Below are positions 1 to 64,000 of a DNA stretch of 64,000 bases, one piece after another. Position 1 is the first letter of the stretch; the number at the start of each line of letters is the position of its first letter. This stretch comes from Rubrivivax sp. (lineage in GTDB: Bacteria; Pseudomonadota; Gammaproteobacteria; Burkholderiales; Burkholderiaceae_C): positions 62,001-126,000 of the forward strand of contig SEFA01000014.1 of NCBI GenBank assembly GCA_004210455.1, read 5' to 3'. The notes under the pieces were generated by a model. That model worked only from the letters and a program-made list of their open reading frames with translations. It was not told where the DNA came from and made no database searches. Both the position numbers and the translations under genes were made by a program.

Positions 1-186
1 TCGGACGGGACATCGAGTTGCATCTTGCGACCCGGTCCTCCGGGACGCCAGCGAAGGTGTTCTCCGACAGCGGAGGAAATCTTCCTTTCCGATGCGGGGC
101 CAGCCCGCACGGCCTGGTGCCAGAGGCGTGCTCCTAGGGAAGTCATGGGCGTGGGACCGGGAGCGCGCTCGCCACAATCTCGCCCC

Positions 187-1083
187 ATGATTCCGCCCAT
201 TGATCCCTCCACCGCCACGGTCGCACCCTCGACGGCAGCGCCCGGGGATCCACGTGGCTGGATCACGCCCGAAGACCTCAACGTCGCCCCGGCGTTGCTC
301 GGCCTCCCACTGGCCTCGCCCTGGCAGCGTGCGAAGGCGATGGCGGTCGACGCGACGCTGGTGACGGCGCTCTCGAATTTCGGCAACGCGCCGTTGCTCG
401 GAGGCTGCTGCTGGGTCGCGTGGCGTTGGTACAAATTCCAGTGCGCCTCGCGCGGCGAAGTGATGCGGGAAGTCGGCTGGCGCGGCTGGCTGGGCTGGGT
501 GCCGGCGTTGTGCCTGGTCGCCTTCGGGCTCTACACGAGCACGATGGAACACATCGACGAGCCGACGAAGCAGGCCCGCCGCGAGGCTGCAGCCGCTGCA
601 GCCGTCTCGGTGCCCGACGGACCCGGGCAGGAAGCGCGCGAGCCGTCGGATCGGGTGGCGCAGGACGCTGGGGCCCAGCGCAAGGCCGACCGTGCGCGCA
701 TCGAGGCGTTGCAGCAAGAGGTGCGCGAACTGCGGGACGAAGCCAAGCGCTCGCCCATCGAGATGTTCCGGCATTGGTGGGAAGTCGTGGGCCTGAACCT
801 GGCCTGGGCTTTCGTCTATTTCGTGGCGTTCCCGCTCATCTGGCCGGGCCAGACGCCGGGCAAGAGGCTGATGGGTCTGCGCATCGTCGAGCTGACCGGC
901 AAGCCGCTCAAGCCGATGCTCTGCGTGCGGCGCTACGGCGGTTACGCCGCCGGCGCGACGACGGGCGGCATGGGTTTCCTGCAGATCCTGTGGGACGCCA
1001 ACCGTCAGGGCTTGCATGACAAGGCTGCGCACACTGCCGTCATCGACACGCGCAATCCGCGCCGTCTCCCACTGACCGATTGA
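187..1083 (+). CDS. RDD-family membrane protein
   Basis: Inner-membrane protein of 298 residues with an RDD domain; no specific role can be assigned (some RDD proteins act as ion exchangers). A first hydrophobic segment lies near residues 50-75, a second near 97-112, then a charged stretch with coiled-coil character (about 165-195, EALQQEVRELRDEAKRS), a third membrane segment near 200-220 and the RDD signature TPGKRLMGLRIV followed by a C-terminal amphipathic part with LHDKAAHTAVID. The coiled-coil insert between membrane segments is longer than in a minimal RDD protein. The ATG at 187 is preferred because the frame upstream lacks family-like sequence; an in-frame ATG at 145 is the alternative, and neither has a clear ribosome binding site. 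It is convergent with trhO, and no other gene is visible between it and the window edge. Confidence 0.75.
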   Translation: MIPPIDPSTATVAPSTAAPGDPRGWITPEDLNVAPALLGLPLASPWQRAKAMAVDATLVTALSNFGNAPLLGGCCWVAWRWYKFQCASRGEVMREVGWRGWLGWVPALCLVAFGLYTSTMEHIDEPTKQARREAAAAAAVSVPDGPGQEAREPSDRVAQDAGAQRKADRARIEALQQEVRELRDEAKRSPIEMFRHWWEVVGLNLAWAFVYFVAFPLIWPGQTPGKRLMGLRIVELTGKPLKPMLCVRRYGGYAAGATTGGMGFLQILWDANRQGLHDKAAHTAVIDTRNPRRLPLTD

Positions 1084-1197
1084 TCCCAAGGCCCGAGGGC
1101 AATGAGTCTCCGTGGGGCCGGAAGGCTGCTGGGGGTTCGCGGACGCGATGCCCCCTGCTGCCTGGAGTGCCCGCGCTTGGCCCGACGACGTGTGTGT

Positions 1198-2019
1198 TCA
1201 GCCCTTCGGGTCCAGCCGCTTCGCCCGCGCCAGGCGCCAGGCTTCGGCGGGATCGTCGCCGTAGACCTCTTCCGCCGTCGTCGTCGTCTCTTGGCGATGC
1301 GTGTCGATCGCGATCCGCTTGTCGAAGACGAAGCATTCGCCGCGCCAGTCTGCGTCGGCATCGGGCATCTGCTCGAAGTAGTTGAGGATGCCGCCGTCGA
1401 GCTGTCGCACGGTCAGTCCGCGGTCTGTCATCCAGCCGGACAGTTTCTCGCAGCGGATGCCGCCGGTGCAGTACATCGCCACGGTCTTGCCTTCGCGTTG
1501 CCAGGCCTCTGCGTGGGCATCGATGTAGGCCGGGAAGTCGCGGAAGTGCCGCACCTCCGGATCGATCGCGCCGTCGAAATGGCCGAGCTCGAATTCGAAG
1601 TGGTTGCGGTTGTCGAGCACGACGACGTTGTCGCGCCGGATCAGCTCCCGCCACTCCCGCGGCGAGACATGCGTGTCGCGCGTGTCGGCCAGTCCTGTCA
1701 CGCCGTCCAGGCCGAAGGCGACGAGTTCCGGCTTCTCATGCACCTTCAGCAGCGTGAACGGGCGTGTCGTGCAGAAGCTGCGCTTGAAGTGCAGGTCGGC
1801 GAAGGGCGGCTCGGCGCGCAGCGCGGCTTCGTAGGCATCGAGTGCGGCGGGCGGGCCGCCGATCGCGCCGGTGATGCCCTCCGGGGCGAGGAGCAGGTTG
1901 CCGCCGATGGCGCGCCCCAGCGATTCGTTGACGTCGCGCAGGCGCTGCGCCAGGGCCGAAGTTTCGTTCAGTCGGACGAACTTGTAGAACGAGCTGTGCT
2001 CATGCTCGGAGGAGGACAT
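1198..2019 (-). CDS. trhO: tRNA uridine(34) hydroxylase TrhO (rhodanese-like)
   Basis: Member of the TrhO/YceA family (formerly UPF0176), which hydroxylates uridine 34 of certain tRNAs on the way to 5-methoxyuridine or 5-carboxymethoxyuridine. The 273-residue product has an N-terminal part typical of the family (FYKFVRLNE near the start), then a rhodanese domain with the catalytic loop CTGGIRCEK that carries the active cysteine, and a conserved DNRNHFEFELGHFDGAIDP segment. The start at 2019 gives the usual N-terminus MSSSEHEH; the open frame runs further upstream to 2082 but with unrelated arginine/proline-rich sequence. It is transcribed divergently from psd with about 170 bases between them. 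Confidence 0.9.
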   Translation of the reverse strand: MSSSEHEHSSFYKFVRLNETSALAQRLRDVNESLGRAIGGNLLLAPEGITGAIGGPPAALDAYEAALRAEPPFADLHFKRSFCTTRPFTLLKVHEKPELVAFGLDGVTGLADTRDTHVSPREWRELIRRDNVVVLDNRNHFEFELGHFDGAIDPEVRHFRDFPAYIDAHAEAWQREGKTVAMYCTGGIRCEKLSGWMTDRGLTVRQLDGGILNYFEQMPDADADWRGECFVFDKRIAIDTHRQETTTTAEEVYGDDPAEAWRLARAKRLDPKG

Positions 2020-2187
2020 CGGAGGGACCACTGAAGATGGACGCCGTAAGGCAACAGGGGGAAGGCGGGCGGAGAACGGCATGGTACCGAGGTCCTCTGG
2101 CGGCCGGGGAGCAACCCGGGTGCGGGACTCGCACTTGCCCGCCTAGAATCCGCCTCTCTTTTTTCGCCCTTCCGGGGGCCCACCGCC

Positions 2188-3060
2188 GTGTCCGATCGCC
2201 TTGCCGTCCTGCCCCAGTACCTGATGCCCAAGGGGGCCATGACGCGGCTGGCCGGTCGTCTGGCGGGCGCTGAACTGGGCGGTTTCACGACCTGGACGAT
2301 CAAGCGCTTCATCGCCAAGTACGGCGTGAACATGGCCGAGGCGGCCGAGTCCGATCCGACCGCCTATTCGACATTCAACGACTTCTTCACCCGCGCACTG
2401 AAGCCCGGCGCGAGACCGCTGGCCGACGTGCCGCTGATCTGCCCGGTCGACGGCGCCATCAGCCAGTTCGGCCCGATCCGCGCCGACCAGATCTTCCAGG
2501 CCAAGGGCCACCAGTATTCGACGACGGCGCTGCTCGGCGGCGACCAGCAGTTGGGCGCGCAATTCCGCGACGGGCACTTCGCGACGATCTACCTGAGCCC
2601 GCGCGACTACCACCGCATCCACATGCCCTGCGCCGGCCGCCTCGTGCGCATGGTGCATGTGCCGGGCGACCTGTTCTCGGTGAACCCGACGACCGCGCGC
2701 GGCGTGCCGGGTCTGTTCGCCCGCAACGAGCGGGTCGTCTGCGTCTTCGAAGGCGAGCACGGCCCGTGGGTGCTGGTGCTCGTGGGCGCGACCATCGTCG
2801 GCTCGATGGCCACCGCGTGGCATGGCGTCGTCAACCCGCCGCGTCCGGGCCGGTTGCGCACCTGGCACTACGAGAACGAGCACTTCAGCTACGCGAAGGG
2901 CGAGGAGATGGGGCGCTTCCTGCTCGGTTCCACCGTCGTGCTGCTGTTTCCCAAGCACCTGCCGATGCAGTTCGACGCGCACTGGCAGCCCGGCGGCGCG
3001 GTGCGTCTCGGCCAGGCGATGGCCACGCTGGGCTCGAGCGGCCTGCCGCCCCCTCTCTGA
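2188..3060 (+). CDS. psd: phosphatidylserine decarboxylase proenzyme
   Basis: Converts phosphatidylserine to phosphatidylethanolamine at the inner membrane. The 290-residue product matches the usual proenzyme length. Family features include ALKPGARPL, CPVDGAISQFG, YLSPRDYHRIHMP and near the C-terminus the self-cleavage site in GRFLLGSTVVLL; the serine of LGST becomes the pyruvoyl group of the small alpha chain. Translation appears to begin at a GTG codon (MSDRLAVLPQYLMPKG); no in-frame ATG gives a better family start. It is followed after 58 bases by trpS in the same direction, so the two may share a transcript, although their functions are unrelated. Confidence 0.95.
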   Translation: MSDRLAVLPQYLMPKGAMTRLAGRLAGAELGGFTTWTIKRFIAKYGVNMAEAAESDPTAYSTFNDFFTRALKPGARPLADVPLICPVDGAISQFGPIRADQIFQAKGHQYSTTALLGGDQQLGAQFRDGHFATIYLSPRDYHRIHMPCAGRLVRMVHVPGDLFSVNPTTARGVPGLFARNERVVCVFEGEHGPWVLVLVGATIVGSMATAWHGVVNPPRPGRLRTWHYENEHFSYAKGEEMGRFLLGSTVVLLFPKHLPMQFDAHWQPGGAVRLGQAMATLGSSGLPPPL

Positions 3061-3118
3061 TAAGGGCCCGCCTTTGCGGGACAATCGCCGTTTCGAGAAA
3101 CGACGGCGACGAGTTCCC

Positions 3119-4432
3119 ATGACCCTGCGTGTCCTGACCGGCATCACGACCACCGGCACCCTGCACCTCGGCAACTATGTCGGCGCGGTGCGCCGCGCCA
3201 TCGCGGCCAGCCGCGAACCCGGCGCCGAGAGTTTCTTCTTCATGGCCGACTACCACGCGCTGATCAAGTGCGACGAGCCGGCCCGGATCGAGGCCTCGCG
3301 CCTGCAGATCGCCGCGACCTGGCTGGCCGCCGGCCTGGACACGAGCCGGGTCGTCTTCTACCGCCAGAGCGACATCCCCGAGATCCCCGAGCTGACCTGG
3401 CTGCTGACCTGCGTCACGTCCAAGGGCCAGATGAACCGCGCGCATGCCTACAAGGCGTCCGTCGACGCGAACGTCGCCGCGGGCGAGGACCCGGACGCGG
3501 GCATCACGATGGGCCTGTACAGCTATCCGATCCTGATGGCAGCGGACATCCTGATGTTCAACGCGCATCGCGTGCCGGTGGGCAAGGACCAGGTCCAGCA
3601 CATCGAGATGGCGCGCGACGTCGCGCAACGCTTCAACCACACCTTCAAGACGGAGCTCTTCGTGCTGCCCGACGCCAGCGTCGACGAGGAGATGGAGCTG
3701 CTGCCGGGCCTGGACGGCCGCAAGATGTCCAAGAGCTACGACAACTCGATCCCGCTGTTCGAAGGCGGCGAGAAGGCGTTGCGCGAGGCCATCTCGAAGA
3801 TCGTCACCGACTCGCGTCTGCCCGGCGAGCCCAAGGAGACCGAGGGCTCGCACCTGGTCCAGATCTACGACGCGTTCGCGACGCCGGAGCAGCGGAAGAG
3901 CTTCCGCGCGGCGCTGCACGGCGGTCTGTCGTGGGGCGAGGCCAAGGATCAGCTGTTCGCCCTGATCGACGCGGAGATCGGCCCGATGCGCGCGAAGTAC
4001 GAAGCGCTGATGGCCAATCCCGAGAAGATCGAGGAGATCCTGATGGAAGGTGCCGCGAAGGCCCGCGCCATCGCGGGCCCGCTGCTGGCGCAGGCGCGCG
4101 AGGCCGTCGGCCTGCGTCGCTTCAAGGCCCTGGCCGCACCGGTCGCGCAGGCCGCCAAGGCGAAGTCGACGGTGCCGGCGTTCAAGCAGTACCGCGAAGC
4201 CGACGGGCTCTTCTACTTCAAGCTGCTCGCGGCCGACGGCACGCTGCTGCTGCAGAGCACCGGCCTGCCCCAGGGCAAGGAAGCGGGCCAATGGGTCGCC
4301 CGGCTCAAGCGTGAAGGCGCCGCGGCGCTGGGCGAGGCACCGGTGTCGAAGGAGACCGGCGACGAGGTGCTGCTGCCGGCGCTGGAGGCACTGGTGGCCG
4401 CCGAGCTGGAAGCGGCGGCCGCAAAGGGCTGA
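3119..4432 (+). CDS. trpS: tryptophan--tRNA ligase with C-terminal YegP-like extension
   Basis: Class I aminoacyl-tRNA synthetase that charges tRNA-Trp. The HIGH-type motif appears as TGTLHLGNY near the start and the KMSKS loop as GRKMSKSYDN around residues 200-210. At 437 residues it is roughly 100 longer than the compact E. coli enzyme (334). The extra C-terminal part, about residues 350-400 (FKQYREADGLFYFKLL, then LLLQSTGL), resembles the small DUF1508/YegP fold, a feature I associate with the long TrpRS of beta- and gammaproteobacteria. The ATG at 3119 places the Rossmann start MTLRVLTGITTTG at the N-terminus; the frame upstream is read-through of another frame of psd. Confidence 0.95.
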   Translation: MTLRVLTGITTTGTLHLGNYVGAVRRAIAASREPGAESFFFMADYHALIKCDEPARIEASRLQIAATWLAAGLDTSRVVFYRQSDIPEIPELTWLLTCVTSKGQMNRAHAYKASVDANVAAGEDPDAGITMGLYSYPILMAADILMFNAHRVPVGKDQVQHIEMARDVAQRFNHTFKTELFVLPDASVDEEMELLPGLDGRKMSKSYDNSIPLFEGGEKALREAISKIVTDSRLPGEPKETEGSHLVQIYDAFATPEQRKSFRAALHGGLSWGEAKDQLFALIDAEIGPMRAKYEALMANPEKIEEILMEGAAKARAIAGPLLAQAREAVGLRRFKALAAPVAQAAKAKSTVPAFKQYREADGLFYFKLLAADGTLLLQSTGLPQGKEAGQWVARLKREGAAALGEAPVSKETGDEVLLPALEALVAAELEAAAAKG

Positions 4433-4580
4433 ACCCCGGGGTGTCGAAAGGAAACCCTGGTTTAGGGTGCCAAGTCGATCACATTCATCGAAGAAACCCG
4501 CTCGTTCGCCGACGTCGGCCGTCGTAGTCTCCGATGTTGATTCCGTCACGCGTCAACACCACAACAACAGGAGACCCCCG

Positions 4581-6287
4581 ATGTCCACGACGACCCGACT
4601 GACCGCCGATTCCCTGGCGCTGCAACGCCTCTACGCCTGGGAGTCCGATACGCCGGATCGGGTCACGCTGCGTCAGCCCATGGGGGGCGGCGTCGTCAAG
4701 GACTTCACCTGGAAAGAGGTCGCCGACCAGGCGCGCCGCATGGCCGCGCACCTGAAGACGGTGGGCCTCGAACAGGGCTGGGAACCCGGCGCCCGCGTCG
4801 CGATCCTGTCCAAGAACTGCGCCTGGTGGCTGATGAGCGACCTGGCGATCTGGATGGCCGGCTACGTCAGCGTGCCGCTGTATCCGACGCTCGCCCCCGA
4901 CACCATCCACCAGATCCTCAGCCACAGCGAAGCCAAGCTGCTGTTCGTCGGCAAGCTCGACGGCTGGGAGGGGATGCGCCCGGGCGTGCCGCTCGGCCTG
5001 CCCTGCATCTCCTATCCGGTCTCGCCCGACGACGTCCAGGACACCTACGACCACTGGGACGCGATCTGCGCCGAGACCCCGCCGATCAAGGGCAAGCCGC
5101 TGCGCGCCGCGGACGAGCTGTCCACCATCATCTACACCTCCGGGACGACGGGCGCGCCCAAGGGCGTGATGCATTCATTCGGCAACTTCGCCTGGGCCAT
5201 CGCCACCGGTCTGAAACGCATCCCCCTGGGGGAGTCCGACCGCATGCTGTCCTACCTGCCGCTGGCCCACGTCGTCGAGCGCGCGCTGGTCGAGCACGGC
5301 TGGCTCCATACCGGCATGACGGTGTACTTCGCCGAGAGCCTGGACACCTTCGCCGCCGACCTGCAACGCGCGCGGCCGACGGTCTTCTTCTCCGTCCCGC
5401 GCCTGTGGACCAAGTTCCAGCAGGGCGTGCAGGCCAAGCTGCCGCAGCCCAAGCTCGATCTGCTGTTCAAGCTGCCCCTCATCGGCAACCTGGTGCGCAA
5501 GAAGATCCTGAAGGCGCTGGGCCTGAACGAATGCAAGTTCGCGGCGGGCGGCGCGGCGCCGATGCCGGTCGCCCTCCTGAAGTGGTACCGCACGCTGGGC
5601 CTGCCGATCAACGAAGGCTACGGCATGACCGAGAACCTCGCGCTGTCGCACATCACCGTGCCGGGCCGCGACCAGATCGGCAGCGTCGGCCCCGCCTACG
5701 ACGGCGTGTTGACGCGCCTGGATCCGATCACCGGCGAGCTGCAGATGAAGAGCCAGGCGCTGATGCTCGGTTACTACAAGCAACCCGAGCTGACCGCCGA
5801 GACGATCACCGCCGACGGCTGGCTGAAGACCGGCGACAAGGCGGAGATCTCCGACAAGGGCGCATTGGCCGGTTGCGTGCGCATCACCGGCCGGGTGAAG
5901 GACCTGTTCAAGACGAGCAAGGGCAAGTACGTGTCGCCGGCGCCGATCGAGGACCGCCTGGCGACGAATCCCGCCATCGAGGCCTGCGCGGTGACGGGGG
6001 CGAACTTCGCGCAGCCTGTGGGCATCGCGATGCTGTCGCCCGAGGCTGCCGCGCGCGATCGCGCCGCGTTGGAGAAGGAACTCGCCGAGCATCTGGAGAA
6101 GGTCAATGCGCGGCTGGACCCGCACGAGCAGCTCGAATGCCTGATCGTCACGGCGACGCCGTGGACCGTGGACAACGGCCTGATCACGCCCACCTTCAAG
6201 GTGCGCCGCAACCGCGTGGACGAGGTCTACGGCCCGCGTCTGGAAAAGTGGATCGCCCAGCGCCGGAAAGTCATCTGGGCGGACTGA
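4581..6287 (+). CDS. AMP-dependent acyl-CoA synthetase (long-chain type)
   Basis: ANL-superfamily acyl-CoA synthetase that activates a fatty or related carboxylic acid with ATP and CoA. The 568-residue product shows the AMP-binding loop [11 protein letters not shown] near residue 185, the adenine-binding motif GYGMTEN, the hinge region [11 protein letters not shown] and [19 protein letters not shown], and a C-terminal lysine region ([10 protein letters not shown]). The order and spacing match the long-chain FadD/FAA-like branch, but the true substrate cannot be read from sequence. A good ribosome binding site (AACAGGAG) precedes the ATG. It stands 148 bases after trpS, and a small DUF1232 gene follows 34 bases downstream. 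Confidence 0.9.
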
Positions 6288-6321
6288 CGCGCCGGCGCGC
6301 CGGCTGACGCATGATGAGGGG

Positions 6322-6723
6322 ATGAAACGCGGATCCCTCAAGCGCTGGGCCGCCCTGCTCAAGGGCGAGCTGCTCACCGTCTTCTACGCGGCTCGCGACC
6401 CGGAGGCGCCCTGGCTGGCGCGTTTCGTCGCGATCGCGGTCGCGGCCTACGCGCTCAGCCCGATCGACCTGATCCCGGATTTCATCCCGGTGCTGGGCCT
6501 GCTCGACGACCTCATCCTGGTGCCGCTGGGCTTCTGGCTGGTGCTCCGGCTGATGCCGCCGCAGGTGATCGCACGGGCGCGCTTGCGCGCCGCCGAACAA
6601 CGCGGCCGGCTGCCGCGCAACCTCAAGGTCGGCGCGGCGATCGTCGTGCTGTGGGTGCTGCTGATGGTGCTGCTGGTCGTGTGGTTGATCGGCCGTGGCG
6701 GCTCGCCTGCGGGCGCCGTCTGA
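6322..6723 (+). CDS. DUF1232 (YkvA-type) membrane protein
   Basis: Small inner-membrane protein of 133 residues with the DUF1232 signature [21 protein letters not shown] and two or three hydrophobic segments (about 35-55, 60-75 and 105-125). The family is widespread and of unknown function. It is likely co-transcribed with the acyl-CoA synthetase just upstream (34-base gap). It converges with a LysR gene whose end lies 33 bases away. Confidence 0.85.
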
Positions 6724-6756
6724 GCGAGCGCCTCCGCCCCCAACTCACGCCGCATC

Positions 6757-7671
6757 TCAGTCCGGCCCGAGGCCCTTCTTCGCCAGCGTCTCGGCCACCC
6801 ACTCGATGAACACGCGCATGCGCGCCGACACGTAGCGGTTGGGCGAATAGACCAGGTAGACCGGCACGGCGTTGTGATGCCATTCGGGGAACAGCGCCAC
6901 CAGTTCGCCGCTGTCGAGCTGGTCCTGCACTGCGTACGTCGCCAGCTGCACGATGCCCAGGCCCGCGAGGCCCGCCGCCACGTAGGCGTTGCTGTCGTTG
7001 ACATCGAGCCGGCGACGGCCTTCGACCTCGATGCGCTCGTCGCCGCGGTGGAACACGAACGGGAACACGCGTCCGGTCCGCGAGGAGAAGTAGCCGACGG
7101 CCTGATGGGGCTCGAGATCGAGCTCCTGCGGCGTCACTGGCGTGCCGTGCTTCGCCAGGTAGGCCGGCGACGCGCAGGTGCAGAACTGGATCTGCCCGAC
7201 GCGACGCGCCACGAGTCCCGCGTCCTGCACCGCGCCGACGCGCAGCACGAAGTCGACGTTGTCGACCAGCAGGTCGATCGCGCGGTCGCTGACGCCGAGC
7301 GCGATCTGGATGTCGGGATAGCGTTCGTGGAAGTCGCCCAGCGCGGGGATCAGCACCCGCGAGCCGGTCAGCGTGGTCACGTCGACGCGCAGCCGGCCGC
7401 GCGGCTTGCTCTGGTCGTGGAGCATCCCCTGGTCGATGGCTTCGAGCTCGCTCAGCAGCGCCATGGTCCGCTCGTAGTACGCAGCGCCGTCCTGCGTGAC
7501 GGTCACCTTGCGGGTGGTGCGCGTCAGCAGCTGGACCCGCAGCCGTGCTTCCAGCGCCTGCACCAGCCGCGTCAGGCTGGCCTTGGGAAGATCCATCGAG
7601 TCGGCCGCCTTGGTGAAGCTGCCGGTTTCCACCACCCGGGCGAACGCCCGCATTTGCACGATCCGGTCCAT
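6757..7671 (-). CDS. LysR-family transcriptional regulator
   Basis: 304-residue LysR regulator: N-terminal winged helix (MDRIVQMRAFARVVETGSF, then the recognition helix around LPKASLTRLVQALEARL), followed by a two-lobed effector domain. It has the hallmarks of the CrgA/DmlR-like subgroup (LLTRTTRKVTVTQDG). The start at 7671 gives the canonical N-terminus; the open frame extends upstream only as non-family sequence. No gene is divergently transcribed next to it, so its target is not obvious from position. Its upstream spacer carries a third copy of the palindrome seen around the TetR gene at 54.7 kb (7744-7755), which suggests that this LysR gene may itself be under TetR control. Confidence 0.9.
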   Translation of the reverse strand: MDRIVQMRAFARVVETGSFTKAADSMDLPKASLTRLVQALEARLRVQLLTRTTRKVTVTQDGAAYYERTMALLSELEAIDQGMLHDQSKPRGRLRVDVTTLTGSRVLIPALGDFHERYPDIQIALGVSDRAIDLLVDNVDFVLRVGAVQDAGLVARRVGQIQFCTCASPAYLAKHGTPVTPQELDLEPHQAVGYFSSRTGRVFPFVFHRGDERIEVEGRRRLDVNDSNAYVAAGLAGLGIVQLATYAVQDQLDSGELVALFPEWHHNAVPVYLVYSPNRYVSARMRVFIEWVAETLAKKGLGPD

Positions 7672-7743
7672 CCGATGCCCTTGATCAGGCGGCCCCGGAA
7701 GGGGGACTGCTGGGGGGGCCGCGGGGCGATTCTCCGGGATTCC

Positions 7744-7755
7744 GCACGGTCGTGC
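7744..7755. promoter_or_regulatory. Candidate TetR operator, copy 3
   Basis: Perfect 12-bp palindrome GCACGGTCGTGC (equivalent to GCACGACCGTGC), 73 bases upstream of the LysR start. The longer string TTCCGCACGGTCGTGCG at 7740-7756 is identical to the reverse complement of the copy at 55428-55439 with flanks, 17 bases in all. Relative to its downstream gene it has the same orientation as the two copies at the TetR locus. Confidence 0.55.
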
Positions 7756-7911
7756 GCGCTGCGCGCCCGATTCCCGGCTCATTCGCCATGACGCATCGTT
7801 TCGGGCGAATGCCGGATGGATATTCACCGCCCGTTGTTTGAGTATTCGATTCGATTCGTGGCGAATATCGGAGCCCCTTGGGCAGCACGGCCGTTTGGCC
7901 TTGGCTTGAGC

Positions 7912-7953
7912 AAAAGAAAACCCCCTTGGCGAGTAGTGGCTCATCCAAGGGGG
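7912..7953 (-). terminator. Rho-independent terminator on the minus strand
   Basis: Stem CCCCCTTGG (7921-7929) pairs with CCAAGGGGG (7945-7953); on the minus strand the hairpin is followed by TTTTCTTTT. It lies about 165 bases past the stop of the DUF4148 gene and is the likely end of that transcript. Confidence 0.75.
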
Positions 7954-8119
7954 TATAGGCGGTCGGTGACGGACAGGAGGAGGAGTGCGGAGAACCGCCA
8001 CCAACCAGGGCCGGAGCCCTTGACCTAGAAAATGCTCTCTACCAACTATTGTTCGAGTTCTCTCTCAGGGGGTTTGCTTGCAGGCGGGTATCAGGAGACA
8101 GGAAACAGGAATCGGTCGT

Positions 8120-8443
8120 TCAGCGGCCGGCGACGGACGTGGCAGCGGCGCTGCCGCCGAACTTCTTCACCAGCGTCGCGTAGTACGGCGAGCTGCGCAG
8201 CTGGGCGTACTTGGCTTGGGCGGCTTCGCGGCGGGCGTTGTCGTAGCCGTAGGTCTCCGACTGCTCGACGCCGGCCAGGCCGGATTCGCGATAGATCTCG
8301 AGGTCGGCCAGCACTTCGGCGCGGCTCACGGCGCTCGGGGTGTTGACGGGCTGGGTGTGCGGGTTGTCCGCAGCCATCGCGCTGCCGGCCACCAGGGCGG
8401 CGGAAGCGAAGAGGAAAGAGGCCAGGATGTTCTTGGAGGTCAT
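8120..8443 (-). CDS. DUF4148 secreted protein
   Basis: Small exported protein of 107 residues. A clear signal peptide (MTSKNILASFLFASAALVAG) is cut after SAMA; the mature part contains the DUF4148 core SRAEVLADLEIYRESGLAGVEQ and ends in YYATLVKKFGGS. Proteins of this kind are very common, often in many paralogues, in Burkholderiales; their function is unknown. The ATG at 8443 has a good ribosome binding site (AAAGGAAC), while the open frame upstream to 8572 lacks a signal sequence. It is probably monocistronic, with a terminator at 7912-7953. Confidence 0.85.
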   Translation of the reverse strand: MTSKNILASFLFASAALVAGSAMAADNPHTQPVNTPSAVSRAEVLADLEIYRESGLAGVEQSETYGYDNARREAAQAKYAQLRSSPYYATLVKKFGGSAAATSVAGR

Positions 8444-8764
8444 GATCGTTCCTTTCAGATTCGGTCCCAGGGCGACAGCGAAGGGGCACGGGGTGGATGA
8501 TTCGGCCCGTCGATTGCGCGAGGTATCCATGTCAGTTCCGTTTGAAATCCATCGGTTACCCGGAGGTTTCAAGTCGTCGTCTGGTGGAGATTCCTGGAAG
8601 CGGTTTCGATGTGTCGATGGGATGAACTATGAACGATAAGGGTTGACCCTTAAATCCATTCCTCCGCAACACTCCGTTGAAAAGATCGGAACAATCGTTG
8701 CGCGAATGTCGCGCGACTCGCCCAAGGGGCGGGCATGATGGCGGCCTTTCGGGAGACGTCTTCG
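8444..8764. promoter_or_regulatory. Divergent control region with a 16-bp palindrome
   Basis: Spacer between the divergent DUF4148 and LysE-type genes, without a credible gene. It contains TAAGGGTTGACCCTTA at 8637-8652, an inverted repeat with 7-base arms and a 2-base centre, and a looser inverted repeat (TTTGAAA ... TTTCAA) near 8540-8575. The TTGACC inside the palindrome could act as a -35 box, but no convincing -10 follows. Confidence 0.4.
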
Positions 8765-9457
8765 ATGCTCGGCACCCACGACCTCGGCCTCTTCATCGCC
8801 TCCGGCCTGCTGCTCAACATGACGCCGGGGCCGGACTCGCTGCTGATCATGGCGCGCAGCGCCACGCAGGGCTTCCGCGCCGGCTCGGCCGCGGCGTTGG
8901 GCATAGGCGCCGGCACCTGCGTCCACATCCTGGCCGCGGCGCTGGGACTGTCGGCGCTGCTGTCCGCGTCGACGGCGGCATTCACCGTGGTGAAGCTGCT
9001 CGGCGCGGCCTACCTGGTCTATCTGGGGATCGGGCTGCTGTTCAAGCGCCGCGGCGCGGAGGACGCGGCCGATGAACGCCCCGGGAGCCGGGCAGAGGGG
9101 GAACGCCGGCAGGCCGTCCCGCCCGCGCCGCCTGCGGCCCCGCTGCGGAAGATCTTCGCGCAGGGTTTCCTCACCAACGTGCTGAATCCCAAGGTCGGGC
9201 TGTTCTTCCTGGCCTTCGTTCCCCAATTCATTGCCGCCGATGCGCCGAGCAAGGCAGCGGCGTTCCTGTTCCTCGGCGCCGTCTTCAACGTGAACGGAAT
9301 GCTGTGGTGTCATCTGCTCGCCTGGTCGAGCGCCGTCGCGGGCGCTCGCGCACGTGGGCAGGGATGGGCGCGCACGCTCGGCTCATGGCTCAACCGCGGC
9401 ATCGGCGCGCTGTTCCTCGCCTTCGGCGTGCGACTGGCGATGGCGGAGATGGCTTAA
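8765..9457 (+). CDS. LysE/RhtB-family exporter
   Basis: Inner-membrane exporter of the LysE/RhtB family, whose members export amino acids or related small metabolites. The 230-residue product has about six hydrophobic segments and the family motif NMTPGPDSLLIMARSATQGFRAG near the N-terminus, plus FLTNVLNPKVGLFFLAFVPQF in the second half. A hydrophilic stretch rich in charged and proline residues (about residues 97-125) separates the two halves and is longer than usual. The ATG at 8765 is preferred because GGGAG lies about 9 bases upstream; an in-frame ATG at 8735 is possible. The substrate is not predictable. Confidence 0.85.
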   Translation: MLGTHDLGLFIASGLLLNMTPGPDSLLIMARSATQGFRAGSAAALGIGAGTCVHILAAALGLSALLSASTAAFTVVKLLGAAYLVYLGIGLLFKRRGAEDAADERPGSRAEGERRQAVPPAPPAAPLRKIFAQGFLTNVLNPKVGLFFLAFVPQFIAADAPSKAAAFLFLGAVFNVNGMLWCHLLAWSSAVAGARARGQGWARTLGSWLNRGIGALFLAFGVRLAMAEMA

Positions 9458-9536
9458 GCGCCTGCCCCGTGCGCGTGGCGTTCGGTTTGTCCGAACGGCG
9501 CCTGCGGGTTTTCCATCGCGGGAGTAGGCTCCCGCC

Positions 9537-10880
9537 ATGACTGCCAAGACCCCACCCCTTTCCGGCGGCTCGACGCCGGCGTCCGGCGTTCCCGGGCATT
9601 ACACGGCGCACGAGAAACGTGACCGCATCTTCGCCATCGTCGGCGCGTCGTCCGGCAACCTGGTCGAGTGGTTCGACTTCTACGTCTACGCCTTCACCTC
9701 GATCTACTTCGCGCATGCCTTCTTCCCGAAGGGCGATCCCACGGTCCAACTGCTGAACACGGCGGGTGTGTTCGCCGCCGGTTTCTTGATGCGTCCGATC
9801 GGTGGCTGGCTGTTCGGCCGGATCGCCGACCGCAAGGGCCGCAAGACGGCCATGATGATCTCGGTGCTGATGATGTGCGGCGGCTCGCTGGCCATCGCCT
9901 GCATGCCGACCTACGACAGCATCGGCGTCCTGGCGCCAGCGCTGCTGCTGGCGGCGCGCCTGTTCCAGGGGCTGTCCGTCGGCGGCGAATACGGCACCAG
10001 CGCCACCTACATGAGCGAGGTCGCGCTGCGCGGGCAGCGCGGGTTCTACGCGTCGTTCCAGTACGTGACGCTGATCGGCGGCCAGCTGCTGGCGGTGCTG
10101 GTCGTGGCGATCCTGGAGCAGACGTTGACGGACGCGCAGATGCACGACTGGGGCTGGCGCATCCCGTTCGCGGCGGGCGCGGCGACGGCGGTGATCGCGT
10201 TCTACCTCCGCCGCTCGCTCGCCGAGACCGCGAAGGCCGAGCAGTTGGACCGCAAGGAATCGGGCTCGATGCGCGAGCTGTTCAGCAAGCACATGCGCTC
10301 GTTCCTGATCGTGCTTGGCTTCACTGCGGGCGGGTCGCTGGCGTTCTACACCTACACGACCTACATGCAGAAGTATCTGGTGCTGAGCGTGGGCATGGAC
10401 AAGAAGGTGGCGAGCACGGTGATGACGGCGGCGCTGTTCGTCTACATGTGCATGCAGCCGCTGTTCGGCGCCTTGTCGGACCGCATCGGCCGGCGCACGT
10501 CGATGCTGTGGTTCGGCCTCCTGGGAGCGGTGTGCACCTGGCCGATCCTGTCCGCGCTCAAGGGCGTGCAGGGCCCGTACGCGGCCTTCGGCCTGATCAT
10601 CGTGGCGATGGCGATCGTGTCGCTGTACACCTCGATCGGCGGACTGATCAAGGCGGAGATGTTCCCGCCCGAGATCCGCGCACTGGGCGTGGGCCTGTCG
10701 TACGCGATCGGCAACGCGATCTTCGGCGGCTCGGCGGAGTTCGTCGCGCTCAGCCTCAAGTCCGCCAACGTCGAGAGCGCGTTCTACGTCTACGTCTCGG
10801 TGATGTGCTTCTTCGCGTTCCTCGTCTGCTTCCTCATCCCCGACCTGCGCAAGCATGGTCATCTGAACGAGGTGCATTGA
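9537..10880 (+). CDS. MFS transporter, metabolite:H+ symporter (KgtP-like)
   Basis: Twelve-helix major facilitator of 447 residues, belonging to the metabolite:proton symporter branch that includes the alpha-ketoglutarate permease KgtP and the osmolyte carrier ProP. Evidence: [18 protein letters not shown] in helix 1, [18 protein letters not shown] around the loop between helices 2 and 3, [20 protein letters not shown], and [13 protein letters not shown] in the second half. A 2-oxoacid or dicarboxylate is the likely substrate. It starts 79 bases after the LysE-type gene and converges with the SulP gene, whose stop is 6 bases away, with no obvious hairpin between them. Confidence 0.88.
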
Positions 10881-10886
10881 GCCGCT

Positions 10887-12530
10887 TCAGCCTGGATCGC
10901 TCATCCCCAGGTGATGCGACAGGTACATCTTCCCGCGGAACCACGATTCCCATCCGCTGGCCTTGAGGCGGTCCAGCACCGGTCCCTTGACCTCGCTGAG
11001 GTCGAGGCGCCGGCCCTGGCGCTCGAGCGTCTCATGCAACTCTTTCAGCGCGCTGAGGCCGCTGAAGTCGATGGTGTTCACCGGCGACATCTGCAGCAGG
11101 ACGCGCCGTGTGGTCGGGTGCGTGTCGAGGTGGGCCTGGACGACGTCGGCGAGGCTGCGGCCGTTGAGGAACAGCAGGCTCTCGTCGATGCGCAGGCCGA
11201 GGACCCCGGGATCGAGCTCGACATGGTGGCGCTCGACGTTGCGGTAGTGCTCGGTGCCCGGGATGCGGCCGATCAGCGCGACGTGCGGCCGGGCGCTGCG
11301 CTGCAGCAGCAGCGCGATCGCGCTGGCCACGCCCAGGCCCAGGGCCGCGGTGATGCCGACGAAGATCACCAGCAGCGTCACCGCCGTCATGAGCAGCGCC
11401 TCGGCGCGGTCGTAGCGCCAGGCGTCGGCGTAGGGGCCGAACTTCAGCCCGGACAACACCGCGACCATGATGCTGGCCGCGAGCACCGGTTTGGGCACCC
11501 AGGCCAGCAGCGGCGACAGCGTCAGCAGCACCAGCCCCATCATCGCGGCGACGAAGACGCCGGTCATGCGCGTGCGGCTGCCGGCGTCGCTCATCAGCAC
11601 GCTGCGCGAGAAGCTCGCGGCGGCCGGCATGCCGCCGGAGATGGCCGCCGCCAGGTTGGCCACGGACAGACCCATCAGCTCGCGCCGCGCGTCCACGCGC
11701 TGCCCGACGCGGCGCGCCAGCGATTCCGCCACGGCCAGGCTGGACACATAGCCGAGCAGTCCGATCAACGCGGCGCCGGGGAGCATCGCGGTCCAGAGTT
11801 CGGCATCGAGCCGCGGCATCGTGAACACCAGCGCCAGCGGGGGCAGTTCGCCGACGCGCGGCAGGCCTGGAGGATCCCAGCCCCACGCGACACCGATCCC
11901 GACGAGCAGCACCGCCAGCGGCGCGATGCGTGAGACCAGGCCCTTGGGCAGCCGTCGCACCGCGACGAGCGCGAGCAGCGACACCACGCCGAACAGCGCC
12001 GCGACGCCGCGCCAGTCGAAGCCGTGCGCCGACATCGAATGCCACAGGTCCGGCAGCGTGCCGCCGGTCGCCGTCGATCCGATCAGCACCGGCAGCTGGC
12101 TCGCGGCGATGGCGATCGTCGCGCCGGACTCGAAGCCGTGCAGCACCGGCACCGACAGCAGCGCGGCCAGCGCGTGCAGCCGCAGCAAGGCCGCCGCGCC
12201 GAGGAACAGGCCGACCTCGGCGGACAGCACCAGCGCGGCCTCGCTCGGACTGACGCCGGCGGGCGCGAGCTGCAGCGTCTGCATGATCATCAGCGCCAGC
12301 ACCGCCACCGGGCCGATGTTGAGGAAGGGACTGGAACCGAGCGCCGCGTAGAAGAGCGGCGGCAGCAGGCTGGCATAGAGGCCCACCTGCGGCGGCAGAC
12401 CCGCGAGCATCGCGTAGGCCAGGCTCTGGGGAATCAGGAGGACGCTCACCACCACGGCGGCGACGAGATCGTCGCGCAAGGCATCGCGCAGATAGGGCCG
12501 GAAGGCGGCGAGGGAGGGCAGCATCGGCAT
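10887..12530 (-). CDS. SulP-family anion permease with STAS domain
   Basis: Inner-membrane anion transporter (sulfate, bicarbonate or organic acid) of 547 residues. The N-terminal signature SLAYAMLAGLPPQVGLYASLLPPLFYAALGSS is clear, followed by 10-12 membrane segments (about residues 20-410) and a cytoplasmic STAS domain at about 430-540 (LLFLNGRSLADVV, then TIDFSGLSALKELHETLERQG). It is preceded in the same direction by an aldose-epimerase-fold gene with a 48-base gap, so the two are probably co-transcribed. Two in-frame ATGs (12530 and 12524) are possible starts. Confidence 0.9.
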   Translation of the reverse strand: MPMLPSLAAFRPYLRDALRDDLVAAVVVSVLLIPQSLAYAMLAGLPPQVGLYASLLPPLFYAALGSSPFLNIGPVAVLALMIMQTLQLAPAGVSPSEAALVLSAEVGLFLGAAALLRLHALAALLSVPVLHGFESGATIAIAASQLPVLIGSTATGGTLPDLWHSMSAHGFDWRGVAALFGVVSLLALVAVRRLPKGLVSRIAPLAVLLVGIGVAWGWDPPGLPRVGELPPLALVFTMPRLDAELWTAMLPGAALIGLLGYVSSLAVAESLARRVGQRVDARRELMGLSVANLAAAISGGMPAAASFSRSVLMSDAGSRTRMTGVFVAAMMGLVLLTLSPLLAWVPKPVLAASIMVAVLSGLKFGPYADAWRYDRAEALLMTAVTLLVIFVGITAALGLGVASAIALLLQRSARPHVALIGRIPGTEHYRNVERHHVELDPGVLGLRIDESLLFLNGRSLADVVQAHLDTHPTTRRVLLQMSPVNTIDFSGLSALKELHETLERQGRRLDLSEVKGPVLDRLKASGWESWFRGKMYLSHHLGMSDPG

Positions 12531-12578
12531 GAGGGGAAGCCGCGGGAGCAGCGCGCGGCAGTATAGGTGGCGCTCTCC

Positions 12579-13373
12579 TCATAGGATTGGCGACCCCGAC
12601 GGGTTGTCCGGCGGCACGCGCGGCAACGGCGGCGTGCGCGGCACCAGCAGGTCGATCGACACGTTGAGCGTGAGCTCCTCGCCCCGGGCGAGCGGCACCA
12701 GGCGCGGCCAGTCCGGCGTCATCAGCCCGACCTGGACCGACGACCGCGTCGCATGGCGCGAGAAGCTCAGCGTGTCGAGCGGCGCTTCCCCGCGCAGCAG
12801 CACGATGCGCCCGCCGGCCCCGCTCAGCGACGCGATGCCGCACCAGGGATCGCGCCGCTCCACGTGATCGCGGCCGGACAGCTTCACCACGTCGAGCGAG
12901 TCGTCCAGCCACGCGGCGTCGGCGAAGTCGTCCGGGAAGTGCAGCAGCCAGCCCAGGCGGGCCGGCATCGGCATGCGGCTCAGGTTGCGCACCGACAGGC
13001 TCCAGTCGAGCCGGTGCTCGTCCAGCCGCAGCGTCTGGCTCGCCTGGAGGCCCCAGGACCCCGGGGACGGGCTGCGGGGATGCAGCATCAGCGTGATCGC
13101 GTCGGGCGACTGCTGCGTGATGCGCCAGGGTTCGTCGAAGGCGGCGGGATCCGGGACCAGGTGTCCCATCTCCTCGGGCACCACGGACGGGGGCGCCAAC
13201 CTCACGGCGCCGCCGCCGACCAGCTGGGTGCGTTCGATCAGCAGCGGGCGCAGCCACGGCTCGCGTCCGCCAGGACCGCTCTGCCCCAGCCAGCGCAAGC
13301 GCCCGCCTCGATCCGCCGCGACCGCCGCGCGCCAGCGCCCCGATTTCAGTTCGACCATTTGAACCACCTGCAT
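12579..13373 (-). CDS. Aldose 1-epimerase-fold protein
   Basis: 264-residue protein that reads like a galactose-mutarotase-fold (aldose 1-epimerase-like) enzyme: beta-rich, with an N-terminal part VELKSGRWRAAVAADRGGRLRWLG (the usual opening strand set with GGR), LRLDEHRLDWSLSVRNLSRMPMPARLGWLLHFP in the middle and a C-terminal jelly-roll-like end. I cannot confirm the catalytic His/Glu pair, so enzymatic activity is uncertain and a carbohydrate-binding role is possible. It lies directly upstream of the SulP gene in the same direction. The ATG at 13373 is used; the internal Met (MVELKSG) at 13358 is an alternative. Confidence 0.55.
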   Translation of the reverse strand: MQVVQMVELKSGRWRAAVAADRGGRLRWLGQSGPGGREPWLRPLLIERTQLVGGGAVRLAPPSVVPEEMGHLVPDPAAFDEPWRITQQSPDAITLMLHPRSPSPGSWGLQASQTLRLDEHRLDWSLSVRNLSRMPMPARLGWLLHFPDDFADAAWLDDSLDVVKLSGRDHVERRDPWCGIASLSGAGGRIVLLRGEAPLDTLSFSRHATRSSVQVGLMTPDWPRLVPLARGEELTLNVSIDLLVPRTPPLPRVPPDNPSGSPIL

Positions 13374-13543
13374 CCCCCATGTCCGAAAGCGGCGGAGTCT
13401 GCGCGCCGCGAATGGGGCTCGGGTCTACCGAAAGAGAGGTGGATGCTCGTCAGTCTGATGCGTCGAGGTGAGCCCACTGCAAGGCTTTGCGAAGGTGCCT
13501 CCGGGAGCCCTCCCGCCGCCCTGCCGCGGCCGCCCTGCCCGGG

Positions 13544-14683
13544 CTAGGCGGCGGCGATCAGCGCCGCGATGCGCTCGTCCGACAGGCGGATCGGCGACGC
13601 ATGCGAGGGCAGCAGGGCGACCACGGCGTGGTCCTCGCGGCTGCTGTCGCGCAGCACCGGCGTCTGGCGGGGCTCGCCGTTGGCGTTGGTCAAGGCCGAC
13701 ACCATCGGACGGTGCGCCTTGTCGCCGTTGCGCACCACCAGCCCGACCTCGCCGCTGGCCAGCCGCACCAGGCTGCCCGGCGGGAAGATGCCGAAGGACT
13801 TGATCAGCGCCGCCGCCAGCGGGCTCTGCGCGGCCATCTGGTGGAGTTCCTTTCCCGCCTGCGCCGCGCTCATCGCCGGCCGGTTCGCGCGGGCGCTCAA
13901 GCGGGCGGTGTAGATGTCGGCGTAACGCAGCATCTCGGCCAGTTCGCCGATGTCGCCGACGCCATGGGGGTAGCCACGGCCGTCCGGCGTCTCGTGGTGC
14001 TGCAGCACGGCTTCCAGCCAGTCCGGATCGTCGATGCCGGCGGCGCTCAGCATCTCGACGCTGCGGATCGGATGCTCGTGGATGGCCTCGCGCTGCATCG
14101 CCGTCAGCGGCGACACCTGGCTGGACAGACGCGCCTGCAGGTCCAGCATGCCCAGGTTCATCGTCAGCGCGGCCTGGAAGGCCCGACGCTGATCGTCCGG
14201 GCCCCAGCCCAGATAACGGGCGGCCGCCTGGCACGCGGTGGCCGCGTGCAAGGAATGCGTAACGCCGTAATGGCCGCTGGTGGATTCAGGTTGGCGCACC
14301 ACCTGCGAGAGTGCGACCTCGGGCGAGCTGTCGATCAAGGACAGCATCAGCGCCGTGGCGCCATCGAGCGCCTCCGCCATGCGCTCGGGCGGGGCCGACA
14401 GCGCATTGCGCACCTCCTGCTGGCTGCGACCCCACTCCTCCGACAGGCGCTCGCGGAGGTACGCGGCGGAGCGCGTCGGTGCCGGCGTCTGCCGTGCCGA
14501 TTCGGCGAGCTCGCTTGCGTCGACCAGCGCCCCGCGGCGCATCAGCGCGCTGAGCTGCGCCTCGTCGGCGATCACCTGCCCGCGTGCGAGCAGCAGCGTC
14601 CGGTCGGTATCGCGCACGCTGAAGGCGAGCGGTTGACCGAGGACGATGCGGTTCTTGACCGATGACAGTGAACAGACACGCAT
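13544..14683 (-). CDS. HD-GYP domain protein with degenerate HD motif
   Basis: 379-residue protein of the HD-GYP class; active members hydrolyse cyclic di-GMP. The GYP motif is intact (HHETPDGRGYP, residues 229-239), and so are the first histidines (HSLHAATA, about 143-146), HEHPIRSVEML and the later ADIYTARLSARANRPAMS. However, the HD pair itself, expected at about 175-176 in a context like LLHDIGK, reads ALTMNLGMLD, so the two metal ligands that name the family are absent. A catalytically inactive sensor or adaptor is therefore more likely than a phosphodiesterase. It appears to be a single-gene unit. Confidence 0.8.
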   Translation of the reverse strand: MRVCSLSSVKNRIVLGQPLAFSVRDTDRTLLLARGQVIADEAQLSALMRRGALVDASELAESARQTPAPTRSAAYLRERLSEEWGRSQQEVRNALSAPPERMAEALDGATALMLSLIDSSPEVALSQVVRQPESTSGHYGVTHSLHAATACQAAARYLGWGPDDQRRAFQAALTMNLGMLDLQARLSSQVSPLTAMQREAIHEHPIRSVEMLSAAGIDDPDWLEAVLQHHETPDGRGYPHGVGDIGELAEMLRYADIYTARLSARANRPAMSAAQAGKELHQMAAQSPLAAALIKSFGIFPPGSLVRLASGEVGLVVRNGDKAHRPMVSALTNANGEPRQTPVLRDSSREDHAVVALLPSHASPIRLSDERIAALIAAA

Positions 14684-14837
14684 GAGCGACGTGGGGGAGC
14701 GGAAGTTGAGCCGGCCGCGCGCTTCATGTGCTGAAGTTGTAACGCGGGCGGCCGCACTCTACATCGTCCGTTCAAGCCTCGGACTGAACCGTCCGGGCTC
14801 CCCCGGCCTCCGCCCGGGACTGCCGACGCCTACTCCG

Positions 14838-15722
14838 TCACGGAAAGACGGCCTTGATCTCGGCCGCGACCTGGGACGCGAACTCGTCCAGCACGAAGTG
14901 ACCCCCGTCCAGCCAGACCAGCTTCGCGTCGGGCAGATCGTTCAGGTAGGCACGCGCACCGGGCGGAATGAAGATCGGATCGTTCTTCCCCCAGACGATC
15001 AGCGTCTTCGGGCGATGACGGCGGAAGGCGGCCTGCCAGTCCGGATAGCGCGCGACGTTGGTCTTGTAGTTCTCCAGCAGGTCGACGTTGACGTCCTGGA
15101 TGCCGGGCCGGTCCAGCAGCGCCTGGTCGACGATCCAGTGGTCCGGGTCGATCAGCTCGGGGTCCTTCACGCCGACCAGCCAATGCCACTTCGTGCCGGC
15201 CATGGTGACGAGCTGGCGCGCAGGCGCTTCGCTCTCCGGCGTGCGCGCCGACCACAGCGGACCGAACACTGTCTTGGCCTCGTCGCCCACGCCTTCCAGG
15301 TAGGCATTGGCGTTCTGGATGATGAAGCCCGTCACCTGCTCCGGCCGTTGCTGGAACAGCCGGAACCCGATCGGGCCGCCGTAGTCCTGCATGTAGAGCG
15401 TGTACGCGCTCAGTGCCAGCGCATCGACGAGGCCGGCCACGTGCGCGGCCAGGTGGTCGAAGGTGTAGGCGAAGTCCTTGCGATCCGGCGCGTCCGAGTG
15501 ACCGAAGCCGATGTAGTCCGGCGCGATCACGTGGAAGCGGTCGGCCAGCAGCGGGATCAGCGGATTGAACATCCGGCTGCTGGTCGGCAGGCCGTGCAGC
15601 AGCAGCAGGGTCGGGGCGGTCGGATCGCCGGCCTCGCGGTAGAACACCTGCCGGCCGAGGACGGTCGCGGTGCGATGGCGGATGCTGGCGTGGTCGGCGG
15701 TGGTGGTGGTGGGGGTGCTCAT
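14838..15722 (-). CDS. Alpha/beta hydrolase, haloalkane dehalogenase/epoxide hydrolase-like
   Basis: 294-residue alpha/beta-fold hydrolase. The oxyanion-hole motif LLLLHGLPTSS is followed by the nucleophile elbow YMQDYGGP, where the nucleophile is aspartate, as in haloalkane dehalogenases and epoxide hydrolases rather than serine esterases. The acid is probably the Asp in WGKNDPIF and the base the His in DGGHFVLDE. The start at 15722 gives MSTPTTTTADHAS; the frame upstream runs into the divergent LysR promoter. The LysR gene starting 154 bases away on the other strand is the probable regulator. The substrate is unknown. Confidence 0.85.
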   Translation of the reverse strand: MSTPTTTTADHASIRHRTATVLGRQVFYREAGDPTAPTLLLLHGLPTSSRMFNPLIPLLADRFHVIAPDYIGFGHSDAPDRKDFAYTFDHLAAHVAGLVDALALSAYTLYMQDYGGPIGFRLFQQRPEQVTGFIIQNANAYLEGVGDEAKTVFGPLWSARTPESEAPARQLVTMAGTKWHWLVGVKDPELIDPDHWIVDQALLDRPGIQDVNVDLLENYKTNVARYPDWQAAFRRHRPKTLIVWGKNDPIFIPPGARAYLNDLPDAKLVWLDGGHFVLDEFASQVAAEIKAVFP

Positions 15723-15876
15723 GACGGGTTCCCTGGCGCCTTCCCCGGGTCGGTGACCCGCCTCGGAAAGCATGGGACGCAGTCTCGGCATTCCCGGATT
15801 CATCCGGAAGCCGTTAGGATCGAGATCGTCCCTCTCAAAATATGGGAGGTTTGAACTTCTGAGCGTCTGCACATCG

Positions 15877-16800
15877 ATGGATCGACTCGACGCAATGGCG
15901 ATGCTGATCGCCGCCGTGGAGGCCGGCAGCCTGTCGAAGGCGAGCCGACGGCTCGGACTGCCGCTGGCGACCGTCAGTCGGAAGGTGGCCGACCTGGAGA
16001 AGCACCTGCGCGCGACGCTGCTGATCCGCTCGGCCAAGGGACTGGAGCTGACCGACGCCGGACGGTCCTACGTCGAGGCGGCCAAGGCGATCCTGGACCA
16101 GCTCGACGAGGCCGAGCGCACTGCCGCCGGCGAGTACACCGAGCCGCGCGGCGACCTGGTCGTGACGGCGCCGACGATGTTCGGACGCCTGCATGTGCTG
16201 CCCACGGTCACGGGGTTCCTGGACGCCTTCCCTGAGATCGCCGTCGACCTCAAGTTCACCGACCGGGTCACGCATTTCCTCGATGACCAGATCGACGTCG
16301 CGCTGCGCATCGGCGAACTGCCGGACAGCAGCCTGGTGGCGACGCGGCTCGGCGAGTGCCGTCAGGTGCTCTGCGCCTCGCCGGCTTACCTGGCCAGCCA
16401 CGGCGCGCCGAGGACGCCGGACGAACTGCGCCGCCATCGCGTGGTGTCTTTCGGCAGCGTGTCCAGCGACGGCGCGTGGCCGTTCCGGCAGGACGGCGCG
16501 GTGGTCACGGGGACCTTCCGTTCGCGCCTCAGCGTCACGACCATCGATGCCGCCATCGACGCCGCGCGCGCCGGAGCCGGTCTGTCGCGGGTGCTGTCGT
16601 ACCAGGTGAACGACGACGTCCGCGCAGGTCGATTGCAGCTGGTGCTCGAGGACTTCGAAGCCGCGCCGCGGCCGGTGCACCTGGTGTACGCGCCGCGCAG
16701 CCAGAGTCGTCTGCCGCTGAAGCTGCGGGCGTTCATCGACTTCGCGGTGCCGAGGCTGCGCGAACGCCTCGTGCAGGCGGCGTTGCCGGCGAGGGCCTGA
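15877..16800 (+). CDS. LysR-family regulator divergent from the alpha/beta hydrolase
   Basis: 307-residue LysR regulator with an N-terminal winged helix (MDRLDAMAMLIAAVEAGSLS, recognition helix LGLPLATVSRKVADLEKHL) and an effector domain with LKFTDRVTHFLDDQIDVALRIGELPDSSLVATRLGECRQVL, typical of the DmlR/CrgA-like group. The ATG at 15877 gives the canonical start. It is divergent from the hydrolase, the usual arrangement for a LysR protein and its target; the 154-base spacer is where its binding sites should lie. It ends 7 bases before the end of the convergent MerR gene. Confidence 0.9.
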   Translation: MDRLDAMAMLIAAVEAGSLSKASRRLGLPLATVSRKVADLEKHLRATLLIRSAKGLELTDAGRSYVEAAKAILDQLDEAERTAAGEYTEPRGDLVVTAPTMFGRLHVLPTVTGFLDAFPEIAVDLKFTDRVTHFLDDQIDVALRIGELPDSSLVATRLGECRQVLCASPAYLASHGAPRTPDELRRHRVVSFGSVSSDGAWPFRQDGAVVTGTFRSRLSVTTIDAAIDAARAGAGLSRVLSYQVNDDVRAGRLQLVLEDFEAAPRPVHLVYAPRSQSRLPLKLRAFIDFAVPRLRERLVQAALPARA

Positions 16801-16807
16801 ACCCGCC

Positions 16808-17287
16808 TCAAGCCTTGCGGCCGAGCGGTGCGGGCGTGGGCGCCGGCGTCCGCACCGTGCCCTCCGGATGGCAGGCGCAGGCCTCGCCGTGCGCGGCGGA
16901 CACGAGCTCCTCGAGGATGCCGCAGGCATGGTGGTCGTGGTCCCGGTCGCAGCGCTTCTGCAGCGCGACCAGCTGAGCTTCCAGCGCCCGCATGCTCTGC
17001 AGCCGGGCGCGGACCTTGCCGAGCTGAGCGGCGACCAGCACGTCGACCTTCACCAGTGCCTCGGGATCGCGGGTCTCCAGGCTGTTCAGCAGCAGCGTGA
17101 CGTCCGCCAGCGACATGTCCAGCGCCCGGCAATGCCGGATGAAGGCCAGCCGCTCCAGATGGGCATGCGCGTAGTCGCGGTAGCCGTTCCCGCTCCGCGC
17201 GGGCGGGGGCAGCAGGCCGCTCTTCTCGTAGAAGCGGATGGTCTCGATGTCCACGCCGGTGGACTTGCTCAGTTCGCCGATTCGCAT
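16808..17287 (-). CDS. cadR: MerR-family heavy-metal regulator (CadR/PbrR-like)
   Basis: 159-residue MerR regulator, probably sensing Cd(II), Pb(II) or Zn(II) and activating the divergent P-type ATPase gene. The DNA-binding domain MRIGELSKSTGVDIETIRFY is canonical. Of the metal-ligand cysteines known in CadR/PbrR, the two C-terminal ones seem present (C113 and C122, separated by RDHDHHA), but the one near position 77 is missing: the segment reads RDPEALVKVDVL. The C-terminal tail adds HGEACACH, with further Cys and His. The changed ligand set could alter metal preference. The operator lies at 17309-17329 between this gene and cadA. Confidence 0.88.
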   Translation of the reverse strand: MRIGELSKSTGVDIETIRFYEKSGLLPPPARSGNGYRDYAHAHLERLAFIRHCRALDMSLADVTLLLNSLETRDPEALVKVDVLVAAQLGKVRARLQSMRALEAQLVALQKRCDRDHDHHACGILEELVSAAHGEACACHPEGTVRTPAPTPAPLGRKA

Positions 17288-17305
17288 GCCGGTCAGGATA
17301 GCCGC

Positions 17306-17331
17306 TTGACCTTGGAGCGGCTACAGACTAT
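17306..17331 (+). promoter_or_regulatory. MerR-type operator/promoter of cadA
   Basis: The -35 box TTGACC is at 17306-17311. It overlaps ACCTTGGAGCGGCTACAGACT (17309-17329, given here only to show likeness to the CadR/PbrR class with its central GGCTACAG). The -10 is not clear; TATCCA (17329-17334) or the next few bases would fit a 17-20-base spacer. Either choice puts the transcription start within a few bases of the cadA ATG at 17344. Confidence 0.65.
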
Positions 17332-17343
17332 CCAATCGACCCC

Positions 17344-19707
17344 ATGGCACATCAGGAACACGATCACCGCCCCGCCGAGCCCGAGTCCGCCGCCACGTCC
17401 TGTGGCGGATGCTGCGGGCACACGGCCGTCGCGCCTGAGCTGGCGCCGGCCGTGCGTGGCCATCGCCACGATGCTGACGACGGTCATCAACACGACCACG
17501 ACCACGACCACGACCACGGCGCCTCGTGCGCCGCGCCGACGCCGAGGTCGCCGGCACCGACCGCCGAGGACCTCGCCGGGACGACGCGGCAGCGCTATTT
17601 CATCGCCGGCATGGATTGCCCGACCGAGGAAGGCCTGCTGCGCAAGCAGCTGCAGGGGAAGAACGGCGTGGTCGCGCTCGAATTCGACCTGATCAACCGC
17701 CTGCTCGACGTCCATCACCGCCTGCCCGATGACGCGCCGCTGCGCGCGGCGATCAACGCGGCCGGCATGAGCGCCGAGCCCATCGAGGCCGAAGCCCCGC
17801 CGCCCGCGCCGCCGCCGGCGATCTCGACCGGCCTGAAGTGGCGCATGGCGATTGCGGGTCTCGCCGCGATCGCGGCGGAGACGCTGGCGTTCTCCGGCTT
17901 CGACGAATCCGGTCCGGTGGTGATCGCGCTGTCGGTGGCGACCATGCTGCTGGGTGGCCTGCCGACGCTGCGCAAGGGCTGGATCGCGCTGAAGAGCGTG
18001 ACGCTCAACATCCACCTGCTGATGAGCCTGGCGGTGATCGGCGCGATCGTGCTGGGCCAGTGGCCGGAGGCGGCGATGGTGGTGTGGCTGTTCGGCCTGT
18101 CCGAGATGATGGAGAGCCTGAGCCTGGCCCGCGCCCGCGATGCGATCCGCGCGTTGACGCAGCTCGCCCCGGAGACCGCGCAGGTGCAGGGCGCCGACGG
18201 CCGTTGGACCGCGGTGCCCGCGGCGGACGTGGCCATCGGCGCGCGGGTCCGCGTTCCTCCGGGCGAGCGCGTGCCGCTGGACGGCCGCCTGCTCGCCGGA
18301 CGTTCCAGCTTGAACGAGGCCGCGCTGACCGGCGAGGCGATGCCGGTCGACAAGGCTCCCGGCGATGCGCTGCTGGCCGGCAGCATCAACGGCGACGGCC
18401 TGCTGGAAATGGAAATCACCGCCGGCAAGGGCCACACGCTGCTCGACCGCATGGCCGCGGCCGTGCAGCAGGCGCAATCGCAACGCGCGCCGACGCAGGC
18501 CTTCATCGACCGCTTCGCCCGCGTGTACACGCCGGCGGTGGTGCTCGTCGCCGTCGCGATGGCGGTGCTGCCGCCGTTGCTGGACCTCGGTGCCTGGAGC
18601 GACTGGGTCTACAAGGGCCTGGTCCTGCTGGTGATCGCGTGCCCGTGCGCGCTGGTGATCTCGACGCCGGTGACGGTCGTCAGCGGTCTGGCCTCGGCGG
18701 CGCGGCGCGGCATCCTGATCAAGGGCGGCCTCTACCTGGAGCGCGCGCGGCAGTTGAAGACGCTGGCCTTCGACAAGACCGGCACGCTGACCGAAGGCCG
18801 GCCGCAACTGGCGACGGTGCAGCCGCTGTACCCGTCGGTGAATGCCGACCACGCGCTGCACCTGGCCGCGCGGCTCGATGCTGGCAGCACGCACCCGCTC
18901 GCGCAGGCGATCGTCGCGGCGCACGCGCAGCGCGTGGGGACCGTGCTGGAGCCGGTCGATCATCTGCAGAACCTGCCGGGCCTGGGCCTGACCGCGCGAC
19001 TGGACGGCGCCGATTTCGCGCTCGGCAATGAACGGCTGGCTGAGCAGCGGGGCGCCGTCGACGACGAGGCGCGCGACGCGGCCCGCGCGCTCCAGGCGCA
19101 GGGCCACACGCTGGTCTGGCTGATGCGCGGCACCCAGACGCTGGCCTTGCTGGCGTTGTCGGACACCCCCAGACCCGAGGCTGCCGAGGTGCTCAGGACG
19201 CTGCGCGCGCGCGGCCTGTCGCTGACGATGCTCAGCGGCGACCAGCGTCCGAGCGCCGTCGCGATGGCGGGCCGGCTCGGCATGCCGGAGGACGCCGTGC
19301 GCGCGCCGCTGCTGCCGCAGGACAAGCTCGAGGCGATCGCCAGACTCGCCGACGAACAGGGACCGGTCGCGATGATCGGCGACGGCGTCAACGACGCGCC
19401 GGCGCTGGCGCGCGCGGACATCGCGATCGCGATGGGCGCCGCCGGCAGCGCGACCGCGCTGGAGACCGCGGACATCGCGCTGATGCAGGACGACCTGCGC
19501 AGGCTGCCCGAGTTGATCGACCTGTCCGAGCGCGTCGCGACGGTGTTGAAGCAGAACATCGTCGTCGCGCTGGGCCTGAAGGCGATCGTGGCCGCGTTGA
19601 CGCTGGCAGGCATCGGCTCGCTGTGGCTGGCGGTCCTGGCCGATGCGGGCGCGAGCCTGCTGGTGGTGCTCAACGGCCTGCGGCTGCTGCGCGAGGAGCG
19701 CCCCTGA
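17344..19707 (+). CDS. cadA: Cd/Zn/Pb-translocating P-type ATPase
   Basis: 787-residue P1B-type ATPase that exports divalent soft metals. The N-terminus is metal-rich: CGGCC at about 20-24 and a His/Asp run (HQHDHDHDHDHG) at about 48-59, followed by a heavy-metal-associated domain with GMDCPTEE (89-96). The transport motif CPCALVIST (about 435) defines the CPC class, with DKTGTLTEG (about 477), STHPLAQAI (about 515) and GDGVNDAPAL (about 680) for phosphorylation and nucleotide binding. No other in-frame ATG precedes the metal-binding domain, so 17344 is the start despite the lack of a ribosome binding site. It is regulated by the divergent MerR gene. Confidence 0.93.
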   Translation: MAHQEHDHRPAEPESAATSCGGCCGHTAVAPELAPAVRGHRHDADDGHQHDHDHDHDHGASCAAPTPRSPAPTAEDLAGTTRQRYFIAGMDCPTEEGLLRKQLQGKNGVVALEFDLINRLLDVHHRLPDDAPLRAAINAAGMSAEPIEAEAPPPAPPPAISTGLKWRMAIAGLAAIAAETLAFSGFDESGPVVIALSVATMLLGGLPTLRKGWIALKSVTLNIHLLMSLAVIGAIVLGQWPEAAMVVWLFGLSEMMESLSLARARDAIRALTQLAPETAQVQGADGRWTAVPAADVAIGARVRVPPGERVPLDGRLLAGRSSLNEAALTGEAMPVDKAPGDALLAGSINGDGLLEMEITAGKGHTLLDRMAAAVQQAQSQRAPTQAFIDRFARVYTPAVVLVAVAMAVLPPLLDLGAWSDWVYKGLVLLVIACPCALVISTPVTVVSGLASAARRGILIKGGLYLERARQLKTLAFDKTGTLTEGRPQLATVQPLYPSVNADHALHLAARLDAGSTHPLAQAIVAAHAQRVGTVLEPVDHLQNLPGLGLTARLDGADFALGNERLAEQRGAVDDEARDAARALQAQGHTLVWLMRGTQTLALLALSDTPRPEAAEVLRTLRARGLSLTMLSGDQRPSAVAMAGRLGMPEDAVRAPLLPQDKLEAIARLADEQGPVAMIGDGVNDAPALARADIAIAMGAAGSATALETADIALMQDDLRRLPELIDLSERVATVLKQNIVVALGLKAIVAALTLAGIGSLWLAVLADAGASLLVVLNGLRLLREERP
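17491..17518 (+). repeat. In-frame hexanucleotide tandem repeat in cadA
   Basis: CACGAC is repeated about four and a half times and encodes the alternating His-Asp run of the N-terminal metal-binding region. Because the unit is 6 bases, gain or loss would change the number of His-Asp pairs without a frameshift. Confidence 0.7.
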
Positions 19708-19766
19708 ACGCGGCGCGGGAAGCCGCCCACAAGGTGTGCGGACGGCCCTGGGAAGGGTCTCCGCAC

Positions 19767-19936
19767 CTAGGGTGAGCCCTAGTGTCGACGGGCGAGTTCA
19801 AGCTGACCTTTCACTGACAATGGCGCCGCCTGCCGCTGGCGGGCCCCAAGGGATCGGATCGATCCGGGGCCTGGACCAGCGGCAAACGCGTTCTGATCCC
19901 TGGAACGCGGTTTCCCGTGACCCGGAGCGCCGGGTC
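19767..19936. promoter_or_regulatory. Palindrome-rich leader of the peptide transporter
   Basis: The 263-base spacer before the transporter holds three inverted repeats: CTAGGG/CCCTAG at 19767-19782 with a TGAG centre, the perfect 12-bp palindrome CGGATCGATCCG at 19856-19867, and GACCCGG/CCGGGTC at 19919-19936 with an AGCG loop, 34 bases before the TTG start. No poly-T follows any of them, so operators or leader hairpins are more likely than terminators. Confidence 0.4.
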
Positions 19937-19970
19937 ATCGATCCTTTAGCGATCCATCACGGAGCGTCGT

Positions 19971-21512
19971 TTGAACACAATTCAAACTCCCGGAGCGCGG
20001 CAGACCATCCTCGGCCAGCCCAACAGCCTGTTCGTCCTGTTCTTCACCGAGATGTGGGAACGGTTCTCCTACTACGGCATGCGGGCGCTGCTCGTGCTGT
20101 ATCTCATCTCCGAGGCCGCCAAGGGCGGCTGGGGCTGGACGCGCGAGGAGGCGACCAGCCTCTACGGCACGTACACGATGCTGGTGTACCTGACGCCGAT
20201 CATCGGCGGCTACATCGCGGACCGCTTCCTGGGCACGCGGCGCTCGGTGGTGCTGGGTGGCTTCATCATCGCGGCGGGTCACATCGCGCTGTTCTTCGAT
20301 ACCAAGGCGACCTTCTACGCCGGTCTGGGTCTGGTGATCCTGGGCACGGGCCTGTTCAAGCCGAACATCTCGGCGATCGTGGGCCAGCTCTACAACAAGG
20401 ACAACGAAGGCCAGCGTGACGGCGGCTACACGCTGTTCTACATGGGCGTGAATGCCGGTGCCTTCTTCGGCATCTCGCTGTGCGGCTACATCGGCGAGAA
20501 GATCGGCTGGCACTACGGCTTCGGCCTGGCGGCGGTCTTCATGATCCTGGGCGCGCTGCAGTTCTGGCTGGCGCAGGGCATCTTCGGCGACATCGGCGGC
20601 GCGCCGAGCAAGAACGCGCCGGTGGTGGACACGAGCGAGCCGCTGGACGACACGCCCGCGCACATCGTGCGCGACCGCCTGATCGCGATCGGCGTGTTCT
20701 CGTTCTTCACGATCTTCTTCTGGTTCGCCTTCGAGCAGGCCGGCGGATCCATGACCATCTTCGCGGCGGACTACACGGACCGCGCCCTGGTGGGCACGAG
20801 CGGACTGATCTTCAAGATCGTCAACTCGCTCATGACGCTGATCCCGGTGGCGATCCTGAGCTGGCTGCTGGTCAAGCTGGGCCGCAGCACCGAGGGCCTG
20901 TACAAGGCGTCGAACCTGCTGCTGGCGCTGGCGCTGGCGGTGATCTGGGGACTGTCGCTGTGGATGCTGGGGCGCGAGTTCCAGATGGAGCAATCGGAGA
21001 TTCCGGCCACCTGGTTCGGCGTGCTGAATTCCTTCTTCCTGGTGATCCTGGCGCCGATGTTCAGCAAGATGTGGGAGCGTCGCTGGAACCCCAGCGGTCC
21101 GGTGAAGTTCGGCGTCGGTCTGGTGCTGCTGGGCCTGGGCTTCGCGGCGCTGTCGTACGGCGCGTCGGGCATCCCGGCGGGCGCGAAGACGGCGCAGGTC
21201 AGCATGATCTTCCTGACGCTGGCCTACCTGCTGCACACGATGGGCGAGCTGTGCCTGTCGCCGGTCGGCCTGTCCTACATCTCCAAGCTGGCGCCGGCGC
21301 GCCTGCTGGGCCTGATGTTTGGCGTCTGGTTCGTCAACGCCGCGATCGCCAACAAGATCGCCGGCATGACGGGCTCGTACATCGACGCCATCTCGTCGAC
21401 GTACTCGATGTCCACCTTCTTCCTCATCTTCACCATCGTCCCCGCGGGCGCCGGCGTGCTTCTGATGATGCTCAGCCCGGTCATGAAGAAGCTGATGCAC
21501 GGGGTGCATTGA
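19971..21512 (+). CDS. POT-family proton-dependent oligopeptide transporter
   Basis: 513-residue inner-membrane symporter for di- and tripeptides (PTR2/POT family, like DtpA-D). The signature FFTEMWERFSYYGMRALLVLY contains the ExxER motif needed for proton coupling, and GTGLFKPNISAIVGQLY and FFWFAFEQAGGSM are also family blocks; about 14 hydrophobic segments are present. The start is a TTG with GGAG about 9 bases upstream (MNTIQTPGARQTILGQPNSL); no ATG lies near it. It is transcribed alone and ends in a strong terminator at 21546-21572. Confidence 0.93.
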   Translation: MNTIQTPGARQTILGQPNSLFVLFFTEMWERFSYYGMRALLVLYLISEAAKGGWGWTREEATSLYGTYTMLVYLTPIIGGYIADRFLGTRRSVVLGGFIIAAGHIALFFDTKATFYAGLGLVILGTGLFKPNISAIVGQLYNKDNEGQRDGGYTLFYMGVNAGAFFGISLCGYIGEKIGWHYGFGLAAVFMILGALQFWLAQGIFGDIGGAPSKNAPVVDTSEPLDDTPAHIVRDRLIAIGVFSFFTIFFWFAFEQAGGSMTIFAADYTDRALVGTSGLIFKIVNSLMTLIPVAILSWLLVKLGRSTEGLYKASNLLLALALAVIWGLSLWMLGREFQMEQSEIPATWFGVLNSFFLVILAPMFSKMWERRWNPSGPVKFGVGLVLLGLGFAALSYGASGIPAGAKTAQVSMIFLTLAYLLHTMGELCLSPVGLSYISKLAPARLLGLMFGVWFVNAAIANKIAGMTGSYIDAISSTYSMSTFFLIFTIVPAGAGVLLMMLSPVMKKLMHGVH

Positions 21513-21545
21513 TCCAAGGCGCCCAGCGCCTTCCTCGAATCGATC

Positions 21546-21572
21546 AAACCCGGGCCTCGCCCCGGGTTTTTT
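21546..21572 (+). terminator. Rho-independent terminator of the POT transporter
   Basis: AAACCCGGG (21546-21554) pairs with CCCGGGTTT (21561-21569), with a 6-base loop and a run of six T from 21567. Confidence 0.9.
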
Positions 21573-21675
21573 CTTGGCCCCCGTTGCCATAGGATCGCTC
21601 CCTGGCCGGAGCACAGCCGCTCCCTCTACAGGCGCAATCGTCGGCGACCGACGAGAACTCGATCCGAGTGCGCTC

Positions 21676-22320
21676 ATGACCTTCCAGATCCTTCTCCCTT
21701 CCACGCTGCAGCCCTTCGGGCATGCGTTGGTCCGCTCGCTGTTCCAGTCCGAACGGGATGTTTCCCCCAAAGGCATCACCGTACTGGTGCGCGGCGAAGT
21801 GCTGGCTTTTCCCAGCCGCGTCTACTGCGCGCCGGATCGCCTTCACGCTGTCGTGGACCATGCAACGGCCGACGCCAGGAAACTCGCGCTCTGCTTCGGC
21901 ACCCGTCATCACGACGGGCACATCCGCGAAGCCTGCCTGAGACGCCTTGGCGCCATGGATACGCCGTGGGCCATCCCGTTCTGGATCCAGCTTCTCGGGG
22001 AATACGTGGTCGAGATCGCCGAGGTCGTCGTCGAGGCGGTCGCCAGCGCGGACCCGACCGAACTCGCTGATTTCGTAACTGGCAACCCGGGCTTCATGGC
22101 GACGACGCGGCGCAGGGTCATCAGCTACTGGGACTGCTATCACCGAGACCGCTGGAGCACCGTGACCACGTATCCCGCCATGGTGGCTCTCAATGCGATC
22201 GCACGTGTGGCCACGCGGTCGGTCGCTTCTGACTACCCGCCGCTCACTCAAGAGCAGCACCAGTTGATCGCCTTGGCTGAACCTGCGACTCGCGGGCCGG
22301 TGCTCGACAGGTTAGTGTGA
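21676..22320 (+). CDS. Hypothetical protein, mostly helical
   Basis: 214-residue protein that I do not recognise. The N-terminal third looks like a beta-rich domain (MTFQILLPSTLQPFGHALVR, then ITVLVRGEVLAFPSRVY), and the remainder looks helical with a HEAT-like feel (HIREACLRRLGAMDTPWAIPFWIQLLGEYVVEIAEVVVEAV). There is no signal peptide or membrane segment. The frame opens upstream at 21574, but the ATG at 21676 is the first that follows the POT terminator with enough room for a leader; a ribosome binding site is weak. It is possibly an immunity- or HEAT-like protein, but this is only a guess. It lies between the POT gene and the RND operon without close linkage to either. Confidence 0.55.
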   Translation: MTFQILLPSTLQPFGHALVRSLFQSERDVSPKGITVLVRGEVLAFPSRVYCAPDRLHAVVDHATADARKLALCFGTRHHDGHIREACLRRLGAMDTPWAIPFWIQLLGEYVVEIAEVVVEAVASADPTELADFVTGNPGFMATTRRRVISYWDCYHRDRWSTVTTYPAMVALNAIARVATRSVASDYPPLTQEQHQLIALAEPATRGPVLDRLV

Positions 22321-22400
22321 GGCGGGCTGGCGAAGGGGTGTCCGCAAGGGCGAAGTCCCAGTCCGGCGTCCTTGCCCAATCCTCCGAAGCCGCATCCTCC

Positions 22401-22488
22401 TGACGTTTTCCGTCAGTGTCTCCCACGAGACTTGCTCACAACCTTGCCCAGGCAGTCAATCGTCTTTGAATAGCCCTCCGCCGGAGGG
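22401..22488. promoter_or_regulatory. Inverted repeats upstream of the RND operon
   Basis: CTGACG/CGTCAG (22401-22417, TTTTC loop) and CCCTCCG/CGGAGGG (22474-22488) lie in the 269-base spacer before the efflux operon. A possible promoter (TTGCCC at 22444-22449, TGAATA 17 bases further) lies between them. No regulator gene adjoins the operon. Confidence 0.35.
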
Positions 22489-22589
22489 ACAGGTATTGCC
22501 TGGGTCACTGGCTGGCTTTTCGTGTACCGCGTACATTCCGCCGCACGCTGCGGTGCAACAGATGCCGCGTGCGCTTTCGGGAGTGATGC

Positions 22590-23786
22590 ATGGCTGGACC
22601 TTCTTTCAATCGCAACGCCGTCGCCGGCGCCCTGGTGGCGCTGCTGCTGACCGCCTGTGGACAATCACAGGATCAACAACAACAGCATGGCGGCCCCCCG
22701 CCCGTGACGGTCGCCCCGGCGATCTCGCGCGAAGTCCAGGACTTCGATGAATTCACCGCGCGCCTGGAAGCGCCCGACACCGTCGAGATCCGTGCCCGTG
22801 TCGCCGGAACACTCGACAAGGTCCACTTCCGCGAGGGACAGGTCGTCAAGAAGGGCGACCCGCTCTTCACCATCGACCCGCGTCCGTTCCAGGCCGAAGT
22901 CGCCCGCGCCGAGGCCCAGGCCGCCGCCGCCCGCACCGCCGCCGAACTGAGCAAGTCCGACCTGGGCCGCGCCGAGAAGCTCGTCGCCATCCAGGGCGTC
23001 AGCCAGCAGGAGATCGACCAGCTCAAGGCCGCCGTCCGCAACAACGACGCCAACATCCGCGCCGCCGAAGCCGCCGTCACCCAGGCCAAGCTGAATGTGG
23101 AGTTCACCCAGGTCCGTGCCCCGGTCACCGGCCGCAGCTCGCGCGCCAACGTGACGCCCGGCAACCTCGTGAACATCGGCGAGCCGGTGCTGACCACTGT
23201 GGTCTCCAGCGACAAGGTCTACGCCTACTTCGACGCCAGCGAGGCGACCTTCCTGAAGTACGCCGCCGCCGCGCGCGCCGGCGGCGCCAAGCGCGAACAG
23301 GCCAGCAAGGTCCATCTGGGCCTGGCCAACGAGCAGGGCTACCCGCATGAAGGCCGCATGGACTTCGTCGACAACCGCCTGAATCCGGCCACCGCCACCA
23401 TCCGCGGCCGCGCCGTCTTCGACAACAAGGACGGACTCTTCGTCCCCGGCCTGTTCGCCCGCGTCAAGCTGGAAGGCACCGGCTCCTACACCGCCACGCT
23501 GATCCCGGACCGCGCCATCGGGACCGACCAGGCCAACAAGGTCGTGATGGTCGTGGGCGCCAACAACATCGTGGCGCCTCGTCCGGTCCAGGCCGGCGCG
23601 CTGTTCGACGGCTACCGCGTGGTCCAGGGCGTCAAGCCCGGCGAGCTCGTGATCATCGACGGCCTCCAGCATGCGATGCCCGGCGCGCCCGTCACGCCGC
23701 AGCAGGCCAAGCTCGACGACAAGGGACGCCCCGTCGCCGCGCCGCAAGGCGCCGCCCCCGCCGCTCCCGCCGCGTCGTCGAAGTAA
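22590..23786 (+). CDS. RND efflux periplasmic adaptor (MexE/AcrA-like lipoprotein)
   Basis: 398-residue membrane-fusion protein that links an RND pump to an outer-membrane channel. The signal sequence ends in the lipobox LLTAC, so the protein is anchored by lipid in the periplasm. It shows the paired lipoyl half-motifs (VEIRARVAGTLDKVHFREGQVVKKGDPLFTIDPRPF) and a long coiled-coil hairpin (about residues 100-160), then beta-barrel and membrane-proximal domains. REVQDFDEFTARLEAPDTVE is typical of the MexE branch. GGGAG lies 9 bases before the ATG. It is the first gene of a three-gene operon with an 18-base gap to the pump. Confidence 0.92.
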   Translation: MAGPSFNRNAVAGALVALLLTACGQSQDQQQQHGGPPPVTVAPAISREVQDFDEFTARLEAPDTVEIRARVAGTLDKVHFREGQVVKKGDPLFTIDPRPFQAEVARAEAQAAAARTAAELSKSDLGRAEKLVAIQGVSQQEIDQLKAAVRNNDANIRAAEAAVTQAKLNVEFTQVRAPVTGRSSRANVTPGNLVNIGEPVLTTVVSSDKVYAYFDASEATFLKYAAAARAGGAKREQASKVHLGLANEQGYPHEGRMDFVDNRLNPATATIRGRAVFDNKDGLFVPGLFARVKLEGTGSYTATLIPDRAIGTDQANKVVMVVGANNIVAPRPVQAGALFDGYRVVQGVKPGELVIIDGLQHAMPGAPVTPQQAKLDDKGRPVAAPQGAAPAAPAASSK

Positions 23787-23804
23787 CCCGACGCGAGGCC
23801 GTCC

Positions 23805-26800
23805 ATGGATATCTCACGCTTCTTCATCGAGCGGCCGCGCTTTGCGTCGGTCCTCTCGATCTTCATCTTCCTGGTGGGCCTGCTGGCGATCTTCCGGCTG
23901 CCCATCTCCGAGTACCCGGAAGTCGCGCCGCCGCAGGTCGTCGTGCGCGCCCAGTTCCCCGGCGCCAACCCGCGCGTGATCTCCGAGACGGTGGCGACGC
24001 CGCTCGAGGAACAGATCAACGGGCTGGAAAACGTCCTGTACTTCGACAGCCAGGCCACCGCCGACGGCGGCATGACGCTGACGGTCACCTTCAAGATCGG
24101 CACCAACCCGGAAGCCGCGGAAACGGCGGTCCAGAACCGCATCAACCGCGCGCTGCCGCGCCTGCCCGACATCGTCCGGCAGATCGGCGTGACGACCGAG
24201 AAGTCCAGTCCCAACCTGACCATGGTCGTCCACATGGTCAGCCCGGACAACAGCCGCGACGCGCTGTACCTGCGCAATTACGCGCAGCTGCAGGTCCGCG
24301 ACGAGCTGCTGCGCGTGCAGGGCATGGGCTCGGTGCAGGTCTTCGGCTCCGGCGACTACGCGATGCGCGTCTGGCTGGACCCGGCCAAGCTGGCCGGTCG
24401 CGGCCTGACCGCCTCCGACGTCACCAACGCCATCCGTGAGCAGAACACGCAGGTCGCGGCCGGTGTCGTCGGCGCGCCGCCGGCGCCCAAGGGCACCGAC
24501 TTCCAGCTGCAGATCAACACGCAGGGCCGCCTCGTCACCGAGGAAGAGTTCGCCGACGTCATCATCCGCACCGACACCGCCACCGGCGGCCTGGTCCGTG
24601 TGCGCGACGTGGGCCGCGTCGAGATGGGCCCCGGCACCTACGCGCTGCGCAGCCTGCTGAACAACAAGGAAGCCGTCGGTATCGGCATCTTCCAGGCGCC
24701 GCAGTCCAACGCGCTGAACATCTCCAAGGATGTGCGCGCGACGATGGAGCGCCTGAAGGCCAGCTTCCCGGCCGGCGTCAGCTACGACATCGTCTACGAC
24801 CCGACGCGTTTCGTCGCCACGTCCATCGAGAAGGTGATCCACACCCTGATCGAGGCCGTGCTGCTGGTCGTGCTGGTGGTGATCATCTTCCTGCAGACCT
24901 GGCGCGCCTCCATCATCCCGCTGCTGGCCGTGCCGGTGTCCATCGTCGGTACCTTCGCGGTGCTGCTGCTGCTGGGCTACTCGATCAACACGCTGACGCT
25001 GTTCGGGCTGGTGCTCGCGATCGGCATCGTGGTCGACGATGCGATCGTGGTGGTCGAGAACGTCGAGCGCAACCTCGAGGACGGCCTCACGCCGCATGCC
25101 GCGACGATCAAGGCGATGCAGGAGGTCTCCGGACCCATCATCGCGATCGCGCTGGTGCTGTGCGCGGTGTTCATCCCGCTGACCTTCGTGCCGGGCCTGT
25201 CGGGCCAGTTCTACCGCCAGTTCGCGGTCACGATCGCGATCTCGACGGTGATCTCGGCGTTCAACTCGCTGACCCTGTCGCCCGCCATGGCGGCCTTGCT
25301 GCTGCGTCCGCACGACGCGCCCAAGGACCCCATCATGAAGGTGATGGACAAGCTGTTCGGCCGGTTCTTCCACTGGTTCAACTGTTTCTTCCAGCGCCGC
25401 AGCGAAGGCTACAGCCGCGGCGTCACCGGCATCCTGAAGCGCAAGGGCGGCGCGCTGATCGTCTACGCGATCCTGCTGGGCCTGACCGCCCTGCTGTTCA
25501 CGCGCATCCCGTCGGGCTTCGTGCCCGCGCCGGACAAGCAGTACCTGATCGGCATCGCGCAGCTGCCGGCCGGCGCCACGCTCGACCGCACCGAGGAAGT
25601 CATCCGGCGCATGAGCGACATCGCGCTGAAGGTGCCCGGCATCCGGGACTCGATCGCCTTCCCGGGTCTGTCGATCGCCGGCTTCTCGGCCGCGCCCAAC
25701 GAAGGCATCGTGTTCTTCGGCCTGGACGAATTCGAGAACCGGACCTCCGCCGACAAGTCCAAGGACGCGATCCTGGGCAAGGTCAACGGCGCGATCCAGC
25801 AGATCCAGGGCGCGCGCATGTTCGTCGTGCCGCCGCCGGCGGTGGACGGCCTGGGCAACGCGGGCGGCTTCAAGGTGCAGGTGCAGGACCGCTCCGGCCT
25901 CGGCGAGCAGGCGCTCTACGGCGCCGTCTGGGGCACGCTGGGTCCGATCTACGGCGACGCGAAGAGCGGCATCGGCACGCCGTACTCGACCTACGACATC
26001 AACGTCCCGCAGCTCTTCGCCCACGTCGACCGGGTGAAGGCCAAGCAGATGGGCGTGAAGTTGCAGGACATCTACGACACGCTGCAGATCAACCTCGGCT
26101 CGCTGTACGTCAACGACTTCAGCCGCTTCGGCAAGACCTACCAGGTGATCGTGCAGGCTGATGCGCCCTACCGCGCCAACGCCGGCAGCATCACCGACCT
26201 GAAGACGCGCAACGAGAAGAACGAGATGGTGCCGCTGGGCGCGCTGATGAACGTCGATCCGACCTTCGGACCGACGCGCGTGACGCGCTACAACGGCTTC
26301 CCGAGCGCGGACATCAACGGCGCGGCCAAGCCCGGTTTCTCCAGCGGCCAGGCCGAGGCGGAGATCGAGCAGCGCCTGAAGAACCTGCCGCGCGGCATGA
26401 CCTACGAGTGGACGGAGCTGACCTACCAGGACCGGCTGACCCGCGACATCAAGGTCGGCGGTGTCGCGATCCCGACCCTGGGCGCGGTGCTGGCGATCTC
26501 GGTGCTGCTGGTGGTGCTGGTGCTCGCGGCCCAGTATGAAAGCTGGTCGCTGCCGCTGGCCATCATCCTGATCGTGCCGATGTGCATCCTGTCCGCGCTG
26601 TTCGGCGTGTGGCTGTCGCACTTCCCACCGTTCGCACAGGCCGGGGACCTCAACATCTTCAGTCAGGTGGCGCTGGTGGTGCTGGTCGGTCTGGCGTGCA
26701 AGAACGCGATCCTGATCGTCGAGTTCGCCAAGGAACTCGAGGAGCGCGGCGAAGCCCTGCACGACGCGATCATCCACGCCTGCCGCATGCGGCTGCGTCC

Positions 26801-27107
26801 CATCCTGATGACCTCGATCGCGTTCTGCGCGGGCGTCATCCCGCTGATCCTGGGCTCCGGCGCGGGCAGCGAGATGCGTCGCGCGATGGGCATCGCGGTG
26901 TTCTCGGGCATGGTCGGGGTGACGCTGTTCGGCATCTTCCTGACGCCGGTGTTCTACGCGCTGCTGCGCAAGAGCACGGAGAAGAAGCGGGCCCACGCGG
27001 CCGAGCTGCGTCATCAGATCGATGCCGCCGCCCATCCGTTCCATCCGGGCGTCGACGACGCCGATCCGCCGAAGGGCGGCACGCCTTCGCCGAAGGGGGG
27101 CGCATGA
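23805..27107 (+). CDS. RND multidrug efflux pump, inner-membrane subunit (MexF/AcrB-like)
   Basis: 1100-residue HAE1-family resistance-nodulation-division pump. The N-terminus MDISRFFIERPRFASVLSIF and the block RLPISEYPEVAPPQVVVRAQFPGANPRVISETVATPLE are typical of MexF; the proton-relay helix contains GIVVDDAIVVVENVER with the paired aspartates, and AQYESWSLPLAIIL and GLACKNAILIVEFAKELEERG are conserved in the second half. Twelve membrane helices and two large periplasmic loops are expected. The C-terminus carries a hydrophilic tail with PPKGGTPSPKGGA. Its stop overlaps the start of the outer-membrane gene (ATGA). Confidence 0.94.
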   Translation: MDISRFFIERPRFASVLSIFIFLVGLLAIFRLPISEYPEVAPPQVVVRAQFPGANPRVISETVATPLEEQINGLENVLYFDSQATADGGMTLTVTFKIGTNPEAAETAVQNRINRALPRLPDIVRQIGVTTEKSSPNLTMVVHMVSPDNSRDALYLRNYAQLQVRDELLRVQGMGSVQVFGSGDYAMRVWLDPAKLAGRGLTASDVTNAIREQNTQVAAGVVGAPPAPKGTDFQLQINTQGRLVTEEEFADVIIRTDTATGGLVRVRDVGRVEMGPGTYALRSLLNNKEAVGIGIFQAPQSNALNISKDVRATMERLKASFPAGVSYDIVYDPTRFVATSIEKVIHTLIEAVLLVVLVVIIFLQTWRASIIPLLAVPVSIVGTFAVLLLLGYSINTLTLFGLVLAIGIVVDDAIVVVENVERNLEDGLTPHAATIKAMQEVSGPIIAIALVLCAVFIPLTFVPGLSGQFYRQFAVTIAISTVISAFNSLTLSPAMAALLLRPHDAPKDPIMKVMDKLFGRFFHWFNCFFQRRSEGYSRGVTGILKRKGGALIVYAILLGLTALLFTRIPSGFVPAPDKQYLIGIAQLPAGATLDRTEEVIRRMSDIALKVPGIRDSIAFPGLSIAGFSAAPNEGIVFFGLDEFENRTSADKSKDAILGKVNGAIQQIQGARMFVVPPPAVDGLGNAGGFKVQVQDRSGLGEQALYGAVWGTLGPIYGDAKSGIGTPYSTYDINVPQLFAHVDRVKAKQMGVKLQDIYDTLQINLGSLYVNDFSRFGKTYQVIVQADAPYRANAGSITDLKTRNEKNEMVPLGALMNVDPTFGPTRVTRYNGFPSADINGAAKPGFSSGQAEAEIEQRLKNLPRGMTYEWTELTYQDRLTRDIKVGGVAIPTLGAVLAISVLLVVLVLAAQYESWSLPLAIILIVPMCILSALFGVWLSHFPPFAQAGDLNIFSQVALVVLVGLACKNAILIVEFAKELEERGEALHDAIIHACRMRLRPILMTSIAFCAGVIPLILGSGAGSEMRRAMGIAVFSGMVGVTLFGIFLTPVFYALLRKSTEKKRAHAAELRHQIDAAAHPFHPGVDDADPPKGGTPSPKGGA

Positions 27108-28543
27108 TGTTCTTCCGAGTCTCTCTGATGGCCGCCGCGGCGGCCGCAACGGTGGCGCTCACGGGCTGCTCGACGGCCCCGGCGCCGAAGAAGTCCGAGG
27201 TGCCGGTCGCCGGCGGCTTCGCCAACGCGCCGCAAGGTGACGGCGCCGTGCTGGCGCAGGCACCGGTGGGGCGCTTCTGGCAAGGCTTCAGCGACAGCGG
27301 GCTGGATTCGCTGGTGAACCGCGCGCTGCAGGCCAACACGGACCTGCGCATCGCGTCGGCCAACCTGCGTGAGGCGCGCGCGCTGTCGCGCTTCGCCGAT
27401 GCGCAGCTGTTCCCGACCGTCGACCTGACGGCCGGGGCCGGCCGCGCCCGCGCGCCGGACTACCAGGGCAATCCGCAGAGCAGCAACGCGTTCTCGGTCG
27501 GCTTCGACGTACGGTGGGAGGCGGACCTGTTCGGCCGCCTGTCCGACGAGCGCCGTGCCACCGCGGCCGAGCTGCTGGCCGGCGAAGCGGGCCTGCGTTC
27601 GGCGCAGGTCAGCGTCGCGGCGGAAGTGGCGCGCAACTACTTCGAGCTGCGCGGTCTGCAGGAGCAGCTGCGCGTCGCCCAGCAATCGCTGGAGACGCAG
27701 CAGGGGGCGTTGAAGCTGGTGGCGGGTCGGCAGGAAGCGGGCCGCGGCAACGGCTTCGACACCGAACGCGCCCGCGCGCTGGTGCAGAGCACGGCGGCCA
27801 CGATTCCCGCGCTGGAAATGGCGCTGGCGCGCACGCGGTACCGCCTCGCGGTGCTGACGGGCCAGCCGCCGACGGCGCTCGACGTGGAGCTGTCCGACGT
27901 CAAGCCGCTGCCGGGTCTGAAGACGATCGCGCTGGATCGCATCGGCACGCCCGAGGATCTGCTGCGTCGTCGTCCGGACGTCCGCGCGGCCGAAGCGCAG
28001 GCGGCCGCAGCCGCGGCGCGCGTGGGCGTGGCCCGTTCGTCGATGTTCCCGCGCATCACGCTCGGCGGCACGATCGGCCAGAACGCGTCGCGCATCGGTG
28101 ACCTGGGCGACGGTCCGGCGTATGCCTACAACCTCGGCGCGCAGCTGGTGTGGAACCTGATCGACTTCGGTCGCATCCGCGCCCAGATCGCGGCGGCGGA
28201 CGCACGCAACGAGGCCGCCTTCATCAGCTACGAGCGCACCGTGCTCGCCGCGCTGGAGGAGACCGAAGGCGCACTGGTGACCTACAACCGCAGCCAGCAG
28301 CAGGCGCAGGCACTGTTCGATGCGGCGGTCTCGGCGGAACGTGCAGCCAACATCGCGCGCGAGCGCTTCAAGGTCGGCATCAGCGACTTCCTCGCCGTCC
28401 TGGACGCCGAGCGTGAGCTGCTGACGGCACGCAACCAGCTGGCGCAATCGCAGACGGCGGCGGCGACCTCGCTGGTCGGTGTCTACAAGGCGCTGGCGGG
28501 CGGCATCGACGCCGAGGCGCCGGCCGCGACGGCGATGCGCTGA
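27104..28543 (+). CDS. RND outer-membrane factor lipoprotein (NodT/OprN-like)
   Basis: 479-residue outer-membrane channel of the NodT family, the exit duct of the tripartite pump. The signal peptide ends at the lipobox LTGCS. Features include FWQGFSDSGLDSLVNRALQANTDLRIASANLREARAL, the repeat-related blocks EVARNYFELRGLQEQLRVAQQS and RRRPDVRAAEAQAAAAAARVGVARSSMFPRITL, and VLAALEETEGALVTYNRS near the end. The ATG at 27104 overlaps the stop of the pump gene by four bases, indicating translational coupling. The product ends with ATAMR, just before a short tandem repeat of the coding end. Confidence 0.93.
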   Translation: MMFFRVSLMAAAAAATVALTGCSTAPAPKKSEVPVAGGFANAPQGDGAVLAQAPVGRFWQGFSDSGLDSLVNRALQANTDLRIASANLREARALSRFADAQLFPTVDLTAGAGRARAPDYQGNPQSSNAFSVGFDVRWEADLFGRLSDERRATAAELLAGEAGLRSAQVSVAAEVARNYFELRGLQEQLRVAQQSLETQQGALKLVAGRQEAGRGNGFDTERARALVQSTAATIPALEMALARTRYRLAVLTGQPPTALDVELSDVKPLPGLKTIALDRIGTPEDLLRRRPDVRAAEAQAAAAAARVGVARSSMFPRITLGGTIGQNASRIGDLGDGPAYAYNLGAQLVWNLIDFGRIRAQIAAADARNEAAFISYERTVLAALEETEGALVTYNRSQQQAQALFDAAVSAERAANIARERFKVGISDFLAVLDAERELLTARNQLAQSQTAAATSLVGVYKALAGGIDAEAPAATAMR

Positions 28544-28562
28544 CGGCGATGCGCTGACGGCC
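28534..28562 (+). repeat. Short tandem duplication at the 3' end of the nodT-like gene
   Basis: GGCGATGCGCTGAC, which contains the stop codon, occurs twice in a row and a third, changed copy (GGCCATGTGCTGA) follows. It probably arose by slippage and has no effect on the protein. Confidence 0.6.
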
Positions 28563-28573
28563 ATGTGCTGAAG

Positions 28574-30691
28574 TCAGCGCAACACGTCGCTCTCGGAAGC
28601 TTCCTTGAGCAGACGATCGCGATCGGCGGACAGGAGAAATCCTTCCGCCGATGCTTTTTCCGCGGCTGCTTTCACCGCGGCGACGTAGCCGGCGTGATCG
28701 ACGTATCGCTCCTCGAGTGAGGGCCGCGGGTCTCCGCTGGCCTCGCGCTCCGCGCGTGTCCGCGCGAATGGCACGTAGCCGCCCGCGTAGTTGCAGACCT
28801 GCCCGGCGTGGATGCCGTCGGCGGTGATGTTCCAGCCGAGGTAGGTGCCCAGCGGCGCCATCGACAGGACGGTCGGCACGCCGCCGACCTCGTTGCCGTC
28901 GGCGTCCACGCGCGGCACCTTCGCCGGCAGCACGCGCTTGATCTTCGGCGGGATCTGGTCGGGAACGCCCGACGCTTCGACGCGGTCGAAACCTGGCCCC
29001 CAGTCGTAATCGAAGACCGGGAAGACGAAGTTCTCCGGTCGGAACACGTGCTCCGGAATGCCCGGCACGCCGATCGGGAAGCCCATCGCCTTCTGCGTCG
29101 GATCGACGAGTTCGCCGCGCGCCAGCGTGGGATAGCGGCTTGGCGGCGGAGGGGTTCCCTTCAGCACCCAATCGCGCATCGCCGCGCTCAACACACTGCG
29201 CAGCTCGCGGTGCGGGAGCGGGTTCGGAGCAAGCGTCGCCTGCCCGAAGTTGTTGCCGGGGCAGTTGAACGACGCGGTGTCCGCCTCGTGGCGGAAACCG
29301 CCGCCACCGCCGCCATGCGGGCTGCCGGCCACGTAGTAGCGCCGCACGTCCGGCGCGAGCGGAATGTCCGTGTCCGCCGCCGATCCGACCCACTCCAGCG
29401 AGAGCTTCAGCGCGTAGACCTCTGCGGCGCCGAAGTGCTCGAACACCTTGGGGCAGGTCCTGCTCGCGGTGCAGCGGGTCAGCAAGCCCTTCGCGGGCAG
29501 GCCTCGGGCCTTGTCGGCCCAGTCGACCCACCATTGCGGGCCTTCGCTGCCCATCTGGAAGAGCTCCAGCACGCCGTCGGGTTGCGCCCAGCGGGCGTTG
29601 GCCGCCACGCGGCGGCCCGCGATGATGGCCCACGCGCCGTCGTGGACCTGGCGGCCGGCCTCGTCCTGGTTCAGGCCCATGAACAGGAACTGGCGGACCA
29701 TGTTCCCCGATTGCGAGACACCGCGGATCGCGCTGCCGCGCACCTGGCCGGCGATCGGGTTGGGCGTGCCGGCGTCGTCGGCCTTCGCGTACCGGAAGAA
29801 CGCGCCGACATCGCGGAACGCGGCCATGCCGACGCCCAGCACGTACGCGTTGCCGGCGGTGTAGACGATCTGGTAGACCTTGCCCGCGTCGAAGCCGCCG
29901 CGCAGGCAGACGTGGATCGGCAGGTTGGACGGCGCGTGCGACGCATCGATGTCGATGGGAGCGCCGGGGAACGGCTGTCCGTGGTCGCAGCGGGCGAAGG
30001 CCCAGTCTTTCGGATCGACGGTGCCGGCCGTCGTGATACGGCCGTCGACGGTTTCCTTCGTGTGGACCGTCAAGGTCGCGCGCGTCGTGTCCAGCGAGAC
30101 CGGCAGGTAGGGCATCGGATTGCCCTGCACCATCAACGGCTGGGAATCCGGCCCACTGCGGTTGACGATGCGCGCCATCACCGGGCCGGTCACCGGCTTG
30201 CCGTCGACGCGCGCGACCGGCGCGCGGACATAGTGGTTGAGCGCTGCCTCGGGCCGCGTGCGCGGCACGCCGGTGTTGCCCGCGTTATCGGCTTGCCATC
30301 CGCTGCGCAGGCCGATGTCGCCGGCCTTGAGCTCACCAGACTGCAGCCGCACTTCGCCGCCGCGGTTGGGCACGTCGTGCCACAGGAAGCCGCTGGAACG
30401 CTCGCGGTCGACCGGCCGGGTGATCACCCAGTTCGTCTCGTAGCGGACGAGGCCGTCGGCCTCGGCGCCGAGCCTCAGATCGGTGATCACCGCGTTGTGG
30501 CTGTCCTTCGGATCGAGCTCGCCGAACGCGCGACCGCGGAGTTCCTCATAGCCGCGCTGCTCGCCGGTCAGCGGCGTGACTTCGTCGACCACGATGCGCG
30601 TCACGCGTGCGTGAGCGGCACCGATGGCCAGCAGCGACAGCACGGCCAGCGCCGCTCCCTGAGTGCGTGTTCGCGTGCAGGGGATCCGCAT
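28574..30691 (-). CDS. Secreted alpha/beta hydrolase domain protein (Abhydrolase_10-like)
   Basis: 705-residue exported protein, with a signal peptide ending about AHARVTRI. It contains a serine nucleophile elbow (GVSQSGNMVRQ), so an esterase or lipase-like activity is plausible, and it resembles the alpha/beta hydrolase domain-containing proteins of the PF20091 type; the substrate is unknown. The ATG at 30691 overlaps the stop of the LytTR response-regulator gene (ATGA), so hydrolase and two-component system are translationally coupled. It converges with the RND operon with a 30-base gap. Confidence 0.75.
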   Translation of the reverse strand: MRIPCTRTRTQGAALAVLSLLAIGAAHARVTRIVVDEVTPLTGEQRGYEELRGRAFGELDPKDSHNAVITDLRLGAEADGLVRYETNWVITRPVDRERSSGFLWHDVPNRGGEVRLQSGELKAGDIGLRSGWQADNAGNTGVPRTRPEAALNHYVRAPVARVDGKPVTGPVMARIVNRSGPDSQPLMVQGNPMPYLPVSLDTTRATLTVHTKETVDGRITTAGTVDPKDWAFARCDHGQPFPGAPIDIDASHAPSNLPIHVCLRGGFDAGKVYQIVYTAGNAYVLGVGMAAFRDVGAFFRYAKADDAGTPNPIAGQVRGSAIRGVSQSGNMVRQFLFMGLNQDEAGRQVHDGAWAIIAGRRVAANARWAQPDGVLELFQMGSEGPQWWVDWADKARGLPAKGLLTRCTASRTCPKVFEHFGAAEVYALKLSLEWVGSAADTDIPLAPDVRRYYVAGSPHGGGGGGFRHEADTASFNCPGNNFGQATLAPNPLPHRELRSVLSAAMRDWVLKGTPPPPSRYPTLARGELVDPTQKAMGFPIGVPGIPEHVFRPENFVFPVFDYDWGPGFDRVEASGVPDQIPPKIKRVLPAKVPRVDADGNEVGGVPTVLSMAPLGTYLGWNITADGIHAGQVCNYAGGYVPFARTRAEREASGDPRPSLEERYVDHAGYVAAVKAAAEKASAEGFLLSADRDRLLKEASESDVLR

Positions 30692-31482
30692 CACTGGCCC
30701 TTGAACAGACCTTGGAACTGCCGCGACACCGGCAGCTTCTCCGCGCAGCCCTTGAGCGAGAGCTGCATCGTGTTCTCGTCGACGCGCGTGGCGCTCGTGA
30801 TGAAGCGGCTGTTGACCAGCACCGAGCGGTGCACTTGCCAGAACACGCCCGGGTCGAGGTCGCTGAGCAGTTCCTTGAGCGCGGTGCGGATCCACGCCTC
30901 GCCGTCGCGATGCACGACGCGGGTGTAGCGGCTGTCGCTCTGGAAGAACAGGATGTCGTCGGGCGCGATCAGCTGGATCTCGCGACCCTGGCTGGCCTGG
31001 ATCGGCCGCATCGTCGGTCGCTGCGCGGGCAGCAGCTGGCGGAGCAGTTCAAGCGTGGCCGCGGGCATCGCCGGCAGGGAGGGGCTGTCGACCGCATCGG
31101 CCTCCTGTGCCTGGCGTTGTCGCAGGCGCTGGAGGCACTGCTCCAGCCGCGCGTCCTCGACCGGCTTCAGCACGTAGTCGACCGCGCCCGCCTCGAAGGC
31201 CGAGAGCGCGTGGTCGCCATAGGCCGTGACGAACACGACCTGCGGCGGCTCCGCCAGTTGCGACAGGCGCTGCCCGACCTCCAGGCCCGACATCCCGGGC
31301 ATGCGGATGTCGAGGAAGCAGAGCTGCGGCTCGTGTTCGAGGCAGTCGTCCCAGGCGTCGCAGCCGTTGACGCTGGCCGCCACGATCTCGATCTCCGGCG
31401 CCAGGCGCGCCAGCGCGGCGCGCAGCTGCTCGCGCGGGCCTTCCTCGTCGTCCGCGATCAGCGTGCGGATCTTCGTTGTCAT
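30691..31482 (-). CDS. LytTR-family response regulator
   Basis: 263-residue response regulator: receiver domain at about 1-125 with acidic pocket ADDEE, phosphoacceptor Asp in LCFLDIRMPGMSGLEV, the conserved Thr in FVTAYGDHAL and Lys in YVLKPVED; then a LytTR DNA-binding domain at about 155-255 (IQLIAPDDILFFQSDSRYTRVV, then FWQVHRSVLVN). Genes of this type usually regulate a nearby transporter, enzyme or exopolysaccharide function. It follows the histidine-kinase gene by 43 bases and overlaps the hydrolase gene, so it belongs to a three-gene unit. Confidence 0.92.
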   Translation of the reverse strand: MTTKIRTLIADDEEGPREQLRAALARLAPEIEIVAASVNGCDAWDDCLEHEPQLCFLDIRMPGMSGLEVGQRLSQLAEPPQVVFVTAYGDHALSAFEAGAVDYVLKPVEDARLEQCLQRLRQRQAQEADAVDSPSLPAMPAATLELLRQLLPAQRPTMRPIQASQGREIQLIAPDDILFFQSDSRYTRVVHRDGEAWIRTALKELLSDLDPGVFWQVHRSVLVNSRFITSATRVDENTMQLSLKGCAEKLPVSRQFQGLFKGQ

Positions 31483-31525
31483 GCGTGTTCTCTCCCCGAT
31501 GTGGCCGATACGACCGATGCGAGCG

Positions 31526-32629
31526 TCAGGCCGTCGGCACTTCGACCCAGGCCAGGCATCCGGGCGCTTCCGCCGGACCCGGCTCCAGGCCCAGCGCGGC
31601 GTGCGCGCCGAACTGCGCCTTCAAGCGCTCGCGTGTGTTGGCCAGCCCCAGGCCCTCGCAGGCGCCCGGCGGCAGGCCTTGTCCGCCGTCCTGCACCTCC
31701 AGGCGCAGCCGGCCGTCCGCCGCCTTCACCCGCACCGCGATGTGTCCGCCGCGCAAGCTGGGCTCGATGCCGTGCGTGATGGCGTTCTCCGCCAGCGTCA
31801 GCAGCGTGCCCGGCGGCAGGCTCGCGGCGGCGATCGCCGCCTGCGCGGGCGCGTCCGTGTCCAGCGACCAGCTCAGCCGCTGCCCCAGCCGCGCCTGCAT
31901 GATGTCCAGGTAGCTGCGCACGATCTGGAGCTCCTGCTCCAGCGGCAGCCGGTCCTGCTCGAACATCGGCAGCGTCGCCCGCAGGTAGCGCGTCAACGAG
32001 CGCAGCATCGGCCCGGCGCGGTCGTCGCGCGTGTCGACCCAGTGCTGCAGCGACGCCAGCGTGTTGAAGAGGAAATGCGGCTGGATCTGCGCCGTCGCCA
32101 GCCGCTGCGCCATCGCGACGCGCTCTTCCTGCGCGTCGAGCTCGGCCAGGCGCGCGCCCAGCTGCTGCGTCCGGTAGAGCGTCAGGAACCACCACGACGA
32201 CACCGTCAACGTCATCCCGCCAGCCACGAAGGGCAGCAGGTCCCGGGCCTCGGCGCGGAAGCCGGCCTTCACCATCCCCAGCGTGACCAGCACCATCAGC
32301 ACGCTGAGCGCAAAAGTCGCGCCGTTGAATCGGGTCCGGGTCGGCTGGCGCCAGAGCCAGCGCGCGACACCCAATCCCAGCGACGCCATGCCGAGGCCAC
32401 CGATCAGGATCACATGCGCCAGCTCGCGCGGCAGCATCGTGTAGAACACCAGCCCCAGCACCAGCACGTTGCTCATCACATAGCTGTCGACGACGGTGGA
32501 CCAGGTCTTCAGGCCCGAGCGCTCGATCTCCTCCTCGGTGAAGGTGCGGCGCGGTCCTGGGAACAGCCATTGCGTCCAGTCCCCCTTGGCCTGAGGGACC
32601 GCATCGGCGGAAGCGCTGGGCGAAGTCAT
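31526..32629 (-). CDS. LytS/YehU-type sensor histidine kinase
   Basis: 367-residue membrane kinase: four or so hydrophobic segments (about residues 45-160), then a His_kinase domain with the phosphoacceptor in QIQPHFLFNTLASLQ and an HATPase_c region with LTLAENAITHGIEPSLRGGH (N box) and DGGQGLPPGACEGLGLANTRERL (G boxes). There is no separate sensor domain, so the membrane part probably senses. It is the first gene of the unit that continues with the LytTR regulator and the secreted hydrolase; the amidotransferase gene ends only 9 bases upstream of its start. Confidence 0.92.
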   Translation of the reverse strand: MTSPSASADAVPQAKGDWTQWLFPGPRRTFTEEEIERSGLKTWSTVVDSYVMSNVLVLGLVFYTMLPRELAHVILIGGLGMASLGLGVARWLWRQPTRTRFNGATFALSVLMVLVTLGMVKAGFRAEARDLLPFVAGGMTLTVSSWWFLTLYRTQQLGARLAELDAQEERVAMAQRLATAQIQPHFLFNTLASLQHWVDTRDDRAGPMLRSLTRYLRATLPMFEQDRLPLEQELQIVRSYLDIMQARLGQRLSWSLDTDAPAQAAIAAASLPPGTLLTLAENAITHGIEPSLRGGHIAVRVKAADGRLRLEVQDGGQGLPPGACEGLGLANTRERLKAQFGAHAALGLEPGPAEAPGCLAWVEVPTA

Positions 32630-32638
32630 GCGGCGAGT

Positions 32639-33412
32639 CTAGGCGAGGGGCCCGGTCAGCGCCTCAGGATGCGGCGAATGGCAGTGGGCGAGGACGATCG
32701 GTCGACTGCGACGACCGAGCAGACGCCGTGGCGGCCGGTGCCCCGTTCCGCTCAATCGCCTCCTCATGCTCGGCATTCGCTCCACGGGGCACCGGCCGCC
32801 ACGGCGTCTGCTCGGCGTGACGTGGCCGAAGGGCGGCTGACGCAGCAGGTAATGCAGCTTGGTCGAGCCGTGCGCCCACAGCGCCTGGCCGTTGGACAGC
32901 AGCATGTTGAACGTGCCGTGGCCGTTGAGTCGCGGCAGCAGCTCGCGCAGCGTGTGGTTCAGTTCCTCGATCGCCGGCATGTCGGCGTGCGCCTTCGCCA
33001 GTTCCTGCATCAGCCAGCAGAAGGCCTGCTCGCTGTCGGTCTGCCCCACCGGCTTGAACGCCGCATGCAGCCGCGGCGAGAAACCCTTCAGGTCGCCGTT
33101 GTGCGCGAACACCCAGTAGCGGCCCCACAGCTCGCGCACGAACGGATGGGTGTTCTCCAGCGAGACCACGCCCTGCGTCGCCTTGCGGATGTGCGCGATG
33201 ACGACGTCGCTGCGGATGGGGTAGGTCTTGACCAGCTCCGCCAGCGGCGACACCCGGGCGCTGTGGTGGTCGACGAAATGCCGCAGCCCGCGGCCCTCGA
33301 AGAACGCGATGCCGAAACCGTCCTTGTGCTCGTGCGCCCGCGTCGCCAGGCCAGCGAAGCTGAACATCACATCGGTCGGTCGGCGGGCGTTCATGCCCAT
33401 CAGCTGGCACAT
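32639..33412 (-). CDS. Class II glutamine amidotransferase, C-terminus replaced by a repeat
   Basis: YafJ-like class II glutamine amidotransferase with the N-terminal nucleophile Cys (MCQLMGMNARRPTDVMFSFAGL) and conserved HKDGFGIAF, HIRKATQG, NTHPF and FAHNGDLKGF blocks. The family-like sequence stops abruptly after LHYLLRQPPFG; the remaining about 60 residues are arginine-rich (TPSRRRGGRCP, RMPSMRRRLSGTGHRPPRRLLG) and come from a palindromic repeat inserted on this strand at 32715-32815. By comparison with E. coli YafJ about 50-55 C-terminal residues are missing, and I do not find them downstream. The product may be inactive or unstable. It is co-directional with the flavoprotein gene upstream. 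Confidence 0.75.
   Translation of the reverse strand: MCQLMGMNARRPTDVMFSFAGLATRAHEHKDGFGIAFFEGRGLRHFVDHHSARVSPLAELVKTYPIRSDVVIAHIRKATQGVVSLENTHPFVRELWGRYWVFAHNGDLKGFSPRLHAAFKPVGQTDSEQAFCWLMQELAKAHADMPAIEELNHTLRELLPRLNGHGTFNMLLSNGQALWAHGSTKLHYLLRQPPFGHVTPSRRRGGRCPVERMPSMRRRLSGTGHRPPRRLLGRRSRPIVLAHCHSPHPEALTGPLA
32715..32815 (-). repeat. Palindromic repeat element, copy A
   Basis: A perfect 31-bp inverted repeat (32715-32745 with 32785-32815) encloses a 39-base centre. On the minus strand the centre matches copy B at 62219-62299 at 37 of 39 positions, and the inner arm bases GGCCGGTGCCCC are shared. The outer 19 bases of each arm are unrelated to those of copy B but remain fully self-complementary. 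It lies inside the reading frame of the amidotransferase gene. Confidence 0.85.
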
Positions 33413-33474
33413 CGCGGTCTCTCCAGGATCAGGTCGCTCAGGTCGCGCAGGTCGCTGGGCTCATCAGGCAAGGC

Positions 33475-34761
33475 TCATTCCAGGAACAGCCGCGTGATCC
33501 CCTTCAGGCTCACCAGGTTGCCGGGGTTGCTGGTCTCGTTGAGCACGCCGCTCATCCGCTTCACCAGGCGCGGGCTCTTCTGTGCGCGCCAGATCAGCAG
33601 ATCGGCCAGCCAGGGGAAACGGTTGACGCGGTTGCCGCGCTCGTAGAGGTCGTACTTGGGCTGCAGCGCGCGCAGGCCCTGCTCGTACTGCTCGCGGACC
33701 TGGGCGTCGACGGCGGATGCCGAGGCGCCCGCGCGGTGCGCCAGGATGGCCTCCGCGGCCAGCAGTCCGGTCTCCATCGCCTTGCCGATGCCTTCGCCCG
33801 TGAACGAGTAGGTCGAGCCCGCCGCCTCGCCGGTGACCAGCAACCCCGGCCGCGTCCAGCGCGCGCCGTTGAGCGTGCAGCGCAGCGGCGCGCCCTTGAG
33901 TTCGCCGATCAGTTCGCCCTCGGCCATCAGGCGCTTGGCGGGCGGGTAGTGCTCGACGAAGGCGTCGAAGATGGCACGCAGGTTGACGTCCTTCTTCTGG
34001 CCCTTGCCGGCCATGTCCTTGTGGCTGTCGGTGACGCCGACGCCGATGTTGAAGCTGCCGTCCGGCGCCGGGAAGATCCAGCCGTAGCCCGGCTGCACCG
34101 GCTTGCACCAGACCACTTCCAGCGCCTTGATCTCGCCGACCATCGCCGGCGCGCGCACGTAGCCGCGCAGCGCGACGCCGCTGGGGGTGTGACGCTCGCA
34201 CATGCCGGCGGCGGTCAGCGCCTTGGGCACGGCGCCGGTGGCCAGGATCACCCAGTCTGCGGCGATCTCGTGCGGCTCGCCGTTGATCGTGAGCCGCGCA
34301 CCGCGCACGCGACCCTGCTCATCGTCCAAGGTCGCCTCGAAGCGCGCCGGCGTCAGGAAACGCGCGCCGGACTCCTGCGCGCCCAGGTTGAGGATTTCGT
34401 CGAGCTGCTTGCGCGGCAGCACCGCGAGGTGGCCCGGCACATCGATGCGGCCGCCGCGCGGTCCGATGCAGCCCACATGCGCCGAACGCTGCGCCTTGGC
34501 CATCACGCGATCCAGCAGGCCGAGGCGCTCCAGCGCCTTGTGCGCATCCGGGATCAGCCCGTCGCCGCAGACCTTGTCGCGACCCAGCGGCTGCTGGTCG
34601 GCGAACACCACGTCCAGTCCGGCCTTGGCAAGCCAGCGCGCCGCGGCGCTGCCGGCAGGGCCGGCGCCGATGATCAGGACGTCGCAACGCAGTGGGGGTG
34701 CCGATACAACGGGGGGAGCAAGGGGAGCGGAAGGGATCGCGGGCTCGTTCATGTGGCGCAT
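33475..34761 (-). CDS. Geranylgeranyl reductase family flavoprotein
   Basis: 428-residue FAD-dependent oxidoreductase. The N-terminal dinucleotide fold (DVLIIGAGPAGSAAARWLAKAG) is followed by the substrate-family motif GRDKVCGDGLIP and, further on, WIFPAPDGSFNIGVGV and GLLVTGEAAGSTYSFTGEGIGKAMETG, all typical of geranylgeranyl reductase-related oxidoreductases (the ChlP/UbiH-like superfamily). In a non-phototroph the substrate is probably an isoprenoid or another unsaturated lipid. The ATG at 34761 is chosen because GGAG lies 5-6 bases upstream (MRHMNEP); starts at 34752 and 34782 are possible. It is followed by the amidotransferase gene after 62 bases. Confidence 0.85.
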   Translation of the reverse strand: MRHMNEPAIPSAPLAPPVVSAPPLRCDVLIIGAGPAGSAAARWLAKAGLDVVFADQQPLGRDKVCGDGLIPDAHKALERLGLLDRVMAKAQRSAHVGCIGPRGGRIDVPGHLAVLPRKQLDEILNLGAQESGARFLTPARFEATLDDEQGRVRGARLTINGEPHEIAADWVILATGAVPKALTAAGMCERHTPSGVALRGYVRAPAMVGEIKALEVVWCKPVQPGYGWIFPAPDGSFNIGVGVTDSHKDMAGKGQKKDVNLRAIFDAFVEHYPPAKRLMAEGELIGELKGAPLRCTLNGARWTRPGLLVTGEAAGSTYSFTGEGIGKAMETGLLAAEAILAHRAGASASAVDAQVREQYEQGLRALQPKYDLYERGNRVNRFPWLADLLIWRAQKSPRLVKRMSGVLNETSNPGNLVSLKGITRLFLE

Positions 34762-34783
34762 TGTCTCCGCTCCGCGAACCAAT

Positions 34784-34807
34784 GAAAAAGGGCCCCGGAG
34801 GGCCCTT
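34784..34807 (-). terminator. Rho-independent terminator of TonB receptor 1
   Basis: On the minus strand AAGGGCC pairs with GGCCCTT around a 6-base loop and is followed by TTTTTC. It ends the receptor transcript just before the flavoprotein gene begins. Confidence 0.85.
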
Positions 34808-34831
34808 GATGGGTGCTGGGAAATCCGACGA

Positions 34832-37453
34832 TCAGAAGTCGTAGGAGCCGCGCACGTAGAAGGTACGGCCGGTAGCGTCGGTGAAACGCGGGTCGTAGCC
34901 AGCCTGGAACACAGCCTGCTGGTAGGACAGCGGGGGATCGCGGTCCGTCAGGTTGCGCACGCCGGCCGTCAGCGACAGCGTCTTGATCGGCTTGTAGACG
35001 CCGAACAGGTCGAAGGTCGTGTACGACGACACACGGTTGACCGCGCCTTCATCCAGCGACGGATCGTCCTTGTAGCCCGTCTTGTAATGGGCAGTCAGGC
35101 CGACTGTGTACTGGTTGGCGTAGCTCCACACCGCGTTCAGCGTGTGCTGCCAACGGAACACCGGACCCGCGCCGGCGTACACCGACACGTTCTGGTTCCA
35201 CGGGCCGTTCTGGTACTCCTGGAACTCGTACTTGGTGACGTACGTGCTGTTCAGGCCGAACGTGACGTTGCCGAAACCAGTGCGCAGGCGGTAATTGCCG
35301 TTCAGGTCGAAACCGTTCGTGTTGGTGCCACCCAGGTTCTGCTGACGCACGTCGATGTAGCCGCAGTTCGCGCCCGGGCAGCTCGTGCCGTCCGTGGACA
35401 GTTGGCCCGTCGGATTGCGGTGGAAGTACTGACCGAACTGACCGTAGTTGTCAGGGTCGTACAGCGATGCGTCGCCGATCACGCCAATCAGGTTCTTCAG
35501 GCGCAGCCACCAGAAGTCGATGCCGAAGCTGGCGTCGGCGATCGGTGCGAACTGGAAGCCCAGCGTCGCGCTCTTGCTCTTTTCGGGCTTGAGTTCGGTG
35601 TTGCCGCCGTTCAGGACCTGGAACTGCGCCTTGCAGTTCAGCGCGCTGCCGGTGCCGGTCGGGCACAGCAGCGGATCGCTGACGGTGCTCGAATTCGTGT
35701 AGGTCTGCGCGGCATGCAGCTCATACAGCGACGGCGCGCGGAAGCCCGTCGAATACGAACCGCGGACCAGGATCTCCTTCGTCGGCTGGAAGCGGAAGCT
35801 GACCTTGGGGTTGGTCGTGTTGCCGAAGTCGTTGTACTTGTCGTAGCGCAGCGCCGCAGTCACGTCCAGGGTGCTCAGCACCGGCACGTTCAGCTCGGTG
35901 TACACCGCAGACACCTTGCGGTCGCCGACGCTGTGCGTGGCCGGGTCGACACCGGTCGAGGACACGACGATCGTCGCGTAGTCCTCGTTGGCGACCTGGG
36001 AGAACTTCTCCTTGCGAAACTCCGTGCCCACCGCGATCGCAGCGGCGCGACCGGCGCCGAACCAGTCGCCGATCTCGCGGCTGGCGTGGGCGTCGAAGTT
36101 CCAGGTCTCGCCCTTGCCGGTCATCAGCGTGCCGGCGGCGGCGGCCGATTGCAGCAGCGCCAGGCCTTCGGCGGTCTGTTCGCCGAACGGGTTGATGATG
36201 CCGTCCCGGACGCCCTTAGTGATGATGGTGCCGTCGGCGTAACCGTGCGTCAGCGCCTCGGTGACCTTGTTGACGTTGTAGCTGGCGCCGACCGAGTAAT
36301 CCCAGTTGGCGACGTTGCCGTCCGCGCTCAGCAGGAAACGTTGCTGCTGGTTGGTGTTCTTGTCGCGGCGCGGGCCGTTGACCGTATCACGCCACTTCAC
36401 CACGATGTCGCCGCCGTTCAGGTCGGGATTGTTCGGGTAGAACGGGTTGGTCGAGCTCATGCCCAGCGCGCCGTAAGGAACCGGTGCGATCTGCGTCTTC
36501 ACCGTGCTGCGGGTGATGAAGTACTCGGCGTTCAGCTGATGGTCGTTGTTCAGCTTCAGCGTGCCTTTCAGCATGCCGGAGGCGCGCTGGCTTTCCGGCG
36601 TGTAGTCGACGTAGGGCGAGGTCGTGATGTAGCAGGACGTGCCGTCGCCGCTGGGGATCAGCAGGTTGCCGGTACAGGCCGGGCCGGTCGGGTTGTAGAC
36701 CACGTCACCGTTGCCGGTGTAGTAGTTGGCCGGGGCGGTGTTGCTCGAAATGCCGCCGGCGTAGCGGCTGTTGAACGAGCGCTGCGAGCCGCGGATGGCA
36801 TCCTGCTTCTGGAAGTCCACGAAGCCGAAGATGTTGAAGCCCTGCTTGTCCAAGTCGCCCAGGCCGAAGCCGGCGTTGGCGTTGCGGGTCTTGCCGCCGT
36901 CGTGCTGTGGCGAGTCGTAGCCCACGGACACAGTGCCGCCGGTGTAATCCTTGCGGGTGATGAAGTTGATCACGCCGCCGATGGCGTCGGTGCCGTACAG
37001 CGACGAGGCGCCGTCGCGCAGCACTTCGATTCGCTCGATTGCTGCCAGCGGGATCATGTTCAGGTCAGGCGCCGAGCCGTCGAACGCGTTGTTGGCGATG
37101 CGGCGGCCATTCAGCAGGACCAGCGTCTTGTTGGCGCCGATGCCGCGCAGGTCGGCGAAGGACGCGCCGCCGGTCGACGATCCGACGGCCTGGCTGGTGC
37201 CCAGGCTGCTCTGGCTGGCGGTCAGCGTGCTGAGGATCTGCTCGACCGTCGTGAGACCCTGCTCGCGGATTTCGCTCATCTTCAGCGTGGTCACTGGGAC
37301 CGACGACTCCGCATCCAGCCGCTTGATCGCCGAGCCGGTCACCACGACCCGCTCCAGCTGCGTCTGGTCCTGTTGAGTCTGCGCCAGCGTCGGGAAGGAC
37401 GCGGCCGCGAAGGTGGCGGCGACTGCCAGGCTCACCGCGTTCAGCTTGTACAT
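34832..37453 (-). CDS. TonB-dependent outer-membrane receptor 1
   Basis: 873-residue receptor that takes up a bulky ligand across the outer membrane using TonB energy. The signal peptide is MYKLNAVSLAVAATFAAAS, with cleavage after LAQ; the plug has VVVTGSAIKRLDAESSVPV, LVLLNGRRI, ERIEVLRDGASSLYGTDAIGGVINFITRKD; a 22-strand barrel ends in the typical aromatic C-terminus (FYVRGSYDF). The group is the large Caulobacter-type, often tied to carbohydrates or peptides; the ligand is unknown. GAGGTG precedes the ATG at 37453. A terminator lies at 34784-34807. Receptors 2 and 3 follow in tandem upstream. Confidence 0.93.
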   Translation of the reverse strand: MYKLNAVSLAVAATFAAASFPTLAQTQQDQTQLERVVVTGSAIKRLDAESSVPVTTLKMSEIREQGLTTVEQILSTLTASQSSLGTSQAVGSSTGGASFADLRGIGANKTLVLLNGRRIANNAFDGSAPDLNMIPLAAIERIEVLRDGASSLYGTDAIGGVINFITRKDYTGGTVSVGYDSPQHDGGKTRNANAGFGLGDLDKQGFNIFGFVDFQKQDAIRGSQRSFNSRYAGGISSNTAPANYYTGNGDVVYNPTGPACTGNLLIPSGDGTSCYITTSPYVDYTPESQRASGMLKGTLKLNNDHQLNAEYFITRSTVKTQIAPVPYGALGMSSTNPFYPNNPDLNGGDIVVKWRDTVNGPRRDKNTNQQQRFLLSADGNVANWDYSVGASYNVNKVTEALTHGYADGTIITKGVRDGIINPFGEQTAEGLALLQSAAAAGTLMTGKGETWNFDAHASREIGDWFGAGRAAAIAVGTEFRKEKFSQVANEDYATIVVSSTGVDPATHSVGDRKVSAVYTELNVPVLSTLDVTAALRYDKYNDFGNTTNPKVSFRFQPTKEILVRGSYSTGFRAPSLYELHAAQTYTNSSTVSDPLLCPTGTGSALNCKAQFQVLNGGNTELKPEKSKSATLGFQFAPIADASFGIDFWWLRLKNLIGVIGDASLYDPDNYGQFGQYFHRNPTGQLSTDGTSCPGANCGYIDVRQQNLGGTNTNGFDLNGNYRLRTGFGNVTFGLNSTYVTKYEFQEYQNGPWNQNVSVYAGAGPVFRWQHTLNAVWSYANQYTVGLTAHYKTGYKDDPSLDEGAVNRVSSYTTFDLFGVYKPIKTLSLTAGVRNLTDRDPPLSYQQAVFQAGYDPRFTDATGRTFYVRGSYDF

Positions 37454-37640
37454 ATGCACCTCTAGGGGGAGAGCTCGCCCTCCTTTTGGGTACGGCGAGC
37501 CGGAATTGAAAGAGCCCCGCATCGCGAGGCCTGACAAAAGTGTGCTGACGAATTGCCAGAGGTCATAGGTGCACGTTCGTAAAGCGCGCGAAATGGGGAC
37601 CGCGCAGTTCGAAACAGGCTGTTTTCGCGGGTTTCTCCTT

Positions 37641-37656
37641 ACTGTTTCATGACAGT
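37641..37656. promoter_or_regulatory. Inverted repeat upstream of TonB receptor 1
   Basis: ACTGTTTCATGACAGT has 5-base arms and a 6-base centre and lies about 190 bases upstream of the receptor start. It has the form of a dimeric-regulator site; the regulator is unknown. Confidence 0.35.
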
Positions 37657-37963
37657 TCGGTCGTGCCTGCGCCACAGTTTCGGAATTTACGAACGCTTAA
37701 CTCCTGCGGAAACGTCGGATTTCAGGAAGCCGGGTTTCGAGCGGATATCGCGCGCAATGTGATTTGCTCGTTGAATAGGCGTTACGAACGCGCGAAGAAA
37801 CGTGTTTCCGAAGCAACGGTGAATTTATCAATTAAATTTGATGAACACGGAAAATATCTATTGCTCCAAAGGCTTATCGATATCGGACAGAGTATGGAAA
37901 CAATACTTAACATGGCGGGTCGGCCGATGAAGGCTTGTGGGAGAGGCATCGCCGTGGCAGCCG

Positions 37964-37990
37964 AAAAAAAGGACTCCCGAGGGAGTCCTT
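37964..37990 (-). terminator. Rho-independent terminator of TonB receptor 2
   Basis: On the minus strand AAGGACTCC pairs with GGAGTCCTT around a 4-base loop and is followed by seven T. Confidence 0.92.
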
Positions 37991-38043
37991 GTTGGTGATG
38001 CCGCCGACGCCCCACCGTGGTGCGGTGGGCGTCGGATGCGGGA

Positions 38044-40785
38044 TCAGAAGTCGTAGCTGGCCTTGACCTGGAAGGTCCGGCCCATCGGGCTGTAGTAGCG
38101 GTAGTCGAAGCCCAGCATGTGGCCGCCGTTGGCGCGCAGCGACAGCGGGGGTTCCTTGTCGAACACGTTCTTGATGCCCAGGGCGACCGTCAGCTGCTTG
38201 TTCCAGGTGTAGGCGGTCTGCCAGTCCAGGGTCACGTACGGCTTGACCTTCAGGCGGACCTCGTCGACGTCGCCGTTGGCCAGATTCTCGACTTCGGTCG
38301 GGAAGTCCTTGTAGCCCGACTGGAAGTTGATGTTGGCCGTGTTCACCCAGTTGCCGGTCACCAGCGTGTTGCTCCACTGGCCCTTCCAGCGGAAGGTCAC
38401 CGAGCCGATCGACGGATGGTTGTCCGCGAGGGTCGAGAAGTAGCCTTCGCCCGGCAGCAGCTGCTGCTTGTCGCTCAGCATGTAAGTGGCGCGCAGGTTC
38501 GAGGTCAGGCGACCGATCGGGGTGTTGACCCGGCCGGTGACGTCGAAGTCGATGCCGCTGCTGAACGACTTGCCCAGGTTGGTCGTGCTGGCGTTGTAGG
38601 CCAGGAACTTCTCGCCGGTGACCGGGTCGGTGTAGACCAGGAACAGGTTGGAGTACTTCTGGGCGTTGTTGAAGGCTTCGTTCTCGTCGACCGACCCGAA
38701 GGTCTTGTCGATGCCGACCCACCACCAGTCCGCGCCGAAGGAGAAGGAGCTGACCGGCTCGATGCGGAAGCCCAGCGTGGCCTGCTTGGATTCTTCCGGC
38801 TTCACGCTCTCGACGCCGCCGGTGTAGACGTTGTACTGCTTCTCGCCGGCCTGGCAGGCCGCACCCAGGCTGGCGGCCACGGCGGCCATCTGCGCGGTGC
38901 AGTTGTACGGGGTGGCGGTCACGCCGAACTCCTGCAGCGGACGGTACAGCTGGCGCAGCGTCGGAGCGCGGAAGCCGGTGCCGACGCCGCCGCGGATCAG
39001 CAGCTCGGGCATCGGGGTGTACTTGAAGGACACCTTGCCGTTGGTCGAGCTGTCGACGTGGCGGTAGTTGTCGTAACGGACGCCGGCGGTGACTTCCAGG
39101 TTCTTGATGACCGGCATGATCAGTTCAGCGAACGCGCCCATCGTGTCGCGGCTGGCGCTGTAGGGGATCACGACGGTGCTGTCGCCGAAGCGCTGATCGT
39201 CGCCGGCGGCGCCGCCCTCACCGCGCGCCACCGCGCCCGGATCGTCGGTGACCTTGTCCTTCTGGAAGGCCGCACCCAGCGCCAGGTAGGCGGAACCGGC
39301 GGAGGTCTTGAAGATCTCGCGCGAGGCGCGCACGTCGGCGTTGAAGAGGGTGCTGGTCTCGGTGTCGTAGACACCCGAGATCATGATCTGCTTGACCGCG
39401 TCCGTGGCCGCCTGCGATTGCTGGCCCGGCAGCACGAAGGGGTTGTAGACACCGCTGCGCAGCAGCGCGCCGAAAGCCTTGGCCAGCGGGTAGCCGGAGT
39501 TGCTTTCCTCGACTTCCGCACGCTGGTAGCCGGCGGTGGCGGTGTAGTCCCAACCGGCCAGCTGGCCGTCGAGCTGCAGCCACAGGGCCTTGTTGTCGCG
39601 GTCGAAGGTGCTGGTGCGATTGCCCAGGTCGAAGGCGCGGTAGGACACCGAGGCGATCCGGTTGGGGTCCAGACCGATCGAGGTCAGGTAAGCCGGCGTG
39701 TAGCCGACGGCGGCCAGTTCGGCGGCGAACGGACCGTTCGGATCCACGGCCACCGAGCCCGGCACCGCGGCGATCTTGCCGCTGGTCTTGGTCTTGCCGA
39801 ACAGCACGTCGGCGCGCAGCTGATGGTTGCCCAGCTTCACCGTGCCGGAGCCGAAGAAATTGCTGCGCTCGCGGTCCGGGAAGGCTTCCACGGTGCCGGC
39901 GTAGTCGAAGTAGCAGGAATCGCCGACCTGGACGTTGCGGTCCGCGCAGGCGCCGTTCTGGGCCAGGTACACGTTGCGCAGCTCGGAACCCAGCGTGCCG
40001 TCGGCGTTGCGCACCGGCACGTTCACGTTCCCGGGGATCGCGGACGGCGAGCCGTTGAAGAACTGGTAGTCGTTGCCGTTGTGGCTGAAGTTGATGACGC
40101 CGGTCTTGCTGAAGTCGCGCTGGCTGGCGGTCAGCGAGTCACGCTTGTCGACCGACAGCGCCGCCATGATGTTGAAGCCGTCGCTGTCCAGGTCGCCGAA
40201 GCCGCCGGAGAGCGATGCACGACGTTCCTTGCCGCCCTTGTGCTGCGGGATGGAGACTTCCGCCGCGATGGTCTTGCGGCTGGAGTTGCTGCGGGTGATG
40301 AAGTTCACCACGCCGGCCACGGCGTCGGAGCCGTACAGCGCCGAGGCGCCGTCGGTCAGCACTTCCACGCGCTCGATGATCGCCAGCGGGATCATGTTCA
40401 GGTCCACCGCGCCGCCGGCTTCGCCGATCAGTCGGCGGCCATTCAGCAGCACCAGGGTACGGTCGCCGCCCAGGTTGTGGATGGACACGGTGGCCTGACC
40501 GCCGCCGCCGCCGCCGACGGTGTCACCTTCGGTGATCCCGCCCTGCACGGACGACAGGTTCTGCATCAGCTCGACGACAGAGGTCACGCCGCTGCGCTCG
40601 ATCTCGGCGCGGGTGACGGTCTGGATCGGTTGGGAGGTCTCAGCTGCGATCCGCTTGATCGCCGAACCCGTCACGACGACGCGTTCCAGCTGGGTCTGGT
40701 CCTGGGCTTGGGCAATCGCGGCCGACGACGCGATTGCAATGGTGGCGGCGACTGCCAGGCTCACCGCGTTGAGTTTGGTCTTCAA
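38044..40785 (-). CDS. TonB-dependent outer-membrane receptor 2
   Basis: 913-residue receptor paralogous to receptors 1 and 3. It starts at a TTG codon (40785) with AGGAG 7 bases upstream, which places the signal peptide MKTKLNAVSLAVAATIAIAS at the N-terminus; no ATG is nearby, and the frame upstream to 40932 lacks a signal. The plug has VVVTGSAIKRIAAETSQPIQ, a glycine run GGGGGGQATVSIHNLG, LVLLNGRRLIG and GASALYGSDAVAGVVNFITRSN; the barrel ends in FQVKASYDF. Its signal-peptide coding DNA shares a 30-base identical block with receptor 1, pointing to recent duplication or conversion. It has its own terminator at 37964-37990. Confidence 0.93.
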   Translation of the reverse strand: MKTKLNAVSLAVAATIAIASSAAIAQAQDQTQLERVVVTGSAIKRIAAETSQPIQTVTRAEIERSGVTSVVELMQNLSSVQGGITEGDTVGGGGGGQATVSIHNLGGDRTLVLLNGRRLIGEAGGAVDLNMIPLAIIERVEVLTDGASALYGSDAVAGVVNFITRSNSSRKTIAAEVSIPQHKGGKERRASLSGGFGDLDSDGFNIMAALSVDKRDSLTASQRDFSKTGVINFSHNGNDYQFFNGSPSAIPGNVNVPVRNADGTLGSELRNVYLAQNGACADRNVQVGDSCYFDYAGTVEAFPDRERSNFFGSGTVKLGNHQLRADVLFGKTKTSGKIAAVPGSVAVDPNGPFAAELAAVGYTPAYLTSIGLDPNRIASVSYRAFDLGNRTSTFDRDNKALWLQLDGQLAGWDYTATAGYQRAEVEESNSGYPLAKAFGALLRSGVYNPFVLPGQQSQAATDAVKQIMISGVYDTETSTLFNADVRASREIFKTSAGSAYLALGAAFQKDKVTDDPGAVARGEGGAAGDDQRFGDSTVVIPYSASRDTMGAFAELIMPVIKNLEVTAGVRYDNYRHVDSSTNGKVSFKYTPMPELLIRGGVGTGFRAPTLRQLYRPLQEFGVTATPYNCTAQMAAVAASLGAACQAGEKQYNVYTGGVESVKPEESKQATLGFRIEPVSSFSFGADWWWVGIDKTFGSVDENEAFNNAQKYSNLFLVYTDPVTGEKFLAYNASTTNLGKSFSSGIDFDVTGRVNTPIGRLTSNLRATYMLSDKQQLLPGEGYFSTLADNHPSIGSVTFRWKGQWSNTLVTGNWVNTANINFQSGYKDFPTEVENLANGDVDEVRLKVKPYVTLDWQTAYTWNKQLTVALGIKNVFDKEPPLSLRANGGHMLGFDYRYYSPMGRTFQVKASYDF

Positions 40786-41202
40786 AGAAACACTCCTAAA
40801 GGTGTCGAGCGGCGGCGCTTGTGGCGGCGCGCGAAACTTGTCCGGACGACCTCGATGCGCAGAATTGCGTGAAGGTCGCGTGAAAGGAGTGTCAATGACT
40901 GCAATTCGACAATCGGCAGGGGTTCCTACCAATTGAGGCAGTACGGGTCACCGGGAAAAGGGGCAGCCTTGAAAGAGCGATACCCCCGCATGACCGGCGT
41001 CACGGGTGACTTCCGGCCAAGGCGGGGGTATCGGGGAGCACTTCCCTCCCGGGAAATGTCCGTATCGTCAGGCGCCCAACTCGTTGCGGGTCGGCAACAA
41101 GCTGTATCTCGACCGCAACAATGCGGGCAGAGGTTTTGTCGCGGACTCGTCAGTATCCGCGCGCTGTGCGCACGGAATATCGGAGTCCCCGTCAGACGAC
41201 TA
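40786..41202. other. 417-base spacer between receptors 2 and 3
   Basis: No gene seen. It carries the leader of receptor 2 and the large nested inverted repeat at 40978-41033. No poly-T terminator is visible after receptor 3. Confidence 0.5.
40978..41033. repeat. Nested hairpin structure
   Basis: Outer arms CGATACCCCCGC (40978-40989) and GCGGGGGTATCG (41022-41033) are perfect complements over 12 bases. Inside, CCGG pairs with CCGG, and GTCAC pairs with GTGAC around a 2-base turn. The whole forms a long interrupted stem on either strand. It lies 170-225 bases past the stop of receptor 3 and has no T-run, so it may be a structured 3' end, a small RNA or a binding site. Confidence 0.5.
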
Positions 41203-43995
41203 TCAGAAGTTGTAGCTGCCCGTCAGGTAGACGGTGCGGCCCAGCGGGCTGGCGTAGCGCGGGTCGTAACCGACCTGGTGGCCCGACGAGTCACGCAGCG
41301 TGAACGGCGGGGTTTCGTTGGTCAGGTTCTGGATGCCCAGGCGCAGTTCCAGCGCCTTGTTGTAGCGGTAGGTGCCTTGGTAGTCGAAGGTGATGTAGTT
41401 CGGCACCATCAGCTGGATGCGCGTGTTCACGCCGGTCTGCAGGTCGCGGACGGTCTGTTCGATGTCCTTGTAGCCCGAGCGGTACTTCACGACGATCGCG
41501 TTGGTCAGCTTGCCGGTGTCCAGCGCGAACTTGGCTTGCGCCGTGTTGCGGAAGATCACCTGCGCGTCGATGCCGTACTTCCCGAGGCTGTCGGTGAAGT
41601 CGTTGGCGGTGCCGGGCTTCGTGTACTTGGCCTCGATCATGTAGGTGCCGTTGACCGTGGTGGTCAGGCGGCCCAGGCCTTCGATGTTGATGCGGCCATC
41701 CAGCGACCAGTCCAGGCCGCTGTAGTTCGACTTGCCGATGTTGGTCGACATGGACTTGAAGGCCCAGAACGGCCGCGACTCGGCCGGCAACTGGTAGGTC
41801 GTGAACAGGTCCTGGAACTGCGTGGGATTCGCAAAGGCCTGGTTCGCAGAAACCGCGCTCACGGCGTCACGCAGGTCGATCTTCCAGTAATCCAGGCTGG
41901 CGCCGAAATTGCGCGTCGGATCGAAACGGATGCCGACCGTGGCCTGCTTGGACTTCTCGGGCTTCAGGTTCTCGTTGCCGCCGGAGAGTTGGGTGTACTG
42001 CGAATTGCCGGCCTTGCAGGGCGCCGCATCCTTGTCGGTGCCAGGGAACGGGCAAGCGTAGCTGGATGCGGTCACGCCGTTGTTCACCAGCGGCTGGGCG
42101 ATGTCCAGCATGTCTGGGGCCTTGAACCCGGTGCCGTAAGAACCGCGCAGCACGACCGTGTTGGTCGGCTTGTAGCTGGCCGACAGCTTGTAGGTCGTCG
42201 CCGTTTCGGTCTTGCCGAAGTCGCGGCCGTTCACGCTGTCCTTAATCTTGCTGATGCTGTCGTAGCGCAGCGCGGCGTTCAGTTCCAGGTTCTTCAGAAT
42301 CGGGAACCGTGCTTCAGCGAACGCGCCGATGTTGTCGCGCGCCATGTCGTACTTCGGGTTGGCGGCGAAGTTGTAGATCACGCCGTTCACCGCGTCCGCC
42401 GACGGCGTCTGCTTGAAGTTGTAGTTGCGGAAGTCCGCGCCGACGCCCAGGCTGACCGCGCCTGCGGGCAGGTTGAAGATCTCGCCCGAAGCGCGCACGT
42501 CGGCGCCCTTGAGGGTCGTCGAGGCTTCGCGGATGGTCCCGTGGTAGATCGAGTCCTTGATCAACTGCTGCGTCGCGGCGCTCTGATTGCCGGACGGCAC
42601 GAATGGATCCAGTGCGCCGGTCGACAGGATGCTGCCGAACTCCTTGGCCTTGAAGTAGCCGCCGATGTATTTCTCGTCCAGCGCGTTCTCGGACCAAGTC
42701 AGGGCGCCGTTCAGCGTCCACTCGCCCAGTTCCGCATCTGCGCCGACGACAACGTGCTTCGCGTCCGTCACGGTGCGTGAGTCACGCGTGCCGAAGTCGG
42801 TGGCGCGATAGCTGGCGGTGACCGTGTCGACGTGAGCCAATTGCGCGGGCGTCAGGTACGGCGCCACGTATTTCGTGAACAGCGGCGAGGTGGTGGCGAT
42901 GGAAATCGGCACCGGATTCGGCGCGATCCGGGCCGTCAGGTCCAGACGCGTGAAGGCGACGTCCGAGAACAGCTTGATCTTGTCGTTGACCTTCAGCTCG
43001 CCGGTGACGAACACCGAGTCGCGGGTCGATTCCGGATAGACGTCGATGGTGCTGACGAAGTCGAACGCGCACTGGGCGGTACCGGCCTTGGAGGTCGAGT
43101 TCGCCGGAATGGTGTTGGCCAGGCTGTAGACGTTGTTCGGTGCGCACTGGCCGTTGACCTGGCGGTACGGGTTGAACGCGTAGGCCGGAATGGTGGTCGT
43201 CTCGCCGGCCAGGCGCTTGAACACCACGGTGGCGTTGGCCGGGTCGGCCGAGGTGCTGGTGCGGTCGTAGGCGTAGTTCTTGCCGTTCAGGGTGAACGGC
43301 AGATAGGCGCTCTTGGCGAAGTTGCGATCGCCCGACTTCAGCTGCTGCTGGTCGTCGCGGCGATAGGTGGCGACGACGTTGAAGCCGTCACGGTTCAGGT
43401 CGCCCAGGCCGTAGGTGGCGCTGACGTTGTACGCCGTGCCGCCGTTGCCGACCGGGTTGCTGTAGTTGGCGGTGATGTTGCCGCCCTGGACGTTCTTCTT
43501 CAGGACGAAGTTCACCACGCCGGCGATGGCGTCGGAGCCGTACAGCGCGGAGGCGCCGTCGGTCAGCACTTCGATGCGCTCGATGGCGCTCATCGGGATG
43601 GAGTTCAGGTTGATGCGGCTGCCCGAACCCGTCGGGGCGATGCGACGGCCGTTCAGCAGGACCAGCGTGTAGCTTTCGCCGATGCCGTGGATGGACGCGG
43701 TGGCGATGCCGCCCGAGTTCGAACCGATCGAGATGTCACCGACGGTCAGGTTGCCGCCCATGGCGGGCAGGCGCTGGATCAGGTCGGCGACGTTATTCGC
43801 GCCGGAGGACTTGATCTCTTCCTGCGTGATGATCTGGATGGGCAGCGAGCCTTCGTTGGCGACGCGCTTGATGCTGGAGCCCGTGATCTCGATGCGCTCG
43901 AGCTGGGTGTTTTCCTGGGCTTGGGCGGCGCCGATAGAGGCGGCGAGCAGCGCGGCGGCGAGGCTCACGCGGCGGAGTTGAAGCGAAGGGGTCAT
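41203..43995 (-). CDS. TonB-dependent outer-membrane receptor 3
   Basis: 930-residue receptor, third of the tandem set. The signal peptide MTPSLQLRRVSLAAALLAAS is unlike those of receptors 1 and 2, but the plug is clearly related (IEITGSSIKRVANEGSLPIQ, VLLNGRRIAPTGSGSRINLNSIPMSAIERIEVLTDG). The barrel ends in VYLTGSYNF. The ATG at 43995 gives a proper signal sequence; a further 20 codons upstream are open but charged. A 6-base-arm hairpin (44033-44049) lies in its leader. The ligand is unknown; the set suggests uptake of several related compounds. Confidence 0.92.
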   Translation of the reverse strand: MTPSLQLRRVSLAAALLAASIGAAQAQENTQLERIEITGSSIKRVANEGSLPIQIITQEEIKSSGANNVADLIQRLPAMGGNLTVGDISIGSNSGGIATASIHGIGESYTLVLLNGRRIAPTGSGSRINLNSIPMSAIERIEVLTDGASALYGSDAIAGVVNFVLKKNVQGGNITANYSNPVGNGGTAYNVSATYGLGDLNRDGFNVVATYRRDDQQQLKSGDRNFAKSAYLPFTLNGKNYAYDRTSTSADPANATVVFKRLAGETTTIPAYAFNPYRQVNGQCAPNNVYSLANTIPANSTSKAGTAQCAFDFVSTIDVYPESTRDSVFVTGELKVNDKIKLFSDVAFTRLDLTARIAPNPVPISIATTSPLFTKYVAPYLTPAQLAHVDTVTASYRATDFGTRDSRTVTDAKHVVVGADAELGEWTLNGALTWSENALDEKYIGGYFKAKEFGSILSTGALDPFVPSGNQSAATQQLIKDSIYHGTIREASTTLKGADVRASGEIFNLPAGAVSLGVGADFRNYNFKQTPSADAVNGVIYNFAANPKYDMARDNIGAFAEARFPILKNLELNAALRYDSISKIKDSVNGRDFGKTETATTYKLSASYKPTNTVVLRGSYGTGFKAPDMLDIAQPLVNNGVTASSYACPFPGTDKDAAPCKAGNSQYTQLSGGNENLKPEKSKQATVGIRFDPTRNFGASLDYWKIDLRDAVSAVSANQAFANPTQFQDLFTTYQLPAESRPFWAFKSMSTNIGKSNYSGLDWSLDGRINIEGLGRLTTTVNGTYMIEAKYTKPGTANDFTDSLGKYGIDAQVIFRNTAQAKFALDTGKLTNAIVVKYRSGYKDIEQTVRDLQTGVNTRIQLMVPNYITFDYQGTYRYNKALELRLGIQNLTNETPPFTLRDSSGHQVGYDPRYASPLGRTVYLTGSYNF

Positions 43996-44032
43996 GCCGG
44001 ATCCGTGAAATGGCAGAAATGATTCCAGCGCT

Positions 44033-44049
44033 GATGACTTTGTGTCATC
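44033..44049. promoter_or_regulatory. Inverted repeat in the leader of TonB receptor 3
   Basis: GATGACTTTGTGTCATC has perfect 6-base arms around TTTGT, starting 38 bases upstream of the receptor ATG. It may be an operator or an mRNA hairpin. Confidence 0.35.
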
Positions 44050-44248
44050 GGACACTGCGTGTAGGTGAACAAACTTTAAGTAACGAGGAATTGAAGTGGT
44101 CCCGGGGCCGGCCCGTAAGGGTTTTCCATGCTTGAACCAACATCAATCGCCATCGGCGGCATGCCGAATGACATGGGGGTGACAGAAGTCAGCGCATCCG
44201 AGTCACCGAAAATGCTCAAAGTGACACAGTGCAGAAACGGACGGAAAC

Positions 44249-44273
44249 AAAAAAGCGACCCGAAGGTCGCTTT
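44249..44273 (-). terminator. Rho-independent terminator of glcB
   Basis: On the minus strand AAAGCGACC pairs with GGTCGCTTT around TTCG, followed by TTTTTTGTTT. It lies 68 bases past the malate synthase stop. Confidence 0.92.
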
Positions 44274-44340
44274 GGTGATTGCCGGCGTACGCCGCACGAT
44301 GGCGGCGATTCGCTGCAGATGGTTGCCGTTGCTTCGCGCT

Positions 44341-46548
44341 TCAGCGATTACCCGCCGCGTCGGCGGCTTTGCGCTTCTGCCGCCACGCGTGCAGCAGCGG
44401 CTCGGTGTAGCCGCTGGGTTGTTCACGTCCTTTGAACACCAGATCGACGGCGGCTTGATACGCCATGCTGTTCAGGTGGCCGGACATCGGTTCGTACAAG
44501 GGGTCGCCGGCATTCTGGCCGTCGACAACCGCCGCCATCCGTTCGAATGTCGCCCGAACCTGTTGTTCACTGACGACGCCGTGTTGCAGCCAGTTCGCGA
44601 CATGCTGGCTTGAGATGCGCAATGTCGCACGGTCTTCCATCAATCCGATCTGGTTGATGTCCGGCACCTTCGAGCAACCGACGCCCTGATCGATCCAGCG
44701 GACCACGTAACCGAGGATGCCCTGGATGTTGTTGTCCAGTTCCTGCTGCTTCTCGATGTCGGTCCAGGACGGATCGGCCGCGACCGGAATGGTGAGCAGG
44801 CGCTGCAGCAGGTCCGCGCGGTCGACGCCGGGGGCGTCGGCCTCGATCTGCTGCTGGACCTGCGCCACGCTGACCTGGTGGTAATGCAGCGCATGCAGCG
44901 TGGCGGCGGTCGGGCTGGGCACCCAGGCGGTGTTGGCGCCCGCCTTGGGGTGGGCGATCTTCTGTTCCAGCATCGCGGCCATCAGGTCGGGCATCGCCCA
45001 CATGCCCTTGCCGATCTGGGCGCGGCCGCGCAGGCCGGCGCTCAGGCCGACCAGCACGTTGTTGCGCTCGTAGGCCTGGATCCAGGCGCTGGCCTTCATG
45101 TCGCCCTTGCGCAGCATCGGGCCCGCGAGCATCGCGGTGTGCATCTCGTCGCCGGTGCGGTCCAGGAAGCCGGTGTTGATGAAGGCGACGCGGCTGGGCG
45201 CCGCGGCGATGCAGGCTGCGAGGTTCACGCTGGTGCGGCGCTCCTCGTCCATGATGCCCAGCTTGACCGTCGAAGCCGGCAGGCCGAGCAACTGTTCGAC
45301 GCGGCCGAAAAGCTCGTCGGCGAAGCCGACCTCGGCCGGGCCGTGCATCTTCGGCTTGACGATGTAGATCGATCCCCGGCGCGAGTTGCGCAGTCCCGAG
45401 CCCGAGAGCTGCTTCAGGTCGTGGATCGCGATCAGCGTCGTGACGACGGCGTCCATGATGCCTTCGGGGATCTCGCGATCGCCCTCGAGCAGGATGGCCG
45501 GGTTGGTCATCAGGTGCCCGACGTTGCGGACGAACAGCAGCGAGCGGCCCGGCAGCACGACGTCGTCGCCGCCGCCGGCCGCCTTGTAGACGCGATCCGG
45601 ATTCAGGCGGCGGACGAAGGTCCGGCCGCCCTTGCTGACCTCCTCGGTCAGCGAGCCGCGCAGGATGCCCAGCCAGTTGCGATAAGCCAGCAGCTTGTCC
45701 TCGGCGTCCACGGCGGCGATCGAGTCCTCCAGGTCGAGGATGGTCGACAGGGCCGATTCCATCAGCACGTCGGAGACCCCGGCGGCGTCGGTCTGGCCGA
45801 TCGTCGAGGCGCGGTCGACCTGGATCTCGAGGTGGATGCCGTGGTGGCGCAGCAGGATGGCCGAGGGCGCGGCGGCCTCGCCCAGGTAGCCGAGGAACTG
45901 GGCCGGATCGGTCAGCGCGACGGTGCGGCCGTCCTTCAGCGCGACGGCCAGTGCGGTGCCGTTCACCGTGTAGCCGGCGGCGTCGGCATGGGAGGCGCCT
46001 GCCAGCGGCGCGGCCTGGTCCAGCAGCTGTCGCGCGAAGGCGATGACCTTCGCGCCGCGGATCGGGTTGTAGCCACCGGCGCGCTCGGCGCCGTCGGTCT
46101 CGGGAATGACGTCGGTGCCGTAGAGCGCGTCATAGAGCGAACCCCAGCGCGCGTTCGCCGCATTCAGCGCATAACGGGCGTTCAGGATGGGCACGACCAA
46201 CTGCGGACCGGCCTGGATCGCGAGCTCGGCGTCCACGTTGGCGGTCGTCGCCTTCGGGTCGGCGGGCAACGGCACCAGATAGCCGATCTGCTTCAGGAAG
46301 GCCTGGTAGGCCGCCATGTCGGCGATCGGGCCGGGATGGGCGCGATGCCAGCCGTCGATCTCTGTCTGCAGGCGGTCGCGCTCGGCCAGCAGCGCGGCGT
46401 TCTTGGCCGCCAGATCGTGTGCGAGGGTGTCCAGCCCCTGCCAGAACGCGGCCGGTTCGACGCCGGTGCCGGGCAGCGCTTCAGTCTCGATGAAACGGGC
46501 CAGGGCGGCATCGACCTGGAGGCGGTGGTGTTGGCTGCGTGCGGTCAT
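44341..46548 (-). CDS. glcB: Malate synthase G
   Basis: 735-residue malate synthase, isoform G, which condenses glyoxylate and acetyl-CoA to malate in the glyoxylate/glycolate pathway. The length is right for the G isoform (about 720-730). Conserved blocks include [82 protein letters not shown] and [20 protein letters not shown], the last carrying acid residues of the active site. GGAG lies about 10 bases before the ATG at 46548. A LysR gene is divergent, with 165 bases between, and is the probable regulator. The transcript ends at 44249-44273. Confidence 0.96.
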
Positions 46549-46712
46549 GGCGGCTCCGAAAGACGGTTCAACGGTGCGTCGACTGTAGGGCGTGAGCCGG
46601 TGGCGATTCATGTCGCCCCTGGTCGGAGATCCCTGACTTTTTTGCACAAATAACAACGAACAGGGTCGTCATTCATTGCCTCGGACAGCGCAACGGTCCA
46701 ACAATGGTCGCC

Positions 46713-47639
46713 ATGGACCGCCTCAAACAGATCGAGTCCTTCGCGCTGGTCGCGACCAAGGGCAGCCTGACGGCCGCGGCGCAAGCCGAGGGCGTGGCCC
46801 CGGCGGTGATGGGCCGCCGCCTCGACGCGCTGGAAGCCCGGCTCGGCGTGAAGCTGCTGCTGCGCACGACACGCAGGCTCACGCTCACGCACGAGGGCAT
46901 CGCCTTCCTCGAAGACTGCCAGCGCCTGCTCGCGGAATTCGCCAGCGCCGAGGCCAGTGTCAGCGCCGGCGGCGTGAAGGCCAGCGGCCATCTGCGGATC
47001 ACCGCGCCGGCGGGCTTTGGCCGACGCCACGTCGCGCCGCTGGTGCCGGACTTCCTCGCGCGACATCCGGAAGTCAGCGTGTCGCTGAACCTCAGCGATC
47101 GGGTCGTGGACATCGTCAACGAGGGCTTCGACTGCGCGGTGCGGGTCGGCGACCTCAGCGACTCCAGCCTGATCAGCATGCGGCTGGCCGACAACCGGCG
47201 GCTGTGCGTGGCCGCGCCGTCCTATCTGAAGCGCGCCGGCACGCCGAAGCATCCCGCCGAGCTGATGCGGCATGAATGCCTGACGCTGAGCTCCGACGCG
47301 AGCCAGACGCGCGGCTGGGCCTTCCGCATCGACGGCCAGGTGCAGCATCTGCGGCCCAGCGGGCGGCTCGACTGCAGCGACGGCCAGGTGCTCCACGACT
47401 GGTGCCGGCAGGGTCTCGGCCTGGCCTGGCGCAGCACCTGGGAAGTGGCCGCGGCCTTGCAGGCGGGTGAGCTGGTCAGCGTGCTGGACGACTTCGCCGC
47501 GCCGCCCAACGGCATCTTCGCCGTGCTGCCCCAGCGCAAGCACCTGCCGCTGCGGGTCCGGCTCTGGATAGACTTCCTGAAAGAACACCACGGCAGCCCC
47601 GACTACTGGGCCCGTGCCTCCACCTGGGAGACCCCATGA
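46713..47639 (+). CDS. LysR-family regulator divergent from glcB
   Basis: 308-residue LysR regulator: winged helix MDRLKQIESFALVATKGSLT with recognition helix around GVAPAVMGRRLDALEARLG, and effector domain LSDRVVDIVNEGFDCAVRVGDLSDSSLISMRLADN. The ATG at 46713 gives the usual N-terminus; an in-frame ATG at 46704 adds three residues, and neither has a clear ribosome binding site. The position opposite glcB suggests control of glycolate/glyoxylate use. Its stop overlaps the start of the DUF2214 gene (ATGA), so those two are coupled. Confidence 0.9.
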   Translation: MDRLKQIESFALVATKGSLTAAAQAEGVAPAVMGRRLDALEARLGVKLLLRTTRRLTLTHEGIAFLEDCQRLLAEFASAEASVSAGGVKASGHLRITAPAGFGRRHVAPLVPDFLARHPEVSVSLNLSDRVVDIVNEGFDCAVRVGDLSDSSLISMRLADNRRLCVAAPSYLKRAGTPKHPAELMRHECLTLSSDASQTRGWAFRIDGQVQHLRPSGRLDCSDGQVLHDWCRQGLGLAWRSTWEVAAALQAGELVSVLDDFAAPPNGIFAVLPQRKHLPLRVRLWIDFLKEHHGSPDYWARASTWETP

Positions 47640-48091
47640 CCCTCGAAGCCTTCCTCGCCGGCCTGCACATCGTGGCCATCCTCGGCCTGGTCGTTTTCCT
47701 GTCCAGCCAGGCGGCGTTGTGCCGCAGCGAATGGATGAATCCGGCCGTTGTGCGCCGCCTGTCGCGGCTGGACATGATCTACGGCATCAGCGCCGTGGCG
47801 GTGCTGCTCACCGGTCTGGCCCGCACCTGGTGGGGCATGAAAGGCCTGGGCTGGTACTGGCACCAGCCGCTGCTGCATTTCAAGTTCGGCATGTTCGTCG
47901 TGATCGGGCTGATCTCGATCAAGCCGACCCTGACCTTCCGCCGGTGGACGAAGACGCTGGACGGCGGCGGCGGCCTGCCCAGCGAGACCGAGATCCGCGC
48001 CACGCGTCGCCTCATCATGATGCAGGCGCACCTGCTGATCCTGATCCCGATCGCGGCAGTGATGCTCGCGCGGGGCGTGATGACGAAGTGA
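47636..48091 (+). CDS. DUF2214 membrane protein
   Basis: 151-residue inner-membrane protein with four hydrophobic segments (about 5-25, 45-62, 80-97 and 125-148) and family features LHIVAILGLVVFLSSQAALCRSEW, LDMIYGISAVAVLLTGLARTWWG and FHFKFGMFV-like LLHFKFGMFVVIGLISIKPT. The function of DUF2214 proteins is unknown. It is translationally coupled to the LysR gene upstream and ends within the hairpin at 48090-48119. Confidence 0.82.
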   Translation: MTLEAFLAGLHIVAILGLVVFLSSQAALCRSEWMNPAVVRRLSRLDMIYGISAVAVLLTGLARTWWGMKGLGWYWHQPLLHFKFGMFVVIGLISIKPTLTFRRWTKTLDGGGGLPSETEIRATRRLIMMQAHLLILIPIAAVMLARGVMTK

Positions 48092-48119
48092 ACAAGGCCC
48101 TCGCGAGAGGGCCTTGTTC
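48090..48119. terminator. Hairpin between convergent genes, probably a two-way terminator
   Basis: GAACAAGGCCCTC (48090-48102) pairs perfectly with GAGGGCCTTGTTC (48107-48119) around GCGA. There is no long T-run on either side. It separates the DUF2214 gene from psiF; the first base pair overlaps the stop codon of the former. Confidence 0.65.
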
Positions 48120-48146
48120 ATGGTGTCTGGCGCGAGTTGAGCGACC

Positions 48147-48476
48147 TCACTTGGCGGACAAGCATTCCTTCATGAAGGCCTTGCGCGCGTCGCCGGTCTT
48201 GCCCTTGGCGTCGGCGTTGCACGTGGTCATCTTGGTCTGCTGAGCGGTCTTCGCCGGGCCCGAGGCGGTCTCGCCCTTGAGGCAGCTGCTCATGAAGGCC
48301 TTGCGCTCGTCGCCGGACTTGTCCTTGGCGTCGGCGTTGCAGCTCTTCATCAGCTGCTGCTGCTTCAGCTGCTTCTCGGACGGCGCCTTCTTGGCATCGT
48401 CGGCGGCGTGCGCGCCCAGCGCGGCGACGGCCAGCAGGACACCGGCGAACAGCGAGACGGGGGTCAGGTGTTTCAT
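48147..48476 (-). CDS. psiF: PsiF-repeat secreted protein
   Basis: 109-residue exported protein with two PsiF repeats (SCNADAKDKSGDERKAFMSSCL and TCNADAKGKTGDARKAFMKECL, each with a Cys pair). The signal peptide MKHLTPVSLFAGVLLAVAAL is cut after AHA. In E. coli PsiF is phosphate-starvation inducible, but its function is unknown and such control cannot be assumed here. The ATG at 48476 has AGGAG 6 bases upstream; a GTG just before it is also in frame. The upstream region contains the 14-bp palindrome at 48560-48573. Confidence 0.9.
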   Translation of the reverse strand: MKHLTPVSLFAGVLLAVAALGAHAADDAKKAPSEKQLKQQQLMKSCNADAKDKSGDERKAFMSSCLKGETASGPAKTAQQTKMTTCNADAKGKTGDARKAFMKECLSAK

Positions 48477-48559
48477 CACTCTCTCCTACGGGGATACAGG
48501 GGGTTGGGGAAGGACCTGTCGGGCAGTTGAGCACAGCAACGAACGGCTCTCAAGAGCGG

Positions 48560-48573
48560 TTGACGGCCGTCAA
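48560..48573. promoter_or_regulatory. 14-bp palindrome upstream of psiF
   Basis: TTGACGGCCGTCAA is a perfect palindrome. Next to it, GCTCT/AGAGC (48546-48557) forms a second inverted repeat, and TCAAGAG occurs twice, 21 bases apart. No Pho box is seen. Confidence 0.4.
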
Positions 48574-48642
48574 GAGAATGGGTGACCCGCCTCAGTCGAC
48601 ACCGATTCGACATCGTTCTGCAAACGCGAGTCGGGTCCTGAC

Positions 48643-50025
48643 TCACATGATCCGGCGTGGAGACGCCAGCGCCTCATGGGCGAGATGGAGCCGCCTCACC
48701 AGGACCTGTATGAAAGCCCGGTCGAAACGGTGCTGGCACTCCGGGCTGAGCTGCCCCAGCGAGTCCGGCGTAAAGGACACGGTTGTGCAAAGTTGGGTCA
48801 CCCTGATGTCGGTGCTGTGGCGGCGCAGATCGGGATTCGGCGCCAGATACGCCATCTCGCCGACCGAGGTGCCGGTGCCCAGCGTCGCGACCAGCGCGCC
48901 GTCGCGCCAGACCTCGACCTCGCCCTGCGTAACGATGTGGAAGGTGTTGCCCTCCTGGCCCTTCTTGAACAGCAGGTAGTCGAGCGGATACCGGCGCCAG
49001 CGCGCGCGCCGCACGACTTCCCAGAGTTCGACGTCGCCGAAGCCCGCGAAGAACTCCAGCCCGCGCAGCAGGTTGAAACGCTCCGAGTCCTTCACCTCGT
49101 TGAGCCGCGCCAGCGGCACCAGCTGCTTCGCGACGAGTTCCGACAGCGCCTGGCCGAAGGACTCCCAGTCCGGATAGCGCTCGGACGGGTGCTTGTAGAG
49201 CGCGCGCTGGATGACCGCGTCCAGTTCCGGCGTCACGCCGCCGCGCTGACCCAGCAGCGGCTGCGGCGCCTGATGGTAGATCTGGTGCATCAGCGCCATC
49301 TGGTTGGGCGCGTCGAAGGGCGGCCGGCCGCAGACCATGTGGTACAGCACGGCGCCCAGCGCATAGATGTCGGCCTGGGCGCCGACATCGCCGCCCTCGA
49401 TCTGCTCGGGCGGCATGTAGGCCAGCGAGCCGACGCGATGCACCTGCGTCATGTCGGCGTTGAGGTTGAGCGCGCTGCCGAAGTCGCTGACCTTCACGTC
49501 GGTGACCTGGCCCTGGCTGTCCAGCACGGCCAGCAGGTTGGCCGGCTTGATGTCGCGGTGCACGACGCCCTGGCGGAACACGTAGGACAGCGCCATCGCG
49601 CACTTGAACCCGAGCTCGACGATCTGGTCCAGCGGCAGCAGCCGGTCGTTGCGGCAGAAGTGCTTCAGCGTGACGCCGTGGACGAACTCCATCACCAGGT
49701 AGGGGAGGTCGCCGTCCTGCACCGCGTCGAGGATCTGCACCACATTCGGATGCTGCAGCCGGCCGGCCAGCGCGGCCTCGGCGGCGAAGAAGCGGATGCT
49801 GAGCGTGTCTTCCTCGCTGCGGCCGCCGGCGGACCAGGCGCGCATGCGCTTGATGGCGACCTCCTGGCCCTTGAAGTCGTCCATGGCGAGGAAGACGTCG
49901 CTGGTCGCGCCCTCGCCCAGTCGTCTCAGCACGCGGTACTTGCCGATCTGCTCGGGCAGGTCGGCCAGTCCGCCGAGCGTCGAATCGGAAAAGGTGGAGG
50001 GACGGAGATCGTCGGAGGCGCTCAT
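48643..50025 (-). CDS. Ser/Thr protein kinase with cyclic-nucleotide-binding domain
   Basis: 460-residue Hanks-type kinase. The N-terminal kinase domain (about 30-300) has GEGATSDVF (38-45), the VAIK lysine (K59), HRDIKPAN (157-164) and DFG (181-183), so it should be active. Residues about 320-450 form a cyclic-nucleotide-binding-like domain ([48 protein letters not shown]), suggesting that a cyclic nucleotide or similar ligand controls the kinase. There is no transmembrane segment, so it is cytoplasmic. It is divergent from argS and seems to be a single-gene unit. No phosphatase or forkhead-associated partner is adjacent. Confidence 0.92.
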
Positions 50026-50110
50026 CGGAGGATCATCCTGCCCCAGGGAGAGGGTGCGGGCAAGGGGGAACGCGGTCTCTTACAGGGCAGGTCCCCTAAA
50101 ATGCGGCCCC

Positions 50111-51841
50111 ATGATCCAAGCCAAGCAGGAATTGCTCGCCGCCCTCGGCACCGTGCTCCAGGGCCTGAGCCAGGAGGCCGTCGACACTGGCCTCATCAAG
50201 GCCGCGCCCGCGGCCGCCTTCGAGAACCCCAAGCAGGCCTCGCATGGCGACTTCGCGTGCACGGCGGCGATGCAGCTGTCCAAGGCGCTGAAGAAGAACC
50301 CGCGCGAACTGGCGCAGACGCTGATCGCCCAGCTGCAGGCGCAGCCCGCGTTCGAGCGCTGGGTCGAGGCGCTGGAGATCGCCGGCCCCGGATTCATCAA
50401 CATCCGCCTGAAGCCGGCGGCCCGCCAGGCCGTGGTCGGCGAAGTGTTCGCCGCGGCGACGCGCTTCGGCCACCAGCCGGCGCGCGACACGTCCGCGCTG
50501 GTCGAGTTCGTCTCCGCCAACCCGACCGGTCCGCTGCACGTCGGCCATGCGCGCCAGGCGGCGCTGGGCGATTCGCTCTGCCACCTGTTCGAGACGCAGG
50601 GCTGGAAGGTCAGCCGCGAGTTCTATTACAACGACGCCGGCGTGCAGATCGGGACGCTGGCGCAGTCCACGCAATGCCGGCTCAAGGGCCTGAAGCCGGG
50701 CGACGCGGGCTGGCCGGAATCGGCCTACAACGGCGACTACATCCAGGACATCGCCGACGCCTTCCTGCGCAAGGAGACGGTGACGGCGGACGACCGCGCC
50801 TTCACCGCGTCGGGCGACATCGAGGACCTGGACGGCATCCGCCAGTTCGCCGTGGCCTACCTGCGCCACGAGCAGGACCTGGACCTGCAGGCGTTCGGGC
50901 TGAGCTTCGACAACTACTTCCTCGAGTCCTCGCTGTACAGCGGCGGCCAGGTGGAAGATGCCGTGTCGCGCATCATCGCCAACGGCAAGACCTACGAGGA
51001 AGGCGGCGCGCTGTGGCTGCGCTCGACCGAATACGGCGACGACAAGGACCGCGTGATGCGCAAGTCCGACGGCACCTTCACCTACTTCGTCCCGGACGTC
51101 GCGTACCACGTCAACAAGTTCAAGCGCGGCTTCTCGAAGTGCATCAACGTCCAGGGCAGCGACCACCACGGCACGATCGCCCGGGTGCGCGGCGGCCTGC
51201 AGGCCACCGGCGTCGGCATCCCGCCCGGCTTCCCCGACTACGTGCTGCACAAGATGGTCACCGTCATGAAGGGCGGCGAGGAGGTCAAGATCTCCAAGCG
51301 CGCCGGCAGCTACGTCACGCTGCGCGACCTGATCGACTGGACCAGTCGCGACGCGGTGCGCTTCTTCCTGATCAGTCGCAAGGCCGACACGGAATTCGTC
51401 TTCGACGTCGACCTCGCGCTCAAGGCCGCCGACGAGAACCCCGTGTTCTACGTGCAGTACGCGCATGCACGCATCTGCTCCGTGCTGCGCAAGGGCGTCG
51501 AGCAGGGCCACGACGAGGCCGCGGTGGCCGGCGCCGACCTGTCGCTGCTGATCGCGCCGACCGAGGCGGCGCTGATGCTCAAGCTGGCGGACTACCCGCG
51601 CATGCTCACCTCGGCGGCACAAGACCTGGCCCCGCACGACGTCGCGTTCTACCTGCGCGACCTCGCCGGCGCGCTGCACAGCTACTATGGCGCCGAACGC
51701 GTGCTGGGCGACGACCCGGCCTTGACGCGCGCGCGCCTGGCGTTGCTGGCCGCGACACGGCAGGTGATGCGCAACGCGCTGGCGGTGCTGGGGGTGTCGG
51801 CCCCGGACGCGATGGAACGTGACTCGCAGGAGCAGCAATGA
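50111..51841 (+). CDS. argS: Arginine--tRNA ligase
   Basis: 576-residue class I aminoacyl-tRNA synthetase charging tRNA-Arg. The HIGH-type motif is [19 protein letters not shown] at about 137-155; the KMSKS position is filled by ISKRAGSYV (about 394), the usual variation in ArgRS. An N-terminal Add-1 domain (1-100) and the C-terminal helical anticodon-binding domain ([23 protein letters not shown]-like [15 protein letters not shown]) are present. The ATG at 50111 fits the family N-terminus. The stop overlaps the start of the SPOR gene by four bases. Confidence 0.96.
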
Positions 51842-52512
51842 GTAAACAGAAGCAGCGCGGCGGATTCGCCATGGGCCTGATCGTGGGCCTGCTGCTGGGG
51901 CTGGGGATCGCGCTGGGCGTGGCCCTGTACGTGACGAAGGCCCCGGTGCCCTTCGTCAACAAGCTGCCGCAGCGCACCGCGGAGCAGGACGCGCAGGAAG
52001 CCGAACGCAACCGGAACTGGGACCCGAACGCGCCGCTGGCCGGCCGCGCCGGGGCGAAGGCCGCGTCGGGCGTCGTGACGCCCGCCGTCGCGCCGCCCGC
52101 CACGCAGCCGTCGCCGCAGATCACCATCGGCGGGACGCCGGCACCGGCGGTCGAAGGCCGTCCGGCGGAGCGCGCCCCCGCAGTGCAGCCGCAGGCCCAG
52201 AGCCAGATCCCGTCCGTCAAGCCGGAGCAGCGTCCCACCGAGCCGCGCGCCGATGGCGTGCGTCCTGACGGTTCGCGCGGCAGCTTCTTCGTCCAGGCCG
52301 GCGCCTATGCGCGCATGGAGGACGCCGAGCAACAGCGCGCCAAGCTGGCGATCCAGGGCTTCTCGGCCAAGGTGATGGAGCGCGAGCAGTCCGGTCGAAC
52401 GGTCTTCCGGGTCCGTCTGGGTCCGTTCGACACGCGAGACGAGGCCGAGGCACAACAGAAGAAGCTCGAGGGCGCCGGTGTCGAGGCCAACCTCGTGGCG
52501 ATCCAGCGATGA
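51838..52512 (+). CDS. SPOR-domain membrane protein (FtsN-like)
   Basis: 224-residue protein with an N-terminal membrane anchor ([26 protein letters not shown]), a proline/alanine-rich linker (about 45-145) and a C-terminal SPOR domain (about 148-222, [19 protein letters not shown], then [21 protein letters not shown]). SPOR domains bind denuded peptidoglycan glycans at the division septum, so an FtsN- or DedD-like role in division is likely. Its ATG overlaps the argS stop (ATGA), an arrangement common in related bacteria. dsbA follows after 128 bases. Confidence 0.92.
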
Positions 52513-52596
52513 ACGTCCGGCCGACGCCGTATCCCCCTGATACAGCCGTCATGCGACGTTAATGCCGCTCTAAGTTTGACTTTCTAGGATGGCCGG

Positions 52597-52620
52597 CCGC
52601 TGCGGCGCCGGTCGCAGCGG
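52597..52620 (+). promoter_or_regulatory. Stem-loop in the dsbA leader
   Basis: CCGCTGCG pairs perfectly with CGCAGCGG around an 8-base loop, ending 20 bases before the dsbA start and just before its ribosome binding site. It may affect translation or mRNA stability. Confidence 0.35.
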
Positions 52621-52640
52621 AACCCAACAAGGAATCGAAG

Positions 52641-53321
52641 ATGAAGCGTCGCGAATTCAACGCCCTCACGGCCCTGTCGACCGCCGCGGGCGGTGGTGCG
52701 CTCCTGGCCGGCGCGCCGGTGCACGCGCAGGGCGGCCCGGTCGAAGGACGCCAGTACCAGCGTCTGGCTACGCCGGTGCCGGGCTCGGCGCCGGGGAAGA
52801 TCGAGGTGATCGAGTTCTTCTGGTACGGCTGCCCGCACTGCTACGTCTTCGAGCCGACGATCGAGGCCTGGGCCAAGCAGCTGCCCGCCGACGTGGTCTA
52901 TCGCAAGATCCATGTCGCCTTCCGCGCCAACGTGAAGATCCACCAGCAGCTGTTCTTCACGCTGGAAGCGATGGGCAAGGAAGCGCAGGTGCGTCCGGCG
53001 ATCTTCAACGCCATCCACCGCGGCGGCCAGGGTCTGACCAACGTCGACGAGATGGCCAAGTTCCTGGCGCCGCTGGGCGTGGATCCGGCCAAGTTCAAGG
53101 AGACCTACAACTCCTTCACCGTGCAGACCAAGAGCCAGCAGGCCGAGAAGCTGCAGAACCAGTACAACATCGACGGCGTCCCGACCGTCGCCATCGGCGG
53201 CCGTTACCTGACGTCGCCGGCGATGGCCGGCTTCGGGCTTCGCGTTAGCGAGGAAGAGCTCGGCCAGCGTTGCATCGCCGTCGCCAACTTCCTGCTGCCG
53301 CTGGCGCGCAAGGGCGCCTGA
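52641..53321 (+). CDS. dsbA: Thiol:disulfide interchange protein DsbA
   Basis: 226-residue periplasmic oxidase that introduces disulfides into exported proteins. The active site CPHC lies in FFWYGCPHCYVFEP at about 60-73, and the cis-proline loop is GVPTVAIGG at about 180. The signal peptide MKRREFNALTALSTAAGGG carries a twin arginine (KRREF), as if for Tat export, unlike the Sec/SRP signal of E. coli DsbA. AAGGAATC precedes the ATG. It is transcribed after the SPOR gene and ends in a terminator at 53406-53430. Confidence 0.95.
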   Translation: MKRREFNALTALSTAAGGGALLAGAPVHAQGGPVEGRQYQRLATPVPGSAPGKIEVIEFFWYGCPHCYVFEPTIEAWAKQLPADVVYRKIHVAFRANVKIHQQLFFTLEAMGKEAQVRPAIFNAIHRGGQGLTNVDEMAKFLAPLGVDPAKFKETYNSFTVQTKSQQAEKLQNQYNIDGVPTVAIGGRYLTSPAMAGFGLRVSEEELGQRCIAVANFLLPLARKGA

Positions 53322-53356
53322 TCGACCCGCACTGCACCGACCCCAGCCCTCACCCC

Positions 53357-53381
53357 CCCTCTCCCGCGGTGCGGGAGAGGG
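53357..53381. repeat. REP-like palindrome CCCTCTCCCGC
   Basis: CCCTCTCCCGC and GCGGGAGAGGG (11-base arms, 3-base loop) lie past dsbA. Palindromes of this composition are frequent intergenic repeats in high-GC proteobacteria. A decayed relative is visible near 50040-50070 upstream of argS. Confidence 0.65.
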
Positions 53382-53405
53382 CGTCCGGCCGGAGTCCTCC
53401 GGAAG

Positions 53406-53430
53406 CAAAGCGCCCCTCGGGGCGCTTTCT
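53406..53430 (+). terminator. Rho-independent terminator of dsbA
   Basis: AAAGCGCCCC (53407-53416) pairs with GGGGCGCTTT (53419-53428), followed by CTGCTTTCT. It ends the dsbA transcript. Confidence 0.75.
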
Positions 53431-53472
53431 GCTTTCTGGGGCCCTCCGTTGGGGGAGATCGGGGGGCAGGGC

Positions 53473-53510
53473 TTGCGCGACCGGGTCATCGGGGCTTAAA
53501 GTGATATCAC
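53473..53510 (+). promoter_or_regulatory. Promoter and palindromic operator of the SPFH operon
   Basis: Candidate -35 TTGCGC (53473-53478) and -10 TAAAGT (53497-53502) are 18 bases apart. The perfect palindrome GTGATATCAC (53501-53510) overlaps the -10 and ends 5 bases before the ribosome binding site GGAGG. The Arc-like protein encoded two genes on in the same unit is the likely ligand. Confidence 0.5.
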
Positions 53511-53529
53511 CTTTTGGAGGAGCCAGGTG

Positions 53530-54435
53530 ATGACCAAGACCGCGATCCCGAAAACCGCCATGCCGAGCGAGCGCAGCGGTGGACACATGAACGGGTATGC
53601 CGCGCTGGTGATGGGCCTGGCGCTGGCCGGCGTGGTGGTGTTCCTGTTCATCGCGTCGCAGGGGCAGGTCTTGCTGCGACCCGGCATCTGGGTCGTCATC
53701 GCCTGCGCGTTGATCATGCTGCTCGGCCTGTACATCCAGCAGCCCAACGAAGCGCGCGTGCTGACGCTCTTCGGTCGCTACGTGGGCACCGACCGCACGT
53801 CCGGCATGCGCTGGACGATTCCGCTGTTCATGAGCAAGCGTCGCCTGTCGCTGCGCGCCCGCAACCTGGACGCGCCCACGCTGAAGGTCAACGACAAGCG
53901 AGGCAACCCCGTCGAGATCGGCGCGGCGGTGGTCTGGCGCGTGCAGGACACGGCCCGCGCGGTGTTCGAGGTCGACGACTTCGAGCAGTACGTCAGCATC
54001 CAGGCGGAAGCCGCGATCCGGCACGTCGCCTCGCAGTTCGCCTACGACGAGGGCGACGACATCGACAGCCGGGAGATCACGCTGCGCGCCGGTGCCGACG
54101 AGGTGATGGCCGCGATGATCGCGGAGCTGCAGACGCGCCTGCAGCCTGCGGGCGTCAGCGTCGAGACGGCGATGCTGACCCACCTGGCCTATGCGCCCGA
54201 GATCGCGCAGGTGATGCTGCGCCGCCAGCAGGCCGAAGCCATCATCAGCGCCCGCAAGAAGATCGTGCATGGCGCCGTCAGCATGGTCGAGGAAGCGCTC
54301 AAGGGCCTGAGCGAACGCGAGATCGTGCAGCTCGACGACGAGCGCAAGGCGGCGATGGTGTCCAACCTGCTGGTGGTGCTGTGCTCCGACAAGGACACGC
54401 AGCCGATCATCAACGCGGGCACGCTTTACAACTGA
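53530..54435 (+). CDS. SPFH/Band 7 domain protein
   Basis: 301-residue membrane protein with two hydrophobic segments near the N-terminus (about 20-45 and 48-70) and an SPFH/Band 7 domain (about 75-240; [29 protein letters not shown], then the pattern of prohibitin/stomatin homologues), followed by a helical C-terminus ([26 protein letters not shown]). Such proteins form membrane microdomain scaffolds. A GTG precedes the ATG by three bases; the ATG at 53530 is favoured by spacing to GGAGGAG. The next gene, an Arc-like repressor, starts 10 bases after the stop, a conserved pairing in many proteobacteria. Confidence 0.9.
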
Positions 54436-54445
54436 GCACGGGACA

Positions 54446-54682
54446 ATGGGCAGTCCCGGCAAGAAGCAGTTCCCACTGCGCCTTGATCCGGCGTTGTGGG
54501 AGGAGATCGAGCGGCTGGCCGCGATCGAGCTGCGCTCGTCCAACGCCCAGATCGAACTGCTGCTGCGCGAGGCCCTCAAACGTCGCGGCATCAAGCCGGC
54601 GCTGTCGCCCGCGCCGCGTCGGGGTCGGCCGCCCGCTGGCGACGCTGGCGACCTGGGCGACAACGACGAGGTCGGCGAATAA
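54446..54682 (+). CDS. Arc-like ribbon-helix-helix DNA-binding protein
   Basis: 78-residue protein with an Arc/MetJ-type ribbon-helix-helix: the strand KKQFPLRLDPALWEEIERLA followed by helices ELRSSNAQIELLLREALKRR, then a basic proline-rich tail (PRRGRPP). It lies 10 bases after the SPFH stop in the same unit and probably binds the palindrome upstream of the SPFH gene (53501-53510) to control the operon. There is no toxin partner, so a toxin-antitoxin role is not favoured. Confidence 0.88.
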   Translation: MGSPGKKQFPLRLDPALWEEIERLAAIELRSSNAQIELLLREALKRRGIKPALSPAPRRGRPPAGDAGDLGDNDEVGE

Positions 54683-54723
54683 CCCATCCGTGGACGCTGC
54701 CATCGAGGCACACAGCAGACTTC

Positions 54724-54735
54724 GCACGACCGTGC
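54724..54735. promoter_or_regulatory. TetR operator, copy 1
   Basis: Perfect palindrome GCACGACCGTGC within ACTTCGCACGACCGTGC (54719-54735), abutting the extended -10 box TGCTAAATT (TAAATT at 54736-54741) of the tetR gene. This indicates autoregulation. Confidence 0.7.
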
Positions 54736-54748
54736 TAAATTGTGGTTC

Positions 54749-55381
54749 ATGGAAGCCAAGACCGCCCGCAGCGAACTGACGCAGAGCGCCATCGTCGATG
54801 TCGCGCTGGAGATGGCGCGCCTGGACGGCCTGGACAGCCTGTCGATCGGCGAGGTGGCCAAGCGGCTGAACCTGTCCAAGAGCGGCGTGTTCTCACGCAT
54901 CGGCTCGCGTGAGGCCTTGCAGGCCGCGGTGCTGGACGCGTTCGAGAAGACTTTCCAGCAGGAGGTGATCCTGCCGGCGCTGCGCGAGCCGCGCGGCCTG
55001 CCGCGCATGGACGCGATGGTGCGTGCCTGGCTCGCGCGCGTCGACGGCCCACATGGCAACTGCCTCTACGTGGCCGGCGCCTTCGAGTACGACGACCGCG
55101 ACGACGCGATGCGCGACCGGCTGCTGGACGGCGTACGCCGCTGGCGCGGCACGCTGCGGCGCACCCTGGTGCAGGCGCAGGACGCCGGCCAACTGCGCGC
55201 GGACGCTGATCTCGACCAGTTGATCTTCGAGCTCGACGGCCTGTTCACCGCGCTCGTTCGGGAGGTCCGCTTCCTGCGCACGCCGGACGCGCTCGATCGG
55301 GCCTGGACCAGCTATGGCCGTCTGATGGCCCCGGTGCGGCTGGACGCCGCGCCGTCCATCGCGCCCGTTCCTATCCCCTGA
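54749..55381 (+). CDS. TetR/AcrR-family regulator
   Basis: 210-residue TetR regulator with an N-terminal helix-turn-helix (LDSLSIGEVAKRLNLSKSGV, then FSRIGSREALQAAVLDAF) and a helical ligand/dimer domain with YDDRDDAMRDRLLDGVRRWR. The ATG at 54749 (MEAKTARSELTQ) is the best start; it lies only about 8 bases past the -10 box, so the mRNA is probably leaderless. The palindrome at 54724-54735 lies over this promoter, a second copy over the promoter of the next gene (55493), and a third near the LysR gene at 7.7 kb; all are presumed binding sites of this protein. Confidence 0.9.
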   Translation: MEAKTARSELTQSAIVDVALEMARLDGLDSLSIGEVAKRLNLSKSGVFSRIGSREALQAAVLDAFEKTFQQEVILPALREPRGLPRMDAMVRAWLARVDGPHGNCLYVAGAFEYDDRDDAMRDRLLDGVRRWRGTLRRTLVQAQDAGQLRADADLDQLIFELDGLFTALVREVRFLRTPDALDRAWTSYGRLMAPVRLDAAPSIAPVPIP

Positions 55382-55427
55382 GGCCGAGCCCATGCCCCGC
55401 ACCGGCCGCTTCGTGTCCACCAACTTC

Positions 55428-55439
55428 GCACGACCGTGC
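55428..55439. promoter_or_regulatory. TetR operator, copy 2
   Basis: Second GCACGACCGTGC, within ACTTCGCACGACCGTGC (55423-55439), identical over 17 bases to copy 1 and followed by GGAAAAATC. It is 53 bases upstream of the 39-codon gene and after the tetR stop. Confidence 0.7.
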
Positions 55440-55492
55440 GGAAAAATCTGCCGCATCCTCTTTCATGTCAGCGTGCGGCCAGGAGTTCCCTC

Positions 55493-55612
55493 ATGACCCT
55501 CCTCTTGATCCTGAGCCTTCTGTTCGGCGGCGGCGCGTGGCGCGCCTGGGCCTCATGGCGCCGCCTGCTGCGGCAGCTGCCGCGACGCAACCGCGACATG
55601 GTGTTGTTCTGA
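55493..55612 (+). CDS. 39-residue membrane peptide under TetR-type control
   Basis: Small gene too short for usual gene callers. It begins with ATG after AGGAG at 7 bases spacing, an excellent ribosome binding site, and ends at TGA 55612. The product starts MTLLLILSLLFGGGAW, a hydrophobic segment of about 14-16 residues, followed by a Trp/Arg-rich amphipathic tail (WRAWASWRRLLRQLPRR). It is thus a candidate bitopic or membrane-surface peptide. The second TetR operator (55428-55439) controls the likely promoter. uraA follows 97 bases downstream, so the peptide may be co-transcribed with it. No homologue is known to me. Confidence 0.6.
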   Translation: MTLLLILSLLFGGGAWRAWASWRRLLRQLPRRNRDMVLF

Positions 55613-55709
55613 GCGCCGACCTCGGCCCCACCGGGTCACGGGATAAGCCGTAGTCGCGTGACCCTGGGCGCTCCTTACACTCGTGGGCTTGTCCCATCGA
55701 GGAAAGTCC

Positions 55710-57002
55710 ATGGCGTGGTTGATGCGCTGGCGGCCCGTGACCGTCGGCCCCGAAAAGGCGATTGCTCCCGATGAACGCCTGTCCTGGCCGCAGACCGCGG
55801 CGCTCGGCCTGCAACATGTGATCGCCATGTTCGGCGCCACGGTGCTGGCGCCGCTGCTGATGGGCTTCGACCCGAACGTCGCCGTGCTGATGAGCGGCGT
55901 GGGTACCCTGCTCTTCTTCTTCCTGACCGGCGGCCGGGTGCCGAGCTACCTCGGCTCGAGCTTCGCGTTCATCGGCGTGGTCATCGCCGCCACCGGTTAT
56001 GCCGGCAGCGGTCCCAACCCCAACCCCAACCTGCCGCTGGCGCTGGGCGGGATCATCGCCTGCGGCGTGCTGTACACCGCCATCGGCCTGCTGGTGTCGG
56101 CCACGGGCAGCGGCTGGGTCGAGAAGCTGATGCCGCCGGTGGTCACCGGCGCGGTGGTCGCGGTGATCGGGTTGAACCTCGCGTCGGTGCCGATCAAGAC
56201 CATGGCGCCCACACCCTTTGACGCCTGGATGCAGGCCGCGACCTTCGTCAGCGTCGCCGTGGTCGCGGTCTATGCGCGCGGGATGCTGCAGCGCCTGCTG
56301 ATCCTCGCCGGCCTGATCCAGGCCAGCCTCATCTACGCGCTGCTGACCAACGGCTTCGGCCTGGGCGCGCCGATCGACCTGTCCAAGGTCGCCGCGGCGG
56401 CGTGGATCGGCCTGCCGCAGTTCCATGCGCCGGTCTTCGACGGTGCCGCCATGCTGATGATCGCGCCGGTCGCGCTGATCCTGGTCGCCGAGAACCTCGG
56501 CCACCTGAAGGCGGTCGGCGCGATGACCGGCCGCGACATGACGCCCTTCCTCGGTCGCGCCTTCATCGGCGACGGCCTCGCCACGATCGCCAGCGGCGCC
56601 GTCGGTGGCACCGGCGTCACCACCTACGCCGAGAACATCGGCGTCATGGCCGCCACGCGCATCTACTCGACGGCGGTCTTCGTCTTCGCGGCGCTGATGG
56701 CCCTGGCGCTGGGCTTCTCGCCGAAGTTCGGCGCCCTGATCCAGGCCATTCCGCTGGCGGTGATGGGCGGCGTCAGCATCGTCGTGTTCGGCCTGATCGC
56801 GATCGCCGGCGCCCGCATCTGGGTCGACCACCAGGTCGACTTCCGCGACCCGCGCAACCTGATGGTGGCCGCGATCACGCTGGTGATCGGCACCGGCGAC
56901 TTCACGTTGAAGCTGGGCGGGTTTACGCTGGGTGGCATCGGAACCGCTACCTTCGGCGCCATCCTGCTGCATGCGCTCCTCCGGCGCGGCCGCACGGACT
57001 GA
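55710..57002 (+). CDS. uraA: NCS2 uracil/xanthine permease
   Basis: 430-residue nucleobase:cation symporter-2 family transporter (UraA-type). Evidence: LGLQHVIAMFGATVLAPLLMGFDP, GGRVPSYLGSSFAFIGVVIAATGY, a conserved GPNPN block, ENLGHLKAVGAMTGRDMTPFLGRAFIGDGLATI, and GGTGVTTYAENIGVMAATR, the substrate-site motif of the family. Fourteen hydrophobic segments are expected. GAGGAAAG precedes the ATG at 55710. It starts 97 bases after the small peptide gene. The TPR-GGDEF gene follows after only 14 bases. Confidence 0.9.
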   Translation: MAWLMRWRPVTVGPEKAIAPDERLSWPQTAALGLQHVIAMFGATVLAPLLMGFDPNVAVLMSGVGTLLFFFLTGGRVPSYLGSSFAFIGVVIAATGYAGSGPNPNPNLPLALGGIIACGVLYTAIGLLVSATGSGWVEKLMPPVVTGAVVAVIGLNLASVPIKTMAPTPFDAWMQAATFVSVAVVAVYARGMLQRLLILAGLIQASLIYALLTNGFGLGAPIDLSKVAAAAWIGLPQFHAPVFDGAAMLMIAPVALILVAENLGHLKAVGAMTGRDMTPFLGRAFIGDGLATIASGAVGGTGVTTYAENIGVMAATRIYSTAVFVFAALMALALGFSPKFGALIQAIPLAVMGGVSIVVFGLIAIAGARIWVDHQVDFRDPRNLMVAAITLVIGTGDFTLKLGGFTLGGIGTATFGAILLHALLRRGRTD

Positions 57003-57016
57003 CCCCTTCGGCCTTC

Positions 57017-59116
57017 ATGCCCTTCAAGCCTTCGGAACCCCGCGCCGCGGCCCTGGCGCCCGCCGTGTGCCTCGCGCTGGCGCTGCTGTCGGGCTGTGGT
57101 CCAGGTGACGGCGCCGGATCGCGCCCGGCTGGCGCCTCCGGTGCTTCCGGCTCCGCGAGCGTGCCGGCCGTCCAGGACCGGGCGCTGCAGGCCGAGCTCG
57201 AGCAGCAGGAACGCGTCGGCCAGGCGCATCCGCGCGACCATGTGCGGGAGTTGCAGGCGATCGAGGCTCGCGCGGCGGTGGGCAGCGCCGAACGGCTGGA
57301 GGCGCTGAGCCAGCGCGCCGCGCTGCTCGCGCAGCTGCGCGACCGCAGCGGGCACGAGGCGGCGATCGAAGCGATCAAGGCCTGGCCCGAGGCGGCGACG
57401 ACGCGCTCGCAGATTCCGCTGGCGCTGATGCTGGCGCGCGCGCAATGGCTGAAGGCCAACGGTGAACTCGGCGCCGGGGTGCGCCTGCTGGGCGGCCTGG
57501 CCGACATCGACGCCGCGACTGCGGATCGCCGCCTGATGTGGCGCGCGACCGAACTGCGCGCCTACATCCAGGGCGACTACGGCGAGGTCGACGCGGCCGT
57601 CGAAAGCGGTCTGAAGGCGCTGGAGCAGTCGCGCGCGATGGAGTCGCGCTGGCGCGCCGCACACACCGAGGCGACCCTGGCCTTCAACTACTACCGCAGC
57701 CAGCAGTTCGATCACGCCAAACGCACCGCGCGCGAGGCGCTGCAGGCTGCGCAGCAGGACCCGGATCCCGTGCTGCTGTACTCGGTCCATACCATCCTGG
57801 GCATCGTGCATTCGCAGGACGAGGATCCGAAGCTCAGCCAGCAGGCCCGCGAGCAGGCGCTGCAGTACGCCCGCGAGGCACAGGCGCCCGGTCTGCAGGC
57901 CCTGGCGCTGGGCAACCTGGCCGACTACGAACTGCGCAGCGGCAACTACGCGCGGGCGCTGGACCTGTCGACGCAAAGCCTGGCGCTCGCGCACGAGAGC
58001 GGCGACATCTCGACCGAGATCCTGGCGCGGTACAACTCGGGCATCGCCAAGATCGGCCTGCGCAAGCTGGAGGAGGGCAAGCGCGACGTGCTGCAGGCCA
58101 TCACGATGGACGCGCAGCGCGAGGCCGGCGGCTACACCGCCGAATCCTGGCTGGAGCTGGGCACCTACCTGGAGAAGTTCGACGACCTGCCGGGCGCGGT
58201 CGAGGCCTTCCATCAATCGCGCCGGGAGTTCGACGAAGTGCTGCGCGACGAGACGCGCAAGGCGGTGCTCGAGGCGCAGGCGCGTTTCGAGGACCAGCAG
58301 CGCCAGCGCGAGATCCGGCTGCTCAACCAGGACAACAGCCTCAAGGCCGAGCAGATCCGCACGCGTGACCTGCAGCTGAAGCTGTGGGCCGAGGTCGGCG
58401 GGTGCGTGCTGCTGTCCGGCGCCTTGCTGGCGCTGGCGTACCGGCGCATCCGCCGCACGAATGCGGCCCTGGCGCAGACCAACGAATCGCTGCGCGTGCA
58501 GAGCGAGCGCGATCCGCTGACGGGGCTCGCGAACCGTCGCCACTTCCAGCAGGCCATCGCGCAACGCACCCGCGACGGCGGGTTGCGCGGCAGCCTGTTC
58601 CTGATCGACATCGACCACTTCAAGCGCATCAACGACCAGTGGGGCCACGCGGCCGGCGACACCGTGCTGGTGGAGGTCGCGCGCCGCCTGTGCGGCGTGC
58701 TGCGCGAGCAGGACCTGGTCGTGCGCTGGGGCGGCGAGGAATTCCTGATCCTCGTGACCTCGGAAGCGACCGAGGATGCGCGCCAGCTCGGCCAGCGGCT
58801 GCTGGACCAGATGGGCGGACAGCCGGTCGAGCACGGCTCGCTGCGCATCCCGATCAGCGCGTCCATCGGTTTCGCCAGCTTCCCGATGGCGCCGCAAGAC
58901 CTGACGCTGGAATGGGAACGGGCCATCGATCTCGTCGACACCGTGATGTACATGGCCAAGGCGCATGGGCGCAACAAGGCCTACGGTGTCGCGGCCATGC
59001 AGGCGCGCGACCGCGACCAGCTGCTCGCGCTGGCCGGCCGCATCGAGTCCGCGTGGCACCAGGGCCAGGTGCAGCTGGTCAGCCTGCTGGGACCGACGCA
59101 GGAGTCCCGCGCATGA
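57017..59116 (+). CDS. TPR-GGDEF diguanylate cyclase, lipoprotein-type
   Basis: 699-residue protein. The signal sequence ends in the lipobox LLSGC, giving a lipid-anchored periplasmic N-terminal domain with tetratricopeptide-like helical repeats (about 100-400). A coiled coil (about 410-455) leads to a membrane helix (about 455-475) and a cytoplasmic GGDEF domain. The catalytic loop is GGEEF (about 571), preceded by the inhibitory-site motif REQD with the correct five-residue spacing ([14 protein letters not shown]), so it should make c-di-GMP and be product-inhibited. It follows uraA by 14 bases and its stop overlaps the start of a paralogue (ATGA). Confidence 0.9.
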   Translation: MPFKPSEPRAAALAPAVCLALALLSGCGPGDGAGSRPAGASGASGSASVPAVQDRALQAELEQQERVGQAHPRDHVRELQAIEARAAVGSAERLEALSQRAALLAQLRDRSGHEAAIEAIKAWPEAATTRSQIPLALMLARAQWLKANGELGAGVRLLGGLADIDAATADRRLMWRATELRAYIQGDYGEVDAAVESGLKALEQSRAMESRWRAAHTEATLAFNYYRSQQFDHAKRTAREALQAAQQDPDPVLLYSVHTILGIVHSQDEDPKLSQQAREQALQYAREAQAPGLQALALGNLADYELRSGNYARALDLSTQSLALAHESGDISTEILARYNSGIAKIGLRKLEEGKRDVLQAITMDAQREAGGYTAESWLELGTYLEKFDDLPGAVEAFHQSRREFDEVLRDETRKAVLEAQARFEDQQRQREIRLLNQDNSLKAEQIRTRDLQLKLWAEVGGCVLLSGALLALAYRRIRRTNAALAQTNESLRVQSERDPLTGLANRRHFQQAIAQRTRDGGLRGSLFLIDIDHFKRINDQWGHAAGDTVLVEVARRLCGVLREQDLVVRWGGEEFLILVTSEATEDARQLGQRLLDQMGGQPVEHGSLRIPISASIGFASFPMAPQDLTLEWERAIDLVDTVMYMAKAHGRNKAYGVAAMQARDRDQLLALAGRIESAWHQGQVQLVSLLGPTQESRA

Positions 59117-61164
59117 AGACAGCGCTGCTCGCTCCTTCGGGCCTCCTCGTCCGGCTCGTCCTGCTCGTCCTGATGGCACCGGGCGCGGTGCCGGCCCGCG
59201 CCGAGATCCCCGATCGCGCCCTGGATGCGCAGCTCGCGCAGCTGGACCGCTTCGGCTACAACGAGCCGGCGAAGGCGGCGCAGCAGTTGCGTGCGCTGCT
59301 GGCGGAACCCGCGCATGCGGCGCATCGGCTGCACATCGAATACACCCTGGGCCGCAATGCGGTCCAGGCGGGGCGTCCCGACGACGTCCGCCGCATGGCT
59401 GCCGAGCTGGAGTCGAAGCCGGGCGGCCGGCCGCTCGCGCGCATGCTGTTGGCCGAGCTGCAAGATCGACAGGGCCAGACCGGCCGCTCCGGCGAGATGG
59501 CGCAGCTCGCGCTCGACGAGCTCTCGCCGGCCTGCCCCGCCGCATCGACGGCGCCCCTGCCGCCCGAATGCGATGCGCGCGTGATGATCCAGGCGCTGAG
59601 GCTGCTTGCCCGGGCCCAGGGTGCGCGCGGCGAATACGCATTCGCGGAGACCTCGTTGCGGCGGGCGTTGTCGCTGGCGCAGGCGGTCCAGGACCATAGC
59701 GTGACCGGCACGATGATGGGGTCGCTGGCGGTCAACAGCCAGGTCCGGGATGAGCCCGCCGCGGCCCAGCAATGGATGACGCAGGCCTGGCAGCTCGCAC
59801 AGGGCGACGTCTCGGCGATGAGCCGAGCGAAGATGGTCGAGTCGATGGTCGCATCGCGGCGCGGCGACCGGACCACCCAGCTGGCGGCGCTGGAAGACGC
59901 GCTGCGGCTGGCCGAACAGTCGGGCGGGCGGCGCGACGTGGCGGTGCTGCAGAACAACCTGCTCGACGCCTACATCCACACCGACCAGTCCGCCAAGGCG
60001 GTCCAGCTCGCCCGACTGGCGCTGCCGGTCATGCAGTTCTACAACGACCAGACCAACGAGCGCACGCTGCGACACAACCTGTCGGTCGCGCTGGTCCAGC
60101 AGCGCCAGTTCGAGCCCGCGCGACGCGAGATCGCCCGGGTCCTCGACATGGCCCAGGGCGACTTCGATCCCGTGCGCCGCGCGCTGCAGCTGCGCGAGCT
60201 GGGCGAGGCCTATGCGAAGGTCGGCCAGGCGAAGGAAGCGCTGCGGCTCTATCACGAGGAGCGCGCGCTGAGCGCCGACACGGCGCGACGCAACCGGGAG
60301 TCCTCGCTGCAGCAACTGCGACTGAAGTACGACAGCGAGGCCAAGCAGCGCGACCTGGAGCTGCTGCGCCGCGAGCAGACGCTGCAGGACCGCGAGCTCG
60401 GCAACCGCCGACTGGCGCAGTACGTCGGCGTGGGACTGGCGGCGTTGCTGGGGCTGTCGCTGATCCTGATCGGCGTGATGCTGGCGCGCGTCCGCGACGC
60501 CAACCGCAAGCTCAAGGCCAACCAGAGCCTGCTGCGCGCGCAGAGCGAGCGCGACCCGCTGACGGACCTGGCCAACCGCCGCCACTTCCTCGCGGTCATG
60601 GACCGCCATGCGAAGGACATGTTCACCGGCGCGCTGCTGATGATCGACATCGATCACTTCAAGCACGTCAACGACCGCCACGGCCATGCGGCCGGAGACG
60701 CCGTGATCATCGAGGTCTCCCGGCGCATCGCGCAGGCGGTGCGGGCGGAGGACCTCGTCGTGCGCTGGGGCGGCGAGGAATTCCTGGTCTTCGCCCGCAA
60801 CGTCGCGCCGGAGCAGCTGCAGCGGCTCGCCGAGCGCATCCTGTTCATCGTCGGCGGCGAGCCGGTGCCCACATCGGCGGGCCCGCTGCGGGTGACCTGC
60901 TCGGTCGGCTTCGCGCATTTCCCGCTGCCGCCCGCACAGCTCGCGCTGCATTGGGAGCAGGCGGTCAACTGGGCCGACATGGCGCTCTACACGGCCAAGT
61001 CGCAAGGGCGCAACCGCGCGCGCGGCATCGTCACGGTCGAGGCCGGCGACGCGCAGGCGCTGATCCAGATCGAGGCCGACTTCGACGCCGCCTGCAGCTC
61101 CGAGCGGGTGCAGCTCCAGACCATCCTGGGTCCGGAGTCACCCGAGGTGCCCGGCGCGGACTAG
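59113..61164 (+). CDS. TPR-GGDEF diguanylate cyclase, second paralogue
   Basis: 683-residue paralogue of the preceding gene, with a cleavable signal ([20 protein letters not shown], cut after PARA), TPR-like repeats (about 30-400), a coiled coil, a membrane helix (about 436-456) and a GGDEF domain with [14 protein letters not shown]: catalytic loop (about 553) and inhibitory RxxD both intact. It lacks the lipobox of the first protein. The four-base overlap indicates tight coupling, so the two cyclases are made together and may heterodimerise or respond to related envelope signals. Confidence 0.9.
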
Positions 61165-61211
61165 TCGCCCATACTGGGGCGGCCAAGATCCACAACATCG
61201 GAGACGCCCCC

Positions 61212-62204
61212 ATGAGCCTGAACCGCCGCGCGCTGCTCGCGCTGTCGTCCACTGTCTGGCTGCCGGAACTCGTGCGCGCGCAAGCGGCCTGGCCCTCGCG
61301 GCCGCTGCGCATCGTCGTGCCCTTTCCGCCGGCCGGCACCACCGACCTGATGGCGCGCGCGATGGCGCCGGAACTGCAGAAGGCGCTCGGCCAGCCCGTC
61401 GTCGTCGAGAACAAGCCCGGCGCGGGCGGCAACACCGGTTCGGCCGACGTGGCGCATGCGACGGACGGGCATTCGCTGCTGATGGGCACCGTGGGCACGC
61501 ATGCGATCAACCAGTCGCTGTATCCGAAGATGCCCTTCGACCCGGTCAAGGATTTCGCGCCCATCACGCTGGTCGCGGCCGTGCCCAACGTGTTGGTCAT
61601 GAATCCCGCCAACGCGCAGAAGTACGGCATCAACAGCGTGGCTGACCTGGCGCGCGTGGCCAAGGCCAATCCGGGCAAGCTGAACATGTGCTCCAGCGGC
61701 AACGGCACGTCGATCCACCTGGCGGGCGAGCTGTTCAAGAGCCTGACCGGCACCTACATGATCCATTTCCCGTATCGCGGCTCGGGCCCGGCGCTGCTGG
61801 ACCTGATGGGCGGCAACATGGACCTGATGTTCGACAACCTGCCCTCGGCGATGCCGCACATCAAGTCCGGCAAGCTCAAGGCCATCGCGGTCACCAGTGC
61901 GAAGCGCAGCGAGGCCTTGCCCGATCTCCCCACGATTGCCGAGAGCGGCGTACCGGAGCTGAAGGCCTTCGAGGCCTCATCGTGGTTTGGGCTGCTGGCG
62001 CCGATCGCGCAGCCGGCGGACCAGGTGGCGCGCGTTCAGCGCGAGGTCGCCAAGGCCTTGGCGACGCCTGTCATCAAGGAGCGCCTGGCGGCGCAGGGCG
62101 CTGTTCCTGGAGGTGGCACGAGCGCCGAATTTGCTGCGCTCATTGCTCGCGAGACGGCCAAGTGGGCCAAGGTTGTGAAGGTCTCTGGCGCGAAGGTCGA
62201 CTGA
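61212..62204 (+). CDS. Tripartite tricarboxylate transporter substrate-binding protein (Bug/TctC)
   Basis: 330-residue periplasmic binding protein of the Bug family. The signal [20 protein letters not shown] is cut near VRAQA; the mature part has the classic [47 protein letters not shown]-type opening and the pattern [28 protein letters not shown]. The ligand (a carboxylate or amide) cannot be predicted. No membrane subunits are adjacent, which is normal for the expanded Bug family of Burkholderiales. It converges with xthA; the palindromic element B lies between. Confidence 0.93.
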
Positions 62205-62218
62205 GTCCTCGCTCCCAA

Positions 62219-62299
62219 GCCGGCGCGGCCGGTGCCCCTTGGAGCGAATGCCGAGCATGCGCAGGCGATTGAGCGGAAAGGGGCACCGGCCGTGCCGGC
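62219..62299 (+). repeat. Palindromic repeat element, copy B
   Basis: Arms 62219-62240 and 62278-62299 pair at 21 of 22 positions, with one G-T. The 39 bases at 62240-62278 match the minus-strand centre of copy A at 37 of 39 positions. Here the element lies between convergent genes, where it can act as a terminator-like hairpin for both. Confidence 0.85.
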
Positions 62300-62314
62300 G
62301 GGCGCCGTCCTCTG

Positions 62315-63100
62315 TCAGAACTTGAAGTCGTAGTCGATTGTCAACGGCGCGTGGTCGCTGAAACGCTGGTCGAGATAGATGGCCTCGCGCGTGGCCAGAT
62401 GGGCCATGCCGGGTGTTGCGAGGTGGTAGTCCAGTCGCCAGCCCACGTTCTTCGCCCAGGCCTGGCCGCGGTTGCTCCACCACGTGTACTGCTCGGGCTT
62501 GTCGTTGAGGACGCGGAAGACGTCCACCAGCCCGATGTCTTTTTCGAGCAGCCGCGTCATCCAGTCCCGCTCTTCTGGCAGGAAGCCGCTGTTCTTGCGG
62601 TTGCCTTTCCAGTTCTTCAGATCGATTTCCTTGTGGGCGATGTTGACGTCGGCCACCAGGATGAACTCGCGTTCCGCGCGCAACGCCATCAGATAGGGGT
62701 ACATCTCCGCCAGGAAGCGGAACTTCGCTGCCTGGCGCTCCTCGCCGCTGGAGCCGCTGGGGAAGTAGCAGCTGATCAGGCTCAGCTTGCGGCCGGGCTT
62801 GTCGAATCGTTTCTCGATCCAGCGCCCCTCGTTGTCGAACTCGCTGCTGCCGAAGCCGATGATCACGTCGCTGGGCGTCTCCTTCGTATAGAGGCCGACG
62901 CCGGAGTAGCCCTTCTTCTGCGCGTAATGGAAGTGGCCGGTCAGCGTGTCGTACCCGGCGAACTGGGATTCGACGACGTCGGCCTGTGCCTTGAGTTCCT
63001 GCACGCCGACCACGTCGGCCTGTTGCGGCGGGAGCCAGTCGAAGACGCCCTTGGTGGCGGCCGAACGGATGCCGTTGAGGTTGAGGGTGATGAAGCGCAT
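62315..63100 (-). CDS. xthA: Exodeoxyribonuclease III
   Basis: 261-residue AP endonuclease/exonuclease of base-excision repair. Active-site elements are visible: MRFITLNLNGIRS, the metal-binding Glu in VGVQELKAQ, the DVNIAH loop (Asp and Asn), and the catalytic His in RFSDHAPLTIDYDFKF at the end. The length matches ExoIII-type enzymes. The ATG at 63100 gives the family N-terminus; the longer open frame upstream is not family-like. It converges with the Bug gene and is divergent from the TonB receptor at 63473 across a 372-base spacer. Confidence 0.95.
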   Translation of the reverse strand: MRFITLNLNGIRSAATKGVFDWLPPQQADVVGVQELKAQADVVESQFAGYDTLTGHFHYAQKKGYSGVGLYTKETPSDVIIGFGSSEFDNEGRWIEKRFDKPGRKLSLISCYFPSGSSGEERQAAKFRFLAEMYPYLMALRAEREFILVADVNIAHKEIDLKNWKGNRKNSGFLPEERDWMTRLLEKDIGLVDVFRVLNDKPEQYTWWSNRGQAWAKNVGWRLDYHLATPGMAHLATREAIYLDQRFSDHAPLTIDYDFKF

Positions 63101-63472
63101 GGGCGGTGGACGGGTGACCCTGGAAGAGGGCGGCAGTATCGCAAAGCCTCGTTCTGAAGTTGGCAGCAGCGGGGGAGCGAGGCCTCCCCATGAGGGAGCG
63201 CGCCCTCCCGTCGGAGGGAACGTCGTGCACCACGTAGCGCCCACCTCATGCGTCGTCGACGCCCATTCGGGCGACACGCGAGCAGGTGAAGTATTTGGGC
63301 AACAGAAAACGCACCTTCATGGTGCCTAGGGTGACGGCTTTATGACGAACTTGCTAGATTCGCGTCCACCGCGCCACCCAGCGCCCACATTTTTGCCGCC
63401 AGTGAAGCCCGTTCACCAATCGGTGTCGCTGGCGTCGCCCCGGTTTCTCATCCTTTCCCGGAGTACTCCCCC
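63101..63472. other. 372-base divergent spacer between xthA and TonB receptor 4
   Basis: No gene seen. It contains the candidate receptor promoter and operator at 63311-63360. Confidence 0.55.
63311..63360 (+). promoter_or_regulatory. Promoter and operator of TonB receptor 4
   Basis: The inverted repeat GCACCTTCATGGTGC (63311-63325) lies just upstream of a candidate -35 TGACGG (63332-63337), followed 17 bases later by the extended -10 box TGCTAGATT (TAGATT at 63355-63360). The leader to the ATG is about 105 bases. Confidence 0.5.
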
Positions 63473-64000
63473 ATGAATCGATCCGCCACCCAGCGCGCTG
63501 CCGTCCCGGCCCTGCGCGAGGCCGCCATGGCCGTCTCGCTGGCCCTGCTGGCCTGGCCCGCGCTGGCCCAGGAGGCCGCCGAGTCGCCTGCCAAGGAGAA
63601 GGGTCAGCTCGAGACGGTGACCATCACCGCCGAGCGCCGGGTCGAGAACATCCGGGAGGTACCGAACGCCGTCAGCAAGATCTCGGGCGAGAAACTCGAC
63701 GTGCTGAACTCCGGCGGCCAGGACATCCGCTTCCTGTCGGGCCGCGTCCCCAGCCTGAACATCGAGTCGTCGTTCGGTCGCGCCTTCCCGCGTTTCTACA
63801 TCCGCGGCTACGGCAACACCGACTTCCGCCTGAACGCCTCGCAGCCGGTCTCGTTGATCTATGACGATGTCGTCCAGGAGAACCCCATCCTGAAGGGGTT
63901 CCCGGCCTTCGACCTGGCCGGCGTGGAAGTCGTCGCCGGCCCGCAGGGCACGCTGTACGGCCGCAACACGCCCGCTGGCGTGGTGAAGTTCGAATCGGTG
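63473..64000 (+). CDS. TonB-dependent receptor 4, 5' part, cut by the window end
   Basis: The first 176 codons of a TonB-dependent receptor: signal peptide with cleavage after PALAQ, a TonB-box/plug opening LETVTITAERRVENIREVPNAVSKISGEKLD, and plug motifs FYIRGYGNTD, GVEVVAGPQGTLYGRNTPAGVVKF. This is the iron-siderophore or CirA/FecA-like style with VP-xxVS, unlike the three tandem receptors of 34.8-44 kb. GGAG lies about 12 bases before the ATG. The remainder is outside the window. Confidence 0.85.
   Translation, partial: MNRSATQRAAVPALREAAMAVSLALLAWPALAQEAAESPAKEKGQLETVTITAERRVENIREVPNAVSKISGEKLDVLNSGGQDIRFLSGRVPSLNIESSFGRAFPRFYIRGYGNTDFRLNASQPVSLIYDDVVQENPILKGFPAFDLAGVEVVAGPQGTLYGRNTPAGVVKFESV

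Follow-up and report, generated by a model that had tools for sequence, protein, structure and literature searches.

The two hairpins of the window

As summarized in Table 1, the window (the whole stretch of 64,000 nucleotides that was analysed) contains two copies of a hairpin repeat, the first of which is read through by the ORF of a class II glutamine amidotransferase. The cores of the two copies lie on opposite strands and are identical at 37 of 39 positions. The arms of copy 1 are perfectly complementary over 31 bp, and the sole departure in the 22-bp arms of copy 2 is a G·T wobble on the core strand. Thus, the first-pass annotation was right about the coordinates, arm lengths and core identity, and the mismatch it had noted in copy 2 is this wobble. 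On either strand, none of the 200 dinucleotide shuffles of a copy folded as well as the copy itself (copy 1, z of −11.3 and −12.4; copy 2, z of −5.2 and −4.0).

Table 1. Positions of the two hairpins and of the overlapping gene in the window
Feature	Position	Strand	Remark
Class II glutamine amidotransferase ORF (GATase_4)	32639..33412	−	Reads through copy 1
Copy 1, whole	32715-32815		Core on minus strand
Copy 1, 3′ arm in core orientation	32715..32745	−	First arm on the plus strand
Copy 1, conserved 39-nt core	32746..32784	−	GGAGCGAATGCCGAGCATGAGGAGGCGATTGAGCGGA type
Copy 1, 5′ arm in core orientation	32785..32815	−	Outer nine bases are CGAGCAGAC on the minus strand
Copy 2, whole	62219-62299		Core on plus strand
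Copy 2, 5′ arm	62219..62240	+
Copy 2, 39-nt core as aligned to copy 1	62240..62278	+	First and last base also counted in the 22-bp arms
Copy 2, 3′ arm	62278..62299	+	One G·T wobble

In the orthologues of copy 1 (L106 and L069), it was found that the amidotransferase gene extends a further 157 nt, to an end inside or next to the 5′ arm of the element. In the window, those 157 nt are replaced by nine that are complementary to the element's own 3′ side or flank. Because of this replacement, the stem of copy 1 has grown from 20 to 30 pairs outward of CCCC/GGGG, and the amidotransferase has lost its last 52 residues, the normal C-terminus as in L221/G008. The normal end is intact in all 15 other genomes of the genus, and the GATase_4 match to the window ORF covers only profile positions 1-203 of 272. 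Comparison with the orthologues indicated that the ten extra pairs are private to this genome and are not a family trait. The outer ten pairs go back to a template-switch-like event that is private to this genome and affected the other arm (5′ in core orientation), and the replacement is what template switching predicts (PMC8794818).

A dispersed family restricted to one genus

The inner-arm pattern GGTGCCCC N30-50 GGGGCACC hit 10 places in the window's own genome, two of them with more divergent cores, and its reversed control hit none. A sequence search also gave ten places, in eleven matches since copy 1 was hit on both strands, and a covariance model built from 12 copies gave 14 strong copies (E below 1e-7, core strand). 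Among 40 genomes searched, nine including the own genome have matches, all from the Roseateles/Mitsuaria genus: six with strong matches (G000, G005, G006, G008, G010, and G013), two with shorter relatives (G014 and G015), and one with a single weak match (G004). In a family-wide sample of 299 genomes from 141 genera, searched with stricter filters, only the window's own genome gave matches. A search of about 85,000 species genomes with the exact core pattern gave 38 stretches, every one of which is titled Mitsuaria or Roseateles, and viral contigs gave no match. The proposed dispersed multi-copy family is therefore real: there are far more than the two copies first seen, and their arms do show compensatory changes. 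A search of a literature collection found no paper on this family, which does not prove that none exists.

The further analysis used 73 copies (14 from G000, 16 from G005, 12 from G008, 20 from G013, seven from G006, and four from G010), an incomplete set since G008 has 13 and G013 has 26 strong core-strand matches. By comparison of their flanks, 54 of these copies fall into 16 orthologous site groups, and the other 19 occupy single sites. Decayed copies are few: in four genomes, 69 copies reached at least 58 bits, four scored 42-47, and five scored 22-32. One of the four elements at 42-47 bits is a half element (L088, G013:C20:3839-3926), which has the 5′ arm and the core, has lost the 3′ arm, and lies directly upstream of an intact copy.

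By the directions of the neighbouring genes, which were assigned with a GC-frame heuristic, the 35 sites comprise 11 ++, nine --, nine +-, four -+, and two inside an ORF, with no orientation bias towards the neighbouring genes. For the polarity count by gene direction given below, L002 was assigned +- manually, since the gene upstream of it encodes a TctC receptor and has the forward direction. In the two ORF site groups (L004 and L034), the elements are situated in ABC transporter genes, antisense to the gene, in the stretch that separates two ATP-binding domains. The frame is open in eight of the nine copies there; the frame found for L103 is another one. Intrinsic or bidirectional transcription terminators would also be GC-rich hairpins, often at gene ends, and 29 of the 35 sites are ++, -- or +-. 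However, in none of the 73 copies does the 10-nt stretch following either arm contain at least six T, termination needs no conserved 38-nt core, and two site groups lie within ORFs that are mostly open. Thus, the intrinsic terminator was rejected, and terminators of either kind are extremely improbable.

How the elements come and go was assessed at empty sites. In G005, the place of copy 2 is empty, and a stop codon leads straight into the end of the next gene. The place of L072 is empty in G000 and G008, while a G013 element lies between matching flanks. Loss fits these two well-aligned empty sites as well as gain. A joined-flank search revealed no clean insertion with target duplication. GTCCTC occurs on both sides of copy 2 and is absent from the empty site of G005, and no clear target-site duplication, which along with terminal inverted repeats would mark a MITE, was seen at the aligned empty sites. 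The idea that the arms are derived from the target, as an inverted duplication of each insertion site, was rejected because the arms have a consensus in common and are preserved from one orthologue to another.

Stem pairing and the polarity of mispairs

The hairpin repeat is about 85-100 nt in length and has a conserved centre of about 38 nt within a 20-bp stem. Counted outward from CCCC/GGGG, the stem has a sharp limit of 20 pairs; position 20 already pairs in only part of the copies, and information outside the stem is mostly below 0.4 bits. In 68 of the 73 copies, the 20 pairs include none beyond Watson-Crick and G·U.

An identical 38-nt core is shared by 18 of the 73 copies across four genomes. 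L021 (G000:C172:41384-41480) has a core of another type, GAACCCTGAGCGAAGCGAAGACTGTGAG, while its arms and flanks match those of its orthologues L066 and L104. Core identity is 0.816 within a genome and 0.804 between genomes, a difference reached by one of 2000 permutations, whereas arm identity has no excess within a genome over between genomes. These results suggest a weak exchange of cores between copies. Strong concerted evolution had been expected and was given up, since the effect on core identity is weak only. A pseudoknot between CCGAGC of the core and a 3′ GCTCGG was also discarded, as the sites do not share a conserved 3′ flank.

The arms pair in spite of sequence change, as the first-pass annotation had proposed from two copies. 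In 68 aligned copies, 98.6% of the stem cells pair, as against 81.4% in shuffled alignments and at most 52.4% in slid structures. Both sides are changed in 308 cells (81.5 in shuffles) and in 22 of the 29 pairs of this alignment, which was fitted to the covariance model; in an unfitted MAFFT alignment of 12 copies, both-side changes occur in 12 of 29 pairs. Pairing is also kept across orthologous sites of up to six species, and 31 of the 68 copies have a G-C to U-A exchange in the inner helix.

Covariation commonly counts as proof that an RNA is functional. Template switching, however, copies one arm onto the other, a mechanism argued for RNA stems in the accessible sections of PMC8794818, so that compensatory change alone is no proof of selection. 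Could such copying alone keep the palindromes perfect and mimic covariation, with no selection on the fold? Copy 1 is a direct example, and arm-to-arm copying contributes to the complementarity of the arms. The double changes between orthologous sites comprise 30 of the transversion type, which has no wobble intermediate, and 17 of the transition type, while 22 of the 28 states that differ on one side do so by wobble. Thus, some two-sided changes probably reflect single-event copying. As a full account, copying is nonetheless improbable: the conserved part includes a core that is no arm, and neutral correction would be expected to spare G·T and A·C equally, whereas 43 of the former kind and none of the latter were seen.

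This polarity was found in 1460 stem pairs of the 73 copies, which include 39 G·T, four T·G, no A·C or C·A, and seven other mispairs. Counted once per site and position, there are 35 wobbles and no A·C. The wobble at position 13, the commonest one, may have been inherited from a source copy; without it, 22 wobble events (19 G·T and three T·G) and again no A·C remain. One A·C was found in L095, outside the 20 pairs. Since a G·T on the core strand is an A·C on the other strand, the mispair rule tells which strand folds. This rule, which correction by copying alone does not yield, gives good support to selection on the folded core strand. Thus, the earlier claim of selection on structure stands by the polarity of the mispairs, although the covariation it was drawn from is insufficient.

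The polarity holds regardless of the direction of the neighbouring genes. The 24 copies that were assigned an antisense orientation relative to their flanking or host gene have 13 G·T, two T·G, no A·C, and one other mispair. The selected form is therefore probably the single strand with the conserved core, as single-stranded DNA or as its own RNA, rather than a read-through mRNA, and an RNA made by read-through of neighbouring genes is disfavoured. In G014 and G015, nine distinct hairpins have seven G·T, six T·G, and no A·C; this tally leaves out L042, a wrong-strand reading of an L080 place with one A·C, and the duplicate L041.

In the main set, G·T (with G in the 5′ arm) is far above T·G, whereas the shorter relatives have seven to six. 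The excess in the main set is explained neither by folding as single-stranded DNA nor by folding as RNA.

Relation to known repeats and a possible working form

In the broad sense, the hairpins are a family of stem-loop repeats (SLS/REP-like), having many dispersed copies, a shared hairpin, and a mainly intergenic location. Are they true REP/REPIN elements mobilised by the RAYT of the genus, as the first-pass annotation had considered? RAYT genes (PF01797), for which it had advised a search, exist in all 16 genomes of the genus, nine of which have the hairpin elements. Like REP/REPIN, the elements are short, dispersed, intergenic palindromes of similar size, and their relatives in G014 and G015 are tandem and alternately oriented; complementary stem changes and G·T pairs, as found here, are also reported for REP/REPIN in the accessible text of two papers (PMC3733652 and PMC3116915). 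Unlike REP/REPIN, they show no linkage to RAYT: in the 20 of 30 RAYT regions examined, no element was found at E below 1 (best E of 1.2). The RAYTs compared are orthologues, mutually 80-100% identical, that are present in genomes without elements too. The GTAG tag at the foot of the hairpin is absent from all 73 copies, and CGTC, the other tag of REP/REPIN, or GACG lies within 12 nt in 12 of them, a count made without a chance control. The stem is 20 bp here and mostly 6-13 bp in REP/REPIN. Moreover, conservation lies in the centre here, with outer arms that vary freely, while in REPINs it is the ends that are conserved and the spacer that varies. Thus, membership of the REP/RAYT system was rejected on account of the missing tag, the missing linkage in the 20 regions examined, and the RAYTs without elements, and mobilisation by the genus RAYT is very unlikely.

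Rickettsia palindromic elements are palindromes able to sit in frame within protein genes. The hairpins, likened to them by description only, differ in that just two of the 35 sites are inside ORFs. They also resemble the repeated stem-loops of Cozzuto et al. 2008, who described families in 40 genomes, two thirds of which share a structure and lie between genes (PMC2267715); this likeness is one of description, limited to the accessible part of that paper, where a strand-polarised wobble such as that found here goes unmentioned. Short dispersed stem-loops are thus a known kind; what is new is the layout of a conserved centre with free arms, together with the polarity of the mispairs.

The best explanation, held with moderate confidence, is that the repeats are genus-restricted dispersed stem-loops that work as a hairpin formed by one strand, most likely single-stranded DNA, read by a trans-acting factor. 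The working form would be the hairpin of the strand carrying the GGAGCGAATKCCGAGC core. A putative trans-acting factor would recognise the core and the stem in a REP-like manner, most likely as single-stranded DNA, and the outer half of the stem would be free in sequence as long as it pairs. Broken stems would be lost, or repaired by copying arm onto arm during replication, and cores would be weakly exchanged between copies. The sites known as attC and the ends of IS200/IS605 are folded DNAs, single-strand-specific, that are recognised by an enzyme, and the fold proposed here might be analogous; within a search confined to PF01797, no link to a cassette, an integrase or TnpA was found. Points against the best explanation are that no protein partner for the hairpins and no clean insertion were found, that orthologous sites of old age retain the structure although mobility by itself would not demand it, and that G·T exceeds T·G.

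Alternatively, each copy may transcribe its own core strand into an RNA hairpin with a functional inner motif. It was in this form that the structured RNA motif of the first-pass annotation was retained, as a possible though less likely rival, after read-through RNA had been disfavoured. Wobbles that are G·U only on one strand, the exchange from G-C to U-A in the inner helix, and the conserved internal sequence with its identical cores are as expected of such an RNA. In contrast, there is no conserved flank for a promoter, the sites show no orientation bias towards neighbouring genes, and a single RNA would not usually have 12-26 copies per genome. No Rfam family reached the gathering score within the window; copy 2 had only sub-threshold matches, mainly to microRNA hairpin models far below their cut-offs. 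To prefer single-stranded DNA, held with moderate confidence, over an RNA that is doubtful is a matter of judgement. With the single-stranded DNA hairpin preferred, I only tentatively suggest a new type of hairpin element, in which a putative factor would read the centre on a stem of arbitrary sequence, on one strand and in any gene direction, while template switching would renew the arms.

The family separates two causes of covariation at orthologous sites, namely arm-to-arm copying (copy 1) and selection (the polarity of mispairs). The polarity test, in which G·T and A·C are counted and split by gene direction, is cheap and applicable to any palindromic repeat, and it asks whether DNA or a read-through RNA is the selected form.

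Two local arrangements were also observed. The shorter related hairpins form tandem arrays in G015 (L079, 681-1583) and G014 (L081, 821-1312), and in L079 their orientation alternates with a period of about 351 nt. In L085 of G013, short tandem repeats with a CACCTCGGTGG-like unit adjoin the element in its upstream flank.
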